Source: Candidatus Desulfofervidaceae bacterium | GTDB taxonomy: Bacteria > Desulfobacterota > Desulfofervidia > Desulfofervidales > Desulfofervidaceae | Direction: 5' to 3' | Assembly: GCA_027038965.1 (NCBI GenBank) | Contig: JALWFG010000008.1 | Location: forward strand, 1-64,000 | DNA length: 64,000 bases | In this document: piece by piece, positions 1 to 64,000 of the stretch | Position numbering within the stretch: position 1 is the stretch's first letter | Layout of the letters: each line of letters opens with the position of its first letter | Notes under the pieces: generated by a model | What the model was told of the DNA's origin: nothing | What the model saw: only the letters and a program-made list of their open reading frames with translations | Database searches by the model: none | Program-made: the position numbers and the translations under genes

Positions 1-146
1 AGGTGGCCGCGGCTGGAGGCATCAATGAGACAAACATTGCCGATTATGCGGCCACAGGTGTGGATTTGATTGTTTTAAGTTGTGCCTATTTTGGAAAACC
101 AGCAGATATTAAAGTAAGTTTAATGCCTTTGAAAGGGGAACAATAA
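1..146 (+). CDS. modD: ModD-like protein, C-terminal end (partial)
   Basis: The last 48 codons of a gene that enters from the left edge; reading frame from base 3, stop TAA at 144-146. The peptide contains GGINETNIADYAATGVD and ends with GKPADIKV, the C-terminal signature of ModD, a paralogue of quinolinate phosphoribosyltransferase (NadC) that is found with molybdate transport genes. Its exact reaction is not established. The stop overlaps the start of the next gene (TAATG), so it is probably co-transcribed and translationally coupled with the transporter downstream. NadC itself is the alternative, but the transporter context favours ModD. Confidence 0.75.
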   Translation, partial: VAAAGGINETNIADYAATGVDLIVLSCAYFGKPADIKVSLMPLKGEQ

Positions 147-952
147 TGAAAAAGTCTTTTGTATTTTTCCTCTTAGCCACATTGTGCCTTGGTTTAATCG
201 GTTTGACTAGTTGTGAAAAGAGGGAAAAGACCGCCAGGGAGAAAAGTCAGACCCTTATGGTCTGTTCCGGAGCAGGCCTTATGAAGCCCATGAATGAATT
301 GATTAAGCAGTTTGAACAAAAAACAGGGGCAAAGATACAAGTGCACTATGGAGGGAGTGCTGAAATTTTTGGCATTTTACAAACCACCTGCGGCTGCGAT
401 GTATTCATCCCTGGGGCATACAAATACACCCAAGACGCATTAAAAAAAGGTTATCTTGTTGAAAAGACTGTCAAAAAAGTAACCCTGCATATACCCATTA
501 TTATCGTGCCAGGGAATAATCTCAAACATATTCAGGCCTTGGAAGACCTTGCCAGACCTGGTGTAAAACTCGTTTTAGGGGATCCTAAGGCAACTGCCAT
601 TGGAAAGGTGGCCAAAAAGATTTTAGAAACCAACGGGTTATGGCAAAAAGTCAAGGAAAATGTCCTTACCTTTACCCCTACAGTTAACCAACTCCTTATC
701 TATATCGCCACTGGTCAGGCAGATGCCGCCATTGTCTGGGAGGATATGACTTCCTGGGCACAGGCAAAAGGCAAGATTAAGGTAGTGCCTATTTCGGCCA
801 AACAGAATATTATCAAAACCATCCCTACGGCCGTAACTATCTGTGCTAAAAGGCATGGTGTTGTTGATCTGGCCCGGTCCTTTAATGACTTTATTACCAC
901 CCCTCAGAGCCTTGCTGTTTGGGAAAAATGGGGGTTTAAACCGTGCAGATAA
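146..952 (+). CDS. modA: Molybdate/tungstate ABC transporter substrate-binding lipoprotein (ModA/WtpA-like)
   Basis: Binding protein of 268 residues that captures an oxyanion outside the cytoplasmic membrane. A lipoprotein signal peptide ends in the lipobox LTSC, with Cys23 as the lipidated residue. The mature part begins LMVCSGAGLMKPMNELIKQF, the typical opening of ModA-family type II binding proteins, and contains GSAEIFGIL and later GQADAAIVWED, segments that line the anion site in the family. It is first of three overlapping transporter genes and follows a modD end, which supports molybdate or tungstate as substrate; the sequence alone does not separate the two. The ATG overlaps the modD stop. 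Confidence 0.85.
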   Translation: MKKSFVFFLLATLCLGLIGLTSCEKREKTAREKSQTLMVCSGAGLMKPMNELIKQFEQKTGAKIQVHYGGSAEIFGILQTTCGCDVFIPGAYKYTQDALKKGYLVEKTVKKVTLHIPIIIVPGNNLKHIQALEDLARPGVKLVLGDPKATAIGKVAKKILETNGLWQKVKENVLTFTPTVNQLLIYIATGQADAAIVWEDMTSWAQAKGKIKVVPISAKQNIIKTIPTAVTICAKRHGVVDLARSFNDFITTPQSLAVWEKWGFKPCR

Positions 953-1725
953 GGTTTAAAGACATCTGCCTTGTCATTTCCGTTCTTTTCACCTTAATTT
1001 TATTCATTGCCATTTCTTCTTTGTTTGTAGTGCCCAAGCCCCATGATGTAATAACGGCCCTAACATCCCCTGAAATGATTTACTCTCTGAAGCTTTCTCT
1101 CATTACGGCCTTCATTGCCACCACATGTGCCATGTTGATAGCCATCCCTATAGGTTATGCCTTGTCCAGAGGCTCTTTTAGAGGCAAAAAGATTGTGAAA
1201 TCTATCGTTGATTTGCCAATGGCCTTTCCAGAATTGGTGCTCGGACTGGCTTTGCTCTTGCTGTTTGGAAATACGGCCATTGGAAAAATTATTGAAACAA
1301 TGGGTATAAAGGTTGTCTTTACAAAGACCGGCATTGTTGTGGCCCAATTTTTTACAGGACTGCCTTATGCCGTACGTATTATTTGTTCTACCTTTAATAG
1401 CATCAACCCCAGATACGAATTGGTCTCAAGGAGTCTGGGCTATGGAGAATTTGAGACCTTTAAGAATGTTACCCTGCCTCTGGCCAAAAATGGCATTTTT
1501 GCCTCTACCATCATTACTTTTGCCAGATGTGTCGGAGCCTTTGGAGCAGTTTTGATTCTGGCAGGGGGGTCTTACATGAAAACCGAGATTTTACCCATCA
1601 CCCTTTATCTCAACATTTCTTATGGGAACATCGGTATGGCTATAAGCAGTGGCATTGTGCTGATATTGGTTTCTTTCCTTGCTATTGCCATCTTTGAGTG
1701 GTTTGAGAGGGACAATGTTTATTAA
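943..1725 (+). CDS. modB: Molybdate/tungstate ABC transporter permease (ModB/WtpB-like)
   Basis: Membrane permease of 260 residues with about six hydrophobic segments. The cytoplasmic EAA loop that docks to the ATPase is visible as SRSLGYGEFETFKNVTLPLA near residues 162-181. Proposed start is GTG at 943, inside the last codons of the binding-protein gene; the protein then begins MQIRFKDICLVIS. The 10-base overlap upstream and the 11-base overlap with the ATPase gene downstream indicate tight translational coupling. Together the three genes form a complete importer. Confidence 0.85.
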   Translation: MQIRFKDICLVISVLFTLILFIAISSLFVVPKPHDVITALTSPEMIYSLKLSLITAFIATTCAMLIAIPIGYALSRGSFRGKKIVKSIVDLPMAFPELVLGLALLLLFGNTAIGKIIETMGIKVVFTKTGIVVAQFFTGLPYAVRIICSTFNSINPRYELVSRSLGYGEFETFKNVTLPLAKNGIFASTIITFARCVGAFGAVLILAGGSYMKTEILPITLYLNISYGNIGMAISSGIVLILVSFLAIAIFEWFERDNVY

Positions 1726-2821
1726 AATCGCTCATCTAAGTATAGACTTAAAGGACTTTCAGTTAAGGGATGTCAATCTTGATATAGAAAAGGGAGATTA
1801 TGTTGTTATCATTGGTCCTACAGGAAGTGGCAAATCAGTTATCCTTGAAACCATTGCTGGGTTTTACACACCTGAAACAGGAAAAATAATTTTAGAAGGT
1901 CAGGATATTACCTATTTCCCCCCAGAAAAAAGAAATATGAGTATTGTGTATCAAGATTATATGCTTTTTCCTCACATGACGATCTATGAAAATATTGCCT
2001 ATGGTTTAAAAAAGACTTTTGATAAAGGCTGTATAGAAAAGGAGGTTAAGCACATCGCCCGCCTATTGAAAATAGAACACCTCTTGCATCGTTTCCCAGG
2101 CACTCTGAGTGGAGGAGAGGCCCAGCGCACGGCCATCGCTAGGGCACTAGTGGTAAAACCACGGCTCCTTTTGATGGATGAGCCCTTTAGTGCCCTTGAT
2201 GTAAAAACCAAAAAAGAATTAAGACAGCTTGTTAAAACCGCCCTCAAAGAGTATCAAACCACTACCGTTCATGTCACTCATGACTTAGACGATGTCTGGC
2301 ATCTGGCCACAAAGGTGGTAATAATGCGCCATGGCAAGGTGTTGCAAGTAGGTCCTCCAGAACACATATTTGCAAATCCCACCGATAACTTTGTAGCCGA
2401 CTTTATGGGAGCAAATACATTTAAAGGCAAAATCATCGGAGAGGAAAATGGTCTTAGCCTCTTAAAGCTCGCAGAAGGTATCAAACTTTACTCCAAAGAC
2501 CAAGGCCCCATAGGACAAGAGGCAATTGTGGCTATAAGACCTGAACACATTCTTATCTCACCTAAATCTTCCTTTAGTCATGTGTCCAATGTCTTTTGTG
2601 GCCGGATTATAAATACAAAGGTACAGGGACACCTTGTGTGGTTAACACTAGATATAGAGGGACTTTATCTCAAGGCCCTCCTTACCCCTAATGCCTATGA
2701 ATTGATGGGATTAAATGAAAGGGGAAGGGTATTTGTCACTATAAAAAGCAGCCATGTGAAGATCATATCCTCTAGCCGTAAAGACAAGGGTGAATTCTTC
2801 AGACGGCAAGAGAACAGGTAA
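1715..2821 (+). CDS. modC: Molybdate/tungstate ABC transporter ATPase (ModC/WtpC-like)
   Basis: ATPase of 368 residues that powers the importer. Walker A GPTGSGKS is at residues 34-41, the Q-loop Gln at 80, the signature LSGGEAQR at 131-138, Walker B LLLMDEP around 151-157 and the switch His at 189. A C-terminal TOBE-type region (about 250-365) includes AIRPEHILIS. The start is placed at ATG 1715, which overlaps the permease gene and gives the usual N-terminus MFIKIAHLSI; a longer reading from 1679 would add a nonconserved extension. Last gene of the transporter operon; no clear terminator follows before the CRISPR leader. Confidence 0.85.
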   Translation: MFIKIAHLSIDLKDFQLRDVNLDIEKGDYVVIIGPTGSGKSVILETIAGFYTPETGKIILEGQDITYFPPEKRNMSIVYQDYMLFPHMTIYENIAYGLKKTFDKGCIEKEVKHIARLLKIEHLLHRFPGTLSGGEAQRTAIARALVVKPRLLLMDEPFSALDVKTKKELRQLVKTALKEYQTTTVHVTHDLDDVWHLATKVVIMRHGKVLQVGPPEHIFANPTDNFVADFMGANTFKGKIIGEENGLSLLKLAEGIKLYSKDQGPIGQEAIVAIRPEHILISPKSSFSHVSNVFCGRIINTKVQGHLVWLTLDIEGLYLKALLTPNAYELMGLNERGRVFVTIKSSHVKIISSSRKDKGEFFRRQENR

Positions 2822-3152
2822 GGTTGCAGCCCGCCTCAAAAAAATACTTGCCTTTTGCCCTCAAAATATGTTATAAAAGAATTACGGTGTAGCTCTTTGG
2901 AAAATCGGATTTGGGAAGACAAGCGAGATGCCTTTAAAGGTAACAGTTTAGAATAATTCTAAAAACGGGAACCTCACCCCTTCACCTAAGTGCCCAAAAA
3001 ATCATAGCGGTTCCCGCAGAGAAATTTACTTGGATTTTGGGTTGCTTGCGATTTTTAACAAAAATGTAAGGTGCAAAAAAGGGGGGTTAAAGAAGAGGTC
3101 TCCGAAAGTGACCTTTTAACTGCCCAAAAAATCGAAATAAAAAGTGGGTGCT
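2822..3152 (+). promoter_or_regulatory. CRISPR leader region with possible promoter and inverted repeat
   Basis: No gene is seen in this 331-bp AT-rich stretch before the first CRISPR repeat. It holds a possible promoter (TTGCCT at 2848-2853, 18 bases, TATAAA at 2872-2877), a short hairpin TTTAGAA/TTCTAAA (2947-2963), an 8-bp inverted repeat CGGGAACC (2966-2973) / GGTTCCCG (3009-3016), and two copies of TGCCCAAAAAATC (2991-3003 and 3121-3133), the second ending 19 bases before repeat 1. Its position upstream of the best-conserved repeats is what a leader should have. Function is inferred from position only. Confidence 0.5.
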
Positions 3153-3594
3153 GTTGGAAAACATGACCCGATTCGAGGGGATTGCGACTTTCGCCAAACG
3201 CATCTTTCTTATTTGCTATGCGAAACAACTTATGTTGGAAAACATGACCCGATTCGAGGGGATTGCGACTTTCATTCCTACCAGAACACACCACACGGGT
3301 GTGCTCTGGTTGGAAAACATGACCCGATTCGAGGGGATTGCGACCTGAGCCCACGCTGGCATTTTAGTGCTTGGGTCAAGTTGGAAAACATGACCCGATT
3401 CGAGGGGATTGCGACACACCCACGGTTGGGAACATACACTTTGCATGTTTCCATATTGAAGTTGGAAAACCTTGACCCGACTTGAGGGGATTGCGACCTG
3501 ATTCGGCCAGTTCCACCGCCTTCTGTGCAGCGGGGCAATACTGCACTTAGAAACCTTGACCCGCTTTGAGGGGATTGCGACTACTCCGTTACAT

Positions 3595-3614
3595 GTCGGC
3601 GTAACCATGATGAT
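3595..3614 (+). repeat. 20-bp direct duplication, left copy
   Basis: GTCGGCGTAACCATGATGAT occurs here and again, identically, at 4343-4362. The bases on either side differ, so the match is exactly 20 bp. The two copies flank the toxin-antitoxin insertion in the CRISPR array and look like a target-site or microhomology duplication. Confidence 0.9.
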
Positions 3615-3668
3615 AGCGGGTTGAAGGAATAAGGGTGGACCTATTGGACAGAAAAACACCAGGAGTGT

Positions 3669-3938
3669 TTAGTAATGATAACGACAGGATAAAATTCTGA
3701 TTTTGTCTTTTAGGACCTGATATACCAACCGATGTTCTTTATCTATACGCCTTGATCAGGCGCCGGTGAGTTCGTGTTTCAAAGGTTCAGGCTTGCCTAT
3801 TCCCCCAAAGGGGTCTTTTAAAGTAGCCTTAATGAGCTTGGCAATTTTTAGAGCGGTCTTTCGGTCTTTTTCTATCCACCAGACGAAATCTTCAAAACCA
3901 TAGGGATCAAATTCCAAACTTCTCTCGGATGGCCTCAT
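3669..3938 (-). pseudogene. YoeB/Txe-type toxin gene interrupted by an in-frame TGA
   Basis: Read from ATG 3938 the frame encodes LEFDPYGFEDFVWW, KIAKLIKATLKDPF and GKPEPLKHELTGA, the conserved first two thirds of YoeB-type ribosome-dependent mRNA endonucleases. It then meets TGA at 3756-3758. The same frame continues with SRRIDKEHRLVYQVL and ends SCRYHY before TAA at 3669-3671, which is the rest of the family including the catalytic Glu/Arg/His-Tyr region. The family has Trp (TGG) just before SRR, so a single TGG to TGA change explains the stop. The gene overlaps the end of the antitoxin gene by 32 bases. The true start could be a TTG shortly downstream of 3938, at the codon before EFDPYGF. 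Confidence 0.8.
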
Positions 3939-4215
3939 AAGGTATACCTTCTTTCCGACTCATCGCTTCCAGCAATCTTTTTTTCATTACCTCACTGCCC
4001 ATGAGATAGCCGGTTTCTTCTTCTATTTCTTTTTCCACCTCTGCAACCCTCTTTCCATCCCTCACGGCCACAAATAAAACTGCAAGCTCATAATTGGAGG
4101 GATCCCATTCTAAAAGCTCCTTCAAAATAGAAAGAAGGGCTTCTCTAGGTAAAGCCACTTTGTTATCTTTTGTAAAGGTTACATCCAAACTTTTCATTGT
4201 ATTTGCTCTGATCAT
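3907..4215 (-). CDS. Antitoxin, YefM-like C-terminal region with unusual N-terminus
   Basis: A 102-residue acidic protein directly upstream of, and overlapping, the YoeB-like toxin gene. The segment ETGYLMGSEVMKKRLLEAMS (about residues 67-86) resembles the region of YefM antitoxins that leads into the toxin-binding tail (in E. coli YefM, ETAYLLRSPANARRL). The first 60 residues do not show the usual Phd/YefM DNA-binding pattern, so the N-terminal domain may be of another type. ATG 4215 follows GAGAGGGG at a good distance; a second ATG at 4197 is possible. Expected role: bind the toxin and repress its own promoter. With the toxin broken it may now have no partner. Confidence 0.65.
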   Translation of the reverse strand: MIRANTMKSLDVTFTKDNKVALPREALLSILKELLEWDPSNYELAVLFVAVRDGKRVAEVEKEIEEETGYLMGSEVMKKRLLEAMSRKEGIPYEAIREKFGI

Positions 4216-4236
4216 GATTATTCCCCTCTCTTTTTT

Positions 4237-4265
4237 AGTCTAACAGTTTTGGTTTCTTTTTTCAA
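4237..4265 (-). promoter_or_regulatory. Promoter of the toxin-antitoxin pair (predicted)
   Basis: Reading leftward: TTGAAA (4265-4260), 17 bases, TAGACT (4242-4237), about 20 bases before the antitoxin start, with the ribosome binding site GAGAGGGG between. The spacing is ideal but the -10 matches the consensus at only four of six positions. Confidence 0.4.
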
Positions 4266-4342
4266 CATTTTTTGGAGACCTCTAACAGCTTCTCTTTTGG
4301 TATCTGATATTGAATGCTTAACAAAGGCTCAAGCTTCTTAAG

Positions 4343-4362
4343 GTCGGCGTAACCATGATGAT
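4343..4362 (+). repeat. 20-bp direct duplication, right copy
   Basis: Identical to 3595-3614; marks the right boundary of the insertion in the CRISPR spacer. It lies 12 bases before CRISPR repeat 7. Confidence 0.9.
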
Positions 4363-4410
4363 CTGTGAAAGAACCTTAGAAACCTTGACCCGACTTGAGG
4401 GGATTGCGAC

Positions 4411-4623
4411 CGCAGGCCTAAAAGGCCTGAAGTAGTGCTTTTAGTCCTTAGTGCTTGGTCCTTAGTGTTAAGAAAAAACTTCCCCTGTATAACCTTTACA
4501 ACTTCTACAACTTCTACAACCTTTCCCTTTTGCCTTCGTTATTGTAAGCTTGATTTTATCAATTTGAATGTCTAAAAAAGAGAGGAGCAAATATTAAAAC
4601 TTGTCAAAGAGGAGGTGAAAACA
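4411..4623. other. Non-coding remnant with hairpin and short tandem repeats
   Basis: No gene is seen between the last CRISPR repeat and the small gene at 4624. A 7-bp hairpin CAGGCCT (4413-4419) / AGGCCTG (4423-4429) follows the last repeat. Short repeats occur: GTCCTTAGTG at 4444-4453 and 4458-4467, and the 9-bp unit TACAACTTC at 4497-4505 and 4506-4514. The frame of the next gene stays open back to a stop at 4573-4575. Confidence 0.5.
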
Positions 4624-4866
4624 ATGGCCCTGGTAATCAATCCTGAGAATAACCTTTATTTGAAGGAACTGGTTGAAAAGGGGAAAAGAGAGGGGATGAT
4701 AGAAGGGATAAGGAAAGGGATAGAAAAAGGGATAGAAAAAGGAATGCTTGAGGCCAAGAAAGGGGATGCCAGAAGGCTTTATTTTAAGCTCAAACTTTCG
4801 GCAGAACAGATCGCTGAGGTTTTGGACATTCCCCTGGAGCTAGTCAAGGAAGCCATTGAGGAATGA
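4624..4866 (+). CDS. Small coiled-coil protein, possible C-terminal remnant of an Rpn-type nuclease/transposase
   Basis: An 80-residue protein starting MALVINPENNLYLKELVEKG, with a charged heptad-like stretch GIRKGIEKGIEKG (about residues 30-42) and a C-terminal helix pair AEQIAEVLDIPLELVKEAIEE. Proteins of the Rpn/YhgA-like PD-(D/E)XK family often end like this, and the frame upstream (KREEQILKLVKEEVK) reads as coding until a stop at 4573, so this may be the surviving tail of a longer gene. ATG 4624 has a strong ribosome binding site (AGAGGAGG); an in-frame GTG at 4615 is the alternative. Function unknown. Confidence 0.45.
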   Translation: MALVINPENNLYLKELVEKGKREGMIEGIRKGIEKGIEKGMLEAKKGDARRLYFKLKLSAEQIAEVLDIPLELVKEAIEE

Positions 4867-4922
4867 TGCGTTTGCCCTTTTTCCCAAGCTACATGTATGG
4901 CTGAATTGGCTTAAGATGAAGT

Positions 4923-5021
4923 GGGCATGACATCAGTTGGAACGAAGAGATTGATTTAAGTGAGGCAGAACTCTGGATAAATGGAATATTAGTTGAACAA
5001 GCCGCTGAAGCTGAGCCTTAA
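4923..5021 (+). pseudogene. Short remnant resembling the end of a DUF2442-type protein
   Basis: An open frame without a start reads GHDISWNEEIDLSEAELWIN and ends with TAA at 5019-5021; a TGA lies immediately upstream at 4917-4919. The pattern 'G-h-x-h-x-W-x-E-x-I-D-L-S' recalls the C-terminal part of DUF2442 proteins, which often accompany toxin-antitoxin-like DUF4160 genes. The match is short. The rest of 4867-5191 (about 325 bp) shows no other gene. Confidence 0.25.
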
Positions 5022-5191
5022 ATTCGTTATGCTCGTTTAGGAGCTACTTAGTGCCCTGCACCTTAAGGAAAACAGAACAAACATTTACCCCTATTCTAAT
5101 TTTTTAAATCTTGTCTGTTCTAGATTATTTTTTTTGAATATTCTTATTTCCAAAATTGATTTTTGCCTGCAAGATGTGTTAAATAAAAGGT

Positions 5192-5971
5192 ATGTCTTGC
5201 CCCAAAATAGCTATTGGAAAAGAGCTTAGCGGGTGTAAAAATGTCATCACCTTAGGCATGAGGCCCAACTTTGAGGACTATACTCCCCAAGAACAAAGGT
5301 TAATCTATGAGGCAGAAACTATATATTTCCCGACCTTTTTTTATGCAGGTCTCTTTAAGACTATGGGAAAAAAGACATTCCCTAGCTATGAATGTTATCA
5401 ATACGCCTGTAATAAAATTAAACAAACCGCCCTTTTCAAGTTGCTTCAAATTCCCCATCCCAAAACTCGCACCTTTTATGGAGACAGACAAAAAAGGCAA
5501 ATTTTGAAATATTTCAAATATCCCTTTATTGCCAAAATTCCCAGAGGTTCGGCTCGAGGCAAAGGCGTTTTTTTAATCCGAAATGAGAGCGAATTGTCCA
5601 CCTACAATAAGATGACTCATGTAGCATATATCCAAGAATACTTTCCCTTAGAAAGGGATTTAAGGGTAGTGGTGATTAAAAATCAAGTCATCCTTGCTTA
5701 CTGGAAGGTAAAAAAGAGAGGAGAATATCGGTGTAATGTGGCTAGAGGGGCCACCATTGTCTTTGATGACATCCCTTCAGAGGCCATAGACCTGGCGTTA
5801 AAAGTCAGTCAGCAGTGTAATTTAGACAATGTAGGAATTGATATCTGTTTTTATAATGGTAGGTATTATGTGCTTGAAGCCAATATGAAATATGGTCTTA
5901 AGGCATTTGCTCTGGCAGGCATTGATTATAAAAAAATGCTTTCCCAGATGATAGAAGATGGGATTTTATAA
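5192..5971 (+). CDS. RimK-like ATP-grasp protein
   Basis: 259 residues of the ATP-grasp fold. Visible features: Lys115 in FIAKIPRGS and the glycine-rich loop GSARGKGVF (119-127) for ATP phosphates, the hinge region YIQEYFPLERDLRVVVI (147-162), an Arg/Asn pair in YRCNVARGA (179-187), and the metal-binding triad Asp217, Glu229 and Asn231 in VGIDICFYNGRYYVLEANMK. RimK-like ligases join a carboxylate to an amine, often an amino acid to a peptide; the substrate here cannot be told. The stop overlaps the start of a radical SAM gene (TAATG), so the two proteins probably act in one pathway. The ribosome binding site (AAAGG) sits unusually close to ATG 5192. Confidence 0.75.
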   Translation: MSCPKIAIGKELSGCKNVITLGMRPNFEDYTPQEQRLIYEAETIYFPTFFYAGLFKTMGKKTFPSYECYQYACNKIKQTALFKLLQIPHPKTRTFYGDRQKRQILKYFKYPFIAKIPRGSARGKGVFLIRNESELSTYNKMTHVAYIQEYFPLERDLRVVVIKNQVILAYWKVKKRGEYRCNVARGATIVFDDIPSEAIDLALKVSQQCNLDNVGIDICFYNGRYYVLEANMKYGLKAFALAGIDYKKMLSQMIEDGIL

Positions 5972-6885
5972 TGCGTTATATTCCTAAATACGTTCAGGCA
6001 TACGAAACCGGGGTGTTAGATGAAAGGATTGTCCAGGCCTATTCTATCTTAGAAAAGTGCACTTTATGCCCTAGAGAATGCAAGGTAAACCGAATAAAGG
6101 GACAAAAGGGTATATGTAAAACTGGGGCCAAGGCCATCATTGATAGCTATTTCCCCCACTTTGGGGAAGAGGCGCCCTTAGTAGGCCAATACGGGTCAGG
6201 GACTATCTTTGTTTCTTATTGCAATCTATTATGCATTTATTGTCAAAACTATGAAATCAGCCATTTGGGTATAGGTCGAGAAGTAACCTGTGAAGAAATC
6301 GCCCAAATGATGCTTTCTTTACAGGTTCAAGGTTGCCATAATATCAATATTGTCACTCCAACTCATATAGTCCCTCAACTTTTGGTAGCCTTAAAAACAG
6401 CCGTGGAGAAGGGGCTTTCTATTCCTCTGGTTTATAACACAAGTGGATATGAAAAACTAGAAACTATAAAATTATTAGATGGCATCGTTGACATTTATAT
6501 GCCTGATTTTAAATATTGGGATTCAGAAGTAGCCCAAAAATATTCTTCTGCCCCAGACTATCCTCAAAGGGCCAAGGAAGCCTTAAAGGAAATGTATCGT
6601 CAAGTTGGAGACCTTTATATCAATGAGCTAGGATTAGCCGAATATGGATTGCTAGTCCGGCATTTGGTGTTACCAAATGGTCTAGCAGGCACAAAGGAAA
6701 TAATGGAATTCATTGCCACTAAAATCTCTCCTAATACCTTTGTCAACATCATGTCCCAATATCGCCCCTGTGGTGAAGCCTATAAAGATCCGCTTATAAA
6801 TCGTCCTATTACTATGGAAGAATATGAAGAAGCTATTGAAGCAGCTAGGAAGGCTGGCTTAAAGCGTCTCTACAGGCAATTCTAG
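5971..6885 (+). CDS. Radical SAM protein, PflX/pyruvate-formate-lyase-activase-like
   Basis: 304 residues. The radical SAM cluster motif CNLLCIYCQN supplies Cys84, Cys88 and Cys91 for a [4Fe-4S] cluster that splits S-adenosylmethionine. Before it, Cys30, Cys33, Cys37 and Cys49 (CTLCPRECKVN...GICK) form the N-terminal cysteine set typical of the PflX family (COG1313), whose reaction is not established. YNTSGYEKLETIKLL and VDIYMPDFKYW are further family landmarks. Translationally coupled to the ATP-grasp gene. AMMECR1/Memo partners often found with such proteins are not seen here. Its end overlaps the convergent PilZ gene by 27 bases. Confidence 0.8.
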   Translation: MRYIPKYVQAYETGVLDERIVQAYSILEKCTLCPRECKVNRIKGQKGICKTGAKAIIDSYFPHFGEEAPLVGQYGSGTIFVSYCNLLCIYCQNYEISHLGIGREVTCEEIAQMMLSLQVQGCHNINIVTPTHIVPQLLVALKTAVEKGLSIPLVYNTSGYEKLETIKLLDGIVDIYMPDFKYWDSEVAQKYSSAPDYPQRAKEALKEMYRQVGDLYINELGLAEYGLLVRHLVLPNGLAGTKEIMEFIATKISPNTFVNIMSQYRPCGEAYKDPLINRPITMEEYEEAIEAARKAGLKRLYRQF

Positions 6886-7149
6886 GTCTTCTAAGGCCAC
6901 CCCTACTAGATATAATCCCCCCTCTTTTTTAACCCACACCACCTTACCCCTTAGTGGGATAGAATCTTCGCCTATAGAAATGCTCAAGTCTATATGAGCT
7001 GAAGGTTCTAATTTTTCGGCCATTTCTAGTAAAACCCCCGCCTTACTTACATTTAGGCTTCTGGCTAAACCTTCTTTTAGTTCAGACATGGAGAAATAAA
7101 ATACCAAGTGTTCTGCCTTTTTTCTAGGATAACGCCTCTTCTCTTCCAT
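6859..7149 (-). CDS. Single-domain PilZ protein (c-di-GMP receptor)
   Basis: 96 residues. The two parts of the c-di-GMP binding motif are present: the RxxxR element in EKRRYPRKK (residues 3-11) and NVSKAG (about 33-38) matching (D/N)xSxxG. The rest fits the PilZ beta-barrel, with a typical LRGKVVWVKKEGGLYLVGV strand pair near the end. Such proteins couple the second messenger to motility or secretion targets. ATG 7149 has AAAGGA five bases upstream. Stand-alone gene, convergent with the radical SAM gene. Confidence 0.8.
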   Translation of the reverse strand: MEEKRRYPRKKAEHLVFYFSMSELKEGLARSLNVSKAGVLLEMAEKLEPSAHIDLSISIGEDSIPLRGKVVWVKKEGGLYLVGVALEDLELPVETL

Positions 7150-7232
7150 TTTCCTTTAAAATACTACTATTTTGTATTTTAAAAGTCAACAAAAAACTTA
7201 AGGTCCCTAAGGAAGGAAATATATAAAAACCC

Positions 7233-7261
7233 TTGACAAACCCCGCTTTCCCCTTTAACCT
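7233..7261 (+). promoter_or_regulatory. Possible promoter of the UvrD-type helicase gene
   Basis: TTGACA (7233-7238), 17 bases, TAACCT (7256-7261). The -35 is perfect, the -10 weak (three of six). Nine bases separate the -10 from ATG 7271, so transcription would start at or just before the start codon; no ribosome binding site is visible. Confidence 0.4.
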
Positions 7262-7270
7262 CGCATCGCT

Positions 7271-9109
7271 ATGCACCTGATGAAAAGCTGTTTTTTAGGC
7301 TCTAATATCCTTAGCTCGCTTAATTCCTCTCAAAAACAGGCTGTAATGGCCGAGGGAATTGTGCGGGTAATCGCGGCCCCTGGTTCTGGTAAGACTCGGA
7401 CCCTCACCCACCGCATTGCCTATCTTATTATGGTAAGGAACATCTGTCCATCTCGAATTTTAGCCCTTACTTTTACCCGGAAAGCCGCTGCGGAGATGAA
7501 AAAACGCTTGAAGAAATTAATTGGTCAAAGAAAGGCCGAAAGGATTTGGTGCTCTACATTCCATGCCCTGTGTTTTAAAATTCTTAAAGAAGAAGGCATC
7601 AATTTTAAATTAATGGAAGAACAAAGGCGGCTTTTACTTATCAAACATGCCCTTGCTGCCACTGAGGCTGAAATGGGTTTGAAGGAAGCAAGTCAATTTA
7701 TCAGCCTGGCCAAAAACAATTTGCGTTTGGTAGAGGACATGGCCTATGAGGCTAAAATAAGCCCTGTAGTGGATGAGAAATATGCCGTTTACAAATTTTA
7801 TGAACAAAGAAAGCATCAGGAGGGTTTGTTTGACTTTGATGACCTGCAAATCCAAACCTGGCGTCTTTTTAAAAAAAACCCTCAAATTTTGAAAAAATAT
7901 GCCCAGCGTTTTGAACATATTTTGGTAGATGAAGTTCAGGATGTAAACAAAGTCCAATTTGAGTTGCTCAGGCTGCTTGTGCCGCCTCAAAACAATCTTT
8001 TTGTGGTTGGCGATGATGCCCAGGCCATCTATCATTTCCGAGGTGCAGTTCCTCAATACATCTTGCACTTTGAGCATTACTTTCCTAACGCCAAAACGGT
8101 AAAATTAGAGCAAAATTACCGCTCTACTAAAAGCATTGTTTCTATCTCTAACCGCCTTATGTCACACAGTTCTCTCCAAATTGGCAAAAATATCTGGACC
8201 AGTAATAAAGAAGGGCCTCCCCCAAAAATCCTTACGGCCCCAGATCGTGAAGAAGAGGCCTTTAAGGTCATTAAAGAAATTCAAGGGCTTATAAAGAGGG
8301 GAACATCCCCTCAGGACATTGCCATTCTATACCGCACTAACTATCAATCTCGTCCTTTGGAAGATAATTGTATCCATTTGGGCATCCCTTACACCATTGT
8401 GGGTAGCACTGGATTTTATCTCCGCAAGGAAATCAAAGACATGACGGCCTACCTCAAGCTGATTTCTGACTTTAATGACGACAAGGCCTTTTTAGACATC
8501 TTCAATGTCCCTCCCAGAGATTTGGGTCCCGTGGTGCCGCTCCTAAAGGAAAAAAGCATAGAAACAGGCAAATCCCTCTTTTGTTGTCTTCCTCTGATTC
8601 GCTATCCTCATTCAGAAATGAAAAGGCGGGCCGAACGCTTCTATGGCATTATTAAAAAAATGAACGCCATCTACCAGAAAGGAAGTTACCATCTAGGCGA
8701 AATTGTAAAGCAAATCAGACATTACACAAACTATGATGAATATCTTAACCAGAAAAGAAAGTCTTTAGATGAATCCCATATTGACACCCTTAATGAGTTT
8801 TGTTTAAGTCTCAGTCGATTTAAGGACGTGGGCAAATTTTTGGCCTATTTGCAGGTAGCAATGCAAGAAGGCCGATATAAAAAGGGTAAGAGGGTTAACT
8901 TACTTACTATCCACAAGGCCAAAGGGCTTGAATGGCCTGTGGTCTTCTTGATTGGATGCAGTCTTGGAATTCTGCCCCACCATAGGGCCCATGACTTAGA
9001 AGAGGAAAGGCGCCTGTGTTATGTGGCCATTACCCGGGCTCAAAAAAGGCTTTATATCTCCTATGCAGGGCGTCCTTCACCATTTTTGAATGAAATGCTT
9101 GGGAGGTAA
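7271..9109 (+). CDS. UvrD/PcrA-type superfamily 1 DNA helicase
   Basis: 612-residue 3'-5' DNA helicase. Motifs in order: LNSSQKQAV (Q motif, ~17-25), APGSGKT (Walker A, ~36-42), LALTFTRKAAAEMK (Ia), VDEVQDVNKVQ (Walker B, ~220), GDDAQAIYHFRGA (III), LEQNYRST (IV), VNLLTIHKAKGLEWPVVF (V) and EERRLCYVAITRAQKRLYIS (VI). Roles in the family are nucleotide excision and mismatch repair and removal of proteins from DNA. It is shorter than E. coli UvrD (about 720) and lacks a long C-terminal extension. Start is uncertain between ATG 7271 and ATG 7280; neither has a Shine-Dalgarno sequence. The thioesterase gene follows after 3 bases. Confidence 0.85.
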   Translation: MHLMKSCFLGSNILSSLNSSQKQAVMAEGIVRVIAAPGSGKTRTLTHRIAYLIMVRNICPSRILALTFTRKAAAEMKKRLKKLIGQRKAERIWCSTFHALCFKILKEEGINFKLMEEQRRLLLIKHALAATEAEMGLKEASQFISLAKNNLRLVEDMAYEAKISPVVDEKYAVYKFYEQRKHQEGLFDFDDLQIQTWRLFKKNPQILKKYAQRFEHILVDEVQDVNKVQFELLRLLVPPQNNLFVVGDDAQAIYHFRGAVPQYILHFEHYFPNAKTVKLEQNYRSTKSIVSISNRLMSHSSLQIGKNIWTSNKEGPPPKILTAPDREEEAFKVIKEIQGLIKRGTSPQDIAILYRTNYQSRPLEDNCIHLGIPYTIVGSTGFYLRKEIKDMTAYLKLISDFNDDKAFLDIFNVPPRDLGPVVPLLKEKSIETGKSLFCCLPLIRYPHSEMKRRAERFYGIIKKMNAIYQKGSYHLGEIVKQIRHYTNYDEYLNQKRKSLDESHIDTLNEFCLSLSRFKDVGKFLAYLQVAMQEGRYKKGKRVNLLTIHKAKGLEWPVVFLIGCSLGILPHHRAHDLEEERRLCYVAITRAQKRLYISYAGRPSPFLNEMLGR

Positions 9110-9112
9110 AAA

Positions 9113-9550
9113 ATGAAAAATCAGGCCTGGGAAATTGCTCGTTTTATGAGTCAAAAAGACCAAATAGCGGTTCAATTTGGAATGAAGGTAAAAGATGTTT
9201 CCCCTGGCAGGTGCGTCGTAGAAATGAAGGTAACAGAAAAAATGCTTAACGCGGTAGGCATTACCCATGGAGCCGCTACTTATGCCTTAGCCGACTTTGC
9301 CTTTGCGGTAGCCTCAAATAGTTATGGCCAAGTAGCTGTAGCCTTAAACACTCAGATGCACTACCCCGCCTCAAGTCAAGCAGGAGACATACTCACGGCC
9401 ACAGCGGTTGAAGAAACTCGAAGCCGCCACATTGGCATTTATCGGATTGAAATCAAAAGGCAAGACGGCACCCTAGTAGGCATTTTTACAGGAACCGTAT
9501 TTATCCGCAACGACAGCCTCAAGTCATGGATGGAAAAACAAGATATCTAA
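9113..9550 (+). CDS. PaaI-family hotdog-fold thioesterase
   Basis: 145 residues of the hotdog fold, hydrolysing an acyl-CoA thioester. The motif VGITHGAATYALADFAFAVA (about residues 48-67) contains the HGG-like turn and the Asp that activates water in PaaI/YbgC-type enzymes. N-terminal residues up to about 20 form a helix that precedes the first strand. The substrate is not evident. The gene follows the helicase gene by 3 bases and its end overlaps the convergent purD-purE gene by 4 bases. Confidence 0.8.
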   Translation: MKNQAWEIARFMSQKDQIAVQFGMKVKDVSPGRCVVEMKVTEKMLNAVGITHGAATYALADFAFAVASNSYGQVAVALNTQMHYPASSQAGDILTATAVEETRSRHIGIYRIEIKRQDGTLVGIFTGTVFIRNDSLKSWMEKQDI

Positions 9551-11295
9551 TCATTTATCTTCAAAACCGCTTCGGCCATTTTTCGTTTTCTTTCTTCCAA
9601 GCAGGTATTTAACTCCCCATCATTTAAGGCCAGAATTTGAGCCGCTAAAATGGCGGCATTTTTGGCCCCTGCCTTCCCCACAGTAGTAACTGCCACAGGC
9701 ACACCCGCGGGCATTTGGACAGAAGAGAGTAAAGAATCCAACCCGTTGAATGGAGGCACCGCTAATGGAACTGCAATTACCGGCAGGGTGGTATGGGCCG
9801 CTATAGCCCCGGCCAGATGATTGGCATAGCCGGCCGCGGCAATAATCACCTTTATCCCCCTCTTTTTGGCTTCTCTGGCGTATTGGGCCACTAGGTCAGG
9901 TGTTCGATGGGCAGAGGCCACGACAAGTTCTGAAGGAATAAGCATTTCCAGCAATGCTTCTTTTGTATTAAGCATCACCTCTTTGTCTGAAGCACTCCCC
10001 ATCACTATTCCTACAAATCTCCCCATGTGTTTCAGGGCCTTAAATCCAATATCCCTCCGATAATAAACCCCATCCCATGATATCTTTCTGGTAGCCTGAT
10101 ACGCCTTAGCAATAGCTTGAGGTAAGGTTTCTCCTAAGGCCGTTACCCCAAGCACCCTGCCTCCATTTGTATAAAATTTTCCATCTTTCAATTCAGTCCC
10201 AGCATGGAAGATATAAATATCATCTTGATCATCAAGTTCTTCAAGCCCTGTAATTTGTTTTCCCTTTTCGTACTTGCCAGGATATCCCTCCTGGGCCATG
10301 ACCACACACATACTTGGCCTCTTATCAATCTGAAGGGTCTTATCCTTCAGGGTGCCATCAATTACGGCATTGAAGGCCTCTACTAAGTCTGATTTAAGGC
10401 GCATCAGCAAGGGCTGGGCCTCAGGGTCTCCAAACCGACAGTTAAACTCAAGCACCTTAGCCCTTCCGTCCCTGATAATTAACCCGGCGTAAAGCACCCC
10501 CTTATAAGGACATCCCTCCTGAGCCAGACCTTTAATTGTAGGATAAATAATGTCCTTTAAGATATGCCTCTCCACCCTTTTGGTAACTATAGGAGCTGGC
10601 GAATAGGCCCCCATCCCCCCTGTATTTGGCCCTTTATCGTCTTCGTAAATAGGCTTATGATCCTGGGCTGAGGGGAAGGCCACAACGTTCTCACCATCAG
10701 TAAAGACCAGATAAGAAACCTCCTCCCCTTCCAAAAAATCTTCAATGACTACCTTACTGCCAGCCTCTCCAAAGGTTTTTTGAACCATAATTACATCAAT
10801 GGCCTTAAAGGCCTCTTCTAAAGTTCGGACCGGAATAACCCCCTTGCCTGCCGCCAAACCATCGGCCTTAATTACAATAGGACATCCCCTCTCTTTAACA
10901 TATTGTTTAGCAGAGTCAGGGTCTGAAAAGACCTCAAAATCGGCTGTAGGAATTCCATACTTGCACATCAGCTCTTTGGCAAAGGCCTTACTGCCTTCAA
11001 TCATAGCAGCCTTTTTGGAAGGGCCAAAAATGCGTAGCCCCCGCCTTTCAAACTCATCTACAATTCCCTCTACTAGAGGAGCCTCTGGGCCTACCACAGT
11101 GAGGTCAATACCTTCCTTTTCGGCAAATTCAGCCAATGCCTTAATGTCTGAGGCCTTTATATTCACACATTCAGCCAGTCTGGAAATACCACCATTTCCA
11201 GGGGCACAATATATTCTTCTCACCAGTGGTGATTGACTAATCTTCCACACTAGGGCATGTTCCCTGCCTCCTCCTCCAATGACCAGAACCTTCAT
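9547..11295 (-). CDS. purD/purE: PurD-PurE fusion: GAR synthetase plus N5-CAIR mutase
   Basis: A 582-residue bifunctional purine enzyme. Residues 1 to about 424 are phosphoribosylamine-glycine ligase: VLVIGGGGREHAL at the start, the ATP-grasp segment IKADGLAAGKGV, GPNTGGMGAYSPAP and LEFNCRFGDPEAQ. Residues about 427-582 are PurE: VGIVMGSASD, VASAHRTPD and AAAGYANHLAG, which carry the substrate-binding Ser, Asp and His. The two enzymes catalyse nonconsecutive steps, and PurE is usually a separate gene. ATG 11295 has GGGGGG upstream; a TTG at 11298 is the alternative. Last gene of a four-gene minus-strand operon (sufC, sufB, purH-N, purDE). Confidence 0.92.
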   Translation of the reverse strand: MKVLVIGGGGREHALVWKISQSPLVRRIYCAPGNGGISRLAECVNIKASDIKALAEFAEKEGIDLTVVGPEAPLVEGIVDEFERRGLRIFGPSKKAAMIEGSKAFAKELMCKYGIPTADFEVFSDPDSAKQYVKERGCPIVIKADGLAAGKGVIPVRTLEEAFKAIDVIMVQKTFGEAGSKVVIEDFLEGEEVSYLVFTDGENVVAFPSAQDHKPIYEDDKGPNTGGMGAYSPAPIVTKRVERHILKDIIYPTIKGLAQEGCPYKGVLYAGLIIRDGRAKVLEFNCRFGDPEAQPLLMRLKSDLVEAFNAVIDGTLKDKTLQIDKRPSMCVVMAQEGYPGKYEKGKQITGLEELDDQDDIYIFHAGTELKDGKFYTNGGRVLGVTALGETLPQAIAKAYQATRKISWDGVYYRRDIGFKALKHMGRFVGIVMGSASDKEVMLNTKEALLEMLIPSELVVASAHRTPDLVAQYAREAKKRGIKVIIAAAGYANHLAGAIAAHTTLPVIAVPLAVPPFNGLDSLLSSVQMPAGVPVAVTTVGKAGAKNAAILAAQILALNDGELNTCLEERKRKMAEAVLKIND

Positions 11296-11331
11296 CAAAA
11301 TCCCCCCTTAATTACTGGTTAATACTAATTT

Positions 11332-12000
11332 TTAACCCAATTTCATCCCCACCTGAATCTCAGAGGCAATGCCAATGCTCCATTCAAGTGATTTTCTTGC
11401 CCCGTCCAGGAACTTGGCAATCATGGCATCGTATTGACTAATCCTTTCAAATACCTTCTGGGCCAAACGCAATCTCGTCAGCCCACTTATACCACCATCC
11501 CTTTTAATTTCTTCCATAAGCTTGGGATAATCTTCCGGGTCACAAACTGCCGCCACATAGGGAAAATTCTTGGCCGCTGCCCTAAGTAAAGTCGGACCTC
11601 CAATATCAATTTGGTCTAAGGCCTTCCGTAAGGGCATTTCTACTTCATCTTTCTTGGTATAAACACTTTCAAAATCATAAAGGTTCACCACGACCATATT
11701 AATAGGCTTGATATCGTATTTCCGCATCTGTTCGGTATGTTCTTTTTTATCAAGCTGAGCCAAAATGCCACCATGAATTTTAGGATGTAAAGTTTTTACT
11801 CTCCCCTCAAGTATTTCTGGGAAGCCGGTATAATCGCTCACCTCAGTCACTGGCACACCATTATCTCGCAATAGTTTAGCCGTGCCTCCAGTAGAAATAA
11901 TCTCTGCTCCTTGCTCAGCCAAAAATTTGGCAAATTCCACCACACCTTCCTTATGGGTTACACTTACAATAACCCTTTCAACCCTTATGATATTGGACAT
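11332..12000 (-). CDS. purH: Stand-alone IMP cyclohydrolase domain (PurH N-terminal part)
   Basis: 222 residues that correspond to the MGS-like N-terminal domain of bifunctional PurH, which closes FAICAR to IMP. Landmarks: IISTGGTAKLL (~34-44), VSDYTGFPEILEGRVKTLHPKIHGG (~54-78, described here only as a landmark), DIGGPTLLRAAAKN (~131-144). PurH is normally about 510-530 residues with a C-terminal AICAR transformylase; that half is absent here and no frame downstream continues it, since purDE begins 36 bases later. Formyl transfer must be done by a protein encoded elsewhere. Start ATG 12000 has GGAGGCG upstream. Confidence 0.88.
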   Translation of the reverse strand: MSNIIRVERVIVSVTHKEGVVEFAKFLAEQGAEIISTGGTAKLLRDNGVPVTEVSDYTGFPEILEGRVKTLHPKIHGGILAQLDKKEHTEQMRKYDIKPINMVVVNLYDFESVYTKKDEVEMPLRKALDQIDIGGPTLLRAAAKNFPYVAAVCDPEDYPKLMEEIKRDGGISGLTRLRLAQKVFERISQYDAMIAKFLDGARKSLEWSIGIASEIQVGMKLG

Positions 12001-12018
12001 TTTCGCCTCCTTATAAAT

Positions 12019-13137
12019 TTACATTAAATCCTTGCTTGTCTCTTCAATAACTTCATCTAGCCTCTTCTGTAAAGGCGCGGGTAAATCTTCTATATCGGCT
12101 TCAAGGAATCCCCTCACAATCATAGAGGTGGCTTCTTCTTCATCAAGTCCCCTAGCCATGAGATATTCTATTTCCTCTTGAGCAATTTTGCCCACCGCGG
12201 CCTCGTGTGAAAGCTCAACCTCGTCGGTTTGGCCTATGAGCTCTGGGATAGCATGAATTAAACCTCTTTTCAAAATAAGCCCTTTGCACTCAAGATGCCC
12301 TTTAATGCCTTTAACAGCCCCTACAAGCCGACCTCTAGAAATAATCTTGCCTCCAGTAGTCATCGCTCGAGACACAATCTCGGCCCTTGTGCCTGGAGCA
12401 TTGCAAACAATTTCTCCCCCAATATCAAGGCTAGCCCCAGGTGGGGCTACGAGAACTGATTGCATCTCTGCAATGGCATTTGAGCCATTTAGATGAACTA
12501 TAGGGAACATTTGAACTGATTTCACCTCTCCAAAAGTAATATAATGAGAAATAAATTGGCCATTTTCTTCTACTAATACTCCAGTCCGAGGACGGACAAC
12601 TACATTTTTCCCCCAGCGATGAACCATCGTAAAACGAAGCTTCCCCCCCTTTCGGATATAGATCTCGGTAATTCCTAAATGTTTGCCCTTGGAAACATGA
12701 GGGCCTGTAAGACAACCAGTAACGATGTGTAACTCGGCATCTTCCTCTACAATAACAATATTATGCACATTTTGCACAAATCCAGGTGTAGCAATAAGCA
12801 AGGCCGTCTGAATAGGTTTTAAGCCCCTCACTCCCCTCAAAGCCCGGATGAAATAACCATTATAGGGGCCTTCTTTAACGGCCTTGGTATATTCGTCCTT
12901 ATCGGAAGACACTTGCTGCCAGAGATAGTCCTTAAGCCATTCATACCTTTCAAGGGCCTCTTGAGTGGGTAGAACTTCAAGCCCCTCCTGTTTAACCGTG
13001 CAGTGAACCACATCTAAATCCTGTTGCAGAAAAGAACCTTCCCTTCTTTCTTCATTCACCTCTATGCCCACTTCCGCCAGTAATCCTTTTTCATCTTCTG
13101 GGAGGGTCTCTAAATCGAGTTGTTTATCCCTAAGCAT
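12019..13137 (-). CDS. sufB: SufB/SufD-family Fe-S cluster scaffold protein (SmsB-like)
   Basis: 372-residue SufB/D family protein that, with SufC, forms the scaffold on which Fe-S clusters are built. The beta-helix core is visible ([50 protein letters not shown]) and the C-terminal family tail [26 protein letters not shown]. No SufS, SufU or second SufB/D gene is next to it, so the pair resembles the minimal two-gene SMS (SmsCB) machinery of anaerobes. ATG 13137 with AGGAG eight bases upstream is preferred to GTG 13146. It overlaps the end of sufC by 28 bases. Confidence 0.85.
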
Positions 13138-13886
13138 CTTATACACTCCTGGTAGCCATATTTACTAATTTGCTCTAATATTTCAAAGGGATTTCCGCCG
13201 ATACACATCTTGCCTTTGTATAAAATCTTCCCTCTGTCGGCAGGGACATACTTTAGGATGTGACCTGTGTGAGTGATGATAATTCCAGAACGCTTTTTTC
13301 TTAGTTTTTCCTCTTTTAAGGAACGGCAGGAGATGGCCTTGACCGGCGCTCTACCCAAAAGGCCTTTAATCGCCTCTCCAATTAAGGCAATGTTTTCCAA
13401 ATCTACCCCTGATTCTGGTTCGTCCAAAAGCACCAGGTCAGGTTGTTGAACCATCAGTTGCAAGAGCTCTGAACGTTTAATCTCTCCTCCAGAAAGGCCA
13501 TCATTTACATCTCTATCCAGAAGATTAGTAAAATTTAGTTCTTTAGCCAAGGTCTCAATATCTATTTCCTTATCGTCAGCACATCGTTTTACTAAATCCC
13601 TAGTCTTAAGCCCTGTGATCGTAGGTGGACGTTGAAAGGAGATCCCAATCCCCAGGCGAGCCCTTTCATAAACCGGCAAATGGGTAATGTCTTGCCCTTT
13701 AAAAAGAATTCTACCATTTACCACCTTGTAGCGAGGGAATCCCATAATGGTCATCAGCAAAGAGGTCTTCCCAGAGCCATTAGGGCCAAAAAGTACTAAT
13801 ACCTCTCCTTTCTTAACTTCAAGGCTAATGTCCTTTAAAATCTGCTTGCCGTTTATTTCCACACTTAAATTTTCAATCTTAAGCAT
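13110..13886 (-). CDS. sufC: SufC-family Fe-S assembly ATPase (SmsC-like)
   Basis: 258-residue cytosolic ABC ATPase that drives the SufB-type scaffold. Walker A GPNGSGKT is at residues 34-41, the signature is [13 protein letters not shown], Walker [13 protein letters not shown] and the switch region [10 protein letters not shown]. The SufC-specific sequence [16 protein letters not shown] follows the Q-loop. Starting at ATG 13886 gives the conserved opening [17 protein letters not shown] and a GGGGAG ribosome binding site at 8 bases; the frame is open further upstream to 13943 but without conservation. First gene of the operon that continues into sufB, purH-N and purDE. Confidence 0.9.
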
Positions 13887-13914
13887 TTGTCCACTCCCCA
13901 AAAGATTCATGACC

Positions 13915-13943
13915 TTATTACCGTTAAAAGGATAGAAAGTCAA
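13915..13943 (-). promoter_or_regulatory. Possible promoter of the sufC-sufB-pur operon
   Basis: Leftward: TTGACT (13943-13938), 17 bases, TAATAA (13920-13915). The -35 matches five of six, the -10 only three of six. It would give a leader of roughly 20-25 bases containing the GGGGAG ribosome binding site of sufC. Confidence 0.35.
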
Positions 13944-14036
13944 CCCACTATTGCCTAAATGCTATAAATTCAACAAACGTAATTACCTGAATTAAAACAG
14001 CCCCAATGGGTCCGGATTTTGGAATCCTTATTCTTC

Positions 14037-14064
14037 TTGACAATTCAAGGTGCTGTGCTATTGT
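14037..14064 (+). promoter_or_regulatory. Possible promoter of ileS
   Basis: TTGACA (14037-14042), 16 bases, TATTGT (14059-14064), 23 bases before ATG 14088 with GAGGAGGGG between. The -35 is perfect and the -10 matches four of six. Confidence 0.4.
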
Positions 14065-14087
14065 TTTGTGTCATTGAGGAGGGGAAG

Positions 14088-16916
14088 ATGGAAGAAAAAA
14101 AGGACTATAAAAACACACTCAACTTGCCTCAAACTAATTTTCCAATGCGAGCTCATTTAAACAAACTTGAGCCCCGTCTTTTAAGGCAGTGGCAGGAAAC
14201 AAACCTTTATCAAAGAATGCGAGAGGCCTTCAAAAATAGGCCTCTTTTCATCCTTCATGACGGCCCTCCTTATGCCAACGGACATATTCATATGGGAACG
14301 GCTCTTAACAAGGTATTAAAGGACTTTATCATTAAGTCAAAACAAATGATGGGGTTTAATTGCCCCTATGTCCCTGGGTGGGATTGTCATGGACTTCCTA
14401 TCGAACACAAGGTTGACCAGGAGCTTGGTTGCAAAAAGAAGGAAATGGCCTCTATTGAAATCCGCCAGCGTTGTCGCTCTTATGCAGAAAAGTTTGTGAA
14501 TATTCAGCGGGAAGAATTCAAAAGATTGGGGATTTTTGCCCAATGGGAACGCCCCTATTTAACCATGGATTACAAATACCAAGCTACTATTGTGCGAGAG
14601 TTCGGCAACTTTTTGTTAAATGGCAATGTATATCGGCGCAAAAAACCTGTTTACTGGTGTCCCCATTGCGAAACTGCCTTGGCTGAAGCCGAGGTAGAAT
14701 ATGCCGATGAAAAAAGCCCTTCCATTTTTGTCAAGTTTCGTCTTATTTCAGATATCACTAATAATTATCCGCAATTGAAAAATAAGAACGTCTTTTTGGT
14801 AATATGGACTACCACCCCTTGGACCCTTCCTGCCAATTTGGGTATTGCCTTAAACCCTGAAGCCGAGTATGTAGCCGCAGAGGCAGGTGGAGAAGTCTAT
14901 GTGTTGGCCTCACGTCTTTTGCCTCTGTGCATGTCTGATTTTGGATTCAGCAACTACAAGATACTGACCAAAATTTCCCCTCAATCTCTGGAAAGAAAGA
15001 AATGTCAACACCCCTTTATTGATCGTCAATCGTTAATTATTTTAGCAGATTATGTAACTCTAGATACAGGAACCGGTTGCGTACACATTGCCCCAGGCCA
15101 TGGAGAAGAGGATTATGAAAGTGGACTTAAGTATGGGCTTGATGTCTATGCCCCCGTGGATTCAAAGGGCAGATTTACTGAAGATGTTACCTACTTTGGG
15201 GGGCAGTTTGTATTTGATGCCAATGAGGCCATCATTGACAAACTAAAGGAAACAAAGGCCCTTCTTTATCAATCAGAAATCAGCCACAGTTACCCTCATT
15301 GTTGGCGTTGTAAAAAGCCCATTATCTTTCGGGCCACAGAACAATGGTTTATCTCGGTGGAAAGAAACGATTTGAGAAAAAGGGCACTTGAGGCTATAGA
15401 GCACGTTAAATGGATTCCCAAGTGGGGCAAAAATCGGATTCGTTCTATGGTAGAAGCAAGACCAGATTGGTGCATTTCGCGACAAAGGGTTTGGGGAGTA
15501 CCCATCACGGTCCTTTATTGTGAAAAATGCGGAGAGGTGCTTAAGGATGAAAAGGTTATTGAGCATATAGCCCAAATCGTAGAAAAGGAAGGGGCAGATG
15601 CCTGGTTTAAATACCCGGCAGAGGAGTTGTTACCCCAGGGGACCAAATGCCCCCACTGCGGGCATACACAATTTAGAAAAGAAATGGATATCCTAGATGT
15701 TTGGTTTGATTCTGGAATTAGCCATGTAGCCGTATTGGAAAAACATCCCTATTGGGAAGATCTAAAGTGGCCTGCCGACTTATATTTGGAAGGCAGCGAT
15801 CAACATCGGGGTTGGTTCCAGTCCTCTCTTCTCACAGCGATAGGCACCAGGGGAAAATCGCCTTATCATACCGTCCTCACCCACGGTTTTGTGGTGGATG
15901 GAGAAGGCCGAAAGATGTCTAAGTCCCTAGGCAACGTAATCTATCCTGAAGAGGTTATTAAGAAATACGGGGCCGAAATCTTACGTCTTTGGGTAGCAGC
16001 CTCTGACTATCAAGACGATATCAGGCTTTCTCAGGACATTTTAAAACAACTTGTAGAGGCCTACCGGCGCATTCGAAACACGGCTCGGTTTCTAATTGGC
16101 AATTTATATGATTTTGACCCCGGAAAGGACTTCGTGCCTTATGCGGAACGAAGGGAAATTGACCGCTGGATACTTCACCGCCTTCAATGGCTCATTAAAA
16201 GATTACGACAGGCATATGAAAAATACCAGTTTCATCTAATCTATCATACCCTGCATGCGTTTTGCGTCAATGACCTAAGTGCCCTCTATTTAGATGTGTT
16301 AAAAGACCGCCTTTATACCTTCGCCCCTAAAGACAAGGAAAGAAGGGCTGCCCAAAGCACCTTATGGGAGATTCTTGAAGTCGTTGTGCGCCTAATGGCA
16401 CCTGTATTGAGTTTCACGGCCGAGGAGCTGTGGCAATATTTAGCAGAGTGGGCTCCACGTAAGGAAAGCGTATTTCTAAGTACCATTCCTGAACCTAGGC
16501 CGGAATATGAGGATAGAGCCCTTGCGGAACGTTGGGAAAAATTGCTTGCTGTAAGGGGAGAGGTCACTCGAGCCCTAGAACAGGCCAGGCGAAATAAAGA
16601 AATTGGGCATTCTCTTGATGCTGAGATTTTAATTAGTGCTCCAGAGGAATTAACTCAAATTTTAAAAGATTACGAATCTGAACTGGCTGACATCTTCATT
16701 ACCTCTCAATGCACCTTAGTAAATGAATCAGAACTCCCGGAAGAAGGTGTTCTGGAAGGAGAAATTGAAGGACTAAAAATTTCAGTCAGGCCCTCTCCTT
16801 ACCCCAAATGCGAAAGATGTTGGAAAAGGAGGGCTGATATTGGTATGGACAAAAGATATCCTGAACTCTGTGGCCGCTGTGCCAAGGTAATGCAAAGGTT
16901 AGAATCAAAAAAGTAG
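14088..16916 (+). CDS. ileS: Isoleucyl-tRNA synthetase
   Basis: 942 residues. Charges tRNA-Ile. The class I HIGH motif appears as GPPYANGHIHMG (residues 59-70), KMSKS as GRKMSKSLGN (about 607-616), with WTTTPWTLPAN in the CP1 editing domain and DWCISRQRVWGVPI after it. Two cysteine pairs near the end (CERCWKRR around 908 and CGRCAKVM) form the C-terminal zinc site of bacterial IleRS. ATG 14088 with GAGGAGGGG upstream is chosen; the frame is open from 14019 but that extension is not conserved. lspA follows after 6 bases, a gene order common in bacteria. Confidence 0.95.
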   Translation: MEEKKDYKNTLNLPQTNFPMRAHLNKLEPRLLRQWQETNLYQRMREAFKNRPLFILHDGPPYANGHIHMGTALNKVLKDFIIKSKQMMGFNCPYVPGWDCHGLPIEHKVDQELGCKKKEMASIEIRQRCRSYAEKFVNIQREEFKRLGIFAQWERPYLTMDYKYQATIVREFGNFLLNGNVYRRKKPVYWCPHCETALAEAEVEYADEKSPSIFVKFRLISDITNNYPQLKNKNVFLVIWTTTPWTLPANLGIALNPEAEYVAAEAGGEVYVLASRLLPLCMSDFGFSNYKILTKISPQSLERKKCQHPFIDRQSLIILADYVTLDTGTGCVHIAPGHGEEDYESGLKYGLDVYAPVDSKGRFTEDVTYFGGQFVFDANEAIIDKLKETKALLYQSEISHSYPHCWRCKKPIIFRATEQWFISVERNDLRKRALEAIEHVKWIPKWGKNRIRSMVEARPDWCISRQRVWGVPITVLYCEKCGEVLKDEKVIEHIAQIVEKEGADAWFKYPAEELLPQGTKCPHCGHTQFRKEMDILDVWFDSGISHVAVLEKHPYWEDLKWPADLYLEGSDQHRGWFQSSLLTAIGTRGKSPYHTVLTHGFVVDGEGRKMSKSLGNVIYPEEVIKKYGAEILRLWVAASDYQDDIRLSQDILKQLVEAYRRIRNTARFLIGNLYDFDPGKDFVPYAERREIDRWILHRLQWLIKRLRQAYEKYQFHLIYHTLHAFCVNDLSALYLDVLKDRLYTFAPKDKERRAAQSTLWEILEVVVRLMAPVLSFTAEELWQYLAEWAPRKESVFLSTIPEPRPEYEDRALAERWEKLLAVRGEVTRALEQARRNKEIGHSLDAEILISAPEELTQILKDYESELADIFITSQCTLVNESELPEEGVLEGEIEGLKISVRPSPYPKCERCWKRRADIGMDKRYPELCGRCAKVMQRLESKK

Positions 16917-16922
16917 GGAAAA

Positions 16923-17396
16923 GTGATTAAAACAAGGCTTAGTTTTTTTATTGTCTTCATAAGCATTTGGATAATGGACCAAATAACCAAACTGCTAGTT
17001 GTTAGACACATTCCCCTTTATGGACAGGCAATAGAAATTACGCCCTTTTTGCGTATTATTCACATTAAAAACACAGGTATCGCTTTTGGACTTTGGGCTG
17101 GAGGAGGATGGACCAAACAGCTCTTTTTTATTGGTTTTAGCCTTTTGGCCATACTCGCCATTTTATATTATCTTTTTAAAACGGGGCCAAGTCTTTTAAA
17201 CAATCTGGGATGTGGATTGGTAATTGGAGGGGCACTAGGCAATCTCACAGATCGCATTTTACACGGGAATGTAGTAGATTTTATTGACTGTCACTTTCGA
17301 AGTTATCATTGGCCAGCCTTTAACATCGCAGATAGTGCAGTAACCATTGGGATGTTTATCCTGGCCATTACTATTCTTCTAAAGGAGTCTCATTAA
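16923..17396 (+). CDS. lspA: Lipoprotein signal peptidase
   Basis: 157-residue membrane aspartyl protease that removes the signal peptide of lipidated prolipoproteins. Four hydrophobic segments (about 6-26, 66-85, 93-110, 137-153). The conserved blocks are present: DQITKLLV (19-26), KNTGIAFG (49-56), GGALGNLTDRILHGNVVDF with catalytic Asp119, and FNIADSAVTIG with catalytic Asp137. Start is GTG 16923, seven bases after the ileS stop. Its stop overlaps the start of lgt (TAATG), so both lipoprotein-processing enzymes are made together. Confidence 0.93.
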   Translation: MIKTRLSFFIVFISIWIMDQITKLLVVRHIPLYGQAIEITPFLRIIHIKNTGIAFGLWAGGGWTKQLFFIGFSLLAILAILYYLFKTGPSLLNNLGCGLVIGGALGNLTDRILHGNVVDFIDCHFRSYHWPAFNIADSAVTIGMFILAITILLKESH

Positions 17397-18169
17397 TGCA
17401 CCCTATTCTCTTTCGGATAGGCCCCATCACTATTTATACATATGGGCTCTGGGTGGCGATAGGCTTTTTTGCAGCCTTGATCTTTGTAATGAGTGAAGCC
17501 AAACGAGAGAACATACCCCCTCAAGTTGTCTCTGACTTGGCCTTTTATTGCGTAATTTCAGGCATCATAGGCGCCAGATTGCTTTTTGTGTTCTATAATA
17601 CCTCCTACTTTTTAAAGCATCCCTTATATACATTTGCCCTATGGAAGGGGGGACTTGTCTTTATTGGAGGAGTAGTCACTGGACTCATCGCAGGCATCAT
17701 TTATGTCAAAAGATATCATTTGTCCTTCTGGCAATTAGCAGATTTGATTGCCCCTGGGCTAGCCTTAGCTCAAGGATTTGGCCGTTTAGGGTGTTTTTCA
17801 GCCGGATGTTGTTACGGAAGGCCTACTCATGTTCCCTGGGCCGTAATATTCAAAGACCCAAACTCTTTGGCCCCTATTGGAATCCCTTTACATCCCACGC
17901 AACTCTATCATAGCCTAGCCTGTTTTTTAATAGCCATAATTTTAATCATCCTCAAAAAACGTTATTTTATAAAACGTCTTTTTGATCCCGAAATTCCTTA
18001 TGGCCAGATATTCGGGCTTTATTTACTTCTACACGGATGCCAACGATTCATCATTGAATTTTTTAGGGGAGACTTGAGACCTATTGTCTTTGATGGTCTT
18101 TCTATCACTCAATTGATTGCCCTTACAGCCATAATTATAGGGGGAGTAGTCTTTTGGAAAAGAAGATAG
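17396..18169 (+). CDS. lgt: Prolipoprotein diacylglyceryl transferase
   Basis: 257-residue integral membrane enzyme that attaches diacylglycerol from phosphatidylglycerol to the lipobox cysteine of prolipoproteins, the step before LspA. About seven hydrophobic segments. Family landmarks: N-terminal HPILFRIGPITIYTYGL, the signature GFGRLGCFSAGCCYGRPT (about 140-157), HPTQLYHS and the C-terminal RFIIEFFRGD. Translationally coupled to lspA. The next gene, a lipoprotein, begins within its last codons and is a likely substrate. Confidence 0.93.
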   Translation: MHPILFRIGPITIYTYGLWVAIGFFAALIFVMSEAKRENIPPQVVSDLAFYCVISGIIGARLLFVFYNTSYFLKHPLYTFALWKGGLVFIGGVVTGLIAGIIYVKRYHLSFWQLADLIAPGLALAQGFGRLGCFSAGCCYGRPTHVPWAVIFKDPNSLAPIGIPLHPTQLYHSLACFLIAIILIILKKRYFIKRLFDPEIPYGQIFGLYLLLHGCQRFIIEFFRGDLRPIVFDGLSITQLIALTAIIIGGVVFWKRR

Positions 18170-18588
18170 GTTTTGTCTTGCGGCCAATTCTAGCCTTAAT
18201 TTTAATGGCCTTCATCCTAGCCTGCGGGGTAAAAACGCCCATTGTTGTTCCGGAATATGGCTTCAAGGGAAAAATCACCTCATTTAAGGCAGGGTGGGAA
18301 GAAAAAGGCATAAAACTCAGTTGGACATATAAGGGCACCCCCGCAGACCATTTTCTGATTTTTAGAAAAGATATAGCCCCTGATCAAAAGATATGTCTTT
18401 CCTGTCCTTTAAATTTGGAAATGTATACTAAGTTTTTCCCTAACAAAAAAGAAGGCAGTTTTCATTGGAAGGATATGGCCATAACCAGAAGTCATCGCTA
18501 TCTATATCAAATATGTGCCATTGTAGCCGATGGAAACAAAATATGTAGCCAAGTAATCAGTATCTCAGCCAATCAAGCTCAACCTTAA
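18154..18588 (+). CDS. Predicted lipoprotein with fibronectin-III-like fold
   Basis: 144 residues. The signal peptide ends in the lipobox ILAC with Cys24. The mature part (VPEYGFKGKITSFKAGWEEKGIKLSWTY) has alternating beta strands with the Trp and Tyr pattern of a fibronectin type III domain, but the resemblance is weak. Two further cysteine pairs (ICLSC and ICAIV/ICSQV) may form disulfides. Start is TTG 18154 within the end of lgt, preceded by GGGGGAG; no better start is seen. Function unknown; possibly an envelope or surface protein. The end overlaps convergent recG by 24 bases. Confidence 0.65.
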   Translation: MEKKIGFVLRPILALILMAFILACGVKTPIVVPEYGFKGKITSFKAGWEEKGIKLSWTYKGTPADHFLIFRKDIAPDQKICLSCPLNLEMYTKFFPNKKEGSFHWKDMAITRSHRYLYQICAIVADGNKICSQVISISANQAQP

Positions 18589-20949
18589 CCTTTCTCCCCA
18601 ATAATGTTTGAGGTATTCTCTCAATCCCTTATGGCCCTTTTGTTCTAATCTTGGGTCAAGCTTGATAAGCCTCAAGGCCGCATCCCTGGCCTGTTTTAAT
18701 ATTTCTATATCTTGCACCAGATTTACAAAACGAAATTCAGGAAATCCAGCCTGTTTTAGACCCAAAATTTCTCCTGGCCCCCTTAACTGTAAATCGGCCT
18801 CTGCAATTTTGAAACCATCACTGGTCTCCAACATGACCCTTAATCTCTGTTTCGCTAAAGCACTAATTTTTCTAGGAGTGATCAAAACACAAAATCCTTC
18901 CTCATTTCTTCTTCCCACCCTTCCCCGAAGTTGGTGCAATTGAGCCAGACCAAACCTTTCAGCGTGTTCAATCACCATTATTCTTGCCTGAGGGACATCT
19001 ACACCCACTTCAATCACCGTCGTTGCCACAAGAATATGGGCCTTACCTTTGTAAAACAGTTCCATCACCTCTTGTTTTTCCTCTGTCTTCATCCGTCCAT
19101 GTAAAAGCACCACCTTAAAGTCTGAGAATCTTTCCTTCCACACTTCATACATGCTGGTTGCGGCCTTCAAGTCTAGGGCCTCAGATTCTTCGATCAGGGG
19201 ATAAACGACATAGATTTGAGCTCCTTCTCGCAACATTTTCTCTAAAAATTCATAAACCTGTTCCCGTTGGTCATCCCAGAAGTGCACTGTCTTGACCGGC
19301 TTTCTCCCAGGGGGCATCTCGTCAATAATAGATATATCCAGATCGCCATAAAGGCTCATGGCCAAGGTGCGGGGGATGGGGGTAGCGGTCATCACCAACA
19401 CATCCGGGACGACTGAGGTCTTTTCTATAAGCTCGGCTCGTTGAGCTACGCCAAAACGATGCTGTTCATCAATAATGACCAATCCCAATCTTTTAAAACT
19501 AATTGGTTCCTGAATAAGGGCATGGGTGCCGATAACAAGTTGATATTTTCCTTGAGCAATTTCCTCTTGAAGGGTTCTCTTTTCTTTGCCCTTTAAGTGG
19601 CCTATTAAAAGGGTTGTTTTTATGCCAAGCCCTTGAAGCCACCTCTGAGCCGTCTCAAAATGCTGCCTGGCCAGAATTTCTGTGGGGGCCATAATTGCTG
19701 CTTGATAACCCGACTCAATGGTCATTAGGGCAGAAATCAGGGCCACAATGGTCTTGCCACTTCCTACATCCCCTTGAAGCAAACGGTGCATGGGATGTTT
19801 ATCCATCATGTCCTGTTTAATCTCCTTTAAAACACGTTTTTGGGCCTGAGTAAGCTCAAACGGCAATGTCCTTAAAAAAGGCCTCACCAGATGCCCATCA
19901 GGGGCAAAGGAAATGCCTTCCCTTTCCAAATACGCCCTTCGCCTCACGGCCAGACCTAGTTCTAAGGCAAAAAGCTCTAAAAATTTCAGGGCTTTGTGAT
20001 ATTTAGAACTACCCATATTCAAGGCCTTGATAGATATATTTGCAGGTGGGCAATGCAGAAAATAAACCGCTTCCCATAAGGAAGGCAACTGATACTCCTT
20101 TTGGATTTCCTCTGGAAAGGGGTTGCCCAAATAATAGGCATATTTTTTCACCACCCTTTGCATAAAATTTCGCACTTGCCGGGGATAAAGCCCTTTAAGC
20201 TCTGGATAAATAGGCACAATTTGCGGATTAAAATCCTTAATATCCCATATTACCTCAGGATGAGGCATAACCTTTTGGTTGCCATAAGCTCTAATTTCTC
20301 CAAAAAAAATGACCTCTCGGTCTACCTTGAATTCGGTTTCCATATAAGCAATCTTATAATTAAACCAGATGCCCGAAAGATATCCCGTTTCGTCTTTAAT
20401 GATTACTTTATAGATTTTACGCCGCCCTTGCTTTACAGACACTAAACCAGCAGCTACAATTTTACCTTTAATTAAAACCGTCTCCCCTGGCTTAACCTGA
20501 GCAATCTTTTTAAAATAGCGGAGGTCTTCATAGCAGTTAGGTAAAAAATAGAGGACATCTAAAAGGAGGCTAACCCCCTTTTTTCTGAAGGCTTGCTGCC
20601 ATCGTTTGGTAAAAAGTGGAATCTTATCAAGGGATGTAAAAAGGATTTCCCACTCAGGCAAAGGACTCCTCAGCTGCTCAAAAAGGCAAAGGGCCATTTT
20701 TATCTTCTGTTTCTTTTTTTCTAAATTTGCCTTATCAAAGCCCTTTATTACAGTAGGCAATTTGCCCAAAATGGATTTTTGCCATTCAGGGGCCAAAGGA
20801 ATTAACCGTTCCAAGAGCGCCTCTACAAAGGTTTCTAAATATCTGATTCTATCCAGGGCAGCATAATTATCCCTTTGGGCAAGCCAAAAGGGGCGCATGA
20901 GGGTAAAAAGAAGACGTTTAAACTCCTGCCTTTCAACCTGAACTGGCAC
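18565..20949 (-). CDS. recG: ATP-dependent DNA helicase RecG
   Basis: 794-residue branched-DNA translocase that reverses stalled forks and processes Holliday junctions. The wedge/OB region includes VKPGETVLIKGKIVAAGLV (about 150-170). Helicase motifs: LLQGDVGSGKT (Walker A, ~390-400), IIDEQHRFGVAQR (motif II, ~490), VMTATPIPRTLA (III), LLHGRMKTEEK (IV), VATTVIEVGVDVPQA (V) and QLRGRVGR (VI). It is about 100 residues longer than E. coli RecG because of an N-terminal extension, as in Thermotoga RecG. Start is GTG 20949 with AAAGGTG upstream; an internal ATG is possible but would remove part of the extension. Confidence 0.93.
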   Translation of the reverse strand: MPVQVERQEFKRLLFTLMRPFWLAQRDNYAALDRIRYLETFVEALLERLIPLAPEWQKSILGKLPTVIKGFDKANLEKKKQKIKMALCLFEQLRSPLPEWEILFTSLDKIPLFTKRWQQAFRKKGVSLLLDVLYFLPNCYEDLRYFKKIAQVKPGETVLIKGKIVAAGLVSVKQGRRKIYKVIIKDETGYLSGIWFNYKIAYMETEFKVDREVIFFGEIRAYGNQKVMPHPEVIWDIKDFNPQIVPIYPELKGLYPRQVRNFMQRVVKKYAYYLGNPFPEEIQKEYQLPSLWEAVYFLHCPPANISIKALNMGSSKYHKALKFLELFALELGLAVRRRAYLEREGISFAPDGHLVRPFLRTLPFELTQAQKRVLKEIKQDMMDKHPMHRLLQGDVGSGKTIVALISALMTIESGYQAAIMAPTEILARQHFETAQRWLQGLGIKTTLLIGHLKGKEKRTLQEEIAQGKYQLVIGTHALIQEPISFKRLGLVIIDEQHRFGVAQRAELIEKTSVVPDVLVMTATPIPRTLAMSLYGDLDISIIDEMPPGRKPVKTVHFWDDQREQVYEFLEKMLREGAQIYVVYPLIEESEALDLKAATSMYEVWKERFSDFKVVLLHGRMKTEEKQEVMELFYKGKAHILVATTVIEVGVDVPQARIMVIEHAERFGLAQLHQLRGRVGRRNEEGFCVLITPRKISALAKQRLRVMLETSDGFKIAEADLQLRGPGEILGLKQAGFPEFRFVNLVQDIEILKQARDAALRLIKLDPRLEQKGHKGLREYLKHYWGERLRLSLIG

Positions 20950-20981
20950 GATTTAGCACCTTTTTCTGCTCACAACAGTCC

Positions 20982-21077
20982 AAATTCCTATTAACAGGAA
21001 TTTTTTCTGACCATTTATGGTTTTAACGGCTGATAATTTGATTTTATCGTCTTTATTCCTTAAACGTCAAGCTTGAC
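20982..21077 (-). promoter_or_regulatory. recG promoter region with hairpin and palindrome
   Basis: Leftward promoter: TTGACG (21070-21065), 18 bases, TAAAAT (21046-21041), both five of six. The predicted leader of about 85 bases contains an 8-bp inverted repeat AAATTCCT (20982-20989) / AGGAATTT (20996-21003), which on the plus strand is followed by a short T run. A perfect 12-bp palindrome GTCAAGCTTGAC (21066-21077) overlaps the -35. Confidence 0.4.
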
Positions 21078-21130
21078 ATCAGGCCAACTATTTATCAAGC
21101 AACATGCTAATCCATGCTAGTTTCTATCAA

Positions 21131-21391
21131 CTATTTGTGTCTGAGGATAAGCTTTAAAATGAAAATGGGTAGCCAGAGACAAAGGGCAATCAGGTTAAAG
21201 ATAATTACCGGCCAAGATTTTATGAATACACCATAAAAGGTCCATAAGGAAAGTCCTATCAAAAAGGGAATAAGGAATTTCAGGGTAAAGCTCTGCACAT
21301 CGCGATATTTGTAAGAATAATAAAGCTGTGGGGCCCCACTAAATGTAGTCAAAATCCCTGCTACAAAACCGACGATTTCTTTATAATCCAT
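21131..21391 (-). CDS. SemiSWEET / PQ-loop small transporter
   Basis: 86 residues with three transmembrane helices (about 6-25, 37-55, 60-80), the size of bacterial SemiSWEET half-transporters that work as homodimers. The Pro21-Gln22 motif in SGAPQLYYSYKYRDVQSFT is diagnostic for the PQ-loop/MtN3 superfamily, and the conserved Trp (50 and 60) and Asn66 are in place. SemiSWEETs move sugars by facilitated diffusion; the substrate here is unknown. It overlaps the end of hypB by 11 bases, an odd partner for nickel maturation genes. Confidence 0.8.
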   Translation of the reverse strand: MDYKEIVGFVAGILTTFSGAPQLYYSYKYRDVQSFTLKFLIPFLIGLSLWTFYGVFIKSWPVIIFNLIALCLWLPIFILKLILRHK

Positions 21392-22043
21392 CTGCTTTAT
21401 CTTTCCAGGTTTTTAAAAGCCACTGGGTCCAGGCAGAAAGGCCCTCATTTGTTTTGCAGGAAATAGGGAAAACAGTAAGCTTAGGATTGATTTTTAAGGC
21501 CTCTTTTTTAATCTTGTCCACATTGCAATCAACATAGGGAATCAGGTCTATCTTGTTAATAAGCAGGACCGTTGACTCCTGAAACATAAGGGGATACTTG
21601 GCAGGTTTATCCTCTCCTTCAGTAACGCTTAAAATCATTACCTTATAGTCTTCACCCACCTTGAACTCAGCCGGGCATACCAAATTGCCCACATTTTCCA
21701 CAATAAGGATATCAATTTCATCTAAATTCAACTCAGGTAAGGCATCTTTAACCATGTTCCCATCAATATGGCAGGCCCCATGGGTGTTTATCTGCACAGT
21801 AGGAATCCCATATTTACCAATTCGCTCGGCATCTAAAGTAGTTTGAACATCCCCCTCTATGACCGCAAGCCTTACCTTATCCTTCAAGTCTTCAATTGTT
21901 TTTTCCAAAAGGCTTGTTTTTCCTGCCCCAGGAGAACTCATGAGATTAATCACCAAAATCCCTTTCTGGTCAAACAATTGTTTTAATTCTAATGAAATCC
22001 TTTCGTTGGCCTCTAAAATATTTTTAACTACTGGAATTTTCAT
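21381..22043 (-). CDS. hypB: Hydrogenase nickel incorporation GTPase HypB
   Basis: 220-residue GTPase that delivers nickel to hydrogenase precursors together with HypA. P-loop SSPGAGKTS is at residues 36-44, EGDVQTTLDAERI and IVENVGNLVCPA follow, and NKIDLI gives guanine specificity. The G-domain metal site is present as Cys91-His92 (GACHIDG) with Cys123 in NLVCPA. The N-terminal CCxxC high-affinity nickel motif and His-rich segment of some HypB proteins are missing, so this is the short form. Overlaps hypA by 20 bases. Confidence 0.93.
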   Translation of the reverse strand: MKIPVVKNILEANERISLELKQLFDQKGILVINLMSSPGAGKTSLLEKTIEDLKDKVRLAVIEGDVQTTLDAERIGKYGIPTVQINTHGACHIDGNMVKDALPELNLDEIDILIVENVGNLVCPAEFKVGEDYKVMILSVTEGEDKPAKYPLMFQESTVLLINKIDLIPYVDCNVDKIKKEALKINPKLTVFPISCKTNEGLSAWTQWLLKTWKDKADGL

Positions 22044-22395
22044 CTTCCTCTTCTCCTTCTATTTCCTCAATGCTCAAATCTCTTCCCTCCAAAATCTCGA
22101 TTTCTTGACCACAATCAGGGCAAAGAAAACAAAATTGATCTGCATCTTTATAAAACACCTCTTTCCCACAGCCTCTACATCTACCTCTAACCGGGATCAT
22201 CTTCATCTCAAGGGATGAACCTTCGCATACGGTGTTTTTTGTTAACGCCTGCCACGAAAATTCTAATGCCTCGGGCACCACTGAAGTCAATAAACCAATC
22301 TTAAGCCTTATTTTGTTCACTTTGATTAAATGATGCCTTTTAACTGTATCATTAACAATTTCTAACAAACTTTCCGCAATCGCCAACTCATGCAT
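22024..22395 (-). CDS. hypA: Hydrogenase nickel metallochaperone HypA
   Basis: 123 residues. The N-terminus MHELAIAES carries the nickel-binding His2 that is invariant in HypA. A zinc site is formed by Cys73/Cys76 (CRGC) and Cys92/Cys95 (CPDC). The C-terminal tail is strongly acidic (EEIEGEEEDEN), longer than usual. Works with HypB in the same operon to insert nickel into [NiFe]-hydrogenase. No ribosome binding site precedes ATG 22395 and a promoter -10 element ends 6 bases before it, so the mRNA may be leaderless. Confidence 0.93.
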   Translation of the reverse strand: MHELAIAESLLEIVNDTVKRHHLIKVNKIRLKIGLLTSVVPEALEFSWQALTKNTVCEGSSLEMKMIPVRGRCRGCGKEVFYKDADQFCFLCPDCGQEIEILEGRDLSIEEIEGEEEDENSSS

Positions 22396-22401
22396 AAAGC
22401 G

Positions 22402-22446
22402 TTTTTAAAAATTTAAACACAGGTTGTCAAGGCCAAACAAGGCCAA
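22402..22446 (-). promoter_or_regulatory. hypA-hypB promoter with tandem upstream repeat
   Basis: Leftward: TTGACA (22430-22425), 17 bases, TAAAAA (22407-22402), then 6 bases to ATG 22395. A direct repeat CAAGGCCAA (22428-22436 and 22438-22446 on the plus strand), offset by 10 bp or one helical turn, overlaps and extends upstream of the -35. It may be an operator for a regulator binding one face of the DNA. Confidence 0.5.
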
Positions 22447-22494
22447 TATTAAAAAAATTCTACAAAACACTTCCATCAGCCACAACTATCAACT

Positions 22495-23829
22495 TTGCAG
22501 AAGCACCTTTTTTGGGATAAAATATCCCTGCTTAAATTATCAAATCTGAGCAGAGGGGTCCTTTTGGAGACAGGATGGCAAAAACAAAGCTTAATGTTTG
22601 ATTGTCTGCCCGAACAGGCATTTGCCCCTCTTTCTTCCCTTTCTGGTTCTATTCTTCTGACCACCCAAAGACCTTCTTTTAGTGAAAGATATTCCTTTAT
22701 TACCTGGGAACCTAGGTCAGTTTTGGAAGGAAACATAAATAATCTTGGGCTTAGTCAGTTGACCCATTTCGTTGAAAATCACAAAAGTAATTTTATCGCT
22801 GGATATTTAGGATATGAAACAGGGCACTTGTTTGAACACCTGCCTCCCTTAAAAGAGAAAGATACTCCTTTACCCCATTGTTATCTTGCCGCCTACGACA
22901 ATTTTCTTCAATACGACCATTTCACCAAAAAGTGGTGGCAGTGGTTTAACTCAACTCCCCCAAAAGTCAAATTAAATACAGGTAGTAGCATCGGCAATTT
23001 TGAGGCCAAATGGCTTGGAACAAACCAGACAAAACAGACATATTTAGAAAATATTAAAAAAATTTTGAATTATATTAGGCAAGGCGACGTTTACGAAGTA
23101 AACTATACCCAAAGATGTTACTTCAGGTATCAAGGTCATCCTTATGTATTTTTTCTTCAACTAATCCAATCCCAACCAGTTGCATATGCGGCCTTTATAA
23201 ATACCCCCTCTGGAACTATTATCTCCGGGAGCCCTGAATTGTTTTTAAAGGTAAACAAAAACCAGGTTTTGAGTAAACCGATGAAAGGTACTAGGAAACG
23301 AGGCCGCAGTCTGAAAGAGGATATCAAACTTCGGAAGGATTTAAAAAGAAGTCTCAAAGATAAGGCTGAAAACCTAATGATTGTGGATTTGATGCGTAAT
23401 GACCTTGGGAAAATCTGCGTTCCTGGGAGTGTAAGGGTACCTAAACTTTTTGTTGTAGAAAGATACCACACCGTCTTTCAGATGGTTTCTCACATTACAG
23501 GAATACTCAATCCCAATATCGGGCTGATAGACATTCTCAAAGCCAGTTTTCCCCCAGGTTCTATCACAGGGGCACCTAAAAAAAGGGCTATGGAGATTAT
23601 CAATGAATTGGAGCCCCATCAACGAGGGGTCTATACCGGTGTCATCGGTTTTTGCTGGCAGGGGAAATTGGTCTTAAGTGTAGCCATTCGCACCATAGAA
23701 CTGTTTGAAAATAAGGGAGTAATGGGTGTAGGCGGAGGTATTGTCTTTGATTCTGACCCTGAAGCAGAGTATGAAGAAAGTCTTTTAAAGGCCAAGGCCA
23801 CCATGCAAGCTTTAAGGATAACAAAATGA
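22495..23829 (+). CDS. pabB: Aminodeoxychorismate synthase component I (PabB)
   Basis: 444 residues. Converts chorismate and ammonia to 4-amino-4-deoxychorismate for folate. Conserved blocks: ISGSPELFLKV, PMKGTRKRG, MIVDLMRNDLGKIC, FQMVSHITG, FPPGSITGAPKKRAMEIINELE and GVGGGIVFDSDPEAEYEESL. Lys264 in PMKGT is the catalytic lysine that marks PabB; anthranilate synthase has Ala there. Start is unclear: TTG 22495 gives a normal length but has no ribosome binding site. No glutaminase (PabA) gene is adjacent. The stop overlaps pabC (ATGA). Confidence 0.88.
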   Translation: MQKHLFWDKISLLKLSNLSRGVLLETGWQKQSLMFDCLPEQAFAPLSSLSGSILLTTQRPSFSERYSFITWEPRSVLEGNINNLGLSQLTHFVENHKSNFIAGYLGYETGHLFEHLPPLKEKDTPLPHCYLAAYDNFLQYDHFTKKWWQWFNSTPPKVKLNTGSSIGNFEAKWLGTNQTKQTYLENIKKILNYIRQGDVYEVNYTQRCYFRYQGHPYVFFLQLIQSQPVAYAAFINTPSGTIISGSPELFLKVNKNQVLSKPMKGTRKRGRSLKEDIKLRKDLKRSLKDKAENLMIVDLMRNDLGKICVPGSVRVPKLFVVERYHTVFQMVSHITGILNPNIGLIDILKASFPPGSITGAPKKRAMEIINELEPHQRGVYTGVIGFCWQGKLVLSVAIRTIELFENKGVMGVGGGIVFDSDPEAEYEESLLKAKATMQALRITK

Positions 23830-24626
23830 AAAACCTCACAATCCTTTTTGGTAAAGGTCTTTTTGAAACCTGGCGTGTATATCCAGGACCCAAAATACCC
23901 TTTGTAAGGGAACATCTAAAAAGGATGAAGCGAGGAACAGTCTTTTTTGGATGGCCCTTTGAGCAAAAAATGGCCTTAAAAACATTAGAAGGGGCAATAA
24001 AAAAATTGCCTCCCCATTCGGATTTTCGTCTCAGACTTACCTTGAAATATGACGAAATAAATGGAAAGAAAAAAGCCAGTTTTCTGGTTCACTCTCAGCC
24101 CCTTAACCCTGAGCTTAAAAGGCTCCAAAGAGAGGGAGTAAAAATAACCTTGGCCCCGTTTAAAAAACATTCCTCTTCACCCTTAAGATATTTTAAAACC
24201 ACATGTTTTTTGGAAAATATATTTGCCCTTAAAAAGGCAAGAAAATTGGGTTACTATGAGGCCTTATTCTTAAACGAAAGGGATGAAATCTGCGAAGGTT
24301 GCATCAGCAATATTTTCTTTGTTAAAGATGAACAGACAGTGGTTACTCCTCCCCTAAAAAGTGGCGTTTTACCGGGTATTACTAGAAATAAAATTATTGG
24401 CATTTTAAGCCAAATGGGAATGAAAGTCCAGCAAATCCCTATTTATCCCAAAGATTTAAGGTCTTTCCAAGCGGTATTTTTAACCAATGCTGTGATAGAA
24501 ATCTTGCCTATAAAGCAAATAAAAGATATTCATTACCCCCTATGGAATAAATCTGAAAGCCTCTTAAATCAATATCGCAATCTTTGCTTAAATGAACCTT
24601 GCTTTTTACCCTCTTATCTTTTATAA
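23826..24626 (+). CDS. pabC: Aminodeoxychorismate lyase-like class IV aminotransferase (PabC)
   Basis: 266-residue PLP enzyme of fold type IV. The N-terminal FGKGLFETWRVYPG, the PLP lysine Lys124 in RYFKTTCFLENIFALKKA, EALFLNERDEICEGCISNIFFVK and GVLPGITRNKII are family landmarks. Following pabB with a 4-base overlap makes aminodeoxychorismate lyase, giving 4-aminobenzoate and pyruvate, the most likely role; a branched-chain or D-amino-acid aminotransferase is less likely in this context. Confidence 0.82.
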   Translation: MKNLTILFGKGLFETWRVYPGPKIPFVREHLKRMKRGTVFFGWPFEQKMALKTLEGAIKKLPPHSDFRLRLTLKYDEINGKKKASFLVHSQPLNPELKRLQREGVKITLAPFKKHSSSPLRYFKTTCFLENIFALKKARKLGYYEALFLNERDEICEGCISNIFFVKDEQTVVTPPLKSGVLPGITRNKIIGILSQMGMKVQQIPIYPKDLRSFQAVFLTNAVIEILPIKQIKDIHYPLWNKSESLLNQYRNLCLNEPCFLPSYLL

Positions 24627-24637
24627 GTCTTTTCAAG

Positions 24638-25510
24638 ATGAAGACACCTCTCCAAAAGTGGACCATTAAAGGGGTCTTAAGCTGGACTACAAAATATTTT
24701 TCTCAAAAGGGTATAGATTCCCCTCGCTTGACTGCAGAGTATCTTCTGTCCCATGCCCTTAACTTAAAAAGGGTAGAGCTTTACATCAACTATGATAAGC
24801 CGTTAACTCCTGAAGAACTTAAGAAATTTAAGCTTTTAATCAAAAGAAGGTTAAGACACGAACCCCTGGCCTATATCATAGGAGAACATGCCTTCTGGTC
24901 TTTAAATTTGGAAATCAACCCGGCAGTTCTTATTCCTAGGCCAGAAACAGAACTTGTGGTAGAAATTGCTATTGATATCGTTCGTAAAAATTGCCTTCAA
25001 AATCCTGTAATTTTGGACTGGGGTACAGGAAGTGGTGCCATCGCTCTAGCCTTAAAAAAGGAGCTTTCCCAAGCCAGGGTTATGGCTACTGATATTTCCT
25101 TTGCCGCCCTACAGATTGCCCAAAGGAATATGGTAAAAAACAAGCTTTCTATAGGACTCGTTCAAGGCAAAGGTTTGAACCTTTTTAAAAAAGGCGTGTT
25201 TGATATGGTGGTCAGCAATCCCCCTTATATAAAAAGCGAAGATATACCTCATCTAGCCCCAGAAGTAAGGAATTACGAACCACAAATCGCCTTGGACGGT
25301 GGGAAGGATGGGCTTAAATTTGTGCGTTACCTTTTAAAAGAGGCAGGGGTCTATCTTAAGAAAAGGGGCTGGGTGATTATGGAAATAGGACACAATCAAG
25401 CTAAAGCAGTTCAAGAAATAGCGCAAAAAATAGAAAGTTGGGGGAGTTGTAATTTCGTAAAAGACCACTCTGGAATTAAACGGGTTGTTGTGGTAGAAAA
25501 ACGGGTTTAG
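24638..25510 (+). CDS. prmC: Release factor glutamine methyltransferase PrmC
   Basis: 290 residues. Methylates the Gln of the GGQ motif in release factors RF1 and RF2. An N-terminal helical domain (LTAEYLLSHALNLKRVELYINYDKPL region) is followed by the SAM-binding motif ILDWGTGSGAIALAL (about 125-139) and the catalytic NPPY in VVSNPPYIKS (about 193-196). LIPRPETELVVE is the PrmC-specific landmark. ATG 24638 gives the usual N-terminus; the frame is open upstream into pabC. prmC next to murA is a frequent arrangement. Confidence 0.9.
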   Translation: MKTPLQKWTIKGVLSWTTKYFSQKGIDSPRLTAEYLLSHALNLKRVELYINYDKPLTPEELKKFKLLIKRRLRHEPLAYIIGEHAFWSLNLEINPAVLIPRPETELVVEIAIDIVRKNCLQNPVILDWGTGSGAIALALKKELSQARVMATDISFAALQIAQRNMVKNKLSIGLVQGKGLNLFKKGVFDMVVSNPPYIKSEDIPHLAPEVRNYEPQIALDGGKDGLKFVRYLLKEAGVYLKKRGWVIMEIGHNQAKAVQEIAQKIESWGSCNFVKDHSGIKRVVVVEKRV

Positions 25511-25550
25511 GCAAGGACCTTAAAAAAGTATAGGGGAAGAGGAATATAAA

Positions 25551-26801
25551 ATGTATAAATTCGTAATTCATGGGGGTAAAGCCTTAAAAGGGAAAGTAAA
25601 GATAAGTGGGGCTAAAAATGCGGCCTTGCCTATGTTGGCTGCAAGTCTCCTGACATCTCAGCCTATCATTTATCACAATATTCCAGACTTACAGGATATC
25701 AAAACCATCAAAAGGCTTCTCTCTGACTTGGGGGTCAGCTTTGAAGGTAAAAAAGACCTCGTCGCCCATGCCCCAAACCTTAAAAATTATTATGCGCCCT
25801 ATGAATTAGTTCGCACCATGAGGGCATCAATCCTTGTCCTTGGGCCCTTGGTAGCTAGGATGGGAAGGGCGTGTGTAAGCTTGCCAGGAGGATGTGCTAT
25901 CGGGGCCAGACCCGTAAATTTGCACCTCAAAGGGCTTGCCCAAATGGGGGCAGACATCAGATTAGAAAGGGGTTACATCTATGCCAACGCCAAAAGATTA
26001 AAAGGAACAGAGATTTACCTAGATATCCCCACAGTCACAGGGACTGAAAATTTAATGATGGCAGCCACTCTGGCTCAAGGAGAAACCATCATTCGGAATG
26101 CCGCCTGTGAACCTGAAGTAAGTGCCCTAGCCCTGATGCTCAAAGATATGGGATCTGAAATTGAAGGTATCGGCACTGATGTTATCCGCATTAAGGGCAA
26201 GGATGAATTGCAAGGCACAGAGGTAAGGGTTATTCCTGACCGAATTGAAGCAGGTACCTATATGGTGGCTGCAGGCATCACAGGGGGTGAAATCTACCTT
26301 GAAAACTGTTGTTTAGAACACATGACTGCCATTATTAACAAACTGCAAGAAGCTGGTATCAAGATTGAAAAACAAGATAAGCTGGTCAAGGTATCGGCCC
26401 CTGAAACTATTCAAAGCACCGATATCACTACCCTGCCCTATCCTGGTTTTCCCACCGATATGCAGGCCCAGTTTATGTCTCTTATGTGCTTTGGGAATGG
26501 GGTCAGTGTTATCACCGAAAAGATATTTGAAAATCGCTTTATGCATGTGTTTGAACTAAAACGGCTGGGGGCAGATATCAAAATTGATGGGGCTAGTGCA
26601 ATTGTCAAGGGGGTTGATGTGTTAATAGGTGCCCCGGTAATGGCTACCGATTTGAGGGCAAGTGCCTCTTTGGTTCTAGCAGGACTTGCAGCTCAAGGTA
26701 CAACGGAAGTGCTTCGGATTTATCACCTTGACCGGGGCTATGTCGCCATGGAGAGGAAACTACAGGCCCTGGGAGCAGACATTGAACGGGTCCCTGCCTA
26801 G
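25551..26801 (+). CDS. murA: UDP-N-acetylglucosamine 1-carboxyvinyltransferase
   Basis: 416 residues. First committed step of peptidoglycan synthesis, transferring enolpyruvate from PEP to UDP-GlcNAc. The active-site Cys115 is present in [15 protein letters not shown], so the enzyme should be fosfomycin-sensitive, unlike Cys-to-Asp variants. Other landmarks: [13 protein letters not shown] (17-29), [12 protein letters not shown], and [13 protein letters not shown] with the catalytic Asp. GAGGAATATAAA precedes ATG 25551. The end overlaps comEC. Confidence 0.95.
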
Positions 26802-29106
26802 ACATCCCTTGATTCTCTTCCTGCCTTATTTTTTGCTGGGTCTTATTATAGGAAAGTTCCTTCCCAATTTATTAAGTTGTTTCTTAACTCTAGGTTGCCT
26901 TTGCCTTTGTCTCAGGTTCCTATGGCGACAAAATGTCATTATTGGCGTTTCTATACTCTTTTTAGCGGCCTTTTGGCAAGCCCATTATTTTGCTCCCCCT
27001 AAAGGGCCTTGGCATATTTACACCTATGTCAACAAACAGCTCACTTTTGAAGGAGAAGTAGCTCAGGTGAAAAATGGCCCTAACAAGACTCAAATCATAC
27101 TCCAAAACATCAAGCCTTTAAATTCAAGCCATATCCTAAAGGGTAAATTAAGGCTTTCAATTTATAACCCCTTGAGAGAATTTCATTTAGGAGATGTCTT
27201 AAAAATCAGGGCCAATATGAGCCCCATTCGCTCTTTTGGCAATCCGGGACAAATGGATAGTGCTTCTTATTGGCACAGCAAAGGTATTTGGGTTCAGGTT
27301 TATGTAAGTGGAAAGAATGTAATTTGGGTTACACATAAAGACATATCGTTTCCTAAGAAAATTTTGGAGTTATGGCGAAATAAAATCAGAAATTTTCTCT
27401 TCCTTTCCCTGCACCAACCCAGTTTAGGTGTATATCAAGCCCTCCTTTTAGGAGAAAAGGATAATCTTCTCCCCCAGGTAAAGGAGGCATTTACCCACAC
27501 AGGGACCTCTCATCTTCTGGCCGTTTCAGGACTTCACTTAGGAATGGTCATGGGAATGTTCTTTGGCCTGTTTTGGTTTATCCTCTCCCGGTTTGAATGG
27601 GCCTTACTTCATTTCCAGCTGAAAAAATGGATCGCATTTATGGCCTTAATCCCTACCCTCGCCTATGCCTTATTAGCCCACTTTTCTCCAGCCACGGCCA
27701 GGTCATTCATTATGCTTATTCTCTTTTGGTGGTTATATTTTAGCCCTCGGTTAAAAAGCACCTGGTTCTTTCTAATTTTTGCTGGTTGGGTCTTGCTTTT
27801 ATTCTATCCCCCCTTGCTTTTTCGACTTTCGTTCCAATTCTCATTTCTGGCCTTAGCAGGCATCCTGGTCTTAACGCCCCATTTATACAACTTTTTTACA
27901 GAACGCCTTTTTAAACTCCAAATATCTTCCCCCTTCCTCAAAAAAATAAAGCATTACTTGATTCTGGCCTTAAGCACCTCTACAGCCGCCTATATCACTA
28001 CCCTGCCCTTAAGCCTCCATTACTTTAGCGGCATTTCTTTAATAAGCCCCTTTGTAAACTTGCTTGCTATCCCCATGGTAGGATTCTTGATCTTACCCCT
28101 AGGACTGCTTAGTATCTTTTGGCTCCCACTGTCTGAAGGCGTGGCCAAACTTTTACTCCTCTTAGGCCAAAAGGCACTTTTGTTTCTCATCTCTCTTTTA
28201 CAGCAGATTATAAAAATACCCGCAGCCTTTGTTTACACACCAATTCTAAACTGGATGGAAGTCTTGACCCTTTATCTCATTTTGCTAAGTTTACTATATT
28301 CAAATTTCCTTAAACGCCGTTTTTCCTATCTACCTCATCTTATCCTTTTGGGTGGAATTTGTTTTTTCAGCCTAGACTTCTATATGGTTAAAACCCAATC
28401 AGAACTTAGAATTTCTTTTTATGACATAGGAAGGGGTAATTGTATTTTGTTTGAATTTCCCAAAGGTAAAAAGATGTTTATTGGTGGTGGTTCAAGGTCT
28501 CCTTTTGATATTACTAAAAATATCGTGGCCCCAGCCCTTTGGTCCGAAAAGATCATGCAAATTGATTACCTCGTTCTTCCCTTAGCCCGATACAACTACG
28601 TCAATGGGCTATCATTTATGGCTCATCATTTCAATCCTAAACAGGTATGGACAGTGGCCGAGCACCTCTACTTTCCTAAATATTGGGAACTTTTTTACTT
28701 CTGCAGGCAGAAACATATCCCCTTAATCACTCCGGAACATCTCCCTCAAGTCCAATCTATTGATGGAGTAATCCTAAGGCGAATCTCCCCCAAGCTTGAT
28801 TTCCTTTGTGTCTATGGAAGACATAAATTTTTATTCCCATTTGGGAAAATAAGGCCATCTGATTTACCCCAGAAGGTAAATGTTTTGCTCGCCCCCAATT
28901 ATCTCTTAAACACCAAGGCACATTTCGTAGTCTTCTCTAACAAAAGAATCATGCAGTCAAAATCAGGACAGTTTTACAGGCAATCAGGGGCAAAAATCCT
29001 TTGTCCGAGCCTTAACGGCGCCATCCGTTTTATAAGCAATAAAATTAACCTAAAGGTGAAAATTTTTCATCCTCAAACCAATAGATGGAAGAGGCAACGC
29101 TTTTAA
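26782..29106 (+). CDS. comEC: ComEC/Rec2-family DNA-uptake channel with degenerate C-terminal domain
   Basis: 774-residue membrane protein. N-terminal helices and an OB-like region ([19 protein letters not shown], ~80-105) precede the Competence domain with about eight helices (~220-490) containing [19 protein letters not shown], the ComEC signature. The C-terminal region (~540-774) aligns with the metallo-beta-lactamase domain ([20 protein letters not shown] for DVGQGDA...), but the HxDxDH metal site reads LARYNYVNG and the usual DGG reads GGG. So single-strand DNA degradation is probably lost while the channel is intact. TTG 26782 with GGGAG upstream is a likely start; the frame runs from 26686. 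Overlaps nikO at the end. Confidence 0.85.
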
Positions 29107-29698
29107 GGAATTTTTCATCGTGGGATACAATTATATAGGAAAGGTTCAACTGATTAAGCACCCTTATGAGACGATTAAGATTTTTTCTGTCTAAATCCCC
29201 GGTAGGTTCGTCCAAAAGCAATATCTCTGGATTCATAGCAAGCACGGCCGCCAAAGCAACCAATCGCTTTTCCCCGCCAGAGAGTTTATAAGTAACTCGT
29301 TCTTCAAACCCGCTTAAGCCCACCAATGAAAGAACCCTTTTTATAATTCCTTTTATTTTATCTCGGCTTATTCCTAAGTTTAAAGGTCCAAAGGCAACTT
29401 CCTCTTCTACTGTAGGGCAAAACAATTGATCATCGGGGTCCTGAAACAAAAGGCCTACCCGCCTTCTTACTTCATAAAAATCCCTTTCGTCTTTTCTAGA
29501 CCTTCCAAAAACCCTTACTTCCCCGGCCTGAGGTTTCAAAAGCCCCACAATTATTTGAAGTAAAGTGGTTTTGCCCACTCCATTTGGGCCCATAATACCG
29601 ATTTTTTCCCCAATTTTAAGAGAAAAATTCAGATTTGTAAAAACAGGGCTTCTCCCCGGATAGGCAAACTTAACCTGTTTTAAACAAATGGCCTCCAT
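29045..29698 (-). CDS. nikO: Nickel ECF/NikMQO-type transporter ATPase (NikO/CbiO)
   Basis: 217-residue ATPase of an energy-coupling type metal importer. Walker A GPNGVGKTT follows the opening MEAICLKQVKFAYPGRSPVF; signature LSGGEKRLVALAAVLAM; Walker B ILLLDEPTGDLD; QDPDDQLFCPTVEEEVAFGPLNLG is the Q-loop region specific to CbiO/EcfA proteins. ATG 29698 has AAGGAAGG upstream; an ATG-less extension to 29737 is not needed. Last of five genes nikK-nikM-nikL-nikQ-nikO. Cobalt is the alternative substrate; the NikK and NikL partners favour nickel. Confidence 0.9.
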   Translation of the reverse strand: MEAICLKQVKFAYPGRSPVFTNLNFSLKIGEKIGIMGPNGVGKTTLLQIIVGLLKPQAGEVRVFGRSRKDERDFYEVRRRVGLLFQDPDDQLFCPTVEEEVAFGPLNLGISRDKIKGIIKRVLSLVGLSGFEERVTYKLSGGEKRLVALAAVLAMNPEILLLDEPTGDLDRKNLNRLIRVLNQLNLSYIIVSHDEKFLKSVASSIYWFEDEKFSPLG

Positions 29699-29708
29699 AC
29701 AACCTTCC

Positions 29709-30464
29709 TTAAAATGGTCTAAAGGTGTAAAAACCAAGCAGAGACAAGAAGATCCCTGAAATCAAGGCAAACACCTTGTCTCTAGGACTCATCTGGAAAT
29801 GCTTATAAGTAGGGAACATACCCTGAAATCCGCGACACCGCATTGCCTTATAAACCCTTTCTGACCTGTCATAACTCTTTATCAAGAGGCTGGCAATTAG
29901 ATAGGCATAAGTTTTATAGGTATAGAGGTTTGTTTGAGGAGAAAATCCCCTTAATTTAATGGCCGCTCCAAGCTTTTGATACTCCCTTTGAAGCACATGA
30001 ATATATCTGAAAGAAAAAAAGATTAGTTGGACCAACTTTTCAGGCACATGGAGATGATGTAAGGCATGAGCCAAATTAAAAATGCCCGCCGTAGAAAGTA
30101 ACAACAGCATGGTGGTCAAAATGAGGTTTGATTTCCAAAAAAGGGTAAAGCCATAAATCAATCCCTCTTTGCTCATAGCCAAAGGACCGAGAGAATACAA
30201 CACCCTTCCCGGAAAGGTAAACGGCATAACGACCACCAATAAAACAATAAAATAATTTACTGTCAAAATCCGTTTTAACACCTGGCAAATCTGTAAGCGA
30301 GATAGAACAAACAAAAAGGCCGTAAAAAAAGAGGCCAAAATAAGGCTGGAAATCTTTGAAGAAAGGGCAACCATTATGGCATAAAGAAAGGCCACAATCA
30401 GTTTGACCCTAGGGTCTAGAGAGTGAATGAGACTCTCTCCTTTCACAAACCTTTCATGAAACAT
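29709..30464 (-). CDS. nikQ: Nickel transporter transmembrane coupling subunit (NikQ/CbiQ)
   Basis: 251-residue membrane protein with five or so hydrophobic segments (about 20-60, 60-85, 115-135, 145-160, 225-245). It links the ATPase to the substrate-binding NikM. The cytoplasmic Ala-Arg-Gly motifs that touch the ATPase are visible as AAIKLRGF (~172-179) and YKAMRCRGF (~206-214). Starts 2 bases after the nikL stop; strictly within the operon. Confidence 0.9.
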   Translation of the reverse strand: MFHERFVKGESLIHSLDPRVKLIVAFLYAIMVALSSKISSLILASFFTAFLFVLSRLQICQVLKRILTVNYFIVLLVVVMPFTFPGRVLYSLGPLAMSKEGLIYGFTLFWKSNLILTTMLLLLSTAGIFNLAHALHHLHVPEKLVQLIFFSFRYIHVLQREYQKLGAAIKLRGFSPQTNLYTYKTYAYLIASLLIKSYDRSERVYKAMRCRGFQGMFPTYKHFQMSPRDKVFALISGIFLSLLGFYTFRPF

Positions 30465-30466
30465 CT

Positions 30467-31096
30467 TTAATCCCTTTTACGCCATATAGCCCAGAGCCCA
30501 AAAAAGCCCAAAATGTAACCAATGCCACCAGCAATTTCTATAAAGGAAGGTCTAGAAAGGGATTCATTAATTTTAACCATTTGCTCAAGAATAGGCTTAA
30601 GTCCTTTTTCTACCTCCTCTGATATAATCTGGCGCAATCTGGATTCATCTATATTGGCTGGAGAAGATGTTTGAACCACACTCTCTTTATGAGGCATAGT
30701 AACAAATATAGAAGACCTCCCTGTTTGAACCGCATTTTTTGAACTTGAGGGTGCTTGGCTAACCCCGCCCTGTTTTAAATCCACCGCCTTGACAACGGTC
30801 TCAGCCCGATGTCCCATTTCAGCCACTACCACTATTTTTAAATCTGAAACCAAAGGGGGCTTAAAATCAAATTCTCCCTTTCTGTTTGTCTTACCCTGCA
30901 AGAGCAGTTTATTATCTTTAAGCTCATAAACAAACACCTGGGCATGTTTGGCTCTAGTGCCATCACTGAAGTAAGTCTCGGTATGAACTATCCCCCCTTC
31001 TACATAGGCAAAAACAGTAATCTTATGGGCATAAGCAATACTGCTAATTGCAAATATCCCCAGCCATAAAAACACCAGTATCTGTTTAGTTTGCAT
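30467..31096 (-). CDS. nikL: Nickel transporter accessory protein NikL
   Basis: 209 residues: a cleavable signal peptide ending SIAYA at 23, a beta-rich extracytoplasmic part with a transthyretin/CarboxypepD-like pattern (QGKTNRKGEFDFKPPL), a charged helical stretch (DESRLRQIISEEVEKGLKPILEQMVKI) and a C-terminal membrane helix IEIAGGIGYILGFFGLWAIW followed by RKRD. This architecture and the position between NikM and NikQ fit NikL of the NikKMLQO systems described in Desulfobacterota. The mature protein would begin with His24. Confidence 0.75.
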   Translation of the reverse strand: MQTKQILVFLWLGIFAISSIAYAHKITVFAYVEGGIVHTETYFSDGTRAKHAQVFVYELKDNKLLLQGKTNRKGEFDFKPPLVSDLKIVVVAEMGHRAETVVKAVDLKQGGVSQAPSSSKNAVQTGRSSIFVTMPHKESVVQTSSPANIDESRLRQIISEEVEKGLKPILEQMVKINESLSRPSFIEIAGGIGYILGFFGLWAIWRKRD

Positions 31097-31108
31097 TCAA
31101 AACTCCCC

Positions 31109-31717
31109 TCACATAATGTCTATTCCCAAAATCTCGGGTTTCACCTTGACCAAAAATCCTAAAACTACCGTTGTAATCACTGCCTCAATGGCAATCACAG
31201 GCAAATGGGCAATCAAAACCAACTTGGCAACCGGAACAAATTGCTGCCCTGTAACTGCCAATTCAAGGGCTACAAACAGACCTGCCAATCCTACACCAAT
31301 AATGGCGGCCAATGCTCCACAAATTCCAATATTCAACTTGGTCGGTCTTTTTAAAAGGGGACGACAGGCCCAATAGGCCGCTACTGCAGGGAAGGCCATG
31401 TTAAAGGTATTTACTCCCAAAACTGTCAAACCACCAAATTGGAACAAAATCGCCTGTAAAAACAAGGCAATAAATAGAGCAGGAAAGGAAATCCATCCCA
31501 AGATAATTCCAGCCAAACCATTTAAAAGAAGGTGGACACTGCTCGGACCAAGGGGAACATGAATGAGAGAGGCCACAAAAAAGGCCGACGATAGAATAGC
31601 CGTTTGGGGGATTCTTTCATGGTCTAATTTTTTTAGTCCTAAGGCTATCCCCCCAATACTTAAAATGGCACCAGCCGCAAGGACTGGCGCCGGCAGAATA
31701 CCTTCAGATATATGCAT
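31109..31717 (-). CDS. nikM: Nickel transporter substrate-specific membrane subunit (NikM/CbiM)
   Basis: 202-residue integral membrane protein. It begins MHISEGILPAPVL; His2 and the free N-terminal amine form the square-planar metal site in this family. Further conserved parts: HVPLGPSSVHLLLNGLAGIILGW and NTFNMAFPAVAAYW. About six helices. Its ATG overlaps the nikK stop (TAATG). Unlike NikMN or CbiMN systems, no separate NikN gene follows; NikL takes that place. Cobalt specificity (CbiM) cannot be excluded from this sequence alone. Confidence 0.9.
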   Translation of the reverse strand: MHISEGILPAPVLAAGAILSIGGIALGLKKLDHERIPQTAILSSAFFVASLIHVPLGPSSVHLLLNGLAGIILGWISFPALFIALFLQAILFQFGGLTVLGVNTFNMAFPAVAAYWACRPLLKRPTKLNIGICGALAAIIGVGLAGLFVALELAVTGQQFVPVAKLVLIAHLPVIAIEAVITTVVLGFLVKVKPEILGIDIM

Positions 31718-32568
31718 TATTTAACTCCCTTAGGGATGGGATAGGCCTTCACCCAGATAACGGCATCCATTTCTACTGGATACATCTTCCCTTTATATGC
31801 TCTCTGACCTCCATCACCCAAGGCCGAAAATCCCCACCAGCCAGCCCAAGGAATGGCATAGCTGAAAACACCATTAGCATCTGTCTTAACTACCTGAGTC
31901 ACCATACAATCCTCTGGGGCATGGGCTTTACCATCCTTATTGTAATATTCAACCTCTACTTCTAGCCCTGGCGCCGGCCTACCATTCATTAACACCAGAC
32001 CTCTAAAAACATTTCCTTCCCATAATCCATAGGGCCGTGTCAGGGGAATAATTTCCGCCTTTAACCCTATCGGCTCACCCCATCCTTCTTCAGCCCCAAA
32101 GGCATCTACAACTACCTTAGTCATCTGCCAAATGAACTTTTCCTCAGCAGGTTCAAAATAGGGCTGGGGCACTACATAAAATTGATAATCCCCTGGACGC
32201 TTTAAGGTATAACTTGCCTGCCAGGCAGTAGCCTTTCGGGTATATCTTCTGGCCTCAGAATTCCACGAAGCAAAAAGGGGAACCTTTACTGGTCTTAGGG
32301 AAGAAAGAAGATTATACCTTTTGCCCATTAACATTACCCCAAACGCTTGGGGCTTTAACATTTCCATAGTGGGCCCGCCTTCCATGGGATGGGTAAAAAC
32401 AATTTGCAAAGAAATAGTTCTATTTTCTTTGGTAGTCACAATGTTATCTGAAGGTAGGACCAAAAGAAAATGAGCATAACTCAATGCAGGCAGTAAACAC
32501 AATAAAATCAAACACCCAAGGCTCATCAAACAGCCCCTTACCTTTAATTCAACAGTTTCTGAGTTCAT
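31717..32568 (-). CDS. nikK: Nickel transporter extracytoplasmic component NikK (DUF4198 family)
   Basis: 283 residues, DUF4198 family. A signal peptide ends ALSYA at about 32, so the mature protein would begin HFLLVLPSDN with a terminal His. A beta-sandwich with a C-terminal transthyretin-like unit (GRPAPGLEVEVEYYN, TDANGVFSYAIPWAGWWGFSA) is visible. These proteins accompany nickel importers and are thought to capture metal in the periplasm. ATG 32568 has an exceptionally strong site (GGGAGGGGAGG). First gene of the nik operon. Confidence 0.82.
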   Translation of the reverse strand: MNSETVELKVRGCLMSLGCLILLCLLPALSYAHFLLVLPSDNIVTTKENRTISLQIVFTHPMEGGPTMEMLKPQAFGVMLMGKRYNLLSSLRPVKVPLFASWNSEARRYTRKATAWQASYTLKRPGDYQFYVVPQPYFEPAEEKFIWQMTKVVVDAFGAEEGWGEPIGLKAEIIPLTRPYGLWEGNVFRGLVLMNGRPAPGLEVEVEYYNKDGKAHAPEDCMVTQVVKTDANGVFSYAIPWAGWWGFSALGDGGQRAYKGKMYPVEMDAVIWVKAYPIPKGVK

Positions 32569-32934
32569 CTTTCCTCCCCTCCCATTTAAAAGTTCATCAC
32601 TCACAAAAAACGAAAAGGCCACAAAAACCCCTCCTCTTCAGAGCAAAAGGGAGCCTTCGTGGCCCTAGCTGAAGGCTATATATCACAGAGCGCATATGAT
32701 GTCAACAAAATTGGATTATTACATTTTATAATAGTTTTTAAAACCAATTGGGCAATCTACTGGAGACACCCCTTGCATTTTTGTTATTGTGTCATTTTGG
32801 CACAAAGATGGGACAAGAAGGCCCATGAACATCCGTTACTTTACTTTAACACTAATTGCTAGCCGCTACATGCTAAAATGAGTAGGTAAGTAGGAAGAAA
32901 CTTCTTAAAGTTAAAAGTTTGCAACTCCTAAAAA
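32569..32934 (-). promoter_or_regulatory. nik operon promoter and probable operator, 366-bp intergenic region
   Basis: No gene is seen here. Leftward promoter: TTGACA (32705-32700), exactly 17 bases, TATATA (32682-32677). A 7-bp inverted repeat AGCCTTC / GAAGGCT (32677-32671 and 32658-32652 in leftward order, 12 bases between) spans the expected start of transcription near 32670, where a repressor such as a NikR-type regulator could act. Downstream, GGCCAC (leftward, 32664-32659) can pair with GTGGCC (32622-32617) in the leader. The part between 32710 and 32934 shows no further signal; no terminator of purQ was recognised. Confidence 0.6.
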
Positions 32935-33756
32935 CTAAAGCAAATTTTGCCGGATATAATCAATCGCGTTTACAAACAAGGCCAATCCCATCCCTTCTTC
33001 AGGCAGTTTCTCTCGAGTCCAGCGGGGATGATGGGTAAAGTGCAAAAATGCTTCAGGATGAGGCATCATTCCAAGCAACCTTCCTGTAGAATCACAAAGA
33101 CCAGCAATGGCGTTTATAGAGCCATTTGGATTGAATGGATACTCTAGGGTAGGCTCATTTGTATGAGGATTTATATACTTCATAACGCTTAAATGTCTTT
33201 CTTCTATCTCTGCCAAAATGGCCTCATTTTGAGGTACAAACTTACCTTCTCCATGTCTTATTGGAAGATACAATTTGTCTATCCCCTTGGTAAAGACACA
33301 AGGACTATTGGGGTCTATATTCAAATAAACCCATCTATCTTCAAATCGGCCTGAATCATTGTATGTCAAAGTTGCAGATTGGACGCCATAGCGGCGATTA
33401 ATTCCCGGCAGAAGGCCGAGCTTAACCATTAACTGAAAGCCATTACAAATTCCAATAACCAATTTTCCTTCATTGATAAAACGCATTAACTGCTCAAATA
33501 AGGCCTCTTCCCTGCCCTTCACCCGGGCATAGCGCCACCGCGTCGCTGCCGCCTTGGCAGCTCCTAGATCATCTCCATCCAAAAAACCGCCAGGGAAACA
33601 CAAGAGATGATAGTTATCAAGGGTCTTTTCTCCGTAAAGAAGTTCGCTTATATGAACAATATCTGCCCTAGCCCCAGCCCGTTTACATGCAAACGCCGTT
33701 TCTTCCTCGCAGTTTGTCCCATAACCCGCAATGACAACACATTTAACTTCGCCCAT
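32935..33756 (-). CDS. purQ: Phosphoribosylformylglycinamidine synthase glutaminase subunit
   Basis: 273 residues, class I glutamine amidotransferase that feeds ammonia to PurL in purine synthesis. The nucleophile is Cys104 in IGICNGFQLMVKLGLLPG; the His/Glu pair is in GMMPHPEAF near the C-terminus; CFPGGFLDGDDLGAAK is the oxyanion-strand region of PurQ. ATG 33756 gives the conserved opening KCVVIAGYGTNCEEE; the frame is open to 33894 but without similarity. About 40 residues longer than Bacillus PurQ, as in other members of this size class. No ribosome binding site is seen upstream. Confidence 0.88.
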   Translation of the reverse strand: MGEVKCVVIAGYGTNCEEETAFACKRAGARADIVHISELLYGEKTLDNYHLLCFPGGFLDGDDLGAAKAAATRWRYARVKGREEALFEQLMRFINEGKLVIGICNGFQLMVKLGLLPGINRRYGVQSATLTYNDSGRFEDRWVYLNIDPNSPCVFTKGIDKLYLPIRHGEGKFVPQNEAILAEIEERHLSVMKYINPHTNEPTLEYPFNPNGSINAIAGLCDSTGRLLGMMPHPEAFLHFTHHPRWTREKLPEEGMGLALFVNAIDYIRQNLL

Positions 33757-33943
33757 GTATAAACATTTACACAGTTTTAGACAAAAAAGCAAGTCCCAAA
33801 ATCTGCCCCTTAACCAATTTAGGTAAATGCTAAATGCATTGACTTTTTCACCAATAGGAATATAACAGGCAACCAAATTTAATAGAGAAGGCACCGAATC
33901 CCTAATCCAGAAATTCCGATTTTATTAATTAAGGAGACGAAAG

Positions 33944-34132
33944 GTGGTTTTTAAGATAGTTAGAATAACAACTATAAAAAGTTTGTTGCAACACCACTTT
34001 AACGAATTGCACTTATATTGCCGATTTAGGAAAATGGGTCTTCCCCACGCCTTGGCTAAAGGCCTAGCCCAAACCCTTAGTCCTAAAACCATCATCTACT
34101 CTAGGCAAAGAAAAAATCCTTACATTTTATGA
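33944..34132 (+). CDS. Small basic protein of unknown function
   Basis: 62 residues, rich in Lys, Arg, His and Leu (MVFKIVRITTIKSLLQHHF at the start; ELHLYCRFRKMGLPHALAKG in the middle). Start is GTG 33944 with AAGGAG ten bases upstream, and the stop overlaps the hemW ATG by 4 bases (ATGA), which supports real translation. The pattern 'L-H-x-Y-C-R-x-R-x-x-G-L' seems familiar from short hypothetical proteins of Desulfobacterota, but that is memory, not a search. No known domain. Confidence 0.5.
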   Translation: MVFKIVRITTIKSLLQHHFNELHLYCRFRKMGLPHALAKGLAQTLSPKTIIYSRQRKNPYIL

Positions 34133-35271
34133 ACCGTCATTTAATCTCTGGAATATACATTCATGTTCCCTTTTGCTTGAAGAAGTGCCCTTATTGTAAT
34201 TTTTATTCAGAGCCTCTTCAGAAATGTAAGGCCAAAAATTATGCCTCTTACATTTTGAAAGAATTGGCACTCCTTAAAAATTTTTCTTGGCAAAATCCCA
34301 CCTTATATTTTGGTGGTGGGACTCCATCGTTGATGTCGGTGTCGTTCTTTGAAAGGGTCATAACAAGGATTGAAAGCTTTACAGAGGCCACAATTGAGGC
34401 CAATCCTGCCACCTTTGACTTGGATTTTCTCAAAGAAATCAAGCTTATGGGCATAAACCGAATTAGTCTTGGAATCCAAACTCTACAGCCACAGCTATTA
34501 AAGGTTCTCCAAAGGCCCTATTCTTCTAAAAAGGCCCTTTTGGCCTTGGAATGGGCATGTAAAATATTTGAAAACGTAAGTACAGATATTATGATTGCCA
34601 TCCCGGGACAGCAGATAAAAGACCTTCAAGAAGATTTGGAAACTCTTCTCTCTTTTCCCTTAAAACACATTTCCGCCTATTTACTTACTTTTTATCCCAA
34701 CACCCCCTTTTATGAACAATTCCAAAAGGGATACTTTCGTCCTTTACCTGAAGGGCAACAAAAAGAAATGTATTTTTTCGTCCATGAAACTCTGTGCCGA
34801 GCTGGCTTTATCCATTATGAAATCTCCTCATTTGCCAAACCTGGTCATCTGTGCCAACATAACATTGGCTACTGGAAGCTAAAAAACTACCTTGGCCTTG
34901 GACCTGGAGCGGTCTCTTTCTATGATGGGATATATCATAAAAATGTAGAAAATCTCAATCAATATTTCGCTTTCCTTAAAGATAACAAACAGCCCTTAAT
35001 TAAAAAGGAAAGGCTACCACAAGACGAGCTTTTAGGTCTTAAGATAGCCATGGGATTGCGTATGTTAAGGGGAATTAATTTAAAGAATTTAGGACTTATT
35101 GATAAATGGAACTCCTTGTCTCAAACTATTTATTGGCGTGAAATGCTGGCTAAGGGCTTCTTAAAATATGACCCCCCATGGTTGAGGCTTGGAACTAAGG
35201 GGCTCTTTATTGCTGATTTTCTCACTCAAGAAGTCATCAACTACTTGGTATATGCTCAAATAGACAGTTAG
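34129..35271 (+). CDS. hemW: Radical SAM heme chaperone HemW
   Basis: 380 residues. The radical SAM motif CLKKCPYCNFYS gives Cys16, Cys20 and Cys23; FGGGTPSLM, EANPATFD and RISLGIQTLQPQLLKVLQRPYS are HemW/HemN landmarks, and the C-terminal HemN domain includes YEISSFAKPGHLCQHNIGYW and LGLGPGAVSFYDG. The extra Cys after the cluster that HemN needs (CxxxCxxCxC) is absent here (CNF), as in HemW, so heme insertion or chaperoning rather than coproporphyrinogen oxidation is the likely role. Coupled to the small gene before it. Confidence 0.88.
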   Translation: MNRHLISGIYIHVPFCLKKCPYCNFYSEPLQKCKAKNYASYILKELALLKNFSWQNPTLYFGGGTPSLMSVSFFERVITRIESFTEATIEANPATFDLDFLKEIKLMGINRISLGIQTLQPQLLKVLQRPYSSKKALLALEWACKIFENVSTDIMIAIPGQQIKDLQEDLETLLSFPLKHISAYLLTFYPNTPFYEQFQKGYFRPLPEGQQKEMYFFVHETLCRAGFIHYEISSFAKPGHLCQHNIGYWKLKNYLGLGPGAVSFYDGIYHKNVENLNQYFAFLKDNKQPLIKKERLPQDELLGLKIAMGLRMLRGINLKNLGLIDKWNSLSQTIYWREMLAKGFLKYDPPWLRLGTKGLFIADFLTQEVINYLVYAQIDS

Positions 35272-35415
35272 TGTGATTACCTAAAATTGGCAGGAAAATT
35301 GCATACTTCTAATGTAACCTGAGATGTTTTTTGTCTTCTAAAGACTGAATTTAAGGGTCATTTGATTTTCAAAGATTAAATAGTTATAATAACCAATATG
35401 GCTGGAGAAAACACA

Positions 35416-36003
35416 ATGGAGGAAAGGGAAAAAAGGCAACATATTAGAATTGGAGACACCCTCGTTTTTGAATATTGTGTGCTCTCTGAAGATGAATACA
35501 GACAGGAAAAGGAAATTTTTTATCAACAACCAAGCGGGGTAGAAAAAGTAAAACTAAAATATCCCTTTTTGTCCCTGCCCTTTTCTGGAGAGAAAGTAGA
35601 AGAGCAAATTTCTCATTCCAGCCTCAACCAGGTATTTCTAGGATTGCTGGTATCTATAAACGAAAAATTAGAGAATCTGTTGAAAATTATGGCCAAGAGT
35701 GGCAACAAAAAATGCTCATTACATTGTAAAGAACCTGCCTTTATTAACATTAGTGGAGCGGGAATAAGGTTAATCACTGAAGAATTTATGGAACCAGGAA
35801 CAAAGCTGAGAATTATTTTTTTACTCCCAATTTTCCCCACCTTTGAGATAAAGGCCCTAGGAGAAGTGGTTTGGACAAAACCAAAAGAAAATAAATATGA
35901 AGTAGGAATAAACTTTCTTGAAATTCATGAAGATGACAGAGAAGCCTTAATTTATTATATATTTAGGAGGCAACGCAAGCTAATTAGGGAAGGTAAAAAA
36001 TAA
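35416..36003 (+). CDS. PilZ-domain protein with N-terminal extension
   Basis: 195 residues. REKRQHIRI (residues 3-11) supplies an RxxxR-like element and FINISGAGIRLI (about 112-123) supplies NxSxxG, separated by about 90 residues of mostly helical sequence (VFLGLLVSINEKLENLLKIM). This resembles the YcgR/PilZ-like proteins in which another helical element is placed inside the barrel. It should bind c-di-GMP and opens the signalling cluster. ATG 35416 with GGAG at 9 bases is preferred to ATG 35398. Confidence 0.7.
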   Translation: MEEREKRQHIRIGDTLVFEYCVLSEDEYRQEKEIFYQQPSGVEKVKLKYPFLSLPFSGEKVEEQISHSSLNQVFLGLLVSINEKLENLLKIMAKSGNKKCSLHCKEPAFINISGAGIRLITEEFMEPGTKLRIIFLLPIFPTFEIKALGEVVWTKPKENKYEVGINFLEIHEDDREALIYYIFRRQRKLIREGKK

Positions 36004-36060
36004 ACGGACATTTTTTGTCACTATCCGATGACTTTAGAAGGAAATTGAAAGGAGGGATAA

Positions 36061-36849
36061 ATGGCTACGGTTTGTCTTGTAGGCTTTCCTGAGATTGAAG
36101 AAAAAGACTGGATATCAAAATTGCAAGGCAGATTTGAGTGTGTGAAAGAAAAAAGTTTGTTTGCCTTAGTAGGCAACAAAAATTTGGATTGGATTTTTAT
36201 CTATGTACCTTCACCCGATGGCACTCAAGGCCCTCTTCTTTTAGGATTTAATACAGAAGGAGAACATTTTTTAAAACCTTTTGAGCTTGATGCCATTTTA
36301 AGTATATTAAAGGTAAAAGAAGCTGAAGAGCCTAAAAAAGCAATTTCAAAGGGAAAGGCCCTAGATTGGGAACTTATCCGTTCTTTTATTGATGCCACTA
36401 AGGAAGTCTTTGGAATGATGGCAGGTATTGAAGTTCAAGAAAAGGAGGTTCTTGAACAAAAAGGGGGACAGAATGTCTATGGCGATGTCTCAGGGATTAT
36501 TGGTTTTACAGGTCTTCAGGAAATTTCTGGAGAAATACATGGTTCAGTAGCCGTAACACTGCCTATAGGTTTAGCTCAAAAGATCGTTGCCAATATGCTT
36601 ATGTTAGAGCCAGAAGAAGTACAGGAAGAAGAAATGAGAGATGGAGTGGGCGAATTAATAAATATGATTTCTGGAGATGCCAAAGGCAAATACAATGATA
36701 AGTTCAAGATTTCCTTACCTACTGTGGTTACTGGTCAAAAACACACCATTGGAGGGGGAACTGAAATTGGGAGGGTAGTAGTGAAATTTACAGATCCAGA
36801 CAATGAAGAATTTTATCTGCAAATTTGTCTAGAAGAAAAAAATAACTAA
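36061..36849 (+). CDS. CheX-family phosphatase-like protein with extra N-terminal domain
   Basis: 262 residues. Residues about 105-262 form a CheX domain; the catalytic helix with the conserved Glu and Asn is seen in GVGELINMISGDAKGKY (ExxN pattern). CheX removes phosphate from CheY-P. Residues 1-90 are a separate alpha/beta segment (MATVCLVGFPEIEEKDWISK) that may be a degenerate receiver domain; no phospho-acceptor Asp context is evident. GGAGGGA precedes the ATG. A cheY gene follows after 15 bases and is the likely substrate. Confidence 0.78.
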   Translation: MATVCLVGFPEIEEKDWISKLQGRFECVKEKSLFALVGNKNLDWIFIYVPSPDGTQGPLLLGFNTEGEHFLKPFELDAILSILKVKEAEEPKKAISKGKALDWELIRSFIDATKEVFGMMAGIEVQEKEVLEQKGGQNVYGDVSGIIGFTGLQEISGEIHGSVAVTLPIGLAQKIVANMLMLEPEEVQEEEMRDGVGELINMISGDAKGKYNDKFKISLPTVVTGQKHTIGGGTEIGRVVVKFTDPDNEEFYLQICLEEKNN

Positions 36850-36864
36850 AGAGGAGGGAGTTTT

Positions 36865-37233
36865 ATGAACGTATTAATTGTAGATGATTCTGCAACTATG
36901 AGAAAGATTATTTTGCGCACTATAAGGCAATCTGGCTATAAAGTAGATGAGGTATTAGAAGCAGGAAATGGTAAAGAGGCCCTAGAGGTGATAAAAAATA
37001 ACCAAGTTGATTTGGTCATGACAGATATTAATATGCCTGAAATGAATGGGTTAGAGCTTATTGAAGCCTTAAAATCTTCAGAGGCAACCCAAAACATTCC
37101 CATTTTGGTTATCAGTACTGAAGGAGCTGAAGATGTAGTAGGCAAGGCCCAGGCTTTGGGAATAAGTGGGTTTGTCCGCAAGCCTTTTACGCCTCAAAAA
37201 ATTGGGGAGACATTAAAGAGTGTCTTAGGCTAA
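36865..37233 (+). CDS. cheY: Chemotaxis response regulator CheY
   Basis: 122-residue single receiver domain. Asp7/Asp8 bind Mg, Asp54 in VMTDINMPEMNG is the phosphorylation site, Thr85 in LVISTEG and Lys106 in RKPFTP complete the switch. It should take phosphate from the CheA encoded 1.2 kb downstream and act on a flagellar or pilus motor; the CheX-like neighbours would dephosphorylate it. AGGAGGGAG precedes ATG 36865. Confidence 0.93.
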   Translation: MNVLIVDDSATMRKIILRTIRQSGYKVDEVLEAGNGKEALEVIKNNQVDLVMTDINMPEMNGLELIEALKSSEATQNIPILVISTEGAEDVVGKAQALGISGFVRKPFTPQKIGETLKSVLG

Positions 37234-37281
37234 GCCCGTTAATGACAGACAAAAGATAGAGCTAATAAAAAGAAGCGGATT

Positions 37282-38454
37282 ATGCCTGTAAAACTTGGTG
37301 TTTTAGCAAAAGAGCTTTTTAAAGAGACCAAAAAACTGCTCGGAGACCTGTGTGGCATAGAGTTTGGAATTGAATACCAACCAGGACCCCAAGGCAACAT
37401 AAAGGACATAGAAGAGATTTTATGGCCCGAAGCGTTTGTTACCCAAGTCAAAATTGATGAGATCTTAGAAAATGACTTTTGGATTCTGATAGAAAAAAAG
37501 GGAGCTATATTTCTAAGTAGCAAGATGCTCATGCTCCCAGAAAAGACGGCTGAAGATGCCTTAAAAAAAGGCGAATTAAACGAGTCTATGCTTGATGCTC
37601 AAAAGGAAATTTGTAATATGCTGGTGGGAATAATTGATGATATTTTTAGACAGCGGGTAAATGACGCTTGGCATCTCAGTCAAGGAAATTCGTTCTTATA
37701 TGAGAATTCTTCAGAGTTTTTACCTTCTCAAGAATATGTCAGCTATGTGGGAATAGTAACCACTGAGGGATTTGAATTTAAAATTGCCTTTATTTTAAGC
37801 AGGGCACTGGCAGACAAAATAGAAGGTAAGGTAGAAGAAAAATCCAAGGAAACCGCTGCCCCACCGGAAGAAGCTGAAATCCCGTCCCCAGAAGTTCCTT
37901 CCCAACCCAAACCCGATATATTTGAAACTTTAATTTTAAAGAATAGCCATGGGCTCACGGCCGAAGACATTGCTGAACGGGACTTTCCAGCCATATATCC
38001 AGAAGCCACCCTGACAGAGGCCTTGACCAAAATGGAAGAGGCCCATTCTGACTACCTCTTTGTTGTTGATGGGTTAAAGTTAATGGGAATTATAACCTTA
38101 GCAGACGTTAGAGGAGGCTTGAGCCCATTCTTGGAAGAGCCCTTTCGGGAATATTGTCGGCCTCAGGATGAGGCTACTAAACGATTTAAAATTTCGTGGT
38201 TTATGAACACAGAGGTTATAAATGTTTCTCCTGAAGCCAGTTTAATAGAAGTAGCCAAAGTGGCTGCTGAAGGGGCAAAATATTCTATCCCTGTATGCTA
38301 TAATGGTCGTGTTATCGGAGAAATCCCTGTTTCTAAGCTCATTACCATTTTGGCTAAACTTGCTTTTAGCGAAGAGAGTTCTATTCAGACAGAGGCAAAA
38401 CAAATAGAGGCCACTAAAGCTGCTATTGGAAGCGAAGCGAATAACCTGAATTAA
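37282..38454 (+). CDS. CheX/CheC-like domain fused to a pair of CBS domains
   Basis: 390 residues. The first ~190 (LLGDLCGIEFGIEYQPGP ... EICNMLVGIIDDIFRQRVND ... GIVTTEGFEFKIAFIL) have the fold pattern of the CheC/CheX/FliN-like family; the catalytic ExxN reads EICN around residues 109-112. After a Pro/Glu-rich linker (about 195-215) come two CBS domains (about 222-290 and 300-370; YPEATLTEALTKMEEAHSDYLFVVD and VINVSPEASLIEVAKVAAEGAKYSIPVCYNGRVIGEI). CBS pairs bind adenine nucleotides or SAM, so phosphatase or scaffold activity may respond to energy state. The fusion is uncommon. Confidence 0.65.
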   Translation: MPVKLGVLAKELFKETKKLLGDLCGIEFGIEYQPGPQGNIKDIEEILWPEAFVTQVKIDEILENDFWILIEKKGAIFLSSKMLMLPEKTAEDALKKGELNESMLDAQKEICNMLVGIIDDIFRQRVNDAWHLSQGNSFLYENSSEFLPSQEYVSYVGIVTTEGFEFKIAFILSRALADKIEGKVEEKSKETAAPPEEAEIPSPEVPSQPKPDIFETLILKNSHGLTAEDIAERDFPAIYPEATLTEALTKMEEAHSDYLFVVDGLKLMGIITLADVRGGLSPFLEEPFREYCRPQDEATKRFKISWFMNTEVINVSPEASLIEVAKVAAEGAKYSIPVCYNGRVIGEIPVSKLITILAKLAFSEESSIQTEAKQIEATKAAIGSEANNLN

Positions 38455-38466
38455 CGGAGGATGAAA

Positions 38467-41172
38467 ATGGGAGGTGCAGACCTAAACTCTATAATTGACG
38501 AGTTAACAATAAGTCTTCTCAACCTTGGACCCAAAAGCAGCAAAGAGGATTTAGAAGCCTTTAAAGGGGGCGTCCAAGCCCTTCTTTCTCATATAGACCC
38601 TTCTCAAAAGAATCTTTACACCATTGCCAGTTCTATATCCCAAAGCATAAACAACATTTTAGATAATCAGACCAGTATTGAAGAAGGGCTTCAGGTAATA
38701 GGGGAAAAAATATCTCTTTTGCAGAAGCTTTTAGAAGGAAAGGAAATTGATGAAAAAAAACTTATGAAGGATTTTTCAGAACTCACTCAAGAGAAACAAG
38801 AAGAAAAAGGCTCTCCAACCGTTGAAGATAAAGAAAATGCTTCCAAGGGGGAAAAGGTGGCTGAAAAAGAAGTAGCTATCACCATCAATCCAGAAGAGGA
38901 CTTAGAGCTTTACCAAGATTTCATAAATGAAGGAAGAGAGCATTTAAGCTCTATAGAAGTCAACATCATCAATTTGGAACAAAATCCTCACGATTTAGAG
39001 GTTATTAACACTATCTTTCGTCCCTTTCACACCATAAAGGGAATTGCTGGCTTTTTGGACCTAGAGCCCATCAATAAGCTAGCCCATGCGGCGGAAAACA
39101 TGCTTGATGCCGCCCGAAGCGGTGAATTTAACATCAACGAACAGGCCATCGATGTTATCTTGGAAGCCGTGGATATGCTCAAGGCCATGATTGATGATGT
39201 TGAAGCCCAAATAACAAGCGGCCAACCCACAGGGAAAACCTTTCCCGTTTCTGCCTTAATTAACAAGATTGAAGAGATAAAGACAGGACAAAAAGCACCC
39301 TCATCTCCTTCTAAACCCCAAGAGAAAGTAGAACAAAAAAAGCAAATGCCTTCTGAAACGTCTGTTATTGAAGGCGAAGAACTCAAAGTCAATTTTGAAG
39401 AAGATTTTGACCTGTACCAAGATTTCATTAATGAAGCTAGAGAGCATTTGAGTTCTATAGAATTGAATATCATCAACCTTGAACAAAATCCTCACGATTT
39501 AGAGGTTATTAACTCCATCTTTCGTCCCTTTCATACCATAAAGGGCGTATCGGGCTTTTTAAATCTAGAAGCCATTAACAAGCTTTCTCATGCGGCGGAA
39601 AACATGCTTGATGCCGCCCGAAGCGGTGAACTTAACATCAACGAACAGGCCATCGATGTTATCTTGGAAGCCGTGGATATGCTCAAGGCCATGATTGATG
39701 ACTTGGAAAATCAAATTACCACCAAACAACCCACAGGGCAAAAATTCCCAGTGCAGGAATTAATTAAAAAGATTGAGGCCATTTATCTAGTTGAAAAGAT
39801 GAAACAAGAGGCCCCTCCTCCTCCACCTAAGCTCCAAAAGACAGGCGAAATTTTAGTAGAGAAAGGAGTGGTTGAAGAAGATGAAGTCAAAGAGGCACTA
39901 GAAAAGCAAAAGACCACCTCTGCCAAGATAGGAGAAATCCTTGTCAAAGAGAAAAAGGTGCCGGCTAAGGAGGTAACCAAAGCCATAAGAAGTCAAAGGG
40001 CCGCTAAAACCTCTGCCACAATCAAAGTAGATACCCAAAAGCTTGATAGTCTAATTGACATGATTGGCGAACTATTAATTACCCAATCAATGATTAGACA
40101 AAATCCTGTCATTGAAGGTATCAAAGACCAAAAGTTGGTTCGAGACATCTCACAGTTAAGCCGAATCACCACAGAACTGCAAAAAATCAGTATGTCTTTA
40201 CGTATGGTCCCGATAAAAGAGACATTCCAAAAAATGATTCGGTTGGTCAGAGACCTGTCTAAAAAATCGGGTAAAAAGGTGCAACTTGTCATGCAGGGTG
40301 AAGAAACTGAAATTGACCGTAACATGGTAGAGGAACTTTATGACCCCCTTGTCCACATGATTAGAAATTCGGTGGACCACGGCATTGAAATGCCAGAGGA
40401 ACGAGCCGCCAAAGGAAAGCCAGAGATAGGGACAGTAGAACTTATGGCCTATCATAAAGGTGGTAATATTGTCATTGAGATTAAGGACGACGGCCGAGGA
40501 TTAGACAAAGAGAAAATTCTAAAAAAGGCCATTGAAAGGGGCATTATTCATAGCGGAGAGGACCTTAGTGACCAAGAAGTTTATCAACTGATTTTTAGAC
40601 CTGGCTTCTCCACCGCGGAAAAAGTCACCGAGGTTTCGGGCAGGGGTGTGGGGATGGACGTAGTCAAAAAGGCCCTTGAAAAGTTGAGAGGAAAGGTAGA
40701 AATTAAAACCGAAAAGGACAAAGGAACTACATTCATTATCAAACTTCCTCTCACCTTGGCCATTATTGATGGTATCATTGTTAAGGTAGGTAACGAGCGC
40801 TACATCTTGCCCACCATTGCTGTTCAAGAGGTCTTTCGCCCCAATAAAAGCCAATATAACACCTATGCTGAACAGGCAGAGATGATTAACGTTCGAGATA
40901 ATCTCTTCCCTGTCGTGCGTCTGCATAAACTTTTTAATGTAGAGCCCAAATATACCAAACCTTGGGAAGCCCTGATGGTCCTTGTGGAAAGCGAGAATGA
41001 ACGGAAATGTCTTATGGTAGATGATGTCCTTGGCAAGCAAGAAGTGGTTATCAAAAGTTTGGGAGAAGGGCTAGGAAGGGTAAAGGGAATTGCTGGAGGT
41101 GCCATTATGGGAGACGGAAAGGTCGGGCTAATTTTAGATGTAACTGGGATATTTGAAATGAGTGAAGCATAG
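38467..41172 (+). CDS. cheA: CheA histidine kinase with two HPt domains
   Basis: 901 residues. Order: N-terminal helical region; HPt-1 with phospho-acceptor His188 (FRPFHTIKGIAGF); HPt-2 with His356 (FRPFHTIKGVSGF); a short GspE-N-like segment (about 455-515, GEILVEKGVVEEDEVKEAL); dimerisation region (SLIDMIGELLITQSMI); HATPase with N-box HMIRNSVDHGIE (N634), G1 DDGRGLD and GRGVGMDVVKKAL; CheW-like C-terminal domain. No clear P2 CheY-binding domain. ATG 38467 is preferred to ATG 38461 because GGAGG is then six bases away. The histidine pair is a recent duplication at DNA level. Confidence 0.9.
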   Translation: MGGADLNSIIDELTISLLNLGPKSSKEDLEAFKGGVQALLSHIDPSQKNLYTIASSISQSINNILDNQTSIEEGLQVIGEKISLLQKLLEGKEIDEKKLMKDFSELTQEKQEEKGSPTVEDKENASKGEKVAEKEVAITINPEEDLELYQDFINEGREHLSSIEVNIINLEQNPHDLEVINTIFRPFHTIKGIAGFLDLEPINKLAHAAENMLDAARSGEFNINEQAIDVILEAVDMLKAMIDDVEAQITSGQPTGKTFPVSALINKIEEIKTGQKAPSSPSKPQEKVEQKKQMPSETSVIEGEELKVNFEEDFDLYQDFINEAREHLSSIELNIINLEQNPHDLEVINSIFRPFHTIKGVSGFLNLEAINKLSHAAENMLDAARSGELNINEQAIDVILEAVDMLKAMIDDLENQITTKQPTGQKFPVQELIKKIEAIYLVEKMKQEAPPPPPKLQKTGEILVEKGVVEEDEVKEALEKQKTTSAKIGEILVKEKKVPAKEVTKAIRSQRAAKTSATIKVDTQKLDSLIDMIGELLITQSMIRQNPVIEGIKDQKLVRDISQLSRITTELQKISMSLRMVPIKETFQKMIRLVRDLSKKSGKKVQLVMQGEETEIDRNMVEELYDPLVHMIRNSVDHGIEMPEERAAKGKPEIGTVELMAYHKGGNIVIEIKDDGRGLDKEKILKKAIERGIIHSGEDLSDQEVYQLIFRPGFSTAEKVTEVSGRGVGMDVVKKALEKLRGKVEIKTEKDKGTTFIIKLPLTLAIIDGIIVKVGNERYILPTIAVQEVFRPNKSQYNTYAEQAEMINVRDNLFPVVRLHKLFNVEPKYTKPWEALMVLVESENERKCLMVDDVLGKQEVVIKSLGEGLGRVKGIAGGAIMGDGKVGLILDVTGIFEMSEA

Positions 41173-41253
41173 AAGTAGCTAAGGGTTGATGGTTTTAAAT
41201 ATATGCTTAAGATGCTAAGAAATGCAAAAAAATAAATAAGGGGGGAATTGGGA

Positions 41254-41721
41254 ATGCGTTGGCGAAATTATGTCATTGGATGTCTGGTTGGAGGTGCATC
41301 TCTGGTCATCACCTGCAACTGGGTGCACGCAGGCAGTAAAACCTATGTAGGCTCTAAGAAATGTGCCGAATGCCATGAGCAGGAATACCAAAAGTGGAGT
41401 AAATATACCAAAAAGTCACACTCATTTGAAGATGTAATGAAAATGAAACATGATTTAACCCCTGAGGAGCTTAAGTCTTGCTATGGGTGTCATACCACTG
41501 GATATGGAGACCCTACCGGATTCAGAGACCCGGTGTCCACCCCTGATTTGAAGGAGGTAGGCTGTGAGGCCTGTCATGGCCCCGGCTCGGCCCATGTGGA
41601 AAGCAATAGCCCGGCTGACATCAAGGTCAAAATAACTATGCGGGACTGTGAACGCTGCCATAATGCCGCAAGGGTCGGGAACTTTGGGTTTAAACCCTTG
41701 GTGCATGCTGGGGCACATTGA
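41254..41721 (+). CDS. Tetraheme cytochrome c (cytochrome c554-like)
   Basis: 155 residues. A signal peptide (to about VHA26) is followed by four CxxCH heme sites: Cys37-His41 (CAECH), Cys76-His80 (CYGCH), Cys104-His108 (CEACH) and Cys132-His136 (CERCH). The spacing, with CEACHGPGSAH, matches the cytochrome c554 family. It should carry electrons in the periplasm. It lies between cheA and a heme-binding chemoreceptor, which suggests redox sensing or an electron outlet. ATG 41254 is preferred to an upstream TTG at 41248 because of GGGGGA. Confidence 0.9.
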   Translation: MRWRNYVIGCLVGGASLVITCNWVHAGSKTYVGSKKCAECHEQEYQKWSKYTKKSHSFEDVMKMKHDLTPEELKSCYGCHTTGYGDPTGFRDPVSTPDLKEVGCEACHGPGSAHVESNSPADIKVKITMRDCERCHNAARVGNFGFKPLVHAGAH

Positions 41722-41775
41722 ACAGTGATTGGTAATTAGTGACTATCAACTAATTAAATTAAAGGAGGGGCAAAT

Positions 41776-43680
41776 ATGTGGAAGGCAGTTAAACAGAAGC
41801 TGCAGTTAAAGGTCTTTTTAACCCTGTTATTCACCCTTGGTATTACTATGGCAGCTATCGCCATAATAATAATTCATGCAATGATCAATGACAGTGTCAA
41901 TCAAATGACCAGATTGCTAGGGGAAACAGATAAAATCTTTTGGGCAGCTATGAAATTTCCCATGGAAGCTAACAATGAAAAAGTCATCAATGCGTTTTTA
42001 CAAGACATAAATGAGTATGCCAAGACGGACGTTGTCTTATGCGATAATGACCAAAGGATTGTATATACATCCAACCCCAATCTCAGAAATGCAAAGGTGT
42101 CTCAGTTCATCAAATCCAAACAGGCTTTAGATGAATTGAGCAAGGCCCTTCAAAATGGAACTAGCATTGAAGAACTTCTTCATGAAGTTACAGACAAGGA
42201 CCATTTTGTTTCCAGCGTTAAAATAATCAAAAACGAACCTGCCTGTTATCACTGTCATGGCTCAAGCAAGCCCGTGCTGGGGGCCTTAATTGTTAAAACA
42301 CCCGTCACTGCCACCTATGCCGCCATTGCCTCAGCCAGAAACAGGCATATCCTTTTAAGTATTGTTGGCATCATTGTCATTCTTATTCTCGTTTACTCCA
42401 TGCTTAATAAAACAGTCATTAAGCCTGTAACAACCATCACAGAGAAGGCCGCCATCATAGCAGATGGAGATTTAACGGTGGAGATACCTGTCACCAGTGA
42501 AGATGAAATTGGAAGGCTGGCGTTTACTCTTAATCGAACGGTTCAAAACTTAAGGCAACTAACGCAACAGGTAGCAGCGGCCGCAGAGCAGGTGGATATT
42601 GCCTCTTCTGAAGTGGCCACTTCTTCTCAGCAGTTGGCTGAAGGCTCAAGCGAGCAGGCGGCTTCTCTGGAAGAAACCACTGCCTCTATGGAAGAAATTG
42701 CTTCTATGGCCAAGCAGAATGCCGATAATGCCCTGCAGACAGACCAATTGATGAAAGAAACTAGTCAAGTGGCAAAGAGTACAGAGGCATTCATGAAGGA
42801 ACTTACAAATTCTATGGAAGACATGGCCAAACTGGCCGAAGAAACACAAAAGATTGTTAAGAGCATTGATGAAATTGCCTTTCAGACCAATCTTTTGGCC
42901 TTAAATGCTGCGGTAGAGGCCGCCAGGGCTGGTGAGGCCGGCATGGGCTTTGCGGTGGTGGCCGATGAAGTGAGGAATTTGGCTCAAAGAACTGCCGCCG
43001 CTGCCAAGGACACTGCCCAGCTCATTGAGCAAACTGTTAAAGGCATTCACACCAATTTAGACCTGGTAAAAAAGGTAGATACAGAATTTAACAAAGTGGA
43101 AGAATCGGCCTCCAAGGTGGCCAGTCTGGTGGCAGAAATTGCCGCTGCCTCTCAGGAGCAAACTCAGGGCATCAGCCAGGTGAATATTGCCCTTTCCCAG
43201 ATGGATAAGGCCACCCAGCAGGCAGCCGCCAATGCCGAAGAGCTTGCCTCAGCCAGTGAGGAATTGAAAAGCCAGGCAGCCACCTTGATTGAACTCCTCA
43301 GCCATTTCAAGTTCGGTAAAACTGAGCAGGCAGGCCCCAGAGAAATGCGGTATGTAACCCCGCCTAGGGCCATGACAACCTCAGCCAAGGTGGCCGGTGC
43401 CTTGAGTGCTGAAAGCAAACAACCAGAAAAACAAACATGTCCCAATCTTGCCAGATGTCCCTTTTTCAACAAGGTGATGGACAGCACCGCTGAAATCTTA
43501 AAAAGGAAATATTGCAAGGGAGACTACACCAAGTGTGCCAGATACCAGCGGAAACAAAAGGGTATGCCCGTTCCTGACGAACTTTGGCCCAATGGGCAAA
43601 TGATGAAAGCAAAAGAACAATCCAAGGAAGTGAACCCTGAAGATGTCATTCCGCTAGATGAGGATTTTGAAGAATTTTAA
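41776..43680 (+). CDS. Methyl-accepting chemotaxis protein with c-type heme site and Cys-rich tail
   Basis: 634 residues. Membrane helices at about 12-34 and 190-209 enclose a periplasmic sensor domain with one heme motif CYHCH (Cys157-His161), as in DcrA-type and Geobacter heme sensors. A HAMP domain (~210-262) and the methyl-accepting signalling domain with hairpin tip [25 protein letters not shown] follow. Beyond it is a cysteine-rich tail (about 553-600: [10 protein letters not shown] and [12 protein letters not shown]), perhaps a metal or Fe-S site. Coupled in position to the tetraheme cytochrome, it may sense redox potential. A good terminator follows. Confidence 0.92.
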
Positions 43681-43699
43681 ATGTATTAACACAAATTGG

Positions 43700-43740
43700 G
43701 GCCCTGTGAACGAAGCCTTGTTTCACAGGGCCTTTGATAA
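43700..43740 (+). terminator. Rho-independent terminator after the chemoreceptor
   Basis: Stem GGCCCTGTGAA (43700-43710) / TTCACAGGGCC (43722-43732), 11 bp, loop of 11 bases, then CTTTGAT. The T run is short, but the stem is long and perfect. Confidence 0.7.
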
Positions 43741-43780
43741 ATAAGGTGGTCAGGCAGGTGGAAGTGAGGTATAATTAGTT

Positions 43781-44989
43781 ATGCCTGTTTATGTCTGGGA
43801 AGGAAAAGATGCCCATGGAAAGGTCATAAGTGGGCAAATTGAGGCCTCCAATATTGGCATGGCCAGATTTATCCTTCGCCGTCAGGGCATCATTCCTACC
43901 AAACTCTCCCCAAAAAAGAAAACCCTAAGCGAATATTTGCCTTTTCTCCAATCTGTAAAAGAAAGAGAACTGGTCATCTTCACCAGACAGCTTACCGCTA
44001 TGATTGGGGCTGGAGTTCCTGTCATAAGGGCCTTGGACGTGCTTCAAGCCCAGCAAAAAAACAAATATTTCAAAGAAGTAATCCAGGATATCAAGACTAG
44101 TGTAGAGGCCGGCAGCTCTTTGGCAGAGGCTTTTAAAAAATACCCCAGGATTTTTGATGATTTATTCGTAAACATGATAGCCGCTGGGGAGACAGGTGGG
44201 GTCTTAGAACAAACCTTAGACAGAGTGGCTACCTATAAAGAGAAGGCCGCCGCCCTTAAAAAGAAGCTGAAAGGGGCAATGGTTTACCCGGCTATTACCC
44301 TTTTTGTAGCCATTGCGGTCTTAACTGTAATTTTGATATATGTCATCCCTTCATTCCAAAAGATATTTGTGGACTTTGGTGGAGAACTGCCTGCTCCTAC
44401 TCAATTTGTAATCAACTTAAGCAAATGGTTTAGAGGAAATTATGGCTATATATTTGGGTCTATCTTTGTCCTAATCGCCGTAATTAAAATTCTTAGAAAA
44501 ACAGAAAAGGGAAGCTATTATTTAGATAATTTTTTGCTTAAATTGCCGGTTTTTGGCAACCTACTCAACAAAACAGCCATTGCCCGTTTTGCGCGCACCC
44601 TTTCCACTATGCTTCAAAGTGGTGTCCCTATTTTGCAAAGCCTAGAAATTGTAGCCAAAACCTCAGGGAATAAGGTTATTGAAGAGTGGCTTTTTAAAGT
44701 CAAAGAGGAAGTAAGTAAGGGGGCTACTCTGGCAACCCCCATGAGCACTATTAAGCTCTTTCCACCTCTGGTGGTTCAAATGACTGCAGTAGGAGAAGAA
44801 ACTGGAGAACTTGAAAATATGCTTTCTAAGGTAGCTGATTTTTTTGAGGAAGAGGTAGACGCCGCTGTAGAGGCCTTAACTTCCATGCTGGAGCCAATGA
44901 TGATGGTCTTTCTGGGAGGTATCATAGGTGGACTAGTAGTAGCACTCTATTTGCCAATCTTTAAGTTGGGAAGTGTTGTTGGTGGATAA
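43781..44989 (+). CDS. pilC: Type IV pilus / type II secretion inner-membrane protein PilC
   Basis: 402 residues. Inner-membrane platform protein of type IV pilus machines. Two T2SSF domains (about 65-190 and 268-390); FTRQLTAMIGAGVPVIRALD and FARTLSTMLQSGVPILQSLE are the paired signatures, each followed by a membrane helix. Three hydrophobic segments near 168-190, 222-240 and 370-392. Adjacent to the chemotaxis block, it fits motility by pili, though the pilB, pilT and pilin genes are not in the window. The GSP F/GspF reading of type II secretion is the alternative. Confidence 0.9.
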   Translation: MPVYVWEGKDAHGKVISGQIEASNIGMARFILRRQGIIPTKLSPKKKTLSEYLPFLQSVKERELVIFTRQLTAMIGAGVPVIRALDVLQAQQKNKYFKEVIQDIKTSVEAGSSLAEAFKKYPRIFDDLFVNMIAAGETGGVLEQTLDRVATYKEKAAALKKKLKGAMVYPAITLFVAIAVLTVILIYVIPSFQKIFVDFGGELPAPTQFVINLSKWFRGNYGYIFGSIFVLIAVIKILRKTEKGSYYLDNFLLKLPVFGNLLNKTAIARFARTLSTMLQSGVPILQSLEIVAKTSGNKVIEEWLFKVKEEVSKGATLATPMSTIKLFPPLVVQMTAVGEETGELENMLSKVADFFEEEVDAAVEALTSMLEPMMMVFLGGIIGGLVVALYLPIFKLGSVVGG

Positions 44990-46130
44990 CGCATGTATTA
45001 AGTGTGGGCGATGCCTTAGTGTATGCCCAGTATATAAAATTACATCCCATGAAAGGTTTTCTCCCCGAGGCAAAAATGACCTCATCGACCTTTGCCTTGA
45101 AGGGCTTTTGCCTAACTCTCATATAGCCGAAGCCGTTAATGCTTGTATTTTGTGCGGACGGTGTAAGGAAGTATGCGTTCTTAATATAGATACTCCTGAA
45201 ATAATTAAAAAGATGCGAAGGAGGTTATGGCCTGAACAAAAACTGCATCTCTACCGTTCTTTTATAACGGAGAAATTTCTGGCATTTCTCCAATCAGAAA
45301 CAAAGCAAAAGGTTGATACGGGCATTTGGTGGCGTTTATTTGCTTTAACAAGAACGCTGAAGTTTCTCCCCATTAGCTTTGCTTCAAGGCCATTTTTATC
45401 AAATATTCCTACGCCAGCCCCAAAAGATACCTTGAAAACTAAGGGAACTATCGCCATCTTCGTTGGCTGCGGTGTCAATTTTATTTACCCTCACTTGGGT
45501 GAAATCCTTTTAAAATTGCTAGGTGCCATGGGCTTCAATGTCATTGTTCCTCCAACCCAAACCTGTTGTGGACTCATGGCCTGTTCCTTAGGCGATATTC
45601 AAACGGCATCACGATTGGCTCAGCAAAACATTTCTGCCTTTACTCAAACAAAGGCCGATATCATTATTACCCCTTGTGCCTCGTGTTATCACCAGTTAAA
45701 AATCTTTTCTCCTTACAGGCAAGCCGGTATCAGCCCCAAGGTAGTTGAACTAAGTCAGTTTTTAGTAAATGGAGGGATAGAAACCATTTTAAAAAAAGTT
45801 TCCTCCTTAAATATAAAACAAATAAGGACTACTTGGCACGACCCTTGTCATTTACGTTTTCATCACCAAATATGGGAAGAACCAAGGCAAATTTTAAGAC
45901 AAACAACCACTTTTGTAGAAAGCAGCCCTGAAGGCCAATGTTGTGGACATGGAGGAAGTTTTATGCTCAACTTCCCAGAGCTTTCGGAAAGAATCTTCTC
46001 CCAGCGTCAGCAGGCAATTTTAAAGAGCAACACAAAACTTGTTTTTACCACCTGCATGGGATGTCTATTGCAACTGCAATCTCATTTAGGAAAACAAAAA
46101 GCAAGGCATTTGCTTGAAATTTTTGTATAA
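44973..46130 (+). CDS. Fe-S oxidoreductase with two 4Fe-4S and two CCG domains (GlcF/HdrD-like)
   Basis: 385 residues. Two ferredoxin-like [4Fe-4S] motifs at Cys8, 11, 14, 18 (CIKCGRCLSVCP) and Cys58, 61, 64, 68 (CILCGRCKEVC), then two CCG domains (GCGVNFIYP ... QTCCG ... CASCYHQ; HDPCHLRFH ... QCCGHGGSF ... TCMGC) that hold noncubane clusters or bind quinone/heterodisulfide. GlcF (glycolate oxidase subunit), LutA and HdrD belong to this class; the partner flavoprotein is not next to it, so the substrate is unknown. Start uncertain between GTG 44973 and downstream TTG/GTG codons; the stop region overlaps the small secreted gene. Confidence 0.78.
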   Translation: MLLVDNACIKCGRCLSVCPVYKITSHERFSPRGKNDLIDLCLEGLLPNSHIAEAVNACILCGRCKEVCVLNIDTPEIIKKMRRRLWPEQKLHLYRSFITEKFLAFLQSETKQKVDTGIWWRLFALTRTLKFLPISFASRPFLSNIPTPAPKDTLKTKGTIAIFVGCGVNFIYPHLGEILLKLLGAMGFNVIVPPTQTCCGLMACSLGDIQTASRLAQQNISAFTQTKADIIITPCASCYHQLKIFSPYRQAGISPKVVELSQFLVNGGIETILKKVSSLNIKQIRTTWHDPCHLRFHHQIWEEPRQILRQTTTFVESSPEGQCCGHGGSFMLNFPELSERIFSQRQQAILKSNTKLVFTTCMGCLLQLQSHLGKQKARHLLEIFV

Positions 46131-46397
46131 AGTGTGTATTTTTTTGACAGTTGGCTCTTGGGGTAAAAACCTCCGAATAGCAGCATCTATTTGCTCTAAA
46201 AGCTTTATAAGTGTTTCAATTACCCCCTTCTCTACTAAAGGCATCTTGGGGTTAGCCTTCATTTGTTCTAATTGGTCCTCCCATTTCATAATTTGGATAT
46301 GCATATCCTTTAACAACCCCTTAAAATTGGAAGGCGGCTCTGCCTTGAGCTTAAAAGGTAACAAAATTATTGCTAAGACCAATATTGCTCTTTTCAT
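46086..46397 (-). CDS. Small secreted protein of unknown function
   Basis: 103 residues: a signal peptide MKRAILVLAIILLPFKLKA (cleavage after LKA19), then a mostly helical mature part (KDMHIQIMKWEDQLEQMKAN, ETLIKLLEQIDAAIRRFLP). One Cys near the end. GAGGAGG stands about 12 bases before ATG 46397. Convergent with the Fe-S protein gene (45-base overlap) and 3 bases downstream of purA, whose promoter it probably shares. No known domain. Confidence 0.55.
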   Translation of the reverse strand: MKRAILVLAIILLPFKLKAEPPSNFKGLLKDMHIQIMKWEDQLEQMKANPKMPLVEKGVIETLIKLLEQIDAAIRRFLPQEPTVKKIHTLYKNFKQMPCFLFS

Positions 46398-46400
46398 CTT

Positions 46401-47681
<1,281 letters not shown>

Positions 47682-48263
47682 CTAGTGTATCCCCCTTCTT
47701 AAGGTTTCAATTATAGTCCTAGCAAACTCTTTGGCAGCCCAAGGTCCATTGGCAGTAATAATCAAACCATCTTTTTCTACCTGAGCACCTGTATAAATCG
47801 CCCCAGCGGCCTTAAGGCCCTCAGCCTCAGAAGACCATACGGTGGCCCTTTTGCCTTGGAGCACCCCTGCCCTAGCCAGAATAATTGGGGCAATACAAAT
47901 GGCCGCTACTAGTTTATGCCTTTTGACTGCCTCTTGAGCCAATCTATGGGCCATAGGATTATCCCAATATTCGGTAGCCCCACTCCCCCCCACAAAGATA
48001 ATGGCGCTATAATTATTTAAATTGATGTCTTTTAAAAGGATATCAGGTTTGCACCTTCCACCTAGCATACCTTTTGCTACAGATAATGAAGAAGAGGCCA
48101 CATCTACTTTAAAACCACTTTTTTCTAAAGCTTGTTTTGTAATAAACAACTCTTCATCCCGAAAGTTTTGATGGGCAATAACCATAACTACCCTTTGACC
48201 ACCTGCCCAAAGAGGAGAAACAAAACCGGCGATTATAAGAACAACTGCTAATAATCTTTTCAT
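47682..48263 (-). CDS. Exported DJ-1/PfpI-family protein
   Basis: 193 residues. A signal peptide (MKRLLAVVLIIAGFVSPLWA, cut after Ala20) precedes a DJ-1/PfpI domain (22-190). The active-site Cys123 is in VAAICIAPIILARAG, with Glu37/Glu38 (FRDEELF) as the partner acid and the nucleophile elbow GGSGATEYWDN. Members act as deglycases, chaperones or glyoxalases; most are cytoplasmic, so export is unusual. In an operon upstream of purA (1 base between). Confidence 0.78.
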   Translation of the reverse strand: MKRLLAVVLIIAGFVSPLWAGGQRVVMVIAHQNFRDEELFITKQALEKSGFKVDVASSSLSVAKGMLGGRCKPDILLKDINLNNYSAIIFVGGSGATEYWDNPMAHRLAQEAVKRHKLVAAICIAPIILARAGVLQGKRATVWSSEAEGLKAAGAIYTGAQVEKDGLIITANGPWAAKEFARTIIETLRRGIH

Positions 48264-48378
48264 GACATATCCTTACCTTCGTTAAAGTTACCTTGGAGGA
48301 CAAAAGATGTCAAGAGAATTAATTTTAGTTGATGGTGGATAGTTAAAAGTGATTAACACCTAAGTTAGTCAATAAATC

Positions 48379-48963
48379 TCAACGTGTGGGTATGACTTTG
48401 CACAAGGCCTCTTCTGTTAATTCACAAACAACGTGGGCAATGGTGATATGCACTTCTTGAATCCGAGGGGTATTAAACGAAGGAACAATAATGCTCAAAT
48501 CGGCATAGTCAATCATTCGTCCCCCGTTTCCTCCTGTCAGGGCCACGGTTTTTAACCCCATTTCCCTTGCCTTCTTTAAGGCAAGGTTTACATTGAGGGA
48601 ATTACCACTAGTGCTGATACCCCAAGCCATGTCGCCTGGTTTACCCAAAGCCTCAATCTGTTTTACAAAAACAAATTCATAACCATAGTCATTTCCAATA
48701 CTTGTCAAAATGGAACTGTCCGTAGTTAGGGCAAGAGCAGCTAGAGGATGCCGCTCCCTCTTAAACCGATTAACAAATTCAGCCGCAATATGCTGGGCAT
48801 CAGCAGCACTGCCTCCATTGCCAAAAATCAATATCTTACCGCCCTTTTCTAAAGTTTCGATCACCATTTGGGTAAGGCCAACTACTTGAGTGTTCCCCTG
48901 AATCAAAAAACGCTCTTTGACTGAAATACTCTCTTCAAAAATTCTTTTGACTCTCTCCTCCAT
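48379..48963 (-). CDS. gmhA: Sedoheptulose-7-phosphate isomerase (GmhA)
   Basis: 194 residues, SIS domain. First step of heptose synthesis for lipopolysaccharide inner core. Signatures: LIFGNGGSAADAQHIAAEFVNRFK (phosphate loop Gly-Ser, about 44-67), ISTSGNSLNVNLALKKA, LTGGNGGRMIDYADLSI, and IQEVHITIAHVVCELTEE with metal/catalytic Glu and His. Supports a Gram-negative envelope. ATG 48963 lacks a ribosome binding site and sits 8 bases after a -10 element, so the mRNA may be leaderless. Confidence 0.93.
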   Translation of the reverse strand: MEERVKRIFEESISVKERFLIQGNTQVVGLTQMVIETLEKGGKILIFGNGGSAADAQHIAAEFVNRFKRERHPLAALALTTDSSILTSIGNDYGYEFVFVKQIEALGKPGDMAWGISTSGNSLNVNLALKKAREMGLKTVALTGGNGGRMIDYADLSIIVPSFNTPRIQEVHITIAHVVCELTEEALCKVIPTR

Positions 48964-48971
48964 ACGCAGGG

Positions 48972-49001
48972 GTTATACCCTTTGTCTTAGACCCTTGTCA
49001 A
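48972..49001 (-). promoter_or_regulatory. gmhA promoter
   Basis: Leftward: TTGACA (49001-48996), 18 bases, TATAAC (48977-48972), then 8 bases to ATG 48963. Both hexamers match well (six of six and five of six). Initiation would fall at or within two bases of the start codon. Confidence 0.6.
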
Positions 49002-49186
49002 GGACCATTTACCGACCTATTTTACCGTTTGCCATCTAAAAAAGAAGATACACAGTTGCCACTTTTAAATATCTATGCTAAGAGAGGCACAATTTTTTGA
49101 AAAAAATGGAAGGAAGGAGGTGAATTAACTTCAAGTCAAGGTTTAGTAAGAAATAACTTAAAAATCGAGTTTTAAAGGAGGGAGAG

Positions 49187-50875
49187 ATGCAGAGGTGGAA
49201 ATGGCATTTGTTGGTATTTGTTTTTAGCATCGTAGCCGCGGTATCGGCCTATGCCGGCCCGGGAACAGTAGAACTTATGACGAAGGGCGATATTTCCATG
49301 CGTCTTGGGGCGCAGGTAAGGTTTATCCCTACTTGGGAAAATGACAGAGACTTTGGATTGAGCAATGTCAACAATGATTTTTTTAATGGAAATGCTGATT
49401 GTTTGGGATTTTTAGGACCCTCTTTGTTTAAAAAAGATAGTACGGGAAGAAATAAATATCGGGCTATTAGTTCTCGGGCCCATTTAACTGAGCGAGGTGG
49501 TTCAGTCAAGGATGATTACATTGGAACAGAAAATCGCTTATTTTTTAACGCCAATCGCGGTGATGAATGGGATTTTTATATGGCCCTGGAGATGGATACC
49601 GTACTAAGTTCTACAGCCGTTGACCGCACCGACTTTGTAGAAGGTAAACAAAGTCAACAATTTGGAATTGAAAGGCTGGCAGTATCTGCCAAAATCCCTA
49701 GTCTTTATTCCCGATTCTGGATGGGTTGGGACGCCAAAGGCGTAGACATTCATACTGGTGGGCTTGTTTATGGTGATGATGATCCCACCATTGGACTTTA
49801 TGGCCATAAAGGCAAATGGAAATGGGACTTCGGTTTCATAATGAAAAAGGAAGGAGAGGCAGGTTATTTTCGAGGTTCAAGCATTACCAATGCCATCGGA
49901 GAGGCCTTGAAGGACTTCGATGCCGATAGATGGATTCTAAGGAATAATGTGGCTTACAAAGTTTTTCCTAACTTTACCTTAGAAGGTTTTTATGTGTTTG
50001 AATACAACACCTATAAAGTGCCGGGCAGAATCTTCAGACACTTTGTGGGATTACAGGGATATGGACAGTTTGGAATTGTAAAACCTGTTTTTGAAATTGC
50101 CTATGACTGGGGTGATGCTGATGGTTACAACGGTTCGGTGAAGAGTGTGTATGATGCCGTTCATGGAACTTCTTATTTTGTCAATTCCCACAATGATTTT
50201 GACATTACTGCCTATGCCCTTTATGGAGATGTAGCCTTTGACCTCTCTAAACAGGTAGGGCTAAAGCAATTTGAACCCCACATAGGTTTTTATTATGTTG
50301 GAGGTGACAGTGACCCCTTAGACGGAAAGTTTTCTGGCTTTATGGCGGTCACAGGGATTGACCGTTTTTCTCCCCGTTTTGGCACAGAGGCCAGCATTGC
50401 CTTTGACGGCAATCCTGTCTTGGGGCAAATTCTTTACAGTATGATCCCAGCCCAGATCGGGATGGTAGGCGCCTGTGGTGGTGCCATTACTGGAACAGGG
50501 AATTTGGATAACCCTGGCTTGGTTATGTTGGGTGGTGGTCTTAAGGCCAAGCCAACTTCCTGGATAAGCTACAAGGGCAATGTGATGTTTATGTGGTTCC
50601 AAACCGTGGACGGCCTCAATGTTGCCTTGCAGAGCAAGGGACAAAAGGCCAACATCAATCGTTTCATAGGCCTTGAATGGAATAACGAATTGGCCTTTAA
50701 ATTTTACCACAACATTACGGTCAAAGCCCAAGGAGCAGTGTTATTTCCAGGTGCAGGGGCCAAGGATATAACCGCGGCCCTTGATGCCATTGATAGGAAT
50801 GTTTACCCCAGCCAGGGGACTCGATGCAATGACAAATCTATTCGTTTGGCCTTAGATCTTATTTGGTTCTTCTAA
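49187..50875 (+). CDS. Outer membrane beta-barrel protein (porin-like)
   Basis: 562 residues. Signal peptide to about AYA23, then alternating hydrophobic/polar strands rich in aromatic residues (NRLFFNANRGDEWDFYMALEMD, LEGFYVFEYNTYK, KFYHNITVKAQGAVLFPGAG) and a C-terminal Phe in LALDLIWFF, the usual outer-membrane insertion signal. The protein resembles large porins/OprE-like or 'alginate-export'-like barrels of Desulfobacterota, but no substrate can be named. Strong ribosome binding site AAAGGAGGGAG. Followed by a clear terminator. Confidence 0.75.
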   Translation: MQRWKWHLLVFVFSIVAAVSAYAGPGTVELMTKGDISMRLGAQVRFIPTWENDRDFGLSNVNNDFFNGNADCLGFLGPSLFKKDSTGRNKYRAISSRAHLTERGGSVKDDYIGTENRLFFNANRGDEWDFYMALEMDTVLSSTAVDRTDFVEGKQSQQFGIERLAVSAKIPSLYSRFWMGWDAKGVDIHTGGLVYGDDDPTIGLYGHKGKWKWDFGFIMKKEGEAGYFRGSSITNAIGEALKDFDADRWILRNNVAYKVFPNFTLEGFYVFEYNTYKVPGRIFRHFVGLQGYGQFGIVKPVFEIAYDWGDADGYNGSVKSVYDAVHGTSYFVNSHNDFDITAYALYGDVAFDLSKQVGLKQFEPHIGFYYVGGDSDPLDGKFSGFMAVTGIDRFSPRFGTEASIAFDGNPVLGQILYSMIPAQIGMVGACGGAITGTGNLDNPGLVMLGGGLKAKPTSWISYKGNVMFMWFQTVDGLNVALQSKGQKANINRFIGLEWNNELAFKFYHNITVKAQGAVLFPGAGAKDITAALDAIDRNVYPSQGTRCNDKSIRLALDLIWFF

Positions 50876-50884
50876 AAAATATTA

Positions 50885-50913
50885 GGGGAGGGTTGTAAAA
50901 CCTTCCCCTTTTT
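50885..50913 (+). terminator. Rho-independent terminator after the porin gene
   Basis: Stem GGGGAGGGTT (50885-50894) with AACCTTCCCC (50899-50908), one G-T pair, loop GTAA (50895-50898), followed by TTTTT. Confidence 0.8.
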
Positions 50914-51075
50914 CCACCTTAACTCAAATAGCCCGTTTGTCCAATTAAGGCTCAGAACACCGCTAAACGCTGCCACCTAAAACTTTAAAACTTGGCACCT
51001 ATCGCCCAACACCCACTCAACCGCTTGGGCTATAGTCAAATGCAAATGAAAAACCTGGTCTGGTAGAAAAAATAC

Positions 51076-51104
51076 TTGACAAAAACCTATTGCTGAGGTA
51101 AAAA
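51076..51104 (+). promoter_or_regulatory. Promoter of the pyrophosphatase gene
   Basis: TTGACA (51076-51081), 17 bases, TAAAAA (51099-51104), 52 bases before ATG 51157. The -35 is perfect, the -10 four of six. AAGGAGGGGA serves as ribosome binding site. Confidence 0.5.
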
Positions 51105-51156
51105 GAGCCAGATTTTTGAGGTTTTGCTTAAGAGAATAAAAAATAAGGAGGGGAAG

Positions 51157-52083
51157 ATGCCTGTATATGTCGTTGGACACAAAAGCCCAGATACGGATTC
51201 TGTGTGTGCAGCTATTGCTTATGCCCATTTAAAGAAACAGTTAGGGATGGATGCCGTGCCAGCTAGGCAAGGGGACTTAAATCCAGAAACGGCCTTTGTC
51301 CTAGAAAAGTTTGGTTTTGAAGCCCCTGAGGTAGTCACTGATGGAGCTGGCAAACAGGTAATTTTAGTGGACCATAGTGACAAATCTCAAAGTTTGGACA
51401 ATATTGACCAGGCTGAAATCGTTGAGGTAGTAGACCACCATAAGATTGGGGATATTACCACTCCTAATCCCATTTTCTTTTTAGCCGCTCCTGTGGGATG
51501 TACCTGTACAGTAATCAAGGTGCTTTATGATTACCATGGTATAGAAATCCCTAAAAACATTGCTGGGGTGATGCTCTGTGCTATTCTAAGCGATACCGTC
51601 ATCTTTAAATCTGCTACCAAAACCGATAAGGATGTAGAAGTAGCTAAGGCCTTAGCAGATATTGCTGGTGTGGATAATATGGAAGCCCTAGGGATGGACA
51701 TGTTTAAGGCCAAATCTGATGTGGCTGGCAAGCCGCCGCGGGATTTAATCTTCAGGGATTTCAAAGATTTTGATATGAATGGCAAAAAGGTAGGCATTGG
51801 CCAAATTGAAGTAGTAGATTTGTCTTTGCTTGATGAACTTAAAGAGCCCATCTATGAGGAAATGAAAAAGGTCAAAGAGGAAGGGGGACGTCACAGCATA
51901 TTTTTAATGCTTACTGATATCATGAAGGAAGGAACTGAGCTCTTATGTCTCACTGACGAGCCAGCCGTAGTAGAAAAGGCCTTTGGTAAAAAGCTTGAAG
52001 GCAAATCTGTATGGCTTGAAGGAGTTATGAGCCGTAAAAAACAGGTAGTGCCTCCATTCCAGAAGGCGTTTGCCGAAATTTAG
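51157..52083 (+). CDS. ppaC: Manganese-dependent inorganic pyrophosphatase (family II)
   Basis: 308 residues, DHH/DHHA2 family. The catalytic motifs VVGHKSPDTDSVCAAIAYA (N-terminal His and Asp ligands), ILVDHSDKSQS and EVVDHHKIGD (the DHH triad) are intact, and the C-terminal DHHA2 domain contains GIGQIEVVDLS and a substrate-lid sequence GVMSRKKQVVPPFQKAF. Splits pyrophosphate to phosphate using Mn or Co. ATG 51157 with AAGGAGGGGAAG upstream; an in-frame start at 51124 would add 11 residues without support. Confidence 0.93.
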   Translation: MPVYVVGHKSPDTDSVCAAIAYAHLKKQLGMDAVPARQGDLNPETAFVLEKFGFEAPEVVTDGAGKQVILVDHSDKSQSLDNIDQAEIVEVVDHHKIGDITTPNPIFFLAAPVGCTCTVIKVLYDYHGIEIPKNIAGVMLCAILSDTVIFKSATKTDKDVEVAKALADIAGVDNMEALGMDMFKAKSDVAGKPPRDLIFRDFKDFDMNGKKVGIGQIEVVDLSLLDELKEPIYEEMKKVKEEGGRHSIFLMLTDIMKEGTELLCLTDEPAVVEKAFGKKLEGKSVWLEGVMSRKKQVVPPFQKAFAEI

Positions 52084-52096
52084 GACTAAAATAGAG

Positions 52097-52124
52097 GGGG
52101 TGGATGAACCACCCCTTGTTTTTT
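52097..52124 (+). terminator. Rho-independent terminator after ppaC
   Basis: Stem GGGGTGG (52097-52103) / CCACCCC (52109-52115), loop ATGAA, followed by TTGTTTTTT. It ends about 8 bases before the next gene. Confidence 0.85.
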
Positions 52125-52131
52125 ATCTTTT

Positions 52132-53430
52132 ATGATGCGTTTGTCTTTTTTGCCCAAAGGGCGTCTTTTTAAATGGGGAGTTTTGTTCTGTTTTTCTCTT
52201 TTGCTAATCTGGGTTTGTCTATTTTTTGATATTAGAGGCCGCGGTATATCTGCCTGTTCTCAGCCGTTTGACTATTTCCAATGGAAAGAAAATGAGCTCC
52301 ACCAGCAAAAGGTAATTGCCTATACTTTTAGGAAAAATGATTTCCTATACGAATTGCTTGTCAAAAAATACCAGGTTCCACCTTCTACGGCTTACACCTT
52401 GATTCAGAGCATAAAAAAAAGGTTTTCGGTTAAGGAAATAAGACCTGGCTGTAAACTGCTTTTGGTCTTTAAAAATAACCGGTTACAAAGATGTATCCTG
52501 TGCCCTCACCTTAGTAAAAATTTTATCTTTTCCCTTACCCCTCTGGGAATTGTTTCCTGTATTCAGACTTCGGACAAACATATCTTCTTGGCAAAGGCCG
52601 AGGGACAAATTGAGGGCAATCTTTACAATTCAGCCTTAAAAAACAAAATCGACCCTGCCCTTGTGTTGGAATTGGCTGACATCTTTGCCTGGGATATAAA
52701 CTTTTTTACCGATATTCGTTCTGGGGATACCTACCGGTTTATCTACGAAAAGGTCTATATAGACGGCCAATTTGTGCACTATGGGCGCATTTTAGCGGCT
52801 GAATTTGTTAACCAAGGAGAAACTCATAAGGCGTTTTATTTTGAAAACCCTGAAGGGGAAGGTGACTATTATAATGAAAATGGAAAGTCTTTACGTAAGG
52901 CCTTTTTAAAGGCCCCCCTTCATTATAAGCGCATCAGCTCCTACTTTACCTATCATCGTTTCCATCCCATTTTAGGAATCGTTCGTCCTCATCTGGGTAT
53001 TGATTACGCCGCCCCTATTGGCACCCCTGTCAGGGCTATTGCGGATGGACGTATTGTCTATATCGGATGGCGAGGGGGATACGGAAAGTTTATTAAGATT
53101 CAGCACAACCACATATATGCCAGCACTTATGGACATCTATCTCGGTTCTCCAAGGGATTGCGACGGGGAAGTCGAGTCAGACAAGGACAAGTCATCGGTT
53201 ATGTAGGCATGACCGGACTGGCCACAGGCCCCCATTTAGACTTTCGCTTTATCAAAAACGGCCATTTTGTGAATTATCTTAAATTCCGGTCCCCTGCCGG
53301 AAGACCCTTACCTCAAAAGCTGTTGCCTATATTCAAAAAACGAGTAGCAAAACTAGAAAAACTGCTTAACTCACAAGTTCGGTTCGCTCATTTAACTCTG
53401 GACGAAGTGATTGGCAATCGCTTCAATTAA
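52132..53430 (+). CDS. M23-family murein endopeptidase, membrane-anchored
   Basis: 432 residues. One N-terminal membrane helix (about 12-32), an opacity/LysM-like region with IDPALVLELADIFAWDINFFTDIRSGDTYRFIYEK, and a LytM/M23 domain (about 265-400). Zinc motif HLGIDYAA gives His and Asp ligands; YGHLSRFSKG follows; the last motif reads GPHLDFRF, where HxH is usual, so the second His is replaced by Asp. It resembles MepM-type cell-wall endopeptidases that open peptidoglycan for growth. No ribosome binding site is seen before ATG 52132; it starts shortly after the ppaC terminator. Confidence 0.85.
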   Translation: MMRLSFLPKGRLFKWGVLFCFSLLLIWVCLFFDIRGRGISACSQPFDYFQWKENELHQQKVIAYTFRKNDFLYELLVKKYQVPPSTAYTLIQSIKKRFSVKEIRPGCKLLLVFKNNRLQRCILCPHLSKNFIFSLTPLGIVSCIQTSDKHIFLAKAEGQIEGNLYNSALKNKIDPALVLELADIFAWDINFFTDIRSGDTYRFIYEKVYIDGQFVHYGRILAAEFVNQGETHKAFYFENPEGEGDYYNENGKSLRKAFLKAPLHYKRISSYFTYHRFHPILGIVRPHLGIDYAAPIGTPVRAIADGRIVYIGWRGGYGKFIKIQHNHIYASTYGHLSRFSKGLRRGSRVRQGQVIGYVGMTGLATGPHLDFRFIKNGHFVNYLKFRSPAGRPLPQKLLPIFKKRVAKLEKLLNSQVRFAHLTLDEVIGNRFN

Positions 53431-54912
53431 GGCATCTATTGTGTATTTCGAAGGCATAATATCCACTCTTAAGCCAAACTCTCTTGCTGTATCGGCTGTA
53501 ATGGGTCCAATGCAAGCAACCTTCACCTTATCTAACAAATCTACCAAGTCTTTAGGAGAAACAAGTTTGGCCAAATGTTTCACTGTAGAAGAGCTAGTAA
53601 AGGTAATAACATCTATCCCTTCTGATATAATCCTTTCTAATTCTTCCTTTTTGTCCTCAGGTACAACGGTTTCATAAACGGTTACCACATCAACCTTGGC
53701 CCCTGCTTTTTGTAAGGTCTCTGGTAATACATCTCGAGCCAACCTTGCTCTGGGGATAATAATTCTTTTGTCCTTCAAATCGTCCTTTAAAAGGGCCTCT
53801 GCAAGGGATTCGGCCCGATATTCATCAGGCATCAGGTCTGGTTTGATTCCCCATGCCAAAAGGGCTTGAGCCGTTTTTTCTCCAATCACTCCAAATTTCA
53901 AATGGCTTAAGGCCCGCACATCATAGCCCAAGGATTCCAAACGTTTTCTAAAGTAGATTACCCCATTCACGCTTGTAAACAAGCACCAATCATAAAAAGA
54001 CAAATTTTTGATAGCAGTATCCACCGGACGCCGGTCTTTAGCAGGTACAATCTTAATGGTAGGAATCAAATAGCATCTGGCCCCAAGGGCTTGTAATCCC
54101 TTCATCATGGCACTGGCCTGGGCCTGAGCCCGAGTAATCAAAATCCGCTTACCAAAAAGGGGCTTGGTTTCCCACCAGTTTAAAATCTGTCTCAATTTTA
54201 CTACGTTTCCCACCACAATAATTGCAGGCGGTTTAAGGCCTTTTTTTCTCGCCAAGTCAGCAATATTATCTAAATTCCCAATCAAAACCTCTTGTTCTGG
54301 CAAGGTTCCCCAACGAATAACTGCCACAGGGGTATCTGGAAGGCGACCATAACGTTTAAGCTGTTCGGCAATGAAGGGCAAACGCCCTACCCCCATTAGG
54401 AAGACAATTGTATCCACACCCTTTGCCAAATGCTCCCAGTCAATAGAAGACTCATGCTTAGTAGGATCTTCATGCCCAGTAACAAAGGCCACTGAGGAGG
54501 CACAGGCCCGATGGGTCAAGGGGATTCCAGCGTAGGCAGGGACAGCAATGGCTGAGGTAATGCCAGGCACGATTTCAAAGTCAATACCTGCTTTAACCAA
54601 CTCCTCCGCCTCTTCTCCCCCTCGTCCAAAAATAAAGGGGTCTCCCCCCTTTAAACGCACCACAACATAACCTTCCTGGGCCTTTCTTACCAACAAGGCA
54701 TTGATTTCTGGCTGTGGTAAGGTGTGACGCCCAGCCGTTTTTCCCACATAAATTTTTTCTGCCTGAGGGGCATAACTCAAAAGGGTTTCATGGGCCAAAT
54801 AGTCATAAATAACCACATCTGCCTCACCCAAAAGGCGCTTGGCCTTTAAGGTAAGGAGTTCTGGGTCCCCAGGACCGGCACCAACTAGATAAACCTTAGC
54901 TGTTTTTGGCAT
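53392..54912 (-). CDS. cobA/hemD: Uroporphyrinogen-III C-methyltransferase / uroporphyrinogen-III synthase fusion
   Basis: 506 residues with two enzymes. Residues 1 to about 250 are SAM-dependent uroporphyrinogen-III methyltransferase: VYLVGAGPGDPELLTLKA, RLKGGDPFIFGRGGEEAEEL, VPGITSAIAVPAYAGIPLTHR. Residues about 255-506 are HemD, which closes the tetrapyrrole ring (GKRILITRAQAQA, FTSVNGVIYFRKRL, TFTSSSTVKHL). Together they take hydroxymethylbilane to precorrin-2 for siroheme, heme d1 or cobalamin. Overlaps hemC by 17 bases, giving a short tetrapyrrole operon. The end overlaps the convergent peptidase gene. Confidence 0.93.
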   Translation of the reverse strand: MPKTAKVYLVGAGPGDPELLTLKAKRLLGEADVVIYDYLAHETLLSYAPQAEKIYVGKTAGRHTLPQPEINALLVRKAQEGYVVVRLKGGDPFIFGRGGEEAEELVKAGIDFEIVPGITSAIAVPAYAGIPLTHRACASSVAFVTGHEDPTKHESSIDWEHLAKGVDTIVFLMGVGRLPFIAEQLKRYGRLPDTPVAVIRWGTLPEQEVLIGNLDNIADLARKKGLKPPAIIVVGNVVKLRQILNWWETKPLFGKRILITRAQAQASAMMKGLQALGARCYLIPTIKIVPAKDRRPVDTAIKNLSFYDWCLFTSVNGVIYFRKRLESLGYDVRALSHLKFGVIGEKTAQALLAWGIKPDLMPDEYRAESLAEALLKDDLKDKRIIIPRARLARDVLPETLQKAGAKVDVVTVYETVVPEDKKEELERIISEGIDVITFTSSSTVKHLAKLVSPKDLVDLLDKVKVACIGPITADTAREFGLRVDIMPSKYTIDALIEAIANHFVQS

Positions 54913-55828
54913 AAATTTCTTCCAAGACCTCCTTCGCCCCTTTTTCTAAAAGAATTTCCGCCAATCTCTTACCCAAATCTTCAGCCTCTTTGGCGTCTCC
55001 TTCTAAAACCTCTTTAAAAAATCTCTTTCCCTCTATGTCCGCCACCAAACCCGTAACCTGAAGCCTATTTTCTCTTAGAACCGCATAAGCGGCAATGGGA
55101 ACTTGACATCCACCTTCCAATCTGGCCAAAAAGGCCCGTTCGGCCTTGGTAGTAATAGCCGTAGCCTTATCGTTCAAAGGAGCAACAAAATCAAGCCATT
55201 CCTTTTGAGCCCTGATTTCGATGCCCAACGCCCCTTGACCAATGGCAGGAATCATTATTTGAGGCGAAATGCAAGAGGTAATCCTGTCTGACATCCCCAT
55301 GCGTTTAAGCCCAGCCGCAGCTAGAATAATGGCATCTAAGTTCATTTCTTTAAGCTTTCGCAGTCTTGTATCTACATTACCTCGTAGAGGCACAATGTGG
55401 AAAGAAGGATGTAAATGCAGAAGCTGGGCTTGGCGTCTTAGGCTACTCGTCCCAATTCGGGCGTTTAAAGGCAATTCAGAAATATCTGAATACTTATACG
55501 AAATAAACGCATCCCGGGGGTCTTCCCTTTTGGAAATGGCCCCTAAGCAAAGCCCGTTAGGCAACAATGAAGGAACATCCTTAAGGCTATGTACGGCTAG
55601 GTCTATTTCTTCATTCAAAAGGGCCTCTTCAATTTCTTTTACAAAAAGCCCTTTTCCACCAACCTTAGCCAAGGGAACGTCTAAGATTTTGTCTCCTTTT
55701 GTCTTTATTTTAACAATCTCTACTTGAAGGCCAGGATAAACCTCACCCAACTGCTCCGCAACCCATTGGGCTTGCCTTACGGCAAGGGCACTTCCCCTTG
55801 TGCCAATTCGAACCAATTTGGTACCCAT
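54896..55828 (-). CDS. hemC: Porphobilinogen deaminase (hydroxymethylbilane synthase)
   Basis: 310 residues. Joins four porphobilinogens into hydroxymethylbilane. Signatures: RIGTRGSALAVRQAQWVAE at the N-terminus, AVHSLKDVPS, IGTSSLRRQAQLL and the dipyrromethane cofactor Cys in EGGCQVPIAAYA near residue 240. ATG 55828 with AGGAG eight bases upstream is preferred to GTG 55837. First gene of the hemC-cobA/hemD operon. Confidence 0.94.
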   Translation of the reverse strand: MGTKLVRIGTRGSALAVRQAQWVAEQLGEVYPGLQVEIVKIKTKGDKILDVPLAKVGGKGLFVKEIEEALLNEEIDLAVHSLKDVPSLLPNGLCLGAISKREDPRDAFISYKYSDISELPLNARIGTSSLRRQAQLLHLHPSFHIVPLRGNVDTRLRKLKEMNLDAIILAAAGLKRMGMSDRITSCISPQIMIPAIGQGALGIEIRAQKEWLDFVAPLNDKATAITTKAERAFLARLEGGCQVPIAAYAVLRENRLQVTGLVADIEGKRFFKEVLEGDAKEAEDLGKRLAEILLEKGAKEVLEEIYAKNS

Positions 55829-55854
55829 CCAAGGCACTCCTAACGACAGCTAGC

Positions 55855-56064
55855 TCAGCTAAAGGAAGAACACGTACTACAGCTGTTTGCCTTTATTGAG
55901 GTGTTACTTCTGCCACTTTCTGCCCCAAAACTAAACTTGCAGGCAGAAATCAAGCGGCTTAAGTTTTTACTCTTACATTTGGGGCAAGTTACTTCTTCCT
56001 TGCCTATTAGCAAATACTCAAACTGGTGCCCACAATCCTCACATCTATATTCGTAAATAGGCAT
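55855..56064 (-). CDS. FmdB-family zinc-ribbon protein
   Basis: 69 residues. Begins MPIYEYRCEDCGHQFE, the diagnostic opening of FmdB-type putative regulatory proteins, with a zinc ribbon Cys8/Cys11 and Cys27/Cys30. The tail is Ser/Cys-rich (SCSTCSSFS). Role unknown; related genes flank formamidase and many unrelated operons. ATG 56064 with AGGAGGTG upstream is preferred to a TTG one codon earlier. Lies 26 bases upstream of hemC and probably shares its transcript. Confidence 0.85.
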   Translation of the reverse strand: MPIYEYRCEDCGHQFEYLLIGKEEVTCPKCKSKNLSRLISACKFSFGAESGRSNTSIKANSCSTCSSFS

Positions 56065-56222
56065 CAACGCACCTCCTAGTGTTTTTCCAACTGATCCAAA
56101 GCAAACAACAGATTTGTAAACGTTTTTTATTAAAAATGCAAGCTTTTTATCAAAATTCTTTTGAACATGTTTATGACGTCTTGGGACATCTCACTCAACC
56201 GCTATCTTACTTTATAAATTTG

Positions 56223-56250
56223 TTGATGCTAGATAGAGCTGTGATATAAT
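56223..56250 (+). promoter_or_regulatory. ribE promoter
   Basis: TTGATG (56223-56228), 16 bases, TATAAT (56245-56250, perfect). The transcript leader is about 80 bases and ends with AAGGAGAGG before the ATG. No FMN riboswitch signature is seen in it. Confidence 0.6.
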
Positions 56251-56336
56251 GGGTTTAAAAAATAGATGGGCAATTAACTAATTTGGCAAGGCAATCTTTT
56301 AAAGTCTATTTCAATTTAACAAGGAGAGGTTAAGTC

Positions 56337-56978
56337 ATGTTTACTGGTCTTGTAGAGGGAAAGGGTAAAGTTGAAGGGCTTAAAAAAAGTTCTCAGGGGA
56401 TGGAACTAAAAATTTGTCCTTTGTTTAAAATGGAAGATTTAAAAATTGGCGACAGCGTTGCAGTAAATGGTGTGTGTCTTACGGTTACTAAAATAGAAAA
56501 TGACTGCTTTTGGGTTCAGCTTTCTCCGGAAACCCTGTCTTGCACTACCTTTAAGGACATCAAACTCGGGAGAAAGGTCAACTTAGAACGGGCCCTCCGC
56601 CTAGGGGATAGATTAGGGGGGCACTTGGTTACAGGACACGTAGATACTGTAGGCACCTTAATAAGATGTCAAAATAGGGGGCAACATAAAATTTTGGAAT
56701 TTTCCCTTGAGCCAAACTGGATGCGCTATGTGGTAGAAAAAGGTTCTATTACTATTGATGGTGTTAGTTTGACTGTAAATCGGTGCCATCAAAGCAGCTT
56801 TGAGATTAACATTATTCCCCATACTGCGGCCATGACTACCTTTGGAGAATTAAAGATAGGTGATAAGGTCAATGTCGAAACCGATTTAATTGGTAAATAC
56901 GTGGCCAAGCTCGTTTCTCCTTGGCAGGAGAAACGAGACCTTACGGTTGACTTTTTAAAAGAATACGGTTTTTTTTAA
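56337..56978 (+). CDS. ribE: Riboflavin synthase alpha subunit
   Basis: 213 residues with two lumazine-binding repeats (about 1-97 and 98-195). Dismutates two 6,7-dimethyl-8-ribityllumazines to riboflavin. MFTGLVEGKGKVEGL, DSVAVNGVCLTVTKI and LGGHLVTGHVDTVG in the first repeat and SITIDGVSLTVNR, NVETDLIGKYVAKL in the second are family landmarks. Single gene with its own promoter and a strong terminator; other rib genes are not in the window. Confidence 0.94.
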   Translation: MFTGLVEGKGKVEGLKKSSQGMELKICPLFKMEDLKIGDSVAVNGVCLTVTKIENDCFWVQLSPETLSCTTFKDIKLGRKVNLERALRLGDRLGGHLVTGHVDTVGTLIRCQNRGQHKILEFSLEPNWMRYVVEKGSITIDGVSLTVNRCHQSSFEINIIPHTAAMTTFGELKIGDKVNVETDLIGKYVAKLVSPWQEKRDLTVDFLKEYGFF

Positions 56979-57028
56979 TGGAATTGAACAAAAAGGGGAA
57001 ATTTTAAAATAAGTCAACCTTTTAGGCT

Positions 57029-57062
57029 GGCTCAGGGGAACACCCCTGAGCCCTTTATTTTA
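57029..57062. terminator. Strong bidirectional terminator between ribE and ppsA
   Basis: Perfect 10-bp stem GGCTCAGGGG (57029-57038) / CCCCTGAGCC (57043-57052), loop AACA, with CTTTATTTT on the right. On the minus strand the stem follows the ppsA stop (57055), so it can serve both convergent genes, although the T run on that side is weaker. Confidence 0.85.
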
Positions 57063-59505
57063 AGCTCTCCTCAATTTTGGCCACTAATAACCTCGTCTTG
57101 ACAACCACATCGGGGTTGAGACTAATGGAATCAACCCCACACTTAACTAAAAACTCAGTAAACTCTGGAAAGTCACTAGGTGCCTGACCACAAATCCCAA
57201 TTTTGCGCCCTCTCTCCTTGGCCGTTTTTATCACTTGGGCAATAAGTCTCTCTACGGCTTCATTTCGTTCATCATAGAGATGAGAAACCAATTCAGAATC
57301 TCTGTCCAAACCCAAGGTTAACTGAGTAAGGTCATTAGAACCAATGGAAAAACCATCAAAAATATCGCAATATTTGTCTGCCAAAATCACATTACTTGGA
57401 ATTTCACACATTACATAAACTTCTAAACCATTCTCTCCTTGAACCAACCCATATTCCTTCATTACCTCTATTACCTTGGCTCCTTCTTCTGGGGTCCGGC
57501 AGAAGGGAACCATTACCTTGATGTTGGTTAAGCCCATCTCATTTCGTGCCTTAAGCAGGGCCTGACATTCCAACCCAAAGGCAGGCTTAAACTTTTCATC
57601 ATAATATCTAGAGGCACCACGCCAACCAATCATAGGGTTATGTTCCTTGGGTTCATAAAGTTGTCCCCCAATGAGATTGGCATATTCGTTGGTCTTAAAA
57701 TCTGAAAGTCTTACAATAACATCATTGGGATAAAAGGCAGCCGCAATGCGTCCTATGCCACAAGCAAGCTTTTCGATAAAGAAATATACCTTATCTTCGT
57801 ATCCGTTAGTCTTTTCATCAATTTGTTTAACAATTTCGGCAATCTCAGGGTTATCCTGTGCCTTCTGTTTCAATTCCTGATAATGAATTAGGGCCAAAGG
57901 ATGAATGCCAATGTGAGAATTAATGATAAACTCCTCTCTGGCCAAACCCACACCATCACAAGGAATCTGCCCTTGGAAAAAGGCCTTTTCAGGAATACCC
58001 ACGTTCATCATAATCTTTGTTTTGGTTTTAGGCAGGCTTTTAAGGTCAAGCTGTTCTACCTCATAAGAAATAAGGCCATCATAAACGTATCCCACTTCAC
58101 CCTCACTACAATCAACTGTCACCTCTTGGCCGTCTTTAATTACTTCTGTCCCATTACCCGTTCCAATTACACAAGGAATACCCAATTCTCTGGAAACAAT
58201 AGCAGCATGGCAAGTTCGCCCTCCACGATTAGTCACAATGGCGGAAGCTACTTTCATAATAGGTTCCCAATCGGGGTCAGTCATATCGGTTACCAATACC
58301 TCGCCCGGCTTAAACTCAGCAATCTTATCTGCAGATTCAATAATATGGGCCTTACCCTGGCCGATTTTATTTCCAATGGAAAGTCCGGTGCAGATTACCT
58401 TACCCTGTTGTTCCAACTCCCAGTATTTCTCCTTCAAAACGTATGTCTCTACAAAAGAATAATCCTTTTGGGAATGGACTGTCTCGGGACGGGCCTGGAC
58501 AATAAAAAAACTTCCTGTGCCTACATTCTTCCCATCTCCGTCTTTGGCCCACTCAATATCCATAGGTTTACCATAATGTTCTTCTATTTTACATGCCCAG
58601 TCGGCCAAAAGTAAAATTTCATCATCCTTTAAAACGTAGCTCTTTTGCTCTTCATCAGAAGTGGGAACATTTCTAACTGATTGTCCATCCTCTGTATAAA
58701 CCATCTTTAACTCTTTACTCCCTACAGTTTTCCCTACAATAGGACGTTTGCCTTGTTTTAAAGTAGGCTTAAATACGTAGTATTCATCTGGATTTACCGC
58801 CCCCTGCACTACATTTTCACCTAAACCATAAGCCGCTGTAATCAAAACCACATCTTTAAAGCCACTTTCGGTGTCAAGGGTGAACATAACCCCTGAACCA
58901 GCGGCATCGCTTCGGACCATTTTTTGAATCGCAATGGAAAGATAAACATCAAAATGACCAAACCCCTTGTCCTCACGGTAGGAAATGGCCCTATTTGTAA
59001 AAAGACTAGCAAAACATTCTTTACATGCCTCTATCAGCCGGTCTTCACCTCTAATATTTAAATATGTTTCTTGTTGTCCTGCAAAAGAGGCATCCGGTAA
59101 ATCCTCGGCCGTGGCCGAAGAACGTACGGCTACATCTACATTTTCAGTACCGTACTTCTCAGATAATTTGTGATAACTTTCTATAATTTGGCCTTTTAAA
59201 TCAGAAGGAAATTCGGCGTTGCGGATTAAAGCCCTTACTTTCTCACCCCGCCTTTGAAGGTCTCTAATATTATGGGTATCTAAACCCTCTAAATTCTTCT
59301 TAATTTCATTTACCAGACCAGCCTTCTCAATGAAATATTTGTATGCTGCAGCCGTAATTGCAAAACCATTAGGGACTTTAATTCCAGCCTGGCTCAACTT
59401 CTGATACATTTCGCCCAGAGAGGCATTTTTCCCTCCTACTAAAGGAACATCATTAATTGAAATCTGTTCAAACCAGAGGATAAAGGGCTTATTGGCATAG
59501 TCCAT
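57055..59505 (-). CDS. ppsA: Phosphoenolpyruvate synthase
   Basis: 816 residues. Makes PEP from pyruvate and ATP for gluconeogenesis. Domains in order: PEP-utilising N-terminal ATP-grasp (1 to about 330; VGGKNASLGEMYQ, AVRSSATAEDLPDASFAGQQET), the swivelling phospho-His domain with GGRTCHAAIVSRELGIPCVIG (His about 430), and the TIM-barrel C-terminal domain (about 470-816; DGVGLAREEFI, SIGSNDLTQLTLGLDRDS, GICGQAPSD). Ribosome binding site AAGGAGG precedes ATG 59505. PEP synthase rather than pyruvate phosphate dikinase by length and C-terminal sequence. Confidence 0.93.
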   Translation of the reverse strand: MDYANKPFILWFEQISINDVPLVGGKNASLGEMYQKLSQAGIKVPNGFAITAAAYKYFIEKAGLVNEIKKNLEGLDTHNIRDLQRRGEKVRALIRNAEFPSDLKGQIIESYHKLSEKYGTENVDVAVRSSATAEDLPDASFAGQQETYLNIRGEDRLIEACKECFASLFTNRAISYREDKGFGHFDVYLSIAIQKMVRSDAAGSGVMFTLDTESGFKDVVLITAAYGLGENVVQGAVNPDEYYVFKPTLKQGKRPIVGKTVGSKELKMVYTEDGQSVRNVPTSDEEQKSYVLKDDEILLLADWACKIEEHYGKPMDIEWAKDGDGKNVGTGSFFIVQARPETVHSQKDYSFVETYVLKEKYWELEQQGKVICTGLSIGNKIGQGKAHIIESADKIAEFKPGEVLVTDMTDPDWEPIMKVASAIVTNRGGRTCHAAIVSRELGIPCVIGTGNGTEVIKDGQEVTVDCSEGEVGYVYDGLISYEVEQLDLKSLPKTKTKIMMNVGIPEKAFFQGQIPCDGVGLAREEFIINSHIGIHPLALIHYQELKQKAQDNPEIAEIVKQIDEKTNGYEDKVYFFIEKLACGIGRIAAAFYPNDVIVRLSDFKTNEYANLIGGQLYEPKEHNPMIGWRGASRYYDEKFKPAFGLECQALLKARNEMGLTNIKVMVPFCRTPEEGAKVIEVMKEYGLVQGENGLEVYVMCEIPSNVILADKYCDIFDGFSIGSNDLTQLTLGLDRDSELVSHLYDERNEAVERLIAQVIKTAKERGRKIGICGQAPSDFPEFTEFLVKCGVDSISLNPDVVVKTRLLVAKIEESLK

Positions 59506-59589
59506 CTTTGTTTTCCTCCTTAACCCAAGAATTTGTTATATCCCTTTTTTTACTGCAAAATAAAACAAAAAGCAAGAAAAAATATCTCT

Positions 59590-62112
59590 TTAAAGATTCC
59601 TTCCACAACAATGTTTGTACTTCTTCCCACTGCCGCAGGGACAAGGGTCGTTGCGCCCAATCTTTTTGCCCTTTCGTCTTATAGGCTGGCGTTTGGCCTC
59701 TCCTTCCCCATGTCTCAATTGCATTTTTTGGGGTTCTTCTGGTCTTAAATCTTGAAGTCCTTCTTCCTGTTTAATTTCTACCCTGAAGAGATTAGCAATT
59801 GTATCCTCTTTAATTCTGTCCACCAGTTGCCCAAACATCATAAAACCTTCTCTTTTATACTCCTGAAGAGGATCTTTTTGTCCATAACCCCGTAGTCCTA
59901 TGCCTTCTCTAAGATGGTCCATGGCCACAAGATGGTCTCGCCAAAGGTTATCAATCACCTGCAAAAAGATATATTTTTCTAAAAAGCGCATATTTTCAGG
60001 GCCAATTATTTTTTCCTTTTCTTCATACTGCTTTTGGACATTTTCCTTAATCAGTTCGGCTAGACGCCTCTGATCATTCAAATCTTCAAGGGCCTCAGAG
60101 TCAATTTTAACCTGGAATATTTGTTCAATTTGGTTTTTAAGCCCTTTTTTATCCCATTCTTCAGGATGTCTGTCCTTAGGACAAAAGTTTTCTACAAGGC
60201 CCTCTGCAATTTCATCAATAATTTCAAGCATAACCTCCTTTAAATTCCCTTCCATGGCCTGACGACGCATTCCATAAATCACTTCCCTCTGTTTATTTAG
60301 GACATCGTCAAATTCAAGCAATTGCTTCCTAATCTCAAAATTATGTGCTTCTACCTTGCGTTGAGCATTTTCAATGGCCTTGGTTACCCATTTATGCTCA
60401 ATAGGTTCTCCCTCTTTCATTCCCAATTTATCCATCATGCCCGACAGTCTTTCTCCTCCAAAGAGACGTAATAAGTCGTCCTCTAGGGAAAGATAAAAAC
60501 GGGAAGAACCCGGGTCTCCCTGTCTTCCAGACCGGCCTCTCAACTGATTGTCAATCCGCCGACTCTCGTGTCGCTCGGTGCCAATGATGTGCAAGCCCCC
60601 AAGTTCTGCCACTCCGTCTCCCAAAACAATATCTGTCCCTCTACCTGCCATATTGGTAGCAATCGTTACCCTTCCCTTTTGCCCAGCCTCGGCTACAATC
60701 TCGGCCTCTTTGGCATGATGTTTAGCATTTAAAACGGCATGAGGGATACCCTCTTTTTTCAACATTCGGCTTAAAAGCTCTGATTTCTCAATAGATACAG
60801 TCCCTACAAGGACAGGCCTTCCTTGTCTATGCAACTCTTTAATTTCTTCAAGCACAGCCTTAAATTTTTCCCTTTCTGTGCGATAGACCACATCAGGATA
60901 GTCAATTCGAATCATCTTTTTATGAGTGGGAATAACCACCACATCTAAATTGTAGATTTCTTTAAACTCAGCCGCTTCGGTATCGGCAGTACCGGTCATT
61001 CCAGCCAGCTTTTCATACATCCGAAAGTAATTTTGAAAGGTTATCGTAGCCAAGGTCTGATATTCACTCTGCACTTCAACTCCTTCTTTGGCCTCAAGGG
61101 CCTGATGGAGGCCTTCACTATACCGCCTACCTGGCATCAAACGCCCAGTAAATTCATCTACAATGACCACCTTACCATCTTTGACAATGTAATCCCGGTC
61201 TTTCTTAAACAGATGGTGGGCCTTTAAGCATTGGTAAATTACATGCAGAACTTCAATAAATCTGGGATCATACAAGTTCTCTATTTTCAAAAGCCTTTCC
61301 ATCTTGGCCACACCAGCTTCAGTCAAAGCCGCTGTCTTTGACTTTTCATCTATGGTAAAATCAACTTCTTTTTTCAGGTGCGGAATCAGGCGATTTATCT
61401 GATAAAAAAGGGCGGTGCTTCGTTCTGCTGGACCTGAGATGATAAGAGGTGTCCGGGCTTCGTCAATAAGGATACTGTCCACTTCGTCTACAATGGCATA
61501 GTAATGATCCCGTTGAACTACATCTTCAAGGTCAAATTTCATATTGTCTCTTAAGTAGTCAAAACCAAACTCATTGTTGGTGCCATAGGTAATGTCTGCC
61601 GCATATGCCTTTTTACGTTCGACATCATCCATATCATGCAAAATTACCCCTACTTCTAGGCCCAAAAAACGATAAATTCCTCCCATCCATTCGCTATCAC
61701 GTCTGGCCAGATAATCATTAACCGTAACAATATGCATTCCCCTTCCTAAAAGGGCGTTTAGATAAGCAGGCATGGTAGCAGCCAGGGTTTTACCTTCGCC
61801 TGTCTTCATCTCGGCGATCTTGCCTTCGTGCAAAACGATGCCCCCAATTATTTGCACATCAAAAGGTCTCTGCCCCAATACTCTTAGAGCTGCCTCTCGG
61901 ACCACAGCAAAGGCCTCAGGCAATATCTCATCCAGACTGGCACCGTTTTCTATTTTTTGTTTGAATTCGACCGTCTTGGCCCTCAAGGCCTCGTCGGTAA
62001 GTTTTCTTATTTTGGGTTCCCATTGATTTACTTTATCTACAATGGGGGCTAGCCGTTTAAGCTCTCGCTCATTTTTGGTCCCTACAATCTTCTTCAGCAA
62101 CTTACCTAACAT
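59590..62112 (-). CDS. secA: Preprotein translocase ATPase SecA
   Basis: 840 residues. Motor of the Sec export pathway. Walker [13 protein letters not shown] (about 101-112), [19 protein letters not shown] (Walker B and following), [12 protein letters not shown] and the C-terminal zinc site [18 protein letters not shown] (four ligands, last 20 residues), which binds SecB and membranes. [23 protein letters not shown] opens the helicase core. GGAGGTATG precedes ATG 62112. Confidence 0.96.
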
Positions 62113-62163
62113 TTAAACATACCTCCTGCCCAAAGATAACTTAAATAAACAAAAGTGGCAAGG

Positions 62164-63291
62164 TTAACGATGGGAAAATAGGCATTTTATCATTACTGTA
62201 GCATAACTATTGGGGGGCAGAAAAAAGTGGAGGAGAACATTCCGGGAAGATTCTCTAATTACTTGTAAAGACTCTGGAATAACAATTATCTTCCTTTGAC
62301 CTTCAAGAAATAATTTTATCCCTATTTTTTGGGCCCAAAGCTCGTCTTGGGAAAGGCCTTCCTTTTTAAGCACTTTCTTGTAATACACCTCAAACCGATT
62401 AGGAACATGGGATGTCCCTACATAAGGAAGTTCTACTCCTTCTAAACTTGATAAATCTCTCAAAGGCCCCTTGTAAACAGCAAATTTCCAAAGGGCAATC
62501 GGGATGAAAAAATGTGAGAATTTGTCCTTGATAAAACAAGAAAGGAGTTCGTTCCAAAGGTAGCTTTGATAACAAAAGGCAAACATCACCCTTATGTTTT
62601 TAGGAATTACTTTAAAAACCCCTTCATAAGATTTACCTTTCTTCAAGGCCTTTACCACCGCCCTTTTGACCTTATCATTTTGGGGAAGAACATTCTTAAT
62701 AGCCTCCCAATTGCCCCAATTCTTTAAAATAGTCCTTTGCCTAGGTCTTTTTAAAAAGGAAATAAGGTATGTCTTTAGAGCCATTTCATAATCGTTTTTT
62801 AGAAGAAGGCGGACAATAAAGTCCTTTGTCCCCAAAACAGAGCCAAAACGCTGTTCTCCAAAGTAATTTGGAAAACCAAATTGAGCTAAAAAAAGAGCCG
62901 CCTTCTTTAATCTATATATTTGCTCATTGTCCAAACCCCGCAACCGAATTTTAAATTCATTTTTGATAAAACCGCCAAGCTGAATGGGATAATTACCGTA
63001 GCCAAGAAATTTTAACTTAACTTGGGAACTTAATTTATAATCCTTACTTCTTAAATATCCTCTAGGAATAGAAATTATTTGTTGAGTAAGGGCAAATTTA
63101 TCCTTAAGGCCGCCAAAACCAATTTGATTTAAGGGAATTTTCCACCTTTTTCCAAGCTCTCTCAAGGCATCAAGGGTATTACAATTCCGCTTTTTCAAAA
63201 GCAGATAGGCATATTTGCCCTCAGGCACAAAGCAAAGATTATGGTGTTCCTTAACCTGAAAGTCCTCTGGAACTTGCTTGAAAAGACTCAT
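62164..63291 (-). CDS. truD: tRNA pseudouridine(13) synthase TruD
   Basis: 375 residues. Converts U13 of tRNA to pseudouridine. The catalytic Asp is in GFGGLKDKFALTQQ (about residues 58-71), followed by NYFGEQRFGSV and FAFCYQSYLWNELLS, the TruD-specific elements. The protein is a little longer than E. coli TruD (349). ATG 63291 has no visible ribosome binding site. Located upstream of secA by 51 bases on the same strand. Confidence 0.9.
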   Translation of the reverse strand: MSLFKQVPEDFQVKEHHNLCFVPEGKYAYLLLKKRNCNTLDALRELGKRWKIPLNQIGFGGLKDKFALTQQIISIPRGYLRSKDYKLSSQVKLKFLGYGNYPIQLGGFIKNEFKIRLRGLDNEQIYRLKKAALFLAQFGFPNYFGEQRFGSVLGTKDFIVRLLLKNDYEMALKTYLISFLKRPRQRTILKNWGNWEAIKNVLPQNDKVKRAVVKALKKGKSYEGVFKVIPKNIRVMFAFCYQSYLWNELLSCFIKDKFSHFFIPIALWKFAVYKGPLRDLSSLEGVELPYVGTSHVPNRFEVYYKKVLKKEGLSQDELWAQKIGIKLFLEGQRKIIVIPESLQVIRESSRNVLLHFFLPPNSYATVMIKCLFSHR

Positions 63292-63493
63292 AATTATCTA
63301 ATTTGTAAATCCTAATTTAGATAAAGGCAAATCTGTCTTTCGACTCTCACAGCAAATAACCTTTATTTTAGCCTCTTGCTTCAAAAAACAACCATACTTA
63401 TTTCTAATACAGATGCCTCATCTTACCTTAAAAAGCAAATTTTTTAAAAAAATAAAATAGAAAAAATCATTGCTGGCTTAAGGGAGGGGAAAA

Positions 63494-64000
63494 ATGCGGA
63501 TTGCGCAGGTTTCGCCTCTTTATGAAAGTGTTCCTCCAAAATTTTACGGAGGAACAGAAAGGGTTGTTTCTTATCTTACGGAAGAATTGGTTAAAATGGG
63601 GCATGAAGTTACTCTCTTTGCTAGTGCTGATTCGGTAACTAAGGCCCATCTTATCCCCATTTGCAAAAGGTCTTTACGACTCGACTCTGAATGTCAAGAT
63701 AGCCTTTGCCATCACATCTTAATGCTTGAGGAAGTATTTAAAAGGGCCTCATTTTTTGATGTTATTCACTTTCATATCGACTATATCCATTTTCCTTTGG
63801 CCAAAAGATGCCAGACGCCTTCTTTGACCACCTTGCATGGGAGATTGGATATCCCTGACCTTATACCCCTTTACCAAAAATTTAAAGAATTGCCATTTGT
63901 ATCCATTTCGGATGCCCAAAGAGGTCCTCTGCCCTGGCTAAATTGGCAAGCTACAGTTTACCATGGACTTCCTCAAAACCTGTATTCTTTTCATCCCAAT
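63494..64000 (+). CDS. Glycosyltransferase, GT4-like (partial, cut by right edge)
   Basis: The first 169 residues of a gene that runs off the window. It begins MRIAQVSPLYESVPPKFYGG followed by TERVVSYLTEELVKMGHEVTLFAS, the N-terminal nucleotide-sugar-independent (acceptor) domain typical of group-1 family-4 glycosyltransferases, and continues with VIHFHIDYIHFPLAKR and TLHGRLDIPDLIP. GGGAGGGG precedes ATG 63494. Similar proteins synthesise trehalose, starch/glycogen or envelope glycans; the substrate cannot be told without the C-terminal half. Confidence 0.85.
   Translation, partial: MRIAQVSPLYESVPPKFYGGTERVVSYLTEELVKMGHEVTLFASADSVTKAHLIPICKRSLRLDSECQDSLCHHILMLEEVFKRASFFDVIHFHIDYIHFPLAKRCQTPSLTTLHGRLDIPDLIPLYQKFKELPFVSISDAQRGPLPWLNWQATVYHGLPQNLYSFHPN

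Follow-up and report, generated by a model that had tools for sequence, protein, structure and literature searches.

Energy taxis is usually explained via receptors. FliY, a flagellar protein with a phosphatase domain, continues into a FliN domain, and FliM is not a phosphatase. In PMC3510030 the ExxN pair is described as required in CheX, and a role of the inserted Asn and an acidic residue is reported in PMC3035606. Fusions of CheA with CheC/CheX are in print for Leptospirae (PMC10542144). As in the protein analyzed here, a CheC/CheX domain is joined in those fusions to a signalling part in a chemotaxis system, but the partner is the CheA kinase, whereas it is a CBS pair in the present case.

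The protein described here is encoded in the window, a 64,000-nt stretch (positions 1 to 64,000 of contig JALWFG010000008.1, assembly GCA_027038965.1) from a Candidatus Desulfofervidaceae bacterium. Its ORF of 390 aa has coordinates that match one ATG-to-stop frame exactly (Table 1). The first-pass annotation had described a CheX/CheC-type domain fused to a CBS pair in a chemotaxis cluster, and this was confirmed. The pairing of these known domains, CheC/CheX/FliY-type and CBS, is new; a CheX/CheC-CBS protein was not found in the literature by searches that fell short of most subscription papers.

The N-terminal domain (N-domain) was compared with the closest described proteins. Like the fusion protein, the FliY phosphatase domain of T. 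maritima (4hyn) has an ExxN pair in its second half; however, FliY also has a first-half ExxN, which is absent from the fusion protein, and where FliY runs on into its FliN domain (as named in the title of 4hyn) the fusion protein has the CBS pair. CheX (PF13690; 3hm4, 1squ and 3hzh) resembles the N-domain in its single DxxxExxN site, in belonging to the same superfamily and in having CheY as a neighbour. However, the N-domain is below the Pfam cut-off for CheX, and the operon of the fusion protein holds a proper CheX besides. The CBS pair resembled that of the A. fulgidus site-2 protease (5g5r/5g5x), which phmmer matched at 1.6e-6 with its best stretch over residues 230-358, but the alignment did not contain the inter-CBS linker of the fusion family.

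Gene order and genomic setting

The fusion gene sits between cheY and cheA in a run of genes on the same strand which, by Pfam families, codes for PilZ, CheX, CheY, the CheC/CheX/FliY-like + CBS protein, CheA, cytochrome c and an MCP (Table 1). The gaps along this run, from the PilZ gene to the MCP gene, are 57, 15, 48, 6, 75, and 54 nt, in that order. The scan for promoters and terminators returned 12 and 13, respectively, in comparison with 15.6 and 10.8 in shuffled sequences, which is chance level. CheX and CheY were encoded immediately upstream of the fusion gene in all the loci with CBS members (5/5). Directly downstream, CheA was encoded in four loci, and convergent CheR/CheB genes were present in the fifth.

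Table 1. Positions of the fusion gene, its parts and the neighbouring genes in the window
Feature	Position	Strand	Evidence
PilZ-domain protein, heads the gene run	35398..36003	+	PF07238 8.3e-12
CheX, true family member, with ~95-aa N-terminal extension	36061..36849	+	PF13690 1.2e-22; Foldseek top match 3hm4 CheX 3.0e-16
CheY, likely substrate	36865..37233	+	PF00072 6.9e-29
Gene for CheC/CheX/FliY-like domain + CBS pair	37282..38454	+	ORF; architecture repeated in 3 further genomes of the order and one Desulfobacterales MAG
N-terminal phosphatase-like domain, residues 1-182, predicted FliM-middle/FliY/CheC/CheX fold	37282..37827	+	AlphaFold2 model; Foldseek, VIA-align; profile vs PDB
DAQKEICNMLVG, residues 105-116, DxxxExxN signature of CheY-P phosphatases	37594..37629	+	D105, E109, N112, G116 in 5/5 members
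Variable linker, residues 183-222	37828..37947	+	7/40 identical to most distant member; pLDDT about 30-48
CBS repeat 1, residues ~224-277, GIITLAD (G-h-h-[ST]-x-x-D)	37951..38112	+	Pfam CBS; motif in 5/5 members
Inter-CBS linker, residues 278-307 (LSPFLEEPFREYCRPQDEATKRF...WF)	38113..38202	+	22/30 identical to most distant member
CBS repeat 2, residues 308-362, motif Asp replaced by K/R	38203..38367	+	Pfam CBS second stretch; 13/55 identical to most distant member
CheA kinase, two Hpt domains	38461..41172	+	Pfam Hpt (2 stretches), H-kinase_dim, HATPase_c, CheW
Cytochrome c gene, c554-type	41248-41721	+	Pfam
Methyl-accepting chemotaxis receptor (MCP)	41776..43680	+	PF00015 5.7e-42

Flagellar gene clusters are present in the source genome (loci L136 and L137, gene names read by eye), and FliM and FliN were found with Pfam in 6/6 genomes of the order. 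The source genome codes for four MCPs and for five CheW-domain proteins, two of which are CheA-sized, one of these being the CheA of the window. The second che locus of this genome (L135) codes for CheW, PilZ, CheR, CheD, HDOD, CheY, CheX, and CheB, and the genome has two CheX proteins. From the flagellar clusters, FliM and FliN, the MCPs, the CheW and CheA proteins and the second che locus, we conclude that flagellar chemotaxis is the likely setting of the fusion protein.

Fold and signature of the N-terminal domain

First, the N-domain was examined by sequence comparison. The Pfam CheX model matched the fusion protein below threshold (14.1 bits against a cut-off of 27, E 0.05) and gave 20.1 and 19.6 bits for the G136 member (same cut-off of 27); among the relatives scanned singly, those of L096 (40.2) and L101 (29.0) passed the cut-off. 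BLASTP of the N-domain against the CheX of the window aligned non-corresponding parts and gave no homology signal. When a 12-row N-domain profile was compared with the PDB, T. maritima FliY (4hyn) was the top match (6.5e-5), covering almost all of the domain, and CheC and CheX were non-significant (0.38-0.45). With a 38-row profile FliY was again on top (3.1e-4), and CheX was at 0.08. Profile-profile comparison of the N-domain with the CheX sequences that share its loci gave 96.3% and an E of 1.6e-9, over columns 5-128 only.

The fold was predicted with AlphaFold2, using a model built from four sequences only. Residues 1-180 formed a block with pLDDT 76-95, and the remainder was mostly <50. 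Foldseek at E<=0.001 returned 33 PDB chains, all of which are, by title, flagellar-switch/FliM, FliY, CheC-like or CheX entries. The Z scores of VIA-align (range 11.7-19.4) were 19.4 for the FliM-middle domain, 18.1 for FliY (4hyn, 174 residues at 2.5 A) and 15.2 for CheC, whereas that for CheX was 13.7. The CheX of the window, modelled likewise, had a CheX structure as its best match (Table 1); its ranks 1-13 were CheX or CheX-sized CheC-like chains, with CheC, FliY, and FliM lower. The structural matches of the two proteins indicate that the N-domain, as modelled, belongs to the CheC/CheX/FliY/FliM superfamily and is nearer to FliY, CheC, and FliM than to CheX. The possibility that the N-terminal region folds as something unrelated to CheX/CheC was therefore not borne out, since AlphaFold2 and Foldseek gave it the fold of the CheC/CheX/FliY/FliM group, and the ExxN pair is retained. 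The "CheX" part of the label "CheX/CheC-like" given in the first-pass annotation has to be refined accordingly; the true CheX is the product of the neighbouring gene at 36061. A FliY fragment as the origin of the N-domain was rejected, because the FliN part is absent and Pfam found CBS alone C-terminally.

Over 38 N-domains of the fusion proteins and their relatives, the E of the signature was present in all 38, N in 36, and D and G in 37 each. Three domains have a broken signature, namely both copies of L094 and the single one of L111; N was lost only in the two copies of L094, a locus without CheX nearby. The fusion protein has a single ExxN, that of E109/N112, and in the alignment with FliY the first-half helix is without E and N where FliY has GEIGN.

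The fold matches included CheC, and among them the CheC of the CheC-CheD complex (2f9z), which would fit a CheC-like protein that binds CheD and alters receptor deamidation or methylation in place of acting on CheY-P. CheD is encoded in the other che locus of the genome (L135). However, CheD is absent from the run of the fusion gene, and the upstream neighbour is CheY in 5/5 CBS loci, and we regard a regulator of CheD as very unlikely.

CBS pair and linkers

The motif G-h-h-[ST]-x-x-D is the adenine-nucleotide motif of CBS domains, although CBS pairs often have other functions. The presence of a CBS pair at residues ~224-362 of the fusion protein is certain: Pfam CBS (PF00571) scored 61 bits (cut-off 24) in two stretches, with 1.4e-16 for the whole protein and 1e-17 for the isolated C-terminal part. 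AlphaFold2 modelled the pair at low confidence (pLDDT <60). It had been asked at the outset whether the CBS residues for nucleotides are absent in homologues, and the answer differed between the two repeats. The motif of CBS1 was kept in 5/5 members, that of the window included, but the motif Asp of CBS2 (position 352) was replaced in 5/5, by K, K, K, R, and R, and P stood for [ST] in 4/5. Since CBS1 keeps [ST]xxD and CBS2 has K or R for Asp, the pair is predicted to have one canonical nucleotide site at most.

We also compared the parts of the protein with those of the most distant member, L121. The identity was 40% in the N-domain, 44% in CBS1, and 24% in CBS2, and it was 73% both in residues 95-120 around the active site (19/26) and in the inter-CBS linker, residues 278-307 (22/30). 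Every one of the 12 best 28-residue segments started within residues 269-281. By these conservation figures the inter-CBS linker and the putative catalytic helix are the most constrained parts of the protein.

A constitutive phosphatase, in which the CBS pair binds no ligand and serves passively for dimerisation, would agree with the loss of the motif Asp from CBS2 in all five members and with the poor conservation of this repeat (24% in comparison with 44% for CBS1). Nevertheless, the CBS1 motif is intact in 5/5 members and the inter-CBS linker is conserved far above the protein average, both of which argue against a passive role, and we consider such a role quite improbable.

Distribution of the fusion protein

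The full architecture was recovered in 4/6 genomes of the order, source genome included, and in a fifth member outside the order, L121 from a Desulfobacterales MAG. With a single-protein query, 297 genomes of the phylum gave full-length relatives in the same order only, and the lesser matches were, by residue range, CBS parts or N-domains alone. In a 394-genome sample of the phylum, searched with lower sensitivity and with at most four candidates scored per genome, full-length matches were present in four genomes, that of L121 and three of the order; the best CBS-only match, among the at most four candidates scored per genome, had an E of 2.6e-16. In the class of L121 only 1/85 genomes, that of L121 itself, had the fusion at E<=1e-12. 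Named genomes, the sole coverage beyond the phylum, were scanned with short peptide patterns, which can miss relatives. The scan with an alignment query gave three loci, in a Candidatus Desulfofervidaceae MAG, a deltaproteobacterial MAG and the Desulfobacterales MAG of L121, and that with a single-protein query gave no match. These data showed that genuine CheC/CheX/FliY-like + CBS fusions exist but are rare. The fusion is kept in four genomes of the order and in one distant MAG, and its origin by an assembly or frame artefact was rejected for this reason.

Two genomes of the order were without the fusion gene. In G163, PilZ and CheX genes were present and the contig ended ~100 nt past CheX. 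In G038, a single contig from the same family, FliM and FliN were present, CheX was absent by Pfam and an N-domain protein was not found; this genome lost the N-domain module or never had one.

The five CBS members formed one group in the tree (100/99). The tree program warned that L121 is a long branch, and the CBS group joins the rest between long branches; its placement among the relatives is unsure. Acquisition of the CBS part, together with the linker, from another CBS protein was unsupported, since the linker was unseen in the 21 CBS loci of the phylum that were compared.

Relatives with a pseudo-receiver tail

The N-domain profile matched proteins at E<=1e-6 in 27/395 genomes of the phylum, of which 4 belong to the order and 23 do not. 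One of these 27 proteins, L095, was FliY-like (FliMN_C 3.7e-17) and was dropped, leaving 26. CBS was present in 4/27 N-domain members, which is the number from the order, and none was found in the pseudo-receiver relatives.

The other 22 loci (L092-L114, L095 left out) code for proteins in which one or two tandem CheC/FliY-like N-domains are followed by a C-terminal receiver-like domain. These N-domains are homologous to that of the fusion protein and carry the same signature; the proteins differ from it in ending with a receiver-like part that has no acceptor Asp and, in 12/22 loci, in having two N-domains. CheX and CheY were both encoded nearby in 19/22 of the loci. Pfam Response_reg matched 13/27 members at E<=1, and an alignment with CheY was made for each of the 22 tails. 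The phospho-acceptor Asp was found in 0/22 tails in comparison with 24/24 CheY controls, the residue at this position being V in 12, G in 6, E in 2, S in 1, and I in 1. In the acidic pair the first residue was never D and the second was D in 14 tails. A WTR...K-Y/F-G core was seen by eye to be common among the tails. In Pfam and NCBIfam we found no family name for proteins made of this N-domain and a pseudo-receiver. Because the receiver-like tail is present in 22 other loci and the CBS pair in one clade, the CBS pair stands in place of the pseudo-receiver, the C-terminal module having been exchanged.

Numbers of CheX genes and N-domains

The number of strong CheX genes was then compared with that of N-domains. 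A strong CheX was taken as one with E<1e-40 to a profile trained on most of these CheX, and weaker CheX-like genes in some loci were uncounted. The two numbers were equal in 23/26 loci, one with one or two with two; the exceptions were L094, L111 (CheX fragment only), and L114 (cut by the contig end). First and second CheX copies each formed one group in the tree (81/84 and 92/97), so the match represents few events, not 23. The broken signatures fell in the two intact loci without strong CheX (L094 and L111). Together, the match in number and the position of the broken signatures suggest that the N-domain and CheX may work as a pair.

The main rival to a phosphatase is a mainly non-enzymatic partner or scaffold of CheX. 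In such a protein the N-domain would form a pair with CheX, or would serve to dock CheY-P or, in the manner of FliM, the motor, and the tail would do no more than hold or position the complex. Receivers without acceptor Asp, such as the tails of the relatives, occur in docking parts. The equal numbers in 23/26 loci fit this explanation, as do the three broken-signature N-domains (two of L094, one of L111) in the intact loci without strong CheX and the structural closeness of the N-domain to FliM. However, the ExxN pair is intact in 36/38 N-domains and would be needless for a pure scaffold, the match in number represents few events, and three of the 26 loci (L094, L111, and L114) break it. We consider a partner of this kind possible, although doubtful.

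Proposed function of the fusion protein

The chances seem to us about even that the fusion protein is a CheC/FliY-type CheY-P phosphatase of a CheA-CheY-CheX operon, with an exchangeable regulatory tail, and that its CBS pair responds to a metabolite. In such a protein the N-domain would bind CheY-P and put E109 and N112 into the receiver active site, and the phosphoryl group would be removed, by a phosphatase acting beside the neighbouring CheX or jointly with it. The C-terminal module would be a swappable regulatory tail, taking the form of a CBS pair within its own clade and, outside it, of a pseudo-receiver. One adenine nucleotide or SAM would occupy the CBS1 site, and through the conserved linker between the two repeats the ligand state would be relayed, so as to stimulate or restrain, either to the phosphatase domain or to a partner. 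Swimming would thereby become metabolite-dependent. The gating of a phosphatase by AMP, ATP or SAM, which the first-pass annotation had put forward, is plausible as far as the sequences allow a judgement.

Several observations stand against a phosphatase: the CheX/CheC sequence matches are non-significant when taken alone, the motif Asp of CBS2 is lost, and the confidence of the CBS model is low. A third phosphatase is possibly redundant next to the two CheX proteins of the genome, and the N-domain is possibly a docking part, because its best structural matches are to FliM, a non-phosphatase. A more specific form of the phosphatase proposal holds that an adenine nucleotide or SAM at the single CBS site alters the lifetime of CheY-P, that the N-domain is an obligate partner of CheX, present once per CheX, and that the pseudo-receiver of the relatives gives another input. 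We consider this specific form unlikely.

If a CheY-P phosphatase does carry a metabolite-sensing tail, the energy or methyl-donor state would have a second entry point into chemotaxis, at the output and not at the receptor. The comparison also revealed a CheC/FliY-like family in Thermodesulfobacteriota, which is found beside CheX, in which the C-terminal module is exchanged, and which curated models label partially at best.

Other proteins of the gene run

The N-terminal extension of the CheX of the window (~95 aa, window positions 36061-36360) was predicted to form a small alpha/beta unit and has no Pfam family. The extension was present in the CheX of L115, L117, and L118 and missing from that of L116 and L121. 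A displaced receiver as the nature of the extension found no support: Pfam gave no meaningful family, and Foldseek with the whole CheX as the query gave, at E<=0.001, hits for the CheX portion or the superfamily to which it belongs.

The two Hpt modules of the CheA of the window are in tandem and very similar, and the counterpart in G136 (L117) has, as read by eye, a single Hpt in its visible part.

The receptor at the end of the run has a CxxCH motif before its second hydrophobic stretch and a Cys-rich C-terminal tail. It matched the Mcp40H-20 sensor family weakly (6.6e-5, under the family cut-off), and the c554-type cytochrome gene lies just upstream of it. Judged from these features, this protein may be a haem-bearing redox receptor.
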